This document shows, in pieces, positions 1 to 27,183 of a DNA stretch of 27,183 nt (position 1 is its first letter; each line of letters begins with the position of its first letter). The notes below the pieces were generated by a model. It saw nothing but the letters and a program-made list of their open reading frames with translations. It did not search any database and was not told where the DNA came from. The stretch comes from a virus, in the IMG/VR virus record IMGVR_UViG_3300022602_000343, positions 1 to 27,183 of that record. One strand, written 5' to 3'. The translations under genes and the position numbers were made by a program.

Positions 1-288
1 GTTAACGGCAATGTCGAAAGCAATGGCATCAACGCCCCTGGGCAGACTGTCGCCGTTTACAAGGTTCCAATAGCGTTTTCGGTATATTGAGGCCACAAGC
101 GCCCGACCAGCGCCAGTTTCGGAAAGATTGCGAACGTCCGTAATCGTCGCCGCGCGCCCTAGCTCATGCGAAAGCGTCGCGATGGTGATACCCATATTTG
201 TAGGACCGCCCGGATCGCGCGGGTTATTGACGAAGCCGCCTTCGTATTTCAACGTCAGGGCTAGGCAGGCGTCGAAATTGTCTTTCAT
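1..288 (-). CDS. Endolysin, GH108 family N-acetylmuramidase, N-terminal part (cut by left edge)
   Basis: The reading frame starts at the ATG complement at 286-288 and runs open off the left edge, giving 96 residues. It carries the glycoside hydrolase 108 signature near the N-terminus: YEGGFVNNPRDPGGPTNMG at about residues 15-33, where the Glu of EGG is the catalytic acid in this family. A second conserved stretch, LPRGVDAIAFDIAVN, lies near the edge. GH108 enzymes cleave the glycan backbone of peptidoglycan and act as phage lysins. The gene is the last visible one of the late, leftward transcription unit, where lysis genes normally lie. The C-terminal peptidoglycan-binding part is outside the window. 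Confidence 0.88.
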   Translation of the reverse strand, partial: MKDNFDACLALTLKYEGGFVNNPRDPGGPTNMGITIATLSHELGRAATITDVRNLSETGAGRALVASIYRKRYWNLVNGDSLPRGVDAIAFDIAVN

Positions 289-298
289 AGGTTAAACC

Positions 299-562
299 TT
301 AATGATGTCCCAATTCCCTATCGGCTTTCCGCTGTTCAAGATTGCTGATCTTGTCAAAAATTTGCCGACAAAGATCGCGAACTTCTCGCATTGACTCCGC
401 GTAATCCTCCTTACGGACGTAATTCTGCGGCAAATCGACTTCAATTTGATGAATGTCCCTCTGAAGTGACTGGATCGCATCCCACAATGAACGCGCAAAC
501 CAACCAAGCACCGACAATATAGCGCCGCCGCCAACGTTGATTATGGTTTGCGTGTCCATCAT
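299..562 (-). CDS. Small membrane-anchored coiled-coil protein of the lysis region
   Basis: The frame is open further upstream, but the start at 562 (or the adjacent ATG at 559) is preferred because AGGAG lies 4-5 bases before it. The 87-residue product has one hydrophobic segment near its N-terminus (VGGGAILSVLGWFARSLW, about residues 11-28), followed by a charged heptad-like helix that runs to the C-terminus. It sits directly upstream of the endolysin. Small one-helix proteins with this layout are common beside phage lysins and may be holin or spanin accessories, but no specific holin family is recognised. The function is inferred from position and topology only. Confidence 0.7.
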   Translation of the reverse strand: MMDTQTIINVGGGAILSVLGWFARSLWDAIQSLQRDIHQIEVDLPQNYVRKEDYAESMREVRDLCRQIFDKISNLEQRKADRELGHH

Positions 563-569
563 TGGCTCC

Positions 570-743
570 TTATGCCGCGTCAGGTTCAACAACTTCCAAA
601 GCAGGCGGATTGGAAGCAATTTGCTTTTCAGCCATGTCTTTGATTTTAACAATCAGCCCTTGAACCTCGGCGAATGGCCGCTGCCCAAGAGACTGAAGGA
701 TGTAGTTGATTTCATCAACCGTAAGCGTAAGCGTGAATTCCAT
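570..743 (-). CDS. Small conserved phage protein (57 aa), function unknown
   Basis: This short gene starts at the ATG complement at 741-743, with GGAG seven bases upstream. It encodes 57 residues beginning MEFTLTLTVDEINYILQSLG and containing QRPFAEVQGLIVKIK. The pattern of a short beta strand followed by two helices resembles small proteins found near tail and lysis genes of many tailed phages, which have no assigned role. Its stop codon lies seven bases from the next start, and the downstream ribosome-binding site overlaps its end, so the two are probably translationally coupled. Confidence 0.72.
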   Translation of the reverse strand: MEFTLTLTVDEINYILQSLGQRPFAEVQGLIVKIKDMAEKQIASNPPALEVVEPDAA

Positions 744-801
744 TCTTACTCTCCCATTTTACATCCACGCTTTACAATAAGCGGGATGAATCCATAAAAA
801 T

Positions 802-987
802 TTACAAATCCGTTACAGCAGCAAGCTGTTCGTCTGTCGGTTTAGGATACGTTGGGTTTTCCCATTTTTTGATATAATCGCCTCTTTCATCTGCATCATT
901 TTGCAAAGATATTGTTCCCGTATTTGGATGAAAATCTCCTGAAATTAGTTGTGGATATATTTTCATTATCTTATCGTACAATGTCAT
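802..987 (-). CDS. XkdW-like small tail protein
   Basis: This 61-residue protein opens MTLYDKIMKIYPQL, has TISLQNDADERGDYIKKW in the middle and ends in PKPTDEQLAAVTDL. That layout matches the XkdW type of small phage protein encoded just after tail-fibre genes. Such proteins are often annotated as fibre-assembly or tail-chaperone-like, without direct proof. A GAGGGG ribosome-binding site lies eight bases before the ATG. The gene follows the tail fibre by one base and shares its AT-rich composition, which suggests it travels together with the fibre tip. Confidence 0.72.
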   Translation of the reverse strand: MTLYDKIMKIYPQLISGDFHPNTGTISLQNDADERGDYIKKWENPTYPKPTDEQLAAVTDL

Positions 988-988
988 T

Positions 989-3900
989 TTATGCCCCTCT
1001 TACCATTGCAGCTTGGAAATAATTCAAGAAGTTATTATTACCAACTCCATTGTTCAAATTTTGTGTTGATCCAGACCCTTGGTATAAATAAATTTCAACA
1101 TAATCTGTTGAACCATTAAGATACACAAGAGCTGAAGCAGTAAGACCATAAGTTGACGAATTTGTTTGATTGCCACGTTTCCATGAAGAGCCATTTTTGT
1201 ATATATCCACTTCGAATCCAGTAGAAATTACTGACGTGCCAAAATTAGTGCCGGCGTTTATTTGATAATAACCCGCTACGGTAGGTTGAAATCGATAATT
1301 TGTGGTCGCGTCGTAATTACTGTTTGTATCAAAATCTTTAGCGTTAAATTGAATTTTAGTAAATGTTACATTTGAAATAGCTTGTGTACCATTCAAATAA
1401 GCTGAAAACGCTGGTCCATTAACTGCTTGATTCCCACCAATCGAAATTGCCCCGCTTACATTAAGAGACGTCGCCGTGGCCGCGCCAAGCGCCGGAGTTG
1501 TTAATGTAGGCGACGTTGAAAGAACCATGCTTCCAGTGCCCGTAACGCTATTTGAAAGCGTAACGCCACCATACGTCAAAGCCGCTGATAAAGTAGTTGC
1601 GCGAGTATTAATAATGCTTCCAGTAGAAACACCACCAAATGTTATTGTTCCAGAACCTTTTGCATCAATTGTTAAATTTTCATTTGTGCCAGATGAAAGA
1701 ACGGAAACCGCCAAACCGCCAGCAGCGGCAGCGGATTTTACATTTAAGCCGGTCGCCGATGATGATGTGCTAGCATCCACATTAAATGCGGGATTTGTTG
1801 ACCCATTCAATCCCGCCGTCAGCGCATTTGCTGAAGAAGATGTAATAATATGTCCCGCGCTTGTTATTGTAGATGAAATAGCGGCGGTTCCGGTAATGGC
1901 TAGAGAATTAGTTCCAATTGTCGCGCCATTAAGGGCAAGAGATGTTCCAGTGGCGACGCCAAGAGCTGGAGTGACCAACGTAGGAGAAGTTGAAAATACA
2001 ATGTTTGTGGAAGTCGTCCCTGTTGCGCCAGAGGCCGTGTATCCCGTAATGTTATTAAAAGCCGAGATGCTAGCAGTTCCAGTTCCAATTCCACCTTGCG
2101 AAACGGGCAAATAACCGCTGGAATTAAGAAGCGCAAACCCACTTGCGCCGCCAGCCGTATTGCCAAGCGCCGTCAAAACGCCCGTGCCGGTTGTCGTGGT
2201 GCTAGGCGCATTACCAGCGCCACCGCCGATCATAAGGGCGTTAGCCGTAAGAGCCGCCGAAGAAGCCCAAGTCGAGGCGCTACTAAAGTATGGTACGCCG
2301 CCGCTTGTTCCCGCAACCGTCAAGGCCAATGTGCCAGATGTCGTAACGGGCGAGCCGCTGACGGAAATTAGACCGCCCGTGAAGGATTGAGCGACGCTCG
2401 TAACCGTGCCAGCATAGGTCGTTGACCACGAAGCGGTTGTGCCGTTTGATGTAAGAACCGTTCCGCTTGCGCCAATCCCCAATCGACCAGCGGTATTCGT
2501 CCCCGTTCCAAGGATAAGATCGCCGGTGCTCGTAATTGGAGAAAGAGCATTAAACGCGGCGGAGGCGCTTGTCTGTCCCGTGCCACCAGAACCAATCGCC
2601 AACGTACCGCCAAGCGTAACAGCGCCGGTCGTGCTCGTTGATGGCGTAAGGCCCGTTGTTCCGGCGGAGAATGAAGATACGGTATTCGCTGTAGTCGCAA
2701 GCGTTCCGCTCGTCGGAAAAGTAACGCTCGTATTGGCGCTTAAAGTCCCCGTAAACGTATAAGCGCCGCTCATCGTGACGTTGCCGCCAATGGTGATCGT
2801 GCTGGAACCGTTATTGACGCCAGTGCCGCCATTTGCGGATGGCAATATGCCTGTCACGCCAGTGGTAAGGGGCAATCCCGTCGCATTTGTAAGCACGCCG
2901 CTTGTAGGCGTACCAAGAGCGCCGGAATAAGTAACAAACCCACCCGCGCCATTGGTCGCGTTGCCAAGCGCGGTTTGCACTCCCGTGCCAAGAGCCGTAA
3001 GTCCCGTGCCGCCATTTGTTACGGCAAGTGTTCCGGCAAGCGTAATCGTTCCAGACCCGGTAATTGGGCCGCCGCTTGTCGTGAGCCCCGTTGTACCGCC
3101 ACTGACATTAATGCTTGTAACTGTCCCGCCGCCGCCAGACGTGGCAATCCAACTTGTGTTGCCGGAGCCATCCGTCGAAAGAACATATCCATTCGCTCCC
3201 GCCGTGGTCGGCAGCGTCAATGTCCACGCGGCAGTCGCGGAATTGGATGATTGAATTGTGGTTGCATATGTACTTGCGGTATTTGCAAGCACCACGGACC
3301 CGCGCGTTGACCCCTGAACACCAATCGTCAACGCCGCGCCGCTTACCGTCAAATTGGCGTCGCCGGAAATAGCCGTTCCCGTCGAGGCATAATATCCAAG
3401 CTGCCCAGCCGTGCCGCTATTAACAGTGCCCGAGCCTCCACCGCCAGCCGCCGCCCAAACAAACGAAGTTCCGTTCCACTCAAGATAGGTCGAGGCGGTA
3501 GTTGGCGCGGTAATAAAAGAAGTCGCGCCAGCGCCAGTTTGATAAACTATCTGATTGGATGAGCCATTTGCGACGTTGGTTGCGGAACTAGCCGTTCCGG
3601 TCAAATTGGCTGTAATTGTTCCAGCGGAAAAATTGCCGGAACCATCACGGGCAACAATGGTGCTTGCAGTATTGGCGTTAGTTGCATCCGTTGTGAGCGT
3701 GACCGCCCCGGACCCATTGTAAGGTCCGCCAGACAAATGCGTACCAGCCGTAAGATTGGCTAACGTGCCGCCAAGAGCAACGCCAGAAATGGTCGAATTG
3801 GCAAGCTGACCGTTGCTGATTGTCCCCGAAAGCGCCGAAGTCGGAAGATTTGTCGCATTTGCCAAATTAACCGAAGCGGGCGTGCCAAGTTTTGGCGCAA

Positions 3901-4255
3901 CAAAAGTTTGCTGGCCTGTCCATGTATTGGCATTTGTTAAATTTAATGAAGCGACAACATTTCCCGATGTCGGTGAAATTGTAAGAGTGCCGTCGCTGTT
4001 TGATACAGACGTAACGCTACCAGCGCCCCCCGCTTCCGCGCCAAGAACCCCATTATTGTTGTAAAGCACATACCCATTGGACGCGCCCGTAATAGGGGTT
4101 GACCCGATTACTAACGTCTGTGTCGGCGTTGGCGCTAAATTAGCTATTTGCTGGGCAGTAACCCGAACAGACGTTCCCGCTTGAACCGCGCCAATCTGCT
4201 CGGTCCCATTAAGGGCAATGGCGGCTGGCAAATTCGGGATGGTCGTATTTGCCAT
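989..4255 (-). CDS. Large tail fibre with C1q-like receptor-binding tip
   Basis: This is a 1088-residue protein of very low charge, rich in Gly, Thr, Ser and Ala. The N-terminal 70 residues (MANTTIPNLPAAIALNGTEQ) look like a virion-attachment segment. A long shaft follows, built of degenerate repeats such as SPTLVTPALG and SPTLTTPALG, GTPTSGVLTNATGLP and NGGTG. The last 141 residues (about 948-1088) form a C1q/TNF-like beta-sandwich, seen in PAFSAYLNG, DFDTNSNYD, YRFQPTVAGYYQINAG and LVYLNGSTDYVEIYLYQ. C1q-like tips on phage fibres generally serve host binding. DNA coding for the tip (989-1430) is visibly more AT-rich than the shaft, pointing to domain exchange. The preceding ribosome-binding site (GGAACG) is weak. 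Confidence 0.85.
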   Translation of the reverse strand: MANTTIPNLPAAIALNGTEQIGAVQAGTSVRVTAQQIANLAPTPTQTLVIGSTPITGASNGYVLYNNNGVLGAEAGGAGSVTSVSNSDGTLTISPTSGNVVASLNLTNANTWTGQQTFVAPKLGTPASVNLANATNLPTSALSGTISNGQLANSTISGVALGGTLANLTAGTHLSGGPYNGSGAVTLTTDATNANTASTIVARDGSGNFSAGTITANLTGTASSATNVANGSSNQIVYQTGAGATSFITAPTTASTYLEWNGTSFVWAAAGGGGSGTVNSGTAGQLGYYASTGTAISGDANLTVSGAALTIGVQGSTRGSVVLANTASTYATTIQSSNSATAAWTLTLPTTAGANGYVLSTDGSGNTSWIATSGGGGTVTSINVSGGTTGLTTSGGPITGSGTITLAGTLAVTNGGTGLTALGTGVQTALGNATNGAGGFVTYSGALGTPTSGVLTNATGLPLTTGVTGILPSANGGTGVNNGSSTITIGGNVTMSGAYTFTGTLSANTSVTFPTSGTLATTANTVSSFSAGTTGLTPSTSTTGAVTLGGTLAIGSGGTGQTSASAAFNALSPITSTGDLILGTGTNTAGRLGIGASGTVLTSNGTTASWSTTYAGTVTSVAQSFTGGLISVSGSPVTTSGTLALTVAGTSGGVPYFSSASTWASSAALTANALMIGGGAGNAPSTTTTGTGVLTALGNTAGGASGFALLNSSGYLPVSQGGIGTGTASISAFNNITGYTASGATGTTSTNIVFSTSPTLVTPALGVATGTSLALNGATIGTNSLAITGTAAISSTITSAGHIITSSSANALTAGLNGSTNPAFNVDASTSSSATGLNVKSAAAAGGLAVSVLSSGTNENLTIDAKGSGTITFGGVSTGSIINTRATTLSAALTYGGVTLSNSVTGTGSMVLSTSPTLTTPALGAATATSLNVSGAISIGGNQAVNGPAFSAYLNGTQAISNVTFTKIQFNAKDFDTNSNYDATTNYRFQPTVAGYYQINAGTNFGTSVISTGFEVDIYKNGSSWKRGNQTNSSTYGLTASALVYLNGSTDYVEIYLYQGSGSTQNLNNGVGNNNFLNYFQAAMVRGA

Positions 4256-4257
4256 GG

Positions 4258-4992
4258 TTACGTTCCCGTCTGCGGTATCTGCGTGTAATTATACGGCAGG
4301 CCGACATTCGCCGTCAAAACACGCGTCGATCCGGTCAAGAAAGACCCGGAAGGTATAGCAGATGTCACCGTGTAGGTGAAGGCCGTGGCGGTCGTTACCG
4401 TAATTGAATAAAACCCATTTACGGCGTTATTAGAGGCGCCAGACACCGAAATTTGCGCGTTTGTCGCCAGATTATGCGGCGTGCTGCAAGTTACCGAAAT
4501 GATTGTCGTGCCAATCGAGGAAATCGAAACAACCGGCAGCAGGACATCATAATGAACCGTTCCCTGAAGCGGCATGATTGCGCCGGGTTCAAGGCCAACA
4601 GGCGGCCCAATCGGCTGCATGGTCAGGTTTTGGCCGTCTTGGGTGACATAATTTGTCGTGGACGGGATCGGGATGCCCGTCGTTGGATCGTAGACAGTCG
4701 GCGCGCTCGTCGTCTGATAATCAACCGAAGCCGCAACAAAATCCTGCACGCGAGCATTTACAATCGGCGTCGGATCGGCGGGAACGACAATCGCCCTGTT
4801 TTGCTCTTGTGGCGTATCAAGACAATCACTACAGACTAAAATGCGCGTGTTAAGTAATGCCGCGCCTCTCCATTCAAATTGAGGAAATAAATCCACAAAA
4901 TTTACACGAAAATTACATCTATCGCATATAGCATGTGCTTGCGGATTGCTAAAACTAGTACGAGCCCTTCCGCTTTTACTTGCATAAGCCAT
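4258..4992 (-). CDS. Virion structural protein with Cys4 motif and Ig-like C-terminal domain
   Basis: The 244-residue product has an N-terminal four-cysteine arrangement, CDRC at about 23-26 and CSDC at about 54-57, likely binding zinc. This is followed by LDTPQEQNRAIVVPADPTPI, a stretch common in phage structural proteins encoded near connector genes. The C-terminal 85 residues are a small beta-rich domain of the FCCH/Ig-like kind (STPHNLATNAQISVSG, VNGFYSITVTTATAFTYTV). The stop is followed by one short gap before the fibre ATG, and the start overlaps the last base of the GIY-YIG endonuclease stop. Position between connector and fibre suggests a tail or neck component; the exact role is unknown. 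Confidence 0.7.
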   Translation of the reverse strand: MAYASKSGRARTSFSNPQAHAICDRCNFRVNFVDLFPQFEWRGAALLNTRILVCSDCLDTPQEQNRAIVVPADPTPIVNARVQDFVAASVDYQTTSAPTVYDPTTGIPIPSTTNYVTQDGQNLTMQPIGPPVGLEPGAIMPLQGTVHYDVLLPVVSISSIGTTIISVTCSTPHNLATNAQISVSGASNNAVNGFYSITVTTATAFTYTVTSAIPSGSFLTGSTRVLTANVGLPYNYTQIPQTGT

Positions 4993-5927
4993 TATAAGTT
5001 TCCTTCATATGCAAATTTCTTTTTTCCAACAGTTTTTCTTCTCCGTTTCCCAAGGCATAATTCAATTATTGCGCTTTTTGCCACTTTATAAAAATTAGCG
5101 GCCTCTGACGCAGAAGAAAAAGACATATTATCGTCAAGACATATAACACGCTTTGCGTTTTTCATTGGACCCGCTTTTGACCTTCCAAGGCAATCTATTG
5201 GCCCAACAGGTATTGGGCGGGGCGGTTTTTCTTTTTTAGGTTTACGAACGCGGACAACCCAAGCGTCACGCAATTTTTGTTTACGATCTTCGCTATGCTT
5301 TCTGCCTTTTAGTGCAACACTAATTTTTGCTCTCGTTCCTTCCGGACAACGCTTGCCAAAATGAAAGACTGATATTTTTTTACGTGTTTCAACAGACGCG
5401 GGTTTTCTTTTTTTACCTTTGTTTGCTAATCCAATTTTTATTTTTGTTTCTTCCGACGTAGGTTTGCGTTTAATGCCACGCCGTGCGCGCCCACTTTCAA
5501 TAACGCGCTCACGGATAAGGGGATTGGTTTCCCATGTTTGTTTTGTTTTGACCCGTAATTTTTCAATATATTCAGGATTTTTGTTGCGTTCTTTTGCGGC
5601 GTCGGACATCTTTTGTTTCGTTGCCTCGGAACATGTATATCCCGATTTCCCATCTCCTCCGTCCGTCATATTGGCAAGGTCAATTCCAGCGTTCCGCCAA
5701 AATCGAATACGCTCGCATTCTAAATCAAACGCTTCTTCCTCGGTCAAACCAATCGCGACCATGCGGACTTCAATGGCAGCGCCTTCGCGCGCAACCTTAG
5801 CCTGTATTGCATTATGGTGGCGGTTTCGATATTTCATATCATATGCGCGACGGCCCTTGCCTTTACCTACGTAAAAGCATTCGTCCCTATCTAACCGCCA
5901 GTGCTCATAAACGTAAAAATTGTTCAC
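4992..5927 (-). CDS. GIY-YIG homing endonuclease with NUMOD repeats
   Basis: The frame is open upstream to 5957, but a perfect AGGAGG six bases before the GTG at 5927 fixes the likely start, giving 311 residues. The GIY-YIG domain covers about residues 3-90, with YVY at 5-7, FYVGKGKGRRAYD at about 18-30 and a conserved Glu in LECERIRFW. Four NUMOD3-like DNA-binding repeats follow (SEETKIKIGLANKGKK, SVETRKKISV, GTRAKISVALKGRKHSED and an earlier degenerate copy). A C-terminal NUMOD1-like helix-turn-helix (MSFSSASEAANFYKVAKSAI) completes it. Such free-standing enzymes cut cognate phage genomes lacking them and spread by homing. The gene is AT- and Lys-rich unlike its neighbours, consistent with invasion between two late genes. 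Confidence 0.93.
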   Translation of the reverse strand: MNNFYVYEHWRLDRDECFYVGKGKGRRAYDMKYRNRHHNAIQAKVAREGAAIEVRMVAIGLTEEEAFDLECERIRFWRNAGIDLANMTDGGDGKSGYTCSEATKQKMSDAAKERNKNPEYIEKLRVKTKQTWETNPLIRERVIESGRARRGIKRKPTSEETKIKIGLANKGKKRKPASVETRKKISVFHFGKRCPEGTRAKISVALKGRKHSEDRKQKLRDAWVVRVRKPKKEKPPRPIPVGPIDCLGRSKAGPMKNAKRVICLDDNMSFSSASEAANFYKVAKSAIIELCLGKRRRKTVGKKKFAYEGNL

Positions 5928-5958
5928 GAACCGCCTCCTAACGGCTGATATTAACACA

Positions 5959-6648
5959 TTATGGTCGCCAATAGGAAGATAATGTAGGTGAAATATACGT
6001 TGCGGCGGTTTCTATGTTCTGTGCCGCCGCGATGTTATAGGCTTCATCCGCAAGCGGTTTGAGGATTGCAATCTTTTCAGGCGCCCATATCATGGCAAGT
6101 CGCTGGGCTAATCCGAACACAAACGCCTCAAGGAAATAGTAGGGGATTTCAACTGTTTGCCCATTGGTGAAATTGCTATCCTGTATCTGCCTGACACGAT
6201 AATAATTGAATGAGCTTTCGTTGCCATCAGGGACAGGCCACAACGTCACGGTCGGCGAAAGAAGCCTATCGAACCAGTATGTCGTGGGGAATCCCTGCTG
6301 CGTCGGGTTTGGGTAGCTGGCGTATTCCGTTCTGGAAATTGGCAAAATCAAACGATTGATCGACGCACCACCGCTATTTTGCACAATGTATGCGTCAAGC
6401 ATGACAATCGTGTTGGACGGAACGGAATAGGTCGCCTGCCCCTGAATAAGCGGGACTGTCTGTAAATCAACAGCCCAGAGATTAACCCCTTCTGACGACC
6501 AACGCCCCAGCATCATGTTGGCGGCCATGCGGGCCGATTCCATGTGTTCCTGAAGTATGGATGTGCCTCTAATTCCACACAGGTTAAAGGCATAGATAGT
6601 GGCTTCACCAAGCGACGGATTAAAAGCGTATGTGTTGCTCGTCGCCAT
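5959..6648 (-). CDS. Head-tail connector, P22 gp4-like tail accessory factor
   Basis: The 229-residue product is mostly helical at its N-terminus (SLGEATIYAFNLCGIR, HMESARMAANMMLGRW). A beta-rich centre follows, containing VPLIQGQATYSVP, LPISRTEYASYPNPTQQGFP and the pattern PTVTLWPVPDG. This arrangement is shared by the P22 gp4-like connector proteins that bind beneath the portal and seal packaged DNA. Its place downstream of the capsid genes and upstream of the fibre fits. The call rests on remembered family resemblance plus gene order; the head-tail connector role is firmer than the specific relation to gp4. Confidence 0.72.
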   Translation of the reverse strand: MATSNTYAFNPSLGEATIYAFNLCGIRGTSILQEHMESARMAANMMLGRWSSEGVNLWAVDLQTVPLIQGQATYSVPSNTIVMLDAYIVQNSGGASINRLILPISRTEYASYPNPTQQGFPTTYWFDRLLSPTVTLWPVPDGNESSFNYYRVRQIQDSNFTNGQTVEIPYYFLEAFVFGLAQRLAMIWAPEKIAILKPLADEAYNIAAAQNIETAATYISPTLSSYWRP

Positions 6649-6658
6649 CGGCTAATTC

Positions 6659-7453
6659 CTATAGGGCGCCGTCATTGGCAACCAGCACGCCTTCGATATT
6701 GATGCCAATAGAAACCGGAGCAGCATTGCTAGACGTTACCTGCCACCTTATGTCTGTTCCCGCAGCATACGCAAAGGGGTACTTACGTTGAATTTCGTAA
6801 GTTGAATCCCAAGCGGATTGAAGTACGACTTTCTGTACACCAGATGAAGAATTGGCTACGGCTCGATATGTTAAGTAATAAGCATTATTACCATTATAGC
6901 TGGAAAAAGCATCAAATCTATTAAGATACAAAGTGTTTCCAGCCGGAACGGTGTAAACCGCCATCTGGCTAGTTCCTATGCTTGCCGTGTTGCCAGACCC
7001 CGCTCCAAACTGGGCTGAACTAATTTGGGCATAAGTTACGCCGCCATTTACGCACGTAACAACTCCCGCCGGATTTGTTGGGCTGCCCACGGCAACTGAA
7101 ATGTTATTGATTCTTAAATACTTATTTACAGTGGCTACACCAGTGCCTCCGTTGAGAACCACTAGCTCCGAAATAGCGTTATAATTCGCGTCAAGACCCG
7201 ACACCAAAATGGTCGCCGTATCGCCGGAAGTTCCGGTGATTGTCATTGTTACCGCAGAAGAGGGGAACGCATAGTCTGTTGTCGGAGAGTTTTCCCAAAC
7301 AGTACGATATACGCCAACGGTAAACGCGGACGCGGGAATAAACCCAAATATATTAACGACTGAGTGGCCCGTGATCTGCCCGCGAGAAACCTGAAGCTCA
7401 AACGGCTCATATTGCCCGACGCGAGTAATGGACTGGTTAACAACACCCGTCAT
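6659..7453 (-). CDS. Probable virion structural protein, beta-rich (264 aa)
   Basis: The product begins with a conserved ELQVSRGQITGHSVVNIFG segment. It continues as a beta-rich chain with VSGLDANYNAISELVVLNG, KYLRINNISV and YTVPAGNTLYLNRFDAFSS, ending in IEGVLVANDGAL. Proteins of this layout occur in many podovirus-like and marine phages next to connector genes and are regarded as structural, without a known role. The ATG at 7453 has AAAGGA eight bases upstream and overlaps the preceding stop as ATGA, so translation is coupled to the small gene before it. Confidence 0.68.
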   Translation of the reverse strand: MTGVVNQSITRVGQYEPFELQVSRGQITGHSVVNIFGFIPASAFTVGVYRTVWENSPTTDYAFPSSAVTMTITGTSGDTATILVSGLDANYNAISELVVLNGGTGVATVNKYLRINNISVAVGSPTNPAGVVTCVNGGVTYAQISSAQFGAGSGNTASIGTSQMAVYTVPAGNTLYLNRFDAFSSYNGNNAYYLTYRAVANSSSGVQKVVLQSAWDSTYEIQRKYPFAYAAGTDIRWQVTSSNAAPVSIGINIEGVLVANDGAL

Positions 7454-7593
7454 GTTCGTGGTCCTTTAGCAGTGTTAAGCGTCGCAAAACGCGAAACCAA
7501 TTTCGCGCCAACACTAAACAGTGGCTGGAAATCGTCAACCGCGCGGATATTGCCGCAACCAGTTCCGGTTTGAGTGATGGTGGTGAGAATCAT
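7450..7593 (-). CDS. Small late-operon protein (47 aa), function unknown
   Basis: This short gene starts at the ATG complement at 7591-7593 and ends in a TGA that overlaps the next ATG in the ATGA pattern. The 47-residue product contains TGTGCGNIRAVDDFQPLFS and VGAKLVSRFATLNTAKGPR. It has no membrane segment and no motif that I recognise. The tight overlap with the structural gene downstream and the lack of spare sequence on either side support a real gene. Its ribosome-binding site (AGAGTGA) is only moderate. Confidence 0.6.
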   Translation of the reverse strand: MILTTITQTGTGCGNIRAVDDFQPLFSVGAKLVSRFATLNTAKGPRT

Positions 7594-7604
7594 GGAAAAT
7601 CACT

Positions 7605-7769
7605 CTATTTGCTTTTAGAACGCGCCGCCGCCGCATTATCCACTAAATTTGGATAGGGCCTGCCAGCCGCGCGGGCGTGAGCCTTTGCCGATTGCACCTG
7701 CTTTTTGTTCAGGTGCTTTTCCTTATGGCCCTTTGGAAGGCCCTTTTCCCAGAACGGCTTCTCGGTCAT
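7605..7769 (-). CDS. Small basic phage protein (54 aa), DUF6321-like
   Basis: The gene runs from the ATG complement at 7767-7769 to a TAG at 7605-7607. The product is Lys-rich and contains WEKGLPKGHKEKHL, KQVQSAKAHARAAGRPYPN and LVDNAAAAR. The AxAAGRPYPNxVDN core is a common element of short basic proteins in tailed phages. The start lies one base after the stop of the neighbouring DUF6321-like gene (TAAGATG), so the two are very likely coupled. Function is unknown; the high positive charge would suit DNA or RNA contact. Confidence 0.68.
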   Translation of the reverse strand: MTEKPFWEKGLPKGHKEKHLNKKQVQSAKAHARAAGRPYPNLVDNAAAARSKSK

Positions 7770-7770
7770 C

Positions 7771-8040
7771 TTAGCACTTCACATCCCACTTCTTCAGCGC
7801 CAAATTAATCCGACTATTCGGATCATGCGCCGTCTTGGCGGATGTCAGTTTTTCCTTCATCCCGCACATGCGGGTACGAAAATTATCGCGTCGCTGCGCG
7901 GCGGCGGGACTATGGGCCGCTTCCTTGGAGCTCACCGGCGGCTTCAAATGATGCCCCTCGGCCCTCGCGGAAGCCCGCCCCTTGGCATTCAAACCGCCTT
8001 CGGGGTTCTTCCCTTCCTTGCGTGTCCAAGCGCCAGCCAT
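7771..8040 (-). CDS. DUF6321-like small basic protein (89 aa)
   Basis: The product opens MAGAWTRKEGKNPEGGLNAKGRAS and contains HHLKPPVSSK, RRDNFRTRMCGMK and a DPNSRINLALKKWDVKC tail. The GGLNAKGR, LKPP, RMxGMK and KKW elements in this order are those of the DUF6321 phage family, whose role is not known. It lies 22 bases beyond a hairpin terminator, and its GGGGGA ribosome-binding site sits in the space between. Expression would therefore depend on read-through or on a promoter I cannot see. Confidence 0.75.
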   Translation of the reverse strand: MAGAWTRKEGKNPEGGLNAKGRASARAEGHHLKPPVSSKEAAHSPAAAQRRDNFRTRMCGMKEKLTSAKTAHDPNSRINLALKKWDVKC

Positions 8041-8055
8041 GTCAATCCCCCAAGG

Positions 8056-8078
8056 AAAGAAAGGGGGCCGAAGCCCCC
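8056..8078 (-). terminator. Hairpin terminator with UUCG tetraloop
   Basis: On the minus strand a perfect six-base-pair stem GGGGGC/GCCCCC (8063-8068 with 8073-8078) closes a UUCG tetraloop, the most stable RNA loop class. It is followed by TTTCTTT. It lies between the His-rich protein gene and the DUF6321-like gene. Because no promoter is evident downstream, it may act as a partial terminator that lowers expression of later genes. Confidence 0.75.
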
Positions 8079-8088
8079 TGTTCCGGTA

Positions 8089-8520
8089 TCAGATGTCGCT
8101 GCCCATCGTTTCCTTCTCAAGCTTGCGCCCCTTGGCGGGGGTGCCCTTCATGGCAGCCGAGAAAGGATTGGCTTCAACCGAACCGCCAGCCTTGCGCGGC
8201 TTGCGGCCAGCGTGATGCATGGCGTGCTCGCCATGAACCGCGCCGACATGCTTCACATGACCCATGTGATGGTGCATGACGTGACCGCCGTGCTTGCGCT
8301 TGGCGCGACCGCCGCGCTTGGCGTGCATGGCCTCGGCCTCGCTGTCAATGTTCTTGGCATTGGTGCGGGGCTCGGGCTTGTCATGCAAGTCCATTTCCGC
8401 CTCATCCGTGCCATGCTCCGGCGATTCCGCGCGGCCACCGGCCTTGCGATGCTTAACATGCTTCATCGACTGATGCTTGACCATGCTGTGCAGGTCGTGA
8501 TGCGCCTTGTGACCCTTCAT
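8089..8520 (-). CDS. His/Lys-rich basic protein of the virion region (143 aa)
   Basis: AGGAGG lies just before the ATG at 8520. The product is extremely rich in His, Lys, Met and Gly (HKAHHDLHSMVKHQSMKHVK, KRGGRAKRKHGGHVMHHHMG). It carries the segment MHHAGRKPRKAGG, nearly identical to a segment in the 445-residue protein at 14147-15484, along with the same K(R/H)GG units. No enzyme or fold family is recognised. Such composition suits binding to nucleic acid or metal, or a packaged internal protein, but that is inference. It is placed between capsid-region virion genes. Confidence 0.72.
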   Translation of the reverse strand: MKGHKAHHDLHSMVKHQSMKHVKHRKAGGRAESPEHGTDEAEMDLHDKPEPRTNAKNIDSEAEAMHAKRGGRAKRKHGGHVMHHHMGHVKHVGAVHGEHAMHHAGRKPRKAGGSVEANPFSAAMKGTPAKGRKLEKETMGSDI

Positions 8521-8532
8521 AAGAGCCTCCTA

Positions 8533-9027
8533 TCAGGTGTACTGTTCGTTGGTGAACCCATTCACGCCCTGCATGTACTTGACGACAACAGTCGCCGCCC
8601 CGGTGCCGCCCGATGGGGCCGCGCTGGATTTCACATACAACAGAACGTCCTGAGTGCTGCTCGAATTGAGCCAAGCGGCGATTGTCGAGGAACTTGGCGT
8701 AGCCGAAACCTTGCCAATGCTCGAAACCGTGATGCCCGTGGCAAGCTCGTTCGCGTTCGCGGACGTGGTGCCAATGCTAAGCGTGGCGCTATTCGTGAAT
8801 GCCGTAGTGACAAACACATCAATCGCCGAAATCAAGCTCTGCGCCGGGATGACAATCAAAGTCGATGCCGAAGCCGAAGCCTGAACAATCGCGGCGTTCT
8901 GCACCATATCGCAAAAGCCGACATTGCTCGTGCCGCTAGACCCGCCAACACCAGCAAGATTGCCGGTGCCATCCGAGTTAAGCACATTGCCCGCCAAAAC
9001 CGGGCCAGTGAAGACTGTAGATGACAT
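8533..9027 (-). CDS. Small virion structural protein (164 aa)
   Basis: The product begins MSSTVFTGPVLAGNVLNSDG, followed by GNLAGVGGSSGTSNVGFCDM, a lead-in found in small structural proteins of many phages next to capsid genes. The rest is low-charge beta-rich sequence (STLIVIPAQSLISAIDVFVT, ATVVVKYMQGVN). A decoration or head-completion role is plausible but unproven. GGGAG precedes the ATG at 9027. The homing endonuclease gene upstream separates it from the major capsid gene, to which it would otherwise be adjacent. Confidence 0.68.
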   Translation of the reverse strand: MSSTVFTGPVLAGNVLNSDGTGNLAGVGGSSGTSNVGFCDMVQNAAIVQASASASTLIVIPAQSLISAIDVFVTTAFTNSATLSIGTTSANANELATGITVSSIGKVSATPSSSTIAAWLNSSSTQDVLLYVKSSAAPSGGTGAATVVVKYMQGVNGFTNEQYT

Positions 9028-9072
9028 TACAGGCTCCCACCATGCTTGAGATTGAGACTAATAGCCATCGGG

Positions 9073-9861
9073 CTACCCTTTCGATTCAAGAGATACCACA
9101 TTCGGAGACGCTTCGGAATGCTTATCAAGGTACTGAATGGCGGAAAGAAGGATGTTGCGGTTTTCTTTCATTTTGCCAATCGCCTGATTGCAGGCTTCAC
9201 ACAGAAGGCCACGAACCTTGCCAGTCGTATGGTTATGATCGACAGCTAGCGCCTTGGTTTTCCCGCCGCGCGTGGCCGTTTCTTCCTGATCGCAAATGGC
9301 GCATTTGTTGTTTTGAGCAATGGCCATTGCAATGTAGGCGCTCATATCAATCCCATATTTCTGGGTCAGATAAGTGTCCTTCCATTCAACTGGATATGCT
9401 TCACGATGAGCTTTCATGTATTCCTTCCGATCCGTGGAAAGAAACTTGTTAGCTTTTGAGCCCATGCCGTTTGTTTCGTAAAGATTGGCAATTCGCAAAT
9501 TAAGCGTATCGCCATCGTGAAAACCAAGACGTGCACGAGGCCACTCACCGTAATGGAGCAACCAAGCTAGCTTGGCGGCGGGAATAGAAGCGCCATCAAT
9601 ACGAATGTACCGATAGGAAACTTTCTCGCCGCCCTTGCCAGTCCGGGTTGCCTTATCGCACCCAGCGATTGATCCTGCACACACATTCCGGGATGCGGGG
9701 ACAATCCAAGTGAAAATCCCCGTATCAGCGTCGTAAGCCAACTTCTTGGCGATAGTATCAACAGTCAGGCCGTATTCTTCGGACATGGAAGCACCTTTCT
9801 TGGTAACGCTTACAGGGAAATTGTATATCCCTTTTTGCGTATCCTGTAAAGAGGCTTCCAT
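9073..9861 (-). CDS. HNH homing endonuclease with endonuclease VII-type domain
   Basis: The frame is open into the capsid gene through a TTG at 9897, but AAGGGT seven bases before the ATG at 9861 favours that start (262 aa). An ATG at 9786 with its own AAAGG is the alternative. The N-terminal half has an HNH/AP2-associated pattern (LAYDADTGIFTW, YRYIRIDG, KLAWLLHYGEWP, HDGDTLNLRIANL). The C-terminal half is of recombination endonuclease VII type, with CAIC at about 187-190, DHNHTTGKVRGLLCEAC at about 208-224 and two zinc-binding CxxC pairs. It is inserted directly after the major capsid gene, a favourite homing site. Confidence 0.88.
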   Translation of the reverse strand: MEASLQDTQKGIYNFPVSVTKKGASMSEEYGLTVDTIAKKLAYDADTGIFTWIVPASRNVCAGSIAGCDKATRTGKGGEKVSYRYIRIDGASIPAAKLAWLLHYGEWPRARLGFHDGDTLNLRIANLYETNGMGSKANKFLSTDRKEYMKAHREAYPVEWKDTYLTQKYGIDMSAYIAMAIAQNNKCAICDQEETATRGGKTKALAVDHNHTTGKVRGLLCEACNQAIGKMKENRNILLSAIQYLDKHSEASPNVVSLESKG

Positions 9862-9893
9862 GTTTTTACCCTTCTGTTGATTTCTCAGCAAAA

Positions 9894-10808
9894 TCAAGAG
9901 GTTGGGAAGCTACCATAGATGGAGCGCCAGTTATAATATCCGAAGCTATACCTCTCGTAGCCCTTCACAAGAAGGTTATCCGTGACGAAATCCACCTGCA
10001 TATCCGTCTCGAACTTGATGCGCTCCATGTAGGAGAGGCCATCGATGTTCGTGAGCAGGAACCAAGCGTACTGCGACGTGAGGAAGTCGTTGACCATGTA
10101 CGATTCCGGCAGACCACCGGCAGTCGTCATGATAGCGTTCACATCGTTGTCGGCGGTGCCGGGGCGGAGTTCCGTCTTGAGAAGGCGGATCGCGACGGGC
10201 TCAAGCTGCGGGGGAACAATCAGCTTGCGAGCGCGGGCAAACACCTTGAGACCGGCCTGATCCTTGAAGTTCGTGCGAACCGCGATCATCGCGTTAAGCA
10301 GCGTGGCTTCGTTAAGATCAACCTGAGTGGTCGGGGTGTTGGCGACCGTGCCACCGTCAATCGGGTGCGCCGTCGAACACAGGGCAACGCCATCGCCGCC
10401 GACAGCCGCATTGTACGTTGTCGCGGTGTTCAGGATCGTCGCGCCGTAGATTTCCTTGGTCTGCTGGAAAGACTCGATTAGGCCAAGGTTCGACGGATGA
10501 AACTGGGTCTTGTACAGGTTATCGTCAACCGCCTTGCGGGTGATCCCGTAACCAAGACCAATTTCGGTGTGCTCCTGATTGTACACATAGCGTTCGCCCG
10601 CGCCATTATCGAAAGCGGTCTGGCCGCCTTCGGTCTTGAGCTGGGCAAAGCCAAGATACCGCATTTCAGCGGTGCGCTCGAAGGCCAGCTTCGAGTCGTG
10701 CTTCGTGAAAATCTTGTCGTACTGAGATGGGATCATCTCGTACTTGCCTTCAATACCCCTCAGACCGGGGAGGAGAAGGTCTTTGATGGCACTAAGATTA
10801 ACAGCCAT
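9894..10808 (-). CDS. Major capsid protein, HK97 fold
   Basis: The 304-residue length and features such as EIGLGYGITRKAVDDNLY, SFQQTKEIYGATILNTA, VALCSTAHPIDGG and KLIVPPQLEPVAIRLL match HK97-fold major head proteins, in particular the group related to Mu gpT. The CSTAHP element and the C-terminal YERYSFGYYNWRSIYGS strand are characteristic. The capsid shell is built of several hundred copies of this protein assembled around the scaffold encoded upstream. AAGGAG precedes the ATG at 10808. The HNH endonuclease is inserted after it. No separate maturation protease was identified in the window. Confidence 0.87.
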   Translation of the reverse strand: MAVNLSAIKDLLLPGLRGIEGKYEMIPSQYDKIFTKHDSKLAFERTAEMRYLGFAQLKTEGGQTAFDNGAGERYVYNQEHTEIGLGYGITRKAVDDNLYKTQFHPSNLGLIESFQQTKEIYGATILNTATTYNAAVGGDGVALCSTAHPIDGGTVANTPTTQVDLNEATLLNAMIAVRTNFKDQAGLKVFARARKLIVPPQLEPVAIRLLKTELRPGTADNDVNAIMTTAGGLPESYMVNDFLTSQYAWFLLTNIDGLSYMERIKFETDMQVDFVTDNLLVKGYERYSFGYYNWRSIYGSFPTS

Positions 10809-10821
10809 GGGTCATTACTCC

Positions 10822-11748
10822 TTAGATGCCAGCCAACGCGCGCGGCATCGAGTTGTTAAACCCGACGACGATCTTGTTGTAAGCCGTGGTGCTGTCGTAA
10901 CCGTTGATCGAAGAAAGAGGATTGGTTGTCGCGCCAATCGGGTTGTTCGCCAACGAGATGATGCGGAACGGCAGATAGTTGTTCGCCGCGTATCCGCCGA
11001 GGCCGTTCGCCGACAACGTGTACTGATCGGCGAAATACGTCGAAAGACCATTGGCGGTATTGCCATTGGTTTCGCCAGTCGCCGTGTAGTCGTTGTAGTT
11101 GAAGCCAATGTTCTGGCCGACGCTCGAAAGACCAACAGCGGTAGCCGTGGTATTCGAGTTAGCCGTCTGAACAATGAACTGAGCGTTCGGATCGGTAATG
11201 ATATAGCCGGTCACGTCGCCGTTCGCATCCGAGCCGGGCCAGTAGTTCGACCAGACGGGACGCTTCTGCGCCGTGGAGAGATACTTACAACCGACGAACA
11301 CGCCAGCGATAGGCGTAAACACGGTAGCGGTGCCGAAGGTCAGGGTGCTCGAATACGCGCTGCCCACGTTGAACGTGACCGTCGTCGTGCTCGAAGCAAT
11401 GATCTGATAAGCGCCGTTGATGCCGCCGCCCGTGGCAAAGCTGGTGCCGGTAAAGACAACAGTGGAGCCAACAGCCGGAGCGGCGGAAAGGGCGGTGAAC
11501 GTCGCAACCGCGACGCCAGCGGTAACGACAATGCCGGAAACCGCAAGAGCCGTGGGGCCGGAACCGGAAGCCTGAGCAATATAGCCCGTGCCGATACCAG
11601 TCGAGTTGGTGGCCTGAACGACAGGATCGCCGTAGAAAATGGGAGTGGAATTGCCGGAAGCGATGGCGACGGTGACCTGTTCATAGGTCGGGGCCGAACC
11701 AGTCCCGCTGTACTGCTGAAAACCGTTGGGCGCAAACGTGTTCGCCAT
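10822..11748 (-). CDS. Capsid-associated virion protein with inserted Ig/FCCH-like domain
   Basis: The start at 11748 is chosen because AGGAG lies just upstream; the frame is open to 11778. The 308-residue protein opens MANTFAPNGFQQYSGTGSAP. It has GIFVGCKYLSTAQKRPVWSN-like core sequence (here GVFVGCKYLSTAQ), followed by NYWPGSDANGDVTGYIITDP, DPNAQFIVQTA and PFRIISLA elements of a family often encoded next to the major capsid protein. Residues about 65-145 form an extra beta domain (GINGAYQIIASSTTTVTFNV), like the C-terminal domain of the 4258-4992 product. A decoration or minor capsid role is likely but not proven. Confidence 0.7.
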   Translation of the reverse strand: MANTFAPNGFQQYSGTGSAPTYEQVTVAIASGNSTPIFYGDPVVQATNSTGIGTGYIAQASGSGPTALAVSGIVVTAGVAVATFTALSAAPAVGSTVVFTGTSFATGGGINGAYQIIASSTTTVTFNVGSAYSSTLTFGTATVFTPIAGVFVGCKYLSTAQKRPVWSNYWPGSDANGDVTGYIITDPNAQFIVQTANSNTTATAVGLSSVGQNIGFNYNDYTATGETNGNTANGLSTYFADQYTLSANGLGGYAANNYLPFRIISLANNPIGATTNPLSSINGYDSTTAYNKIVVGFNNSMPRALAGI

Positions 11749-11863
11749 GACGGGTCTCCTTTTTACAGGAAAGTCCATCGTCGAACACCGGGCCGACTAA
11801 GAACCGATAATAGGTTAAGCTCCTCCCCGGGGGAGCGCGAAAATGATTGCACGTTTAATTCAT

Positions 11864-11890
11864 AAAGTAAAGGGGGGCCGAAGCCCCCCT
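11864..11890 (-). terminator. Hairpin terminator with UUCG tetraloop
   Basis: On the minus strand an eight-base-pair stem (11871-11878 with 11883-11890) closes a UUCG tetraloop and is followed by TTTACTTT. It ends the upstream scaffold-region transcript before the capsid genes. It is almost the same element as the one at 8056-8078. A weaker GC-rich hairpin (about 11819-11836) follows in the leader of the next gene. Confidence 0.75.
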
Positions 11891-11897
11891 CATATCG

Positions 11898-12524
11898 TCA
11901 TTCAGGAATGGGAACGGCTTCCCAACCTTTTTTTACTTTCGCCAGCGGCGCGTCCTTATTGTTGCGGCTAAACTCGCCCGGACGCGCTTCGCCAAGCTGC
12001 GCTTCCTTGTTGCGGACCTGAAGGCGGGCGCGACGCTCTTCGATGTTCCTAGCTTCGTCCGTCAGTTCAGCCGGGCGCTCCATGAGGATCATGCCCTTGC
12101 GGGTCACGTACTGGTCCTTGCTGCTGGCGGGCATCAAGTGCGGCAGGCGATCAACCGGGACCGGCTCCCAGCCCTTGCGAGCCAAGGAGACGGCATAGGA
12201 CGGGTCTTCCGCCCCGGCGACCGTGTGGCGCTTCCACTCATAGGACCAACCCGGCGGGATGTCGGTGGGGTCAATGTAAAACTCATCGACACCTTCATCC
12301 ATTGAGCCAATGTTGCCACGGATTTCAGCGGCGCGTCGGGCCGCCCTAGCGCGCGGATCTTCCGCCTTCATTTCCGGGCGCATTGGTGGCCTGGAAGGAG
12401 ACGGGGCGGCGTCGTTCGAGGCAAGAGAATCAAGAACTTCATCGGCCTCGAAGCTTTCAACGGCGTCCTTGCGGGTCAAGAAGCTTTTGCGCGGACGACC
12501 GCGCCTTGATGTCATGTCGTTCAC
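11898..12524 (-). CDS. Conserved phage protein before the capsid genes (208 aa), function unknown
   Basis: GTG at 12524 is preferred because it overlaps the scaffold stop as GTGA and has AAGGGA eight bases upstream; an in-frame ATG at 12515 is the alternative. The N-terminus is basic and Pro-rich (RRGRPRKSFLTRK). The centre is strongly conserved in appearance: FYIDPTDIPPGWSYEWKRHT, DPSYAVSLARKGWEPVPVDR and ILMERPAELTDEAR. The C-terminal KVKKGWEAVPIPE echoes the internal RKGWEPVPVDR motif. I recognise this as a family often found between scaffold and capsid genes, without a known role. Confidence 0.68.
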   Translation of the reverse strand: MNDMTSRRGRPRKSFLTRKDAVESFEADEVLDSLASNDAAPSPSRPPMRPEMKAEDPRARAARRAAEIRGNIGSMDEGVDEFYIDPTDIPPGWSYEWKRHTVAGAEDPSYAVSLARKGWEPVPVDRLPHLMPASSKDQYVTRKGMILMERPAELTDEARNIEERRARLQVRNKEAQLGEARPGEFSRNNKDAPLAKVKKGWEAVPIPE

Positions 12525-13411
12525 TGGAGTTTCCCTTCTTTCTGGAGAGCGCGCTTGTTCTTGGCGTACTCTTGTTCAGTCATGCCCCAAAGCTGCGCCA
12601 TTTCGCGCTCGGCGGCGGTCAAACGCACTACATCCGGCCTAGAGCCCGTGCCCGTTCCCGCCCTCGACACAGGAGCGGACGGCGGGGCCGATCGTCGCTG
12701 CGTCACCTTGGCGGCATCCGCCATGGCTTCATCCCTCACGGGCGGCGCGGACTGGCGGTTGATACGCAAAACGTCCTCGACGGCGGCGAAATACTCGTCA
12801 CTGTCGGGAACATAACCGTCCGCCACGGCCAATTGATGCGCCGCGATCATCTTTTTCGTCAAACGCTGATCACGCGCATATTCAGGATGCGCCCTAACCC
12901 ATGCGGCGCTCTGTGGCGTCAACTGAGACGCCAGAGCCTCGACGGGGTCGGCGGGCTCATACTTGGGCGGAGCCTGCTTAGGCTGCGCCTCCATGGCCTG
13001 CCTGCCGCTTTCAAGCTGGAGAAGCTTGGCGGCGTTCGAGGACATCTCCTGCTGAACGTCGGCGGCCCTGTCATAGTCGCCGGCGGCCATCGCGTCTCGA
13101 TACTGCATCCGCAGAATGTCATTATTCCGCTTAACCGTGTCGATGGCGTTGGTAATAAGGTGAAGATTAGTCTCACTCACCTCATTTTGCGCTTTGTAAG
13201 CCTGCTGAGTGGCTTCCTGAGCGCGTTTTTCAGCGTTTGCGCGAGCCGAACGCTCCATTTCGATTTGCTTACGCAGTTCTTCAATGCCCGTTTCAGGGGC
13301 AATGACGTCGTCCTTGGCCTCCTCGGCCTTAACGACTTCGATTTCGGGCTCTTTTACGGCGGTTTCAGCCGGCTCAAGCTCAATTTCGACTTCTTCATTT
13401 TTATCCGACAT
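12521..13411 (-). CDS. Capsid scaffolding protein
   Basis: The 296-residue product has a very acidic N-terminus (EEVEIELEPAETAVKEPEIE), a long predicted helix or coiled coil from about residue 42 to 140 (EELRKQIEMERSARANAEKR), and a disordered Pro/Ala stretch. It ends in a short helical tail (LTAAEREMAQLWGMTEQEYA) resembling the coat-binding helices of scaffolds. It lies two genes upstream of the major capsid protein. Scaffolds direct procapsid assembly and are lost during DNA packaging. The assignment rests on architecture and position, since scaffold sequences diverge quickly. Confidence 0.75.
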   Translation of the reverse strand: MSDKNEEVEIELEPAETAVKEPEIEVVKAEEAKDDVIAPETGIEELRKQIEMERSARANAEKRAQEATQQAYKAQNEVSETNLHLITNAIDTVKRNNDILRMQYRDAMAAGDYDRAADVQQEMSSNAAKLLQLESGRQAMEAQPKQAPPKYEPADPVEALASQLTPQSAAWVRAHPEYARDQRLTKKMIAAHQLAVADGYVPDSDEYFAAVEDVLRINRQSAPPVRDEAMADAAKVTQRRSAPPSAPVSRAGTGTGSRPDVVRLTAAEREMAQLWGMTEQEYAKNKRALQKEGKLQ

Positions 13412-13421
13412 TTATTTCTCC

Positions 13422-13811
13422 TTACCAAACGCGGTCAGGCGCATCAATGCGTCCGCGCACGCTGACATCATCCAAAATACGACACAGAACACCGTTGACA
13501 GTGATATTCCAACCATCGGAAGGCTTAAAAACAAGCCAATCGCCAAGGTTAAATTCTGTGTTTTCAAACCAAGCCCCATCTGAAACAAAAGCAGTGTTGC
13601 CTTTTTTGACCAATAGACCAACCTTGGACTGGTAACGGTCTTCGTCGGTCGTCTTGTCCGACAAGTAAATGCCGGATTTGGTCCTCTGAGGCCGAATATA
13701 GACGGCAACAAGCACCTGATTGTTGAAGATTTCGACCTTGCTGATGTCCCCGAGTTCCTTTTTCAAGGCTTCCTTGGGGTCGACTTCGTGCGTCATAAGC
13801 ATGAAAGGCAT
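13422..13811 (-). CDS. GroES-like co-chaperonin
   Basis: The 129-residue protein carries the Cpn10-type barrel pattern. KVEIFNNQVLVAVYIRPQRT and SGIYLSDKT correspond to the start of the fold and mobile-loop region, then KVGLLVKKG and LGDWLVFKPSDGW follow, with CRILDD near the end. GGGAG lies eight bases before the ATG at 13811. Phage GroES homologues can replace the host co-chaperonin so that the host GroEL folds the capsid protein, as T4 Gp31 does. No GroEL is visible. Its position beside the scaffold and capsid genes supports a capsid-folding role. Confidence 0.8.
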   Translation of the reverse strand: MPFMLMTHEVDPKEALKKELGDISKVEIFNNQVLVAVYIRPQRTKSGIYLSDKTTDEDRYQSKVGLLVKKGNTAFVSDGAWFENTEFNLGDWLVFKPSDGWNITVNGVLCRILDDVSVRGRIDAPDRVW

Positions 13812-13826
13812 TACTGGTTCTCCCGG

Positions 13827-14042
13827 TTAAATTCCACGTTCCCGCTTGCTGACAATATCGTTCGCTTCCTCAAAAAGCTCTAAAGCCTCTCGAAGTCCCG
13901 CGATTCTACCAACTTTTTGGCGAAAACTTTCGATGCTGTCGACCGTTCTTCCGGTGGACAGTTCTTCCTTCAACTCTTCAATTCGCGCGTAAATGAGTTT
14001 TGATAGTTCACGCTCAAATACGCTTGCATAGGTTAACAACAC
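13827..14042 (-). CDS. Small helical phage protein (about 71 aa), function unknown
   Basis: The frame starts at GTG 14042 or, with better spacing to GGAGG, at TTG 14039; no in-frame ATG exists near the start. The product is almost entirely helical and charged (VFERELSKLIYARIEELKEE, GRIAGLREALELFEEANDIV). Short helical proteins of this type are common in the late regions of tailed phages and have no known role. It is the first gene after a strong hairpin terminator. Confidence 0.6.
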   Translation of the reverse strand: MLLTYASVFERELSKLIYARIEELKEELSTGRTVDSIESFRQKVGRIAGLREALELFEEANDIVSKRERGI

Positions 14043-14074
14043 AGCCTCCCGAGCCGTTCCCCCCGAATGTTCAA

Positions 14075-14112
14075 ACCGGCGGCTAGTCCGGGAGGGTTGA
14101 CTAGCCGCCGGT
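14075..14112 (-). terminator. Long perfect inverted repeat, probable terminator
   Basis: Two 14-base arms (14075-14088 and 14099-14112) are perfectly complementary around a 10-base loop. On the minus strand the stem is followed by only three T residues before GAACATT, so the element could be a weak terminator or an RNA-processing site. It separates the 445-residue protein gene from the next gene in the late strand. A smaller hairpin (CGCCG/CGGCG, about 14122-14137) precedes it. Confidence 0.6.
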
Positions 14113-14146
14113 GATCCAGAACGCCGACCGAACGGCGCTCCGAACT

Positions 14147-15484
14147 TTAGCCGCGAGGCGGCGTCAGGCCATAGGCCCTGATCTTCTCCAACCGACCTTC
14201 GCCGCCACCCGCGCCGTCATGGATCGGGTAGGCGCGACCACCTGACTTGCGGCCCATGGGGGGCATACCCTGCGGCCCCGCCTGCATGGGCATGGGGACA
14301 GGCATCGCCATCGGCGCGCCAGCGCCAGCCGGCGGCATACCCTGCGGCGGCGGAACCGGCACGGGCTGCGCCGGCAGACGCGGAGGCATACCGCCCGGAG
14401 GCATCATGGGATTGCCCATGGCGCTGTCGGGATGCTTGCCAGCAATGATGATATTGACGTTCATCTTGCCTTTGCCAGCTTTGCCGCCAGCGGCGCGAGC
14501 CATGCGACCGCCAGTCGGGCGCGTGCCCTCGAACTCACCGTCGGCGACAGCCGAACCGCCCTTGGCGTGGTGCATGTGCTTCAGGGTTTCGGCGAGGCGG
14601 GCGCGCTTGGCGAGCTTGGGATTGTCGCTATGCGCGGCCTTGGCGAGCTTCTTGGCGGGGATTTTCTCGCCAGCCGGAACGTGCAGCGACTTGTGCAGCG
14701 CGCCGGGATGCTTGATCGCGCCCGCAATCCAATTGCCGCCACCGTCCTTCTTGCCAGTACGGGCTTCGGGCTTGACCATCTTGCGAATGAGCGCCTTGTC
14801 CTCGGCGACATCCGGGTGCTCGGCCTTGCCACCGTGCTTGCGGCGCATAAGCGTCTGAGCAAGTCCGGGGCGCTGACCAGCCTGCATCATGGCGGCCATC
14901 TGCTGCGGGTTCATGGCGGGACCGCCCGCCAGCTTGTGAACCTTTCCACCGTGCTTGCGAGTGTCGCGGGTGACATCCCCCGCGCCCTGTACATCATAGT
15001 CGCCACCGGGCGGGCCTCTAAATTCAGCCGGGCGCGGCGGAGGAACCGGAACATTGGCGCGAACGGGCTTGTCTTGAGTAACATCCCCCTTGCCTTGCAC
15101 ATCATAGTCGCCGTTAAACCCACCACGAGTGCGATGATGGTGCTTGACTTTGCCGCCGCGCTTGAAAGCGCCGTCATGCTTCTTGCCAGCGCGCTCTTCA
15201 TTGGCTTCGCGCACGTCGCGGTTAATCAAGCTGTCAGCCGTAATGGCGCGACCACCGGACTTGCGGGGCTTGCGACCGGCGTGGTGCTTTGCCATCGCGC
15301 CCTCAACCTTGCCACCGCGCTTGTACAGGCGCGGGCTGACCGGGCGAGCGCCCGTCTTAACATCCGCGTTCATATCGGTGGGCTCGGTCCAGCCGGAGGC
15401 GTCAACCGCGCCCTTGCTTGATCCAACAAGGCGGTGAGCCTTGGCCTTCATCGCCGCCCTAGCGGCCTTTGCTGCTTCGCTCAT
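14147..15484 (-). CDS. Lys/Gly/His-rich virion-region protein with KxGG motifs (445 aa)
   Basis: AAGGAG precedes the ATG at 15484. The chain is basic and largely disordered, with repeated K(R/H)GGK units (KRGGKVEG, KRGGKVKHHH, KHGGKVHK, KHGGKAEH). DYDVQGKGDVT and DYDVQGAGDVT form a near-repeat. A conserved block is NWIAGAIKHPGALHKSLHVP followed by AGEKIPAKKLAKAA, a motif of about 45 residues seen in many phage proteins of unknown role. The end is Pro/Met/Gly-rich. AKHHAGRKPRKSGG matches the protein at 8089-8520. A structural or DNA-associated role is plausible. The gene appears to have its own promoter region and a terminator. Confidence 0.72.
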   Translation of the reverse strand: MSEAAKAARAAMKAKAHRLVGSSKGAVDASGWTEPTDMNADVKTGARPVSPRLYKRGGKVEGAMAKHHAGRKPRKSGGRAITADSLINRDVREANEERAGKKHDGAFKRGGKVKHHHRTRGGFNGDYDVQGKGDVTQDKPVRANVPVPPPRPAEFRGPPGGDYDVQGAGDVTRDTRKHGGKVHKLAGGPAMNPQQMAAMMQAGQRPGLAQTLMRRKHGGKAEHPDVAEDKALIRKMVKPEARTGKKDGGGNWIAGAIKHPGALHKSLHVPAGEKIPAKKLAKAAHSDNPKLAKRARLAETLKHMHHAKGGSAVADGEFEGTRPTGGRMARAAGGKAGKGKMNVNIIIAGKHPDSAMGNPMMPPGGMPPRLPAQPVPVPPPQGMPPAGAGAPMAMPVPMPMQAGPQGMPPMGRKSGGRAYPIHDGAGGGEGRLEKIRAYGLTPPRG

Positions 15485-15533
15485 TTGGAGTCACTCCTTA
15501 AACCGGCGTCCCGGTTGCCACTATGGCGGGTTT

Positions 15534-15561
15534 AGTATACACTGAAACGGTACTCGTTAAA
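15534..15561 (-). promoter_or_regulatory. Possible promoter for the 445-aa protein gene
   Basis: On the minus strand TATACT (15534-15539) lies 16 bases downstream of TTTAAC (15556-15561), about 50 bases before the ATG at 15484. The -10 is good and the -35 weak. The site lies in the only divergent intergenic gap inside the late region and could also affect the plus-strand gene at 15583. Confidence 0.35.
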
Positions 15562-15582
15562 CACCCTAATATGGAGATTAAG

Positions 15583-15780
15583 ATGATGGACGACCTAACC
15601 CCCGAAATGCGCCATGAGGAAGTTCTTGATCTAATTGAGATGATCCTCAATACTGCTGGGGTTAACGCAGGCCCCAAAATTTTCACTGCTATTTGTCAGC
15701 TAGACGCGGCCATCTGCGAGGCGCTCGGCCTCGACGTAAAAGTTCACGCAATGGCTGATAGCATTACTACGGCGGAATAA
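15583..15780 (+). CDS. Moron-like small acidic protein (65 aa), function unknown
   Basis: This is the only plus-strand gene inside the late region. The start at 15583 (or the next codon, 15586) is chosen because GGAG lies upstream in the sequence ATGGAGATTAAGATG. That layout is very close to the leader repeated before three early genes (ATGGAGATAGACATG). The 65-residue product (MMDDLTPEMRHEEVLDLIEM, AICQLDAAICEALGLDVKV) is acidic and helical and resembles nothing I recognise. Its end overlaps the convergent 562-residue gene by 14 bases. A single reversed gene with its own signals is typical of a moron or accessory gene expressed outside the lytic programme. Confidence 0.62.
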   Translation: MMDDLTPEMRHEEVLDLIEMILNTAGVNAGPKIFTAICQLDAAICEALGLDVKVHAMADSITTAE

Positions 15781-17455
15781 GCCCCCTCTGCACGTTTCTT
15801 TCATAGTTCGAGATGGTGTCTACCCATTCAGGGTCAGCTTTCTGCACGGGGATCTTCATGGTGAAAGCGCGTTGCGTGTGCGAAAGATTTTCGCCTTCAG
15901 GGCGCGTTTTCATAAAATCACGCCAGAACATTTTAAAGGGAATATCAGTTTGCGAACCACCAACATATCCCAGTCCCGGCAACCCGACGGGATAAGTTGT
16001 GTGACCAGAGCTAACAGCAGGCGCGCCAGGATTTACTTTTGCGATAGAAAAACCTGTTGAAAGATTGGGGCTATTAAGCAGCTCTGGCTGAGTTGCTGCA
16101 TATCGAATTGATGCCACATCCGGCACGCCAAGATCTTTCATAGGTTTGGTGTCAAAAGCTTTTGCAATAGATGACCGATAAGGGCCACCCATTTTCCAAA
16201 TTAATTGATCAAGATCCGGGTGCATAATGCCGGGCCATTGATTGGCGTAGGCCGTCTTTTTGTCAATTGGCGCTTTAGATGGCAAACTTTGAACAATTGA
16301 TTTGCGAATTGCATCATCAACCATTTCTGCTTCAGTTTTTGAAAAACCGCGTTGACGCGCAAGATCAACAAGCGGATTGGCAACCATGTGCGAAAAATCT
16401 GCGCCCTCTAAGCCCATCAACACATTGGCAAGATAAACATCTTTATCGCCTGCTATTTTTTTCGCTTCAGAAGCAGTGCTGGCCATTCTATCAATAATAT
16501 CAGCGCCAGAAGCTGCAACTTGTTTTTCCGGTTGAAGATCGCCCCAGTTCATGTAAAGAGGGCCGCCTTCCATAACCTGTGGATTGGTAAGTTTTTGACC
16601 GTTTATTTCTTTCAAAACGGATTGATCACCTCGGCTGCGATCCCAAGTTGCAGGCATATAAACGCCACCTTCAGTGGCAGACCAATCCATTGGTTTGCGG
16701 GGCGTGATTGCTTGATCTGGCGCATCAAAAACGGGACGCATTTCTTCAATCGGCGTGACAAGTTTTGTGCCTGATATTGGGTGCTTAAATGTTCCCATAC
16801 CCGCCATCGCCAATTCAGGCGAGTAATGCGCGGCCTTAGCCAATGCGGTTGGTAGAAAGTCAGGATTAGGCGATTCAGATGTTAAGTTTAACGCTCGACG
16901 CACCGGCCCAGACCCCAAAACAGTTTCACCCGCTTTGGCTTCCGCGCCCCCAATCCCGCCCGTCATAGCCAATCCGGCCAAATCCTGCGCACGTTGTATG
17001 CCTTCGTCGGACATGGGATTAACACGGCCAGCATAAACATCGCCCGGCAACATAGCGCCGCTATACAGCGAACCAAGAATCCCCGCAGTAGGATCAAAAT
17101 GCAAACTGCCTTCAGCATCACGAGAAAACGGCAAAATAGAACCGCGATAACTTTTATTTTCAATCGGTTGCGCCGACGCCTTCAGCGCTCTATCCACAAC
17201 ATCATTGCCGCCCACCGGCTGTGGCGGCATATCAGCGCCCTCAACCGTCGCCCTGCTCGTATCAGGCTTGTTGGCATAAATCGTCAACGGCCTTGCGTCA
17301 GACGCATCTGCATTTTGCCCAGCCGCGACAGCCGCCGCGTAATCAGCATCATCGTCTGGCGTCGGATCACCACCGTCGGCATACCCGCCGCGCATCAAGT
17401 GCTTCGCGATCATATGCGCGAAGCGGATGGCTTTCTGCGGGTCGTGATGCATCAT
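15767..17455 (-). CDS. Probable virion or ejected protein downstream of portal (562 aa)
   Basis: The ATG at 17455 overlaps the portal stop as ATGA. The N-terminus has HLMRGGYADGGDP, a KxGG/ADGG-like lead seen in many phage virion-region proteins. The middle and C-terminal part contains GGVYMPATWDRSRGDQ, KEINGQKLTNPQVMEGGPLY, GADFSHMVANPLVDLAR and KTAYANQWPGIMHPD. This order resembles a domain found in large polyvalent or internal virion proteins of phages, often without a defined function. Portal-adjacent position suggests a protein packaged and injected with DNA. No catalytic residues can be named. Its 3' half is noticeably more AT-rich than its 5' end. Confidence 0.62.
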   Translation of the reverse strand: MMHHDPQKAIRFAHMIAKHLMRGGYADGGDPTPDDDADYAAAVAAGQNADASDARPLTIYANKPDTSRATVEGADMPPQPVGGNDVVDRALKASAQPIENKSYRGSILPFSRDAEGSLHFDPTAGILGSLYSGAMLPGDVYAGRVNPMSDEGIQRAQDLAGLAMTGGIGGAEAKAGETVLGSGPVRRALNLTSESPNPDFLPTALAKAAHYSPELAMAGMGTFKHPISGTKLVTPIEEMRPVFDAPDQAITPRKPMDWSATEGGVYMPATWDRSRGDQSVLKEINGQKLTNPQVMEGGPLYMNWGDLQPEKQVAASGADIIDRMASTASEAKKIAGDKDVYLANVLMGLEGADFSHMVANPLVDLARQRGFSKTEAEMVDDAIRKSIVQSLPSKAPIDKKTAYANQWPGIMHPDLDQLIWKMGGPYRSSIAKAFDTKPMKDLGVPDVASIRYAATQPELLNSPNLSTGFSIAKVNPGAPAVSSGHTTYPVGLPGLGYVGGSQTDIPFKMFWRDFMKTRPEGENLSHTQRAFTMKIPVQKADPEWVDTISNYERNVQRGLIPP

Positions 17456-19767
17456 GGATAAACACCCTTCACCGGGGCCTTCACCTGAGCGGCTAGGCGT
17501 TCCTTTTCAAGGTCCATGCGGTCGCTGATATGGTCCTTGGCCATTTCCATCTGCTCAAGCTGGATCTTCGCCTGCCGATCCGCCGTGCGCTGGTCATCTT
17601 CCATTTGCTGCGATTGCAGCTTGATCGCGATTTCCTTGGCCTTCGTCTGCGCGTCCATCAACCGCGCCCGCGCCGTCATCAACTGGATCGGGTCAACCTG
17701 CGGCTGCTGTTGCTGAGACTGCGCGCCCTGTGTCGGCGCGAACGCGCCCTGTTGTATCTTCGCCTGCGACTCGGCGGCCTTGGCCTGAGCCATCATCATG
17801 CGGGCATTGGCGTCCTTTGTTTTGTTCGCCACATCGGCCTGCATCTTCATCATTTCAGGCGGCGGGGCGGCCTGTGCGTTCGGCGGGGCCATGAACTGCT
17901 GCGGGTTGCTCCACCCGATGGCCTGCAATGCCGCCATGTCGATCGCAATCGGGTCGTACATCGACGGATTGGCTGCCTGAAGCTGCTTGAGCGCCATGAT
18001 CTTCATCACGCGCTGACCGTGGCTCGCCGTGTTTGGGTCGGCCTGCGGCGTCAGATCGCAATCCTCAAGGGCCTTCAAAAACGTCTGCTCGTCCCAAGGA
18101 TACGACGCCTTCTTATTGCGCTGCCAGAAGCTTTCGGGATGCTCCTTAAAGCACTCGACCAGCAGCCGGAACTCCTCCGCCTGAGCGGCGTGCATCCTCT
18201 TATGAACCGCGTTCATGACCTTGGTCGCCTGCTCGATCATCGCGAGCGTCGTGCCCACCGGCGCATCCGCCCGACCCTCGCCGACTTGCGCCTCGCTCGT
18301 GCCGCCGATCCTTTGACCCGTCTGCTCGATCGCGCCGGCAAGCGACATCAGACCCGAACCGACATCCTTATACGGGAGCGGCATAATGGCTTGGTTGATA
18401 GGCAGACCGCCAGTTTTAACAAGCGCGCCTCCGCCCGGAGGCACGCGAAAGATATTTGTGTTCTGGCGCGCGCCAGTGTCGGCCATGAGGAAGCCGGGGA
18501 AATTCGCGTACATGCCAGCGTCAAGCATCTCACGCCACGCGGCGGTAAGAGCATTAGTTGTATTACCAAGTATATTAAGCAGACCAATATCGTAGAAACC
18601 AAGACCCGGAACGAAAGTATATTTGACAAAGCTAACTCTAGCTTCCGGCAAATTCGCATCATCTTCGTCGTAATTGCGAACGACAGAAAGTATTTTCTTA
18701 CTCGATACATCAATGGTGACTCTATAGGGGATTTCCAGTCCACTTTCTTTTCCCTTATATTTATGCTCGAAGCCCTTGATGTCGAGTTCGCAGTAACACT
18801 CGTAGATCTCGCGGTCGCGGTCATCCGGGCTTGTGCTATCAAGCGAAATACCCTGCTGGTCGCGCTTCTCGCGCTGCACCGCGTCAAGTTCCCGGGCCAT
18901 GGCCTGCGACAAGTCAACGTCGCGATAAACGCCGAGGATTTGCAGCCTCTTGACCGTCGACGGGCGCATCATAACCCGGTGCGTAATGCGCTTGGCGTTT
19001 CGCAAGTCGGTCGCGGCATTGTTCACAATCAGGTCGTCGGCGTCGACCGTTTCGCTGACGGGGCGATTGCGGAGCGGACAATAATAGACCTTCTTGAACG
19101 CAGTGCCGCCAAAGCCGAGCATCAACAGCATACGATCGGTGTCGGGATAATACTCGGTCGCGACACTGGTGAGATAGTGGTTCAGGTCGCGCTCGAGGGC
19201 GTTCGCTATCTGATCCTCGCCAAGATCGGCATTGTTATTGTCATTTCGGATTTTAACCGGGCCATCGGTTGGCAACAATTCCGACCGGGCGTTAGCCTGA
19301 AACCTCAATACGGCTTCCTGAAGCAGCGGGTGGCGGACCTTGCTCATGCCTTCGACTGGCGCACCATCCGAGGCCCCTTGAAGTCCCGGTATCTCGATTT
19401 TCAAACCTAGCAGCTTGATACCTAGCGCGCGATCCTCGACCCACTCTTTGCGGCTGTCTAGATCGTGCTCGATACCCCGCATCAACTCATCGCTGATACG
19501 GTAGAGTTCCATATCATCAATGTCATCGACAAGGTTCTCGAACCATCCCCGGTCTTTCCGCTCGTCGGCCTCCGACAGCGGCTTGCCATCAAGGCTAATC
19601 GTGACCGACCCGTCGCCGTGCTCGATCTTGACGATGGCGTTGCTATCGTCGAACTGCGGCTGATCCTCTCCATCGTCAACGGCCTCGACGACGACCTCGG
19701 TCCCGTCAACGGGAGCATCTGGCTCCGGCGGGCCGGGCAGGCGGATGTTGGGGTTCAGGCCGGCCAT
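17452..19767 (-). CDS. Portal protein
   Basis: The 771-residue product is in the size range of P22-type portals. After a disordered acidic N-terminus come SKVRHPLLQEAVLRFQANAR at about 142-161, LMLGFGGTAFKKVYYCP, and the wing/stem region with DAGMYANFPGFLMAD. The portal-typical GRADAPVGTTLAMIEQATKV falls at about 498-517. A Gln-rich coiled coil from about residue 630 to the end resembles a barrel-like extension. Portals form a dodecameric ring at one capsid vertex, through which the terminase pumps DNA. GGAGG precedes the ATG, and the start overlaps the previous stop as TGATG. Bases 18540-18790 (residues about 326-409) are unusually AT-rich, suggesting mosaic exchange. Confidence 0.87.
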   Translation of the reverse strand: MAGLNPNIRLPGPPEPDAPVDGTEVVVEAVDDGEDQPQFDDSNAIVKIEHGDGSVTISLDGKPLSEADERKDRGWFENLVDDIDDMELYRISDELMRGIEHDLDSRKEWVEDRALGIKLLGLKIEIPGLQGASDGAPVEGMSKVRHPLLQEAVLRFQANARSELLPTDGPVKIRNDNNNADLGEDQIANALERDLNHYLTSVATEYYPDTDRMLLMLGFGGTAFKKVYYCPLRNRPVSETVDADDLIVNNAATDLRNAKRITHRVMMRPSTVKRLQILGVYRDVDLSQAMARELDAVQREKRDQQGISLDSTSPDDRDREIYECYCELDIKGFEHKYKGKESGLEIPYRVTIDVSSKKILSVVRNYDEDDANLPEARVSFVKYTFVPGLGFYDIGLLNILGNTTNALTAAWREMLDAGMYANFPGFLMADTGARQNTNIFRVPPGGGALVKTGGLPINQAIMPLPYKDVGSGLMSLAGAIEQTGQRIGGTSEAQVGEGRADAPVGTTLAMIEQATKVMNAVHKRMHAAQAEEFRLLVECFKEHPESFWQRNKKASYPWDEQTFLKALEDCDLTPQADPNTASHGQRVMKIMALKQLQAANPSMYDPIAIDMAALQAIGWSNPQQFMAPPNAQAAPPPEMMKMQADVANKTKDANARMMMAQAKAAESQAKIQQGAFAPTQGAQSQQQQPQVDPIQLMTARARLMDAQTKAKEIAIKLQSQQMEDDQRTADRQAKIQLEQMEMAKDHISDRMDLEKERLAAQVKAPVKGVYP

Positions 19768-19979
19768 CAGGTATCCTCCAGGGCCTCCATTTCGGTCACG
19801 AACCGCTGGATGCCCTCCTGGGCGGCATAGTTATCAGATTTCGCGTGAATTTCATAGCGCCTGACAAAGTCATGGGGCGACCGGCCCCAGACCTCGACAG
19901 AATAGACCGTCAGGCCCTTGTGACCGGGCGGCGGCTCGCGAACAACGTCAACGGTGGCATTAGCCAGAACGCGAGGCAT
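19767..19979 (-). CDS. Small conserved protein between terminase and portal (70 aa)
   Basis: The start at 19979 has GGGA six bases upstream; an in-frame ATG at 19991, inside the end of the terminase gene, is the alternative. The product (PRVLANATVDVVREPPPGHK, YEIHAKSDNYAAQEGIQRFV) is a compact alpha/beta sequence of a kind often seen in the same slot between terminase and portal genes. Its function is unknown. Its stop overlaps the portal start by one base. Confidence 0.7.
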   Translation of the reverse strand: MPRVLANATVDVVREPPPGHKGLTVYSVEVWGRSPHDFVRRYEIHAKSDNYAAQEGIQRFVTEMEALEDT

Positions 19980-19980
19980 T

Positions 19981-21684
19981 TCATATCCCATACAATGGCG
20001 GCGGCTGTTTGGTCGCCGTGTAGTCCTTCGATTGATCTATCTCCGCCAAGCGCTCCGGCGACCGGGTCAGCAAGCCCAGATCGCGGAGGTGGCGCACACT
20101 CTGGCTGGTTGAATCAACCAAATCGTCATTTTTACCCTTTGGGAATATAGCAACTTGGTTGATGACCATTTCCGCCCATTCCTTGTCGGGCGCGTAAACC
20201 ATTCCCTCGGCGAACAAATGAGAAATAGAATGTAATCTAGCCAATTTGTCAAGATTACCGGGGTTGATAAGTTGAACGGCAAAATCCTCATGACCGAACA
20301 AGCGCCTTAATTCCTGAGAAACGCTTATTCCCGATGCCTTACCTTCGATCAGCAATTTATCAATTTTGTAATCTTTGCACACTTTTGCCACGCGAAGCAC
20401 AAGATCATTTATCTCAAGGCGCTCTTGGAAAGCATACATCAAAATGATTTTAGGCACCGCGTCGAGCTCGCTGGAGTATTGCGCCGTTGGCATTTCCATG
20501 CGCTTCCCATACCTGTCCACGTTTAACGTTGATCGCGCGTTTGCGTCGCCAGCAAACACACCCCAAATGGTGAGGGCTGAATAATCGTTTTCCTGCTTAG
20601 TGGTGTAAGCTGTATCCAGCGACGCGATGACATAGGAAAGCGGCGGGAAAACGGGATCATTCCACAGCAGCCAGTGCTCGCGCTTAATAACTCCACCGCC
20701 AGCAGGTTCAGGGCGCTGTTGCAATTGCCCAGCGGCGGCATATGGACCAAGCGTCTTTTCCAACTGCTTGACTTGCTCATCATCGAAACGCTCGGGCCAT
20801 AAAAGTTCGCCCGGAACCGTTCGAGGGTCTTTCCAAAGAATAGGCTCTCCATCCTCCGACTCTTCAGCGGGCACGAGAACCGTGTGAAAAGAACGATCAG
20901 GTTCGTATCTCATGGGCAAGCAAAGATGCGTCCAATCTCCCACCTGTTGTTCAAGAACATGACCGGAAATATCTCGTTCATTAAGCCGCTGGGCGACAAC
21001 AATGCGGCAACCTTGACCGGGCTTTGAGTTGTTCAGTCGATTATACCAAGCAGTGTTCCACCAGTTGATCGCGCCTTCCAGCATGGCTTCGCTGTTGGCT
21101 TCGGCGGCGTTATTAAGATCGTCGCCGATCAAATATGATCCGCCAAGGCCGGTTGTCGAACCGCCGACCGAAACCGCGATACGCGCGCCATTCTTATCGG
21201 TCTGGAACCGCGTCTTGGTGTTAACGTCGCCTAATAGCTTAAACCTATGCCCCCAATGCGCTTGATACCAATCGGATTGGATAAGCGCGCGACATTTAAC
21301 GCTATCCTGCAACGAAAGAGTAAGCGCATAACCGGCGCAAAGGAATTGAGCGCCAGGGCCAAGCAACATCGTATTGGCCTGTTGAGCCCAAACCCACGCC
21401 GGGAACATCGTGCCAACCACGGTGCTCTTCGAGAAGCGAGGCGGGACGTTTATCAGCAGGTTTTGAATGTATCCGTCAGCCGCCGATTCTAGGTGTTCGC
21501 ATATGGCTTGAAGCGCGTATCCACCATGCGCGAATGGCGCGCTATCAATGTGCGGCCAAGCGGCGACAGTGAAGTCGTAAAGAGAAGCCTCGAATACTTC
21601 GGATTCAATTTCAAGTTTGCGCGCGCGTATTTCGCGCAGCGTCGCCTCGCGATCAATCGACTTATCAAGCGCGATCGCGGGCAT
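19981..21684 (-). CDS. terL: Terminase large subunit (ATPase and nuclease)
   Basis: The 567-residue protein has the N-terminal motor and C-terminal nuclease layout of large terminases. Walker A is NVPPRFSKST (about 79-88) and Walker B is YLIGDDL (about 184-190), with DDL in place of the more common DDP. The coupling region follows (CRIVVAQRLNERDISGHVLE). RNase H-like nuclease acidic residues lie in IASLDTAY (D357), LIEGKASG (E447) and PKGKNDDLVDS (D520-D524). The enzyme cuts concatemeric DNA and drives it through the portal. It follows TerS after a two-base gap, with AAGGGC before the ATG. Confidence 0.93.
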   Translation of the reverse strand: MPAIALDKSIDREATLREIRARKLEIESEVFEASLYDFTVAAWPHIDSAPFAHGGYALQAICEHLESAADGYIQNLLINVPPRFSKSTVVGTMFPAWVWAQQANTMLLGPGAQFLCAGYALTLSLQDSVKCRALIQSDWYQAHWGHRFKLLGDVNTKTRFQTDKNGARIAVSVGGSTTGLGGSYLIGDDLNNAAEANSEAMLEGAINWWNTAWYNRLNNSKPGQGCRIVVAQRLNERDISGHVLEQQVGDWTHLCLPMRYEPDRSFHTVLVPAEESEDGEPILWKDPRTVPGELLWPERFDDEQVKQLEKTLGPYAAAGQLQQRPEPAGGGVIKREHWLLWNDPVFPPLSYVIASLDTAYTTKQENDYSALTIWGVFAGDANARSTLNVDRYGKRMEMPTAQYSSELDAVPKIILMYAFQERLEINDLVLRVAKVCKDYKIDKLLIEGKASGISVSQELRRLFGHEDFAVQLINPGNLDKLARLHSISHLFAEGMVYAPDKEWAEMVINQVAIFPKGKNDDLVDSTSQSVRHLRDLGLLTRSPERLAEIDQSKDYTATKQPPPLYGI

Positions 21685-21686
21685 CG

Positions 21687-22172
21687 TCAGCCCTTCGCCG
21701 CGCCCGTCTTGATGAGCGCCTTCTCAAGCGCCTCAAGCTCTTCGAGCGACAGGCCGGACACGTCCAGCTTGTTCGTGTTCTCGGTCTTGATCGGGCCGCC
21801 GTCAATACCCGAGACTTCGGTTCGCACCTTATCGCCGTATGTCTGCGGCGACACCTTCATGATGCGCCACTGCAAATGGTTCAGCTTCACGCGCGCGGAG
21901 TTGACGTTCTCCTCGCCGCACTCATCGGCGAGCTTCTTGGCGCGATAGAACTCATAATCAGCAAGAGCTTCCCGCGCGCGCGCGCATATTGTGGCAAATT
22001 CTGGATGAGCGACCTGCCACCTATAAACGGTCGTTCTATCGGGCATATCCTCGGCCTGACAAATCTCGACCAAATCCCTCCCGTTCGCCATTTCGACGAA
22101 GATGCGGTCGGCGATTTCGGGCGAGTATTTGCTTGGTCGACCAACTGGCCGGCCTGTCGGCTTGGTCGCCAC
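21687..22172 (-). CDS. terS: Terminase small subunit-like protein
   Basis: The start is GTG at 22172, with AAGGGAG eight bases upstream; it overlaps the gapR-like stop as TAGTG. The 161-residue product begins with a basic arm (TGRPVGRPSKYSPEIADRI), followed by a helix-turn-helix (VEICQAEDMPDRTTVYRWQV). The segment KVSPQTYGDKV comes before GIDGGPIK, typical of small terminases of this type. The protein recognises the packaging start on phage DNA and recruits the large subunit encoded immediately downstream. Confidence 0.88.
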   Translation of the reverse strand: MATKPTGRPVGRPSKYSPEIADRIFVEMANGRDLVEICQAEDMPDRTTVYRWQVAHPEFATICARAREALADYEFYRAKKLADECGEENVNSARVKLNHLQWRIMKVSPQTYGDKVRTEVSGIDGGPIKTENTNKLDVSGLSLEELEALEKALIKTGAAKG

Positions 22173-22444
22173 TACGCAAACTCCCTTTCAACAGCCGACT
22201 GCCCGAGGGGCAAATCGGCGAGCATCCCTAGGGCGACCATGTAAGTGTCGATCAGGGCCTGCTCGCGCATCCGTTTATCGGCATCCTGCTTCCGCATGGC
22301 AATGATTTTCTTGATGATTTTGGGATCAAAGCCATTTGACTTGGCTTCGATGTAAATTTCCTTAATTGATTCGGCGATGTCCGCCTTTTCGGCTTCCTGG
22401 CGCTCGATGCGCGACACAATTGATTGCAGTTGATTGTTTGTCAT
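22172..22444 (-). CDS. GapR-like nucleoid protein (DUF2312)
   Basis: The frame is open to a TTG at 22459, but GGAG eight bases before the ATG at 22444 marks the start, giving 90 residues, the usual length of the family. The sequence follows the DUF2312 pattern: LQSIVSRIERQEAEKADIAE, IKEIYIEAKSNGFDPKIIKK and MRKQDADKRMREQALIDTYM. GapR of Caulobacter forms clamps on overtwisted DNA ahead of polymerases and helps gyrase and topoisomerase IV. The family is typical of Alphaproteobacteria. Here it heads the packaging operon, directly before the small terminase, so a role in relieving supercoiling during replication or packaging is a reasonable inference. Confidence 0.88.
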   Translation of the reverse strand: MTNNQLQSIVSRIERQEAEKADIAESIKEIYIEAKSNGFDPKIIKKIIAMRKQDADKRMREQALIDTYMVALGMLADLPLGQSAVEREFA

Positions 22445-22595
22445 TCGATATTTCTCCAATTACGACTGCTATAGCGACCTCGGCCTGCCCGAGACAGAAT
22501 GAGCAGGGCTCCCGACATGGATCGCCGGCCACGAAGTCGGGCGGGGTATAGGCGCAGAGCGCGAGGGCCACCTGATCGACGATGTCCTGATCCAT
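22362..22595 (-). CDS. Small Cys-containing protein, possibly translated from a leaderless mRNA (77 aa)
   Basis: The ATG at 22595 lies six bases after a TATAAT, so a transcript from that promoter would begin at or next to the start codon, with no room for a ribosome-binding site. The first 50 residues (MDQDIVDQVALALCAYTPPD, GDPCREPCSFCLGQAEVAIA) look protein-like, with a CREPCSFC cluster, and resemble short phage proteins. The last 27 residues overlap the gapR-like gene in another frame by 83 bases and look less natural. The function is unknown. The reading frame could also be fortuitous, covering only the leader of the gapR-like gene. Confidence 0.5.
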   Translation of the reverse strand: MDQDIVDQVALALCAYTPPDFVAGDPCREPCSFCLGQAEVAIAVVIGEISNDKQSTAINCVAHRAPGSRKGGHRRIN

Positions 22596-22601
22596 GGGGC
22601 T

Positions 22602-22629
22602 ATTATAACCACGATCGCCGGAAAATCAA
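22602..22629 (-). promoter_or_regulatory. Late promoter, leftward
   Basis: On the minus strand TTGATT (22624-22629) is followed by a 16-base spacer and a perfect TATAAT (22602-22607). It is the best sigma70-like match on that strand and stands at the head of the whole packaging and structural block. The predicted transcript start falls on or next to the ATG at 22595. It diverges from the early promoter at 22679, leaving about 50 bases between the two -35 elements. Confidence 0.65.
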
Positions 22630-22678
22630 ATCCAACTAGTTATCGACAGACAATGTTCAATGAGGCGCATTTTTCTGG

Positions 22679-22707
22679 TTGACTATGCGAAATGGTTTCG
22701 GTATCTT
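22679..22707 (+). promoter_or_regulatory. Early promoter 1, rightward
   Basis: TTGACT (22679-22684), a 17-base spacer and TATCTT (22702-22707) form a sigma70-like promoter 27 bases before the first early ATG. The spacer contains operator copy 1. The same arrangement recurs at 24272-24300, where the -35 and -10 are better. Confidence 0.72.
22686..22702 (+). promoter_or_regulatory. Operator copy 1, TGCGAA-N5-TTCGGT
   Basis: TGCGAAATGGTTTCGGT is a partly symmetric 17-base site with inner palindrome CGAAATGGTTTCG, lying wholly between the -35 and -10 of early promoter 1. A protein bound here would exclude RNA polymerase. Two related copies lie at 24248 and 24279. Confidence 0.65.
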
Positions 22708-22720
22708 TGGATCATCAACT

Positions 22721-22736
22721 GATGGAGATAGACATG
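22721..22736 (+). promoter_or_regulatory. Repeated translation leader, copy 1
   Basis: GATGGAGATAGACATG is identical at three early gene starts. GGAG sits six bases before the final ATG. An in-frame ATG lies 12 bases upstream in every copy, so the N-terminus could also begin MEIDM, but spacing favours the second ATG. Confidence 0.75.
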
Positions 22737-23051
22737 ACAGCCAAAGCTAAAAAGAACGAAATCGTCGCAATTCAAACGCAACGCTCCAGCACGAAAATGC
22801 ACGGTAAGACCGAGCGTTACGTCACCTACAATCTCGCGCAGGCGACCCGCTGCAATCGCCAGGGCATTGTCGAATGTGTGCGATACGAGCCGCGCGGCCC
22901 CGAGTATATGCTGGATTACAACCAGCGCGCGATGGTGATCAGCGGCCCCAATCAGGATTTGGCGGCTCTCTTGTGGTCGTCGGATCAAAAGGAATACTCA
23001 ACCGCCGAGGAACTCAAGAACGCCATTCTTGGCGTCGCCACAACAGCTTGA
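22734..23051 (+). CDS. Early protein of unknown function (105 aa)
   Basis: First gene of the rightward early unit, started at 22734 by the repeated leader. The protein has a basic N-terminus (TAKAKKNEIVAIQTQRSSTK), then YVTYNLAQATRCNRQGIVEC and PEYMLDYNQRAMVISGPNQD, ending in an acidic helical tail. I recognise no family. Position directly behind the operator-controlled promoter suggests an early host-takeover or regulatory product, but nothing in the sequence shows what it does. Its TGA lies inside the leader of the next gene. Confidence 0.72.
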   Translation: MTAKAKKNEIVAIQTQRSSTKMHGKTERYVTYNLAQATRCNRQGIVECVRYEPRGPEYMLDYNQRAMVISGPNQDLAALLWSSDQKEYSTAEELKNAILGVATTA

Positions 23052-23065
23052 TGGAGATAGACATG
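23050..23065 (+). promoter_or_regulatory. Repeated translation leader, copy 2
   Basis: The same 16 bases as at 22721, here overlapping the stop codon of the preceding gene, which would couple translation of the two genes. Confidence 0.75.
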
Positions 23066-23374
23066 CCCGCTTTCGACTACATCTTCGACGAAGTCCCCTT
23101 GACCCTCGGCACGGACCACGAGTTCACGGCTCGGGGCGAGATCGAGATTTATTACACTTGCGGTCGTGGCGACGCCTCCGTTGGCGAAGGCCCTCGGTAC
23201 GTGGAGGCCGAGCCGGATCAGGAGCTGACGGTGATCCTGACCGACGAGAACGGCGACGACGTGATGGAAATCACGGTCGACTGGAAGGACCCCATCTATC
23301 ACGCCTTCATGAAGGAGAGGATGGACGACATCTATCAGGCGGCGGTGGACGAGGCATGGGGGTCGAGGTGGTGA
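23063..23374 (+). CDS. Acidic early protein of unknown function (103 aa)
   Basis: Started at 23063 by the second leader copy, this 103-residue protein is strongly acidic throughout (EVPLTLGTDHEFTARGEIEI, DQELTVILTDENGDDVMEIT) and ends in a helix (MKERMDDIYQAAVDEAWGSR). It looks like a small beta-rich domain followed by a helix. No family is recognised. The high acidity is reminiscent of DNA-mimic phage proteins, but that is speculation. Its 3' end overlaps the methyltransferase start by 19 bases. Confidence 0.72.
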   Translation: MPAFDYIFDEVPLTLGTDHEFTARGEIEIYYTCGRGDASVGEGPRYVEAEPDQELTVILTDENGDDVMEITVDWKDPIYHAFMKERMDDIYQAAVDEAWGSRW

Positions 23375-24246
23375 CGGGCGCCTTTTATAACGAATACGAC
23401 GAGTTCGCGGCGGCCCTCCTGCGAGAGTGCGCCGCGTCTGATATCATAGCGCCGGGGATTGTTAGCTCGGCGTCAATCAAGGACTTGACCCCCGATGACG
23501 TTAAACAATTCACGCAGGCGCACTTCTTCGCCGGAGCCGGGCTCTGGTCAGTTGCAGCTCGGCTTGCCGGATGGCCTGACGACAGACCCCTCTGGACAGG
23601 ATCGTGCCCCTGTCAACCCTTCTCTCAGGCGGGAAAAGGGCTCGGTGTCGACGATCCAAGGCACCTGTGGCCCGACTTCTTTCGACTTATCCGAGCCTGT
23701 CGGCCCCCTGTCGTCGTGGGAGAGCAGGTTGCGGGAGCGGCTGGCTATGGTTGGCTCGACGGAGTCCGCGCTGATCTGGAAAGTGAAGGCTACACCTGCT
23801 GGGCGGTCGATATCCCGGCTTGCGCGGTGGACGCCCCCCATATCCGAAACAGAATCTATTGGGTCGCCGTGCGCGACATGGCCAACGCCGATGGCAGGAA
23901 CACCAGCGCAGAATGGCAACAGCGCGGCGGGGAACAACGATGGCATTCGCAAAATGGAAATGATTTTGGGGATGCGCGAGACCATCAACGGCCCAAAGGT
24001 TTCTGGTCCGATCACGAATGGATCATCTGCCACGACGAAAAAGCGCGACGTGTCCCGAGGCAGTCCGAATCCGGTGTTCGCCATGTGGTTGATGGGGTTA
24101 CCGGAGAATTTGCGGAATGCGATCCTTCGCGTTTGCTCGTCCCTGCCTTCAAGGGGCGGCAACAAGCCTGGAAGATCGCGGGAAACGCCATAGTCCCACA
24201 GCTGGCGGCTCAGGTTCTGGGGGCTCTGATGGACGTCTTAAAATAA
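23356..24246 (+). CDS. C5-cytosine DNA methyltransferase
   Basis: With the ATG at 23356 the protein has 296 residues, short for the class but with all core motifs in one frame. Motif I is HFFAGAGLWSVAARLAGW (about 56-73; the second Gly of the usual GxGG is Leu). Motif IV is TGSCPCQPFSQAG with catalytic Cys86. Motif VI is VVVGEQVAG in place of the usual ENV, as in many phage enzymes. Motif VIII is PHIRNRIYWVA and motif X is IAGNAIVPQLAAQ at about 274-286. It methylates cytosine at C5, probably to protect phage DNA from host restriction; no partner endonuclease is seen. GTG codons at 23368 and 23371 are alternative starts. Confidence 0.92.
   Translation: MGVEVVTGAFYNEYDEFAAALLRECAASDIIAPGIVSSASIKDLTPDDVKQFTQAHFFAGAGLWSVAARLAGWPDDRPLWTGSCPCQPFSQAGKGLGVDDPRHLWPDFFRLIRACRPPVVVGEQVAGAAGYGWLDGVRADLESEGYTCWAVDIPACAVDAPHIRNRIYWVAVRDMANADGRNTSAEWQQRGGEQRWHSQNGNDFGDARDHQRPKGFWSDHEWIICHDEKARRVPRQSESGVRHVVDGVTGEFAECDPSRLLVPAFKGRQQAWKIAGNAIVPQLAAQVLGALMDVLK
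23495..24193 (+). other. Long second open frame inside the methyltransferase gene (232 codons)
   Basis: A second plus-strand frame stays open for 699 bases within the methyltransferase gene. Its translation (LSSWESRLRERLAMVGSTES, ALIWKVKATPAGRSISRLA, WPTPMAG, FAMWLMGLPE) resembles, from memory, a family of phage proteins ending in a WLMGxP motif and usually annotated beside or over C5 methyltransferases. It may be a true overprinted gene or a shadow of the conserved methyltransferase. No ribosome-binding site was identified at its ATG. Confidence 0.22.
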
Positions 24247-24247
24247 T

Positions 24248-24264
24248 TGCGAAATTTCTTCGCA
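24248..24264 (+). promoter_or_regulatory. Operator copy 2, perfect TGCGAA-N5-TTCGCA
   Basis: TGCGAAATTTCTTCGCA has perfect six-base arms and starts two bases after the methyltransferase stop. Its centre is 31 bases, about three helical turns, upstream of operator copy 3, so bound proteins would face the same side of the DNA. Confidence 0.68.
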
Positions 24265-24271
24265 TACCCTG

Positions 24272-24300
24272 TTGACAATGCGAAATAGCTTCGGTATAAA
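24272..24300 (+). promoter_or_regulatory. Early promoter 2, rightward
   Basis: TTGACA (24272-24277), exactly 17 bases of spacer, and TATAAA (24295-24300) form a near-consensus sigma70 promoter. It drives the second half of the early unit, from the 95-residue protein to the HTH gene. The spacer holds operator copy 3. Confidence 0.82.
24279..24295 (+). promoter_or_regulatory. Operator copy 3, TGCGAA-N5-TTCGGT
   Basis: TGCGAAATAGCTTCGGT occupies the promoter spacer in the same register as copy 1, and the flanking half-sites TGCGAA and TTCGGT are identical between the two. Confidence 0.65.
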
Positions 24301-24333
24301 CAAATCACGGTCGCTGATGACCGCAACCAACCA

Positions 24334-24349
24334 GATGGAGATAGACATG
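24334..24349 (+). promoter_or_regulatory. Repeated translation leader, copy 3
   Basis: Third identical copy of the 16-base leader GATGGAGATAGACATG, with GGAG six bases before the ATG at 24347. Confidence 0.75.
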
Positions 24350-24634
24350 ACCAACAACTTCGCTTCCCTCACCCTCGCCGACCAGTACGCGGTTCTCAAG
24401 GCCGAGGCCGACGCCATCGCCAAGCAACTCGAAGCGGTCAAGGCCGCCATCAAGGCGACCGGGCAGGAAGTCATTGAGGGCGAGCAGGCCATCGTGACCG
24501 TATCCCTGTCGGAGCGCTCGAGCCTCGACGCCTGCGCCGCCAAAAAGCTCCTGACGCCCGAGCAGGTCGCGGCCTGCACGAAGGTCTCGCTGGTCGAGAC
24601 GATCCGCATCAAGCCCCGCCTGATCGCCGCCTAA
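24347..24634 (+). CDS. Small phage protein with N-terminal helix (95 aa), function unknown
   Basis: Started by the third leader copy, the product has a helical first half (LADQYAVLKAEADAIAKQLE, VKAAIKATG). A short beta region (QAIVTVSLSERSSLDACAAK) and KLLTPEQVAACTK follow, ending in VETIRIKPRLIAA. This resembles a small family found in early regions of many tailed phages, in which a coiled coil precedes a conserved V-ER-x-LD pattern. No function is known for it. It is the first gene behind the stronger early promoter, so it should be abundant. Confidence 0.72.
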   Translation: MTNNFASLTLADQYAVLKAEADAIAKQLEAVKAAIKATGQEVIEGEQAIVTVSLSERSSLDACAAKKLLTPEQVAACTKVSLVETIRIKPRLIAA

Positions 24635-24645
24635 TGACAATCAAC

Positions 24646-24664
24646 GGGGGGCCTAGCGCCCCCC
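24646..24664 (+). terminator. GC-rich hairpin between early genes, possible attenuator
   Basis: Stem GGGGGGC/GCGCCCC-like: 24646-24652 pairs with 24658-24664 over seven base pairs, with loop CTAGC. It is followed by AAACATTTTGGG, not a clean T run, so full termination is doubtful. It could partly end the transcript or stabilise the 3' end of the upstream mRNA. Confidence 0.45.
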
Positions 24665-24684
24665 AAACATTTTGGGAGACGATT

Positions 24685-24915
24685 ATGATTAGCCTTAAAT
24701 CCGACAACACGCTCTACTGGTACGACGCCCACTTGCGCCTGAGCCGCGACTACAGCGCCCTTGAGCGCCGCGCCTACGACATGCGCGACGCCTTGGAGCG
24801 CGCCCTCGTCGCGCTCAAGCTATCGACGCCCAAAACAGACCAGATCGAGCTTAAGCTGCGACATGACGCGGCAATCATTCAGATTGAGCAGGCGCTGAGG
24901 GAGACGCAGCCATGA
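24685..24915 (+). CDS. Small helical early protein (76 aa), function unknown
   Basis: GGGAG lies just before the ATG at 24685, which is preferred over an upstream in-frame ATG that would read through the hairpin. The product is helical and charged (YWYDAHLRLSRDYSALERRA, MRDALERALVALKLSTPK). No motif or family is recognised. Its TGA overlaps the next ATG (ATGA), so the two are translationally coupled. Confidence 0.65.
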   Translation: MISLKSDNTLYWYDAHLRLSRDYSALERRAYDMRDALERALVALKLSTPKTDQIELKLRHDAAIIQIEQALRETQP

Positions 24916-25124
24916 GCAAGATTGAAATGGACCTCCGCCCCTGCTGGGAGGCCGACCCCGAGCTTTGGGACACCTTTTGTTGGGCGACGGATCGCCCCGA
25001 TAGCGGCCCGTCCGACCTCTGGACGGTTCATTACGTGAACGCCTGGTTCGACGAGGAAGTTAAAAAGCTTCTGGAAGTGGTCGACGCCCTGATCATGTCG
25101 CACCTGTTGGGTCCGCTCCATTGA
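24912..25124 (+). CDS. Small acidic, Trp-rich early protein (70 aa), function unknown
   Basis: The gene overlaps its upstream neighbour by four bases. The product is acidic and unusually rich in tryptophan (PCWEADPELWDTFCWATDRP, DLWTVHYVNAWFDEEVKKLL). It resembles no family known to me. It is followed without a gap by the HTH gene, whose TTG start overlaps its stop, so the two are probably made in fixed ratio. Confidence 0.62.
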   Translation: MSKIEMDLRPCWEADPELWDTFCWATDRPDSGPSDLWTVHYVNAWFDEEVKKLLEVVDALIMSHLLGPLH

Positions 25125-25336
25125 CCGGGCCGGAACTTAGGGCATTGATGACCAGGCACGGTATTACGGTTCAGGCCCTCGCCGACGTAATCGGCAAAAG
25201 CAACAGAATGATTGACCACTACCGATCGGGGAAGCATGACATTCCCCGCCTGCTGGCGATCCTCATGGCCGCGATTGACGCCAAGACGATTGACACAGAT
25301 TGGCTGGAGGGTTTTTTGGAATCCGAAAGCAAGTAA
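25121..25336 (+). CDS. Cro-sized helix-turn-helix DNA-binding protein (71 aa)
   Basis: The likely start is TTG at 25121, overlapping the previous stop as TTGA. The 71-residue product is a single HTH domain of the XRE/Cro kind. Helices 2 and 3 are VQALADVIG and SNRMIDHYRSGK, framed by ELRALMTRHGIT and IPRLLAILMAAID; only a short acidic tail follows, so there is no separate sensor domain. It is the last gene before a strong terminator. Given three copies of a symmetric operator at the promoters of its own unit, autorepression of the early region is the natural hypothesis. DNA specificity cannot be read from sequence. Confidence 0.72.
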   Translation: MTGPELRALMTRHGITVQALADVIGKSNRMIDHYRSGKHDIPRLLAILMAAIDAKTIDTDWLEGFLESESK

Positions 25337-25355
25337 CCCATCATTAAACGAACAC

Positions 25356-25386
25356 AGAGGGCCGCTGACGGCCCTCTTTTTATTTT
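25356..25386 (+). terminator. Strong rho-independent terminator of the early unit
   Basis: A perfect nine-base-pair stem AGAGGGCCG/CGGCCCTCT with loop CTGA is followed by TTTTTATTTT. It closes the rightward unit 20 bases after the HTH gene and shields the convergent replication genes. Confidence 0.9.
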
Positions 25387-25448
25387 GGGCCACACATACC
25401 CGAAACAGCATGAAGCCCGCCAGCGACCGCCCTAGGCCATTCCTCGCT

Positions 25449-26105
25449 CTACCACGGCGGATCGTCATCAAACACCGTCCCGTCAATGGGGGCGATACTG
25501 TCGGCGACGCCATCGAGGGGGTCGGCGACATATGTGCCGACGCGGGTGACGGTCGCGCCGGGATAGGCGTCCTTGACCTTGGCGATGGCGGGAAACTCCT
25601 CGATGAGCCGGGCGATTTCCTCTAGGGTGTAAACTCTCGCCTTACGCCCCGCCGGATCGACGAGGCGGGCGTCGGCGTCCGAGCGCACGACCGCGACGAC
25701 CGTCCCCCGTGGCGTGACGGCCTCCCAGACTTCAGGGGGGCGCGCGGGCTTGCCGGCGGCGTCGGCGGCCTTGTCGAGAACCCGCCACGCCGCCATCATG
25801 CGTTTGGCCTCGCGCCTGACGGACTCAAGGTCGCCGTGCCAGATCGCTTGATTGACGAGGTAGCGCTGGCGGTCGAATTTCTCGCGCAGCTCCTTGTCGA
25901 CCAGAAGCCGGAGGCGATCGGCCCCCCACTTGGCCTCCATCTCGATCGCCAGCATGTCCAGGTCGTCCAGCTCCTCGCGCCCGGAGATATACGTGCCGAC
26001 GGTCGCCTGCCACTCGGGCGCGTCAAGGCGCGACGTGGGGACGCCATGAACGGTCTTGTGACTGGGCCTGCCTTTTGACTTGCTGTCGAATTTACCGTTT
26101 GCCAT
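25449..26105 (-). CDS. Conserved phage protein after replication genes (218 aa), function unknown
   Basis: GAGGAG lies eight bases before the ATG at 26105, inside the end of the preceding gene. The product contains LDDLDMLAIEMEAKWGADRL, LREKFDRQRYLVNQAIWHGD and EVWEAVTPRGTVVAVVRSDA, and its C-terminus is acidic (DGTVFDDDPPW). I recognise it as a protein type seen beside replication genes of alphaproteobacterial phages, but it has no known activity. No catalytic or metal-binding pattern is visible. Confidence 0.68.
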   Translation of the reverse strand: MANGKFDSKSKGRPSHKTVHGVPTSRLDAPEWQATVGTYISGREELDDLDMLAIEMEAKWGADRLRLLVDKELREKFDRQRYLVNQAIWHGDLESVRREAKRMMAAWRVLDKAADAAGKPARPPEVWEAVTPRGTVVAVVRSDADARLVDPAGRKARVYTLEEIARLIEEFPAIAKVKDAYPGATVTRVGTYVADPLDGVADSIAPIDGTVFDDDPPW

Positions 26106-26646
26106 TTTGCTTGCTCCTCAATTTCAAAATTTGTCTTTTCCGTTCCCGCTCCAGATGCTCGACCAGCTTCTCGGCTGACTTGGCCGCGCGGGACAATTCA
26201 GACCGCCGCCGGAGGTCTGGCCCCCACTTGATCGTCAGGTCAAGCATATCGTCAAAATATCGCCGGCGCTTTTGAATCGCGGACGGTTCTAGGTTTAAAA
26301 TCCTGCCCCCATGCGTTTCCATAATCTCCTGCCGTATGTTCTCAACTGCCGTGAAGTAGGGCGAGAGGGTCTGATTGGCGTTTGCCAGATCAAGCAGACA
26401 TTCCCTCCAGAACTCTTTTGCCATTGTTAACGCCTGCTCAATATCCTCCCCAGTTCGGGCCCCGGGAGCCCTGTTTGTGACCGGGGACTCCAGTCGCCCC
26501 CCGGTCACGGGGGCGACCGGGGAAGTTTTCCCCGGTCCCCGGTCACTATAGGGCTCCCGACTGGACCGGGGAAGGTTTTTCCCCGGTTGGTTCCCCGGTC
26601 CAAAAACCGACCGGGGAAATTCCATCTGGCTTTTTGTCTCCGTCAC
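26092..26646 (-). CDS. Replication-region protein whose 5' half contains the palindrome array (184 aa)
   Basis: GTG at 26646 is preferred since it overlaps the ATPase stop as GTGA; an ATG at 26625 is the alternative. The first 57 residues or so are low-complexity Pro/Gly/Arg sequence imposed by the palindromic DNA (FGPGNQPGKNLPRSSREPYS). From EDIEQALTMAKEFWRECLLD onward the protein is helical and charged (RRYFDDMLDLTIKWGPDLRR, EKLVEHLERERKRQILKLRS) and very basic at the end. No family is recognised. By analogy with lambda O, an origin inside an initiator-like gene is possible, but the sequence alone does not show that this protein is an initiator. Confidence 0.62.
   Translation of the reverse strand: MTETKSQMEFPRSVFGPGNQPGKNLPRSSREPYSDRGPGKTSPVAPVTGGRLESPVTNRAPGARTGEDIEQALTMAKEFWRECLLDLANANQTLSPYFTAVENIRQEIMETHGGRILNLEPSAIQKRRRYFDDMLDLTIKWGPDLRRRSELSRAAKSAEKLVEHLERERKRQILKLRSKQNGKR
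26479..26618. repeat. Array of nine ACCGGGG/CCCCGGT sites with perfect hairpins, candidate origin
   Basis: Cores occur at about 26479, 26499, 26515, 26528, 26537, 26564, 26579, 26591 and 26609, in both orientations. Pairs form perfect palindromes: 26515-26524 with 26528-26537 (10-base arms, 3-base loop), 26565-26573 with 26579-26587 (9-base arms), and 26591-26600 with 26609-26618 (10-base arms, 8-base loop). The consensus is GACCGGGGAA. The array lies in the 5' half of a gene next to a RepA-like ATPase, which fits iterons of a replication origin or a cluster of regulator sites. Confidence 0.85.
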
Positions 26647-27183
26647 GACACGGCCCCCGGCCTCTTGGAGGGGTCGACTTCGAGGCCGGAACGCTCCGCC
26701 TTCCCGTCGTGATACTGGCGAACTTTTAGCAGGCCGCTCTTGATCCACGCGCCCAGTATCTTCCCGGCCTTATCCTCGTCACAGGAAAATATCCCCATGA
26801 TGACCTTGCCGGCCCACCTCTTCGAGGCCTGCTTCTTGGGGCTATACATCTCGCCCGTGGGGGCGCCATCGTCGTCCGTAATGCCCCTCTGGATCATGTC
26901 GAGGCAGACGTTGATGTGGCTGGAGCTAATGCCATCAAAGAGCCCCGGCGGCGTCCACGGCATGAGGACGCCCACCTCGTCGGCGGGGTGGTCGCCGTCG
27001 CCATTGGGCAGCTTGATTGACAATTTCTCAAACCAGCGGGCCGCGCCGGTAATGATCGACAGGTTCGCCTTGGCGTCGTCGAACCGCACATAGCGGTATC
27101 GTTCCTCGGCGCTGACGCCCATGGTGGCGGCCTCCTCCTCGGTCATGGCGAAGAGGGTCGACATGACGCGGGCGGTGCCGATG
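26643..27183 (-). CDS. RepA-like AAA ATPase, C-terminal part (cut by right edge)
   Basis: The frame runs open through the right edge; the internal ATG at 27164 is unlikely to be the start, because the codons before it read IGTARV, continuing the conserved ARVxxTLxxMTxxEA pattern. Visible elements are VMSTLFAMTEEEAATMGVS, RYRYVRFDDAKANLS, DEVGVLMPWTPPGLFDG and RWAGKVIMGIFSCDEDKAGK. This order matches the C-terminal region of RepA-type AAA family ATPases of phages and plasmids, hexameric helicases related to DnaB. The ATPase core (Walker motifs) would lie outside the window. Overlap with the next gene is GTGA. Confidence 0.75.
   Translation of the reverse strand, partial: IGTARVMSTLFAMTEEEAATMGVSAEERYRYVRFDDAKANLSIITGAARWFEKLSIKLPNGDGDHPADEVGVLMPWTPPGLFDGISSSHINVCLDMIQRGITDDDGAPTGEMYSPKKQASKRWAGKVIMGIFSCDEDKAGKILGAWIKSGLLKVRQYHDGKAERSGLEVDPSKRPGAVS

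Follow-up and report, generated by a model that had tools for sequence, protein, structure and literature searches.

The window analyzed here, a stretch of 27,183 bp that makes up an entire IMG/VR phage record, carries one seven-base core again and again beside a replication gene. The question raised by this locus is whether the array is the place where the phage starts its replication and, if so, which protein may read it. We approached it through the statistics of the array itself, the genes around it, and the corresponding loci of related phages and prophages.

Repeat array and the genes around it

Nine ACCGGGG cores were found on both strands within 137 bp (26480-26616), with mixed spacing and inverted pairs (Table 1), consistent with the nine seven-base cores counted in the original prediction. 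The perfect hairpins with arms of 9 to 10 bp that had been described along with them are present, but there are four of them rather than three. Of the 10 matches to the 8-mer GACCGGGG in the window, 8 lie inside the array; 1.3 matches would be expected in the whole window, and none of 100 shuffles gave 10. The repeat density of the array was matched by none of the 102 other 500-bp windows of the record. A DNA search of the array region against named phages gave no match.

Table 1. Features of the array region in the window, and array cores found in relatives
Feature	Position or source	Strand	Remarks
g218, conserved neighbor gene	25449..26105	-	218 aa; marker for finding relatives; similarity does not follow the core
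Small ORF	26092..26646	-	184 aa; reads across the array; GTG start overlaps the replicase stop
Iteron-like array, candidate replication origin	26463..26623	.	Nine ACCGGGG cores, consensus GACCGGGGA, both orientations, plus outer stem
Outer inverted repeat	26463..26559	.	CGGGAGCCCT (26463-26472) / AGGGCTCCCG (26550-26559); closes a large potential stem-loop
Hairpin	26477-26486/26499-26508		10 bp, perfect
ACCGGGG core	26480..26486	+	
ACCGGGG core	26499..26505	-	
Hairpin	26515-26524/26528-26537		10 bp, perfect, inside I4
ACCGGGG core	26516..26522	+	
ACCGGGG core	26530..26536	-	
ACCGGGG core	26537..26543	-	
CCCTATAG	26546..26553	-	Mid-array; half or counterpart of the CCCTATAGGG palindrome recurring in relatives' arrays
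Hairpin	26565-26573/26579-26587		9 bp, perfect
ACCGGGG core	26565..26571	+	
ACCGGGG core	26581..26587	-	Flanking base deviates
Hairpin	26591-26600/26609-26618		10 bp, perfect
ACCGGGG core	26593..26599	-	
ACCGGGG core	26610..26616	+	
Replicase, C-terminal 179 aa	26643..27182	-	Prim-Pol/AAA_25 type, phrog_25693; cut by the record end
Predicted winged-helix-like C-terminal domain	26676..26924	-	Residues 87-169; putative array binder
Core AGTCAGCA	L015		
Core CTGGTGCTA	L013		
Core CGATACGA	L100		
Core GCACAGAA	L093		
Core ACCTCCGCAA	L163		
Core GCGTGACA	Phages 16-3 and RHph_X2_25		Isolated phages
Core GGCGGAGAT	Phage RHph_N65		Isolated phage
Core TACTTCCGCC	EBPR siphovirus 5		Environmental

The sole significant PDB sequence match of the replicase fragment is the RSF1010 helicase RepA (E 1e-4), and the full-length replicases of relatives, 690 to 780 aa long, combine a Prim-Pol domain (PF09250) with an RSF1010 RepA-like AAA_25 domain (PF13481). 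The array was correctly placed by a RepA-like gene, just 3' of its stop at 26643. It had also been put inside a replication gene, nested as in lambda; the array instead begins 3' of the replicase stop, within the short ORF that follows.

In the subclade of the window, the array occupies the 5' part of this small gene, while it is mostly intergenic elsewhere. A start overlapping the replicase stop and a frame open across the array are also found in four relatives (L098, L077, L132, and L134), the chance product for the five open frames being about 1.5e-6. In L133 the frame is a separate one, and the small gene was not seen in L015, L130, L131, L144, and L200, where the array is present. Since every reading frame and both orientations are represented among the cores, no peptide requirement accounts for them, as had been argued from codon need; together with the persistence of the array where the small gene is absent, this indicates that the DNA repeats are conserved and not the peptide. 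As for the ORF itself, the idea that it is spurious, based on a g110 homology that starts at the ATG at 26424, was dropped in view of the stop-overlapping start and the open frame in the four relatives. Neither the small ORF nor g218 gave anything informative in NCBIfam, Pfam, or PHROGs.

Same place but different repeats in relatives

Because the 179 aa of the window, used as a single query against viral and genome contigs, returned no relative, we gathered relatives through the terminase and g218, as well as through a replicase alignment, by which 225 viral stretches were found to encode a relative and 80 of them were kept. The viral set comprised 81 loci with distinct C-termini, 78 of which were comparable, and an array was called where at least 5 copies of one 7-mer occurred per 220 bp within 2.5 kb of the replicase. 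An array lay downstream of the replicase stop at 53 of the 78 loci and upstream at 3; at a threshold of at least 7 copies, these numbers were 33 and 0. An independent set of 54 bacterial-genome loci, mostly from Alphaproteobacteria, was drawn by alignment of the C-terminal region of the window, and 53 of them were usable. In this prophage set, at least 5 copies were found within 320 bp of the stop at 41 of the 53 loci, compared with 1 of 53 for a control position.

The expectation that the repeats are kept in relatives held in part. The core of L098 is identical to that of the window (GACCGGGGA), with a C-terminus 53% identical to the window's, and other relatives carry an array built on another core (Table 1), but at some loci the array is 0.3 to 2 kb away from the replicase or none was found. 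Three complete phages (16-3, RHph_N65, and RHph_X2_25) have a single array per genome, with 12 to 16 cores per 400 bp and only 1 to 2 at the next best place. The arrays of 16-3 and RHph_N65 are unannotated, the 16-3 record having no feature there. The 16-3 array takes up about 350 bp at about 56.2-56.6 kb of NC_011103, and the replicases of these two phages are p101 (16-3) and EVC08_051 (RHph_N65). Plasmids carry such repeats as well: TGCGGAA occurs 12 times on a 38-kb Caenibius plasmid with genes for a terminase and an integrase, and CGCAACA 8 times on a Methylobacterium plasmid. On Azospirillum plasmid p1 (L217, 605327-615114), an unannotated replicase-homologous ORF is followed by seven copies of CGGGACA and a ACACCCTTAAGGGTGT palindrome, which is the array architecture of the phages, integrated in a megaplasmid.

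Two further observations were made. In Microcystis phage Mae-Yong1326-1 (L207), CGAGGGC is repeated exactly more than 20 times over about 210 bp, about 2.2 kb past the replicase, and a weaker GACTGGC array, distinct from that cluster, lies directly after the replicase. The array was also considered as a generic dispersed element; viral contigs searched for a palindrome pattern yielded 18 loci, none with an array, and this candidate was rejected.

Covariation of the core with the replicase C-terminus

Core similarity was compared with domain similarity at 41 loci (Spearman correlation, 300 permutations). It correlated with the similarity of the C-terminus (0.67) and of the AAA half (0.63), followed by the Prim-Pol half (0.42) and g218 (0.15). 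The partial correlation, controlling for the others, was 0.35 for the C-terminus (0/300 permutations), 0.16 for the AAA half (3/300), 0.06 for the Prim-Pol half (83/300), and -0.03 for g218 (184/300), where the permutation counts are indicative only, since the loci are not fully independent and Mantel-type tests therefore overstate certainty. As far as sequence comparison can tell, changes in the core go with changes in the replicase C-terminus, whereas neither the Prim-Pol half nor g218 shows independent covariation with it. L091 and L095 are 84 to 100% identical in the first 300 aa and about 20% identical later; they differ in helicase and C-terminus, and their arrays are unrelated. The pair L093 and L107 shows a like pattern. 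In nearest-neighbor prediction of the core, the C-terminus did little better than the Prim-Pol half (59% versus 56% of loci), a narrow lead because the domains are mostly co-inherited; the argument rests on the exchanged pairs together with the partial test.

Two AlphaFold2 models, one of the window C-terminus (pLDDT 79) and one of the C-terminal family that is otherwise most common (pLDDT 84), end in the order H-H-H-E-E, which is that of a winged helix. The assignment of the C-terminus as winged-helix-like is suggestive only, because neither model had a significant match to a winged-helix or other fold in Foldseek (best E 0.03 and 0.06); the matches for the window model, all non-significant, include winged-helix proteins and RSF1010 RepA.

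Spacing, companion elements, and GC skew

Across the family, the spacing of same-strand copies peaks at 9 to 11 bp, about one helical turn. Two kinds of companion element recur among unrelated cores. An AT-rich TTGAAATCATT-type element was found at 29 of 74 viral loci (1.3 expected) and 3 of 51 prophage loci (0.25 expected). A palindrome of the CCCTATAGGG type lies within or borders the array at 15 of 74 viral loci (2.5 expected) and 18 of 51 prophage loci (2.3 expected); the viral counts are partly circular and the prophage counts fairer, because the patterns were chosen after viral examples. The array of the window has no AT-rich TTGAAATCATT-type motif, and of these elements only CCCTATAG, in its middle. 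IHF-like sites were found at 9 of 74 viral loci (0.8 expected), where they overlap the AT-rich element, and DnaA boxes were not enriched at the viral loci (2/74). Cumulative GC skew, which had been proposed as a check of the origin, has no extremum at the array in the complete relatives 16-3, RHph_N65, and RHph_X2_25, and tracks gene orientation.

Candidate origin and rival explanations

Taken together, these comparisons argue that the array is the phage replication origin, or its initiator-binding part, read by the C-terminal domain of the replicase, a reading to which we assign a probability of roughly 0.75. The candidate origin of the original prediction is well supported by the conserved place, the covariation with the C-terminus, the helical spacing, and the companion elements. 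The main rival, which we consider unlikely, is that the repeats bind the replicase C-terminus for autoregulation or copy control, by titration or handcuffing, and that replication starts elsewhere. The covariation points to a binding partner and not to an origin, the GC skew does not turn at the array, and the arrays are on the 3' side of the replicase gene, all in keeping with such a role. However, regulatory sites of this kind should lie by the promoter, on the 5' side of the gene and not on the 3' side, the AT-rich and palindromic companion elements suit an origin, and the single array in each complete genome leaves no separate iteron origin visible. We see it as very improbable that function lies in a large stem-loop of the kind proposed for pRN1 and phage BIP-1, with the repeats arising as a by-product of its stems. 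Single-strand folding of the window array is indeed strong (z-score -9.1), L133 and L144 also fold strongly, and pRN1 requires a stem-loop of 100 nt on the 3' side of orf904 (PMC4234260), but folding potential varies widely across the family (z -9.9 to -0.4), so that we rejected the large stem-loop as a conserved property. Many arrays consist mostly of direct repeats and fold little, such as those of L143, L210, L074, L093, and L206 (z -0.4 to -1.8, with 5 to 12 copies per core); what the arrays have in common is repeats, not stems.

The position just past the stop codon, and the GC hairpin in which some arrays finish (CCCCCACACTCCTTTAGGAGTGGGGGTTTT in 16-3), would also fit a transcription terminator, an attenuator, or an mRNA-stability structure closing the replicase operon. 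Such a structure has no need for 5 to 16 copies of a 7-mer that tracks a DNA-binding domain, and the array holds many hairpins and is read across by the next ORF, which makes this explanation highly improbable. Packaging (pac), partition, and recombination sites likewise use clustered repeats, yet the core tracks the replicase C-terminus, the array keeps with the replicase while the terminase genes lie kilobases off, and no partition genes were seen beside the array; we see only a slim chance that it is one of these. That the repeats merely encode a needed low-complexity peptide is scarcely credible: the window and four relatives all have an open frame across the array, beyond chance expectation, but the placement of the cores in every frame and orientation, and the arrays of other relatives that lie outside such a gene, speak against it.

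Proposed mechanism and implications

We infer origin activity, binding, unwinding, and the priming site as follows. In the replicase, a Prim-Pol domain and a hexameric helicase of the RSF1010 RepA type would be joined to a winged-helix-like domain at the C-terminus. The last of these would bind several copies of the GACCGGGGA repeats, on neighboring helical turns and as inverted pairs, and this binding would gather the helicase on the array, where the DNA would open. The Prim-Pol domain would then lay the first primer, possibly at a CCCTATAGGG-type palindrome. Since the binding domain and the array lie side by side, they would change and be exchanged jointly, giving each lineage its own core.

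A broader picture is possible, although we lean against it, in which the arrays represent a widespread, unannotated, modular origin system of phages and prophages, mostly in Alphaproteobacteria. Each Prim-Pol-helicase would have a C-terminal reader and an iteron array of its own, the two being swapped as one cassette; the shared CCCTATAGGG palindrome would serve as a common Prim-Pol priming site, and the iteron code would set the replication compatibility of co-resident phages and be readable from sequence. If the origin reading is true, replication origins could be located from sequence in a large set of environmental phages and prophages, isolated phages such as Rhizobium 16-3 would gain a specific candidate origin, and the pairs of domain and core would predict between which co-resident phages there is competition for initiators. 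These matched pairs, of which there are dozens, would also serve as a natural data set on how the DNA specificity of a winged-helix-like domain changes.

Other features of the window and of a relative

The element ATGGAGATAGACATG directly precedes three small genes on the plus strand (22722-22736, 23051-23065, and 24335-24349), and a pattern search gave 4 matches at no more than 2 mismatches, with 0.02 expected. In L105, ATGGAGATNGAYATG-type leaders lie ahead of a run of small genes at ten places on the minus strand, several of them sharing a longer upstream stretch. This type of element resembles a recurring leader, either of translation starts or of promoters. A small HTH protein (25121-25336, plus strand; HTH_3 weak, PHROG transcriptional repressor weak) is encoded on the strand opposite the replicase and is possibly a lysogeny regulator. 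By eye, the ORF at 23332-24246 (plus strand) resembles a C5 cytosine DNA methyltransferase, with PCQPFSQAG and related motifs, and the ORFs at 4992-5957 and 9073-9897 (minus strand), among the structural genes, resemble homing endonucleases (GIY-YIG-like and HNH-like). The terminase small subunit (21687-22172, minus strand) is 50% identical to those of L003 and L005, whereas the large subunit is 100% identical and the ORF next to the small subunit (22172-22459) about 97% identical. Judged from these identities, the small subunit is a sharply local replacement relative to the near-identical L003 and L005.

Comparison with known systems

Searches of the open literature, with subscription papers and preprints outside their scope, found no description of a replicase-linked array family. 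The lambda ori has its repeated initiator sites (iterons) inside the initiator gene O, and the likeness lies in repeated sites by or within replication genes; the array described here, however, follows the initiator gene. For other Prim-Pol families, it has been suggested that a winged helix recognizes the origin (PMC5862659). Plasmid pRN1 has a required element 3' of its Prim-Pol-helicase gene, and its ORF904 and phage BIP-1 combine Prim-Pol, helicase, and C-terminal winged helix with a candidate origin just 3', an arrangement shared here with a predicted winged helix, but their helicase is of the SF3 type, their stem-loop is free of iterons, and no specific binding was seen (PMC4234260).

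As described in PMC4234260, two further systems share parts of this arrangement. P4 alpha is a single polypeptide with primase and helicase whose winged helix binds the repeats of the origin, so that primase, helicase, and winged-helix repeat binder (a putative one in our case) occur in one protein; the P4 primase is of the Toprim type, whereas a Prim-Pol (PF09250) and an AAA_25 helicase are found here. The oriV of RSF1010, with RepA, RepB', and RepC, resembles our system in its RepA-type hexameric helicase, its iterons, and the hairpins at the primase start, but it uses three separate proteins, and the iterons are bound by the separate RepC.

The excerpts of PMC7581432 offer two parallels in which sites lie downstream of the gene of their binder. 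The SCCmec helicase Cch2, which acts with CCPol-MP, binds direct repeats downstream of its own gene, although the primase and helicase families are different and there are only three 5-nt iterons. SaPI Rep recognizes, with its C-terminus, iterons directly downstream of its own gene (Ubeda et al. 2007, as described there). The phage enzyme differs in being a fusion of Prim-Pol and an RSF1010 RepA-type helicase, found in tailed phages, and the AT-rich TTGAAATCATT motif and the CCCTATAGGG palindrome are not among the SaPI features described in those excerpts. What SaPI Rep and the replicase of the window would have in common is a multi-iteron origin downstream of the initiator gene, read by the C-terminal domain of the initiator.
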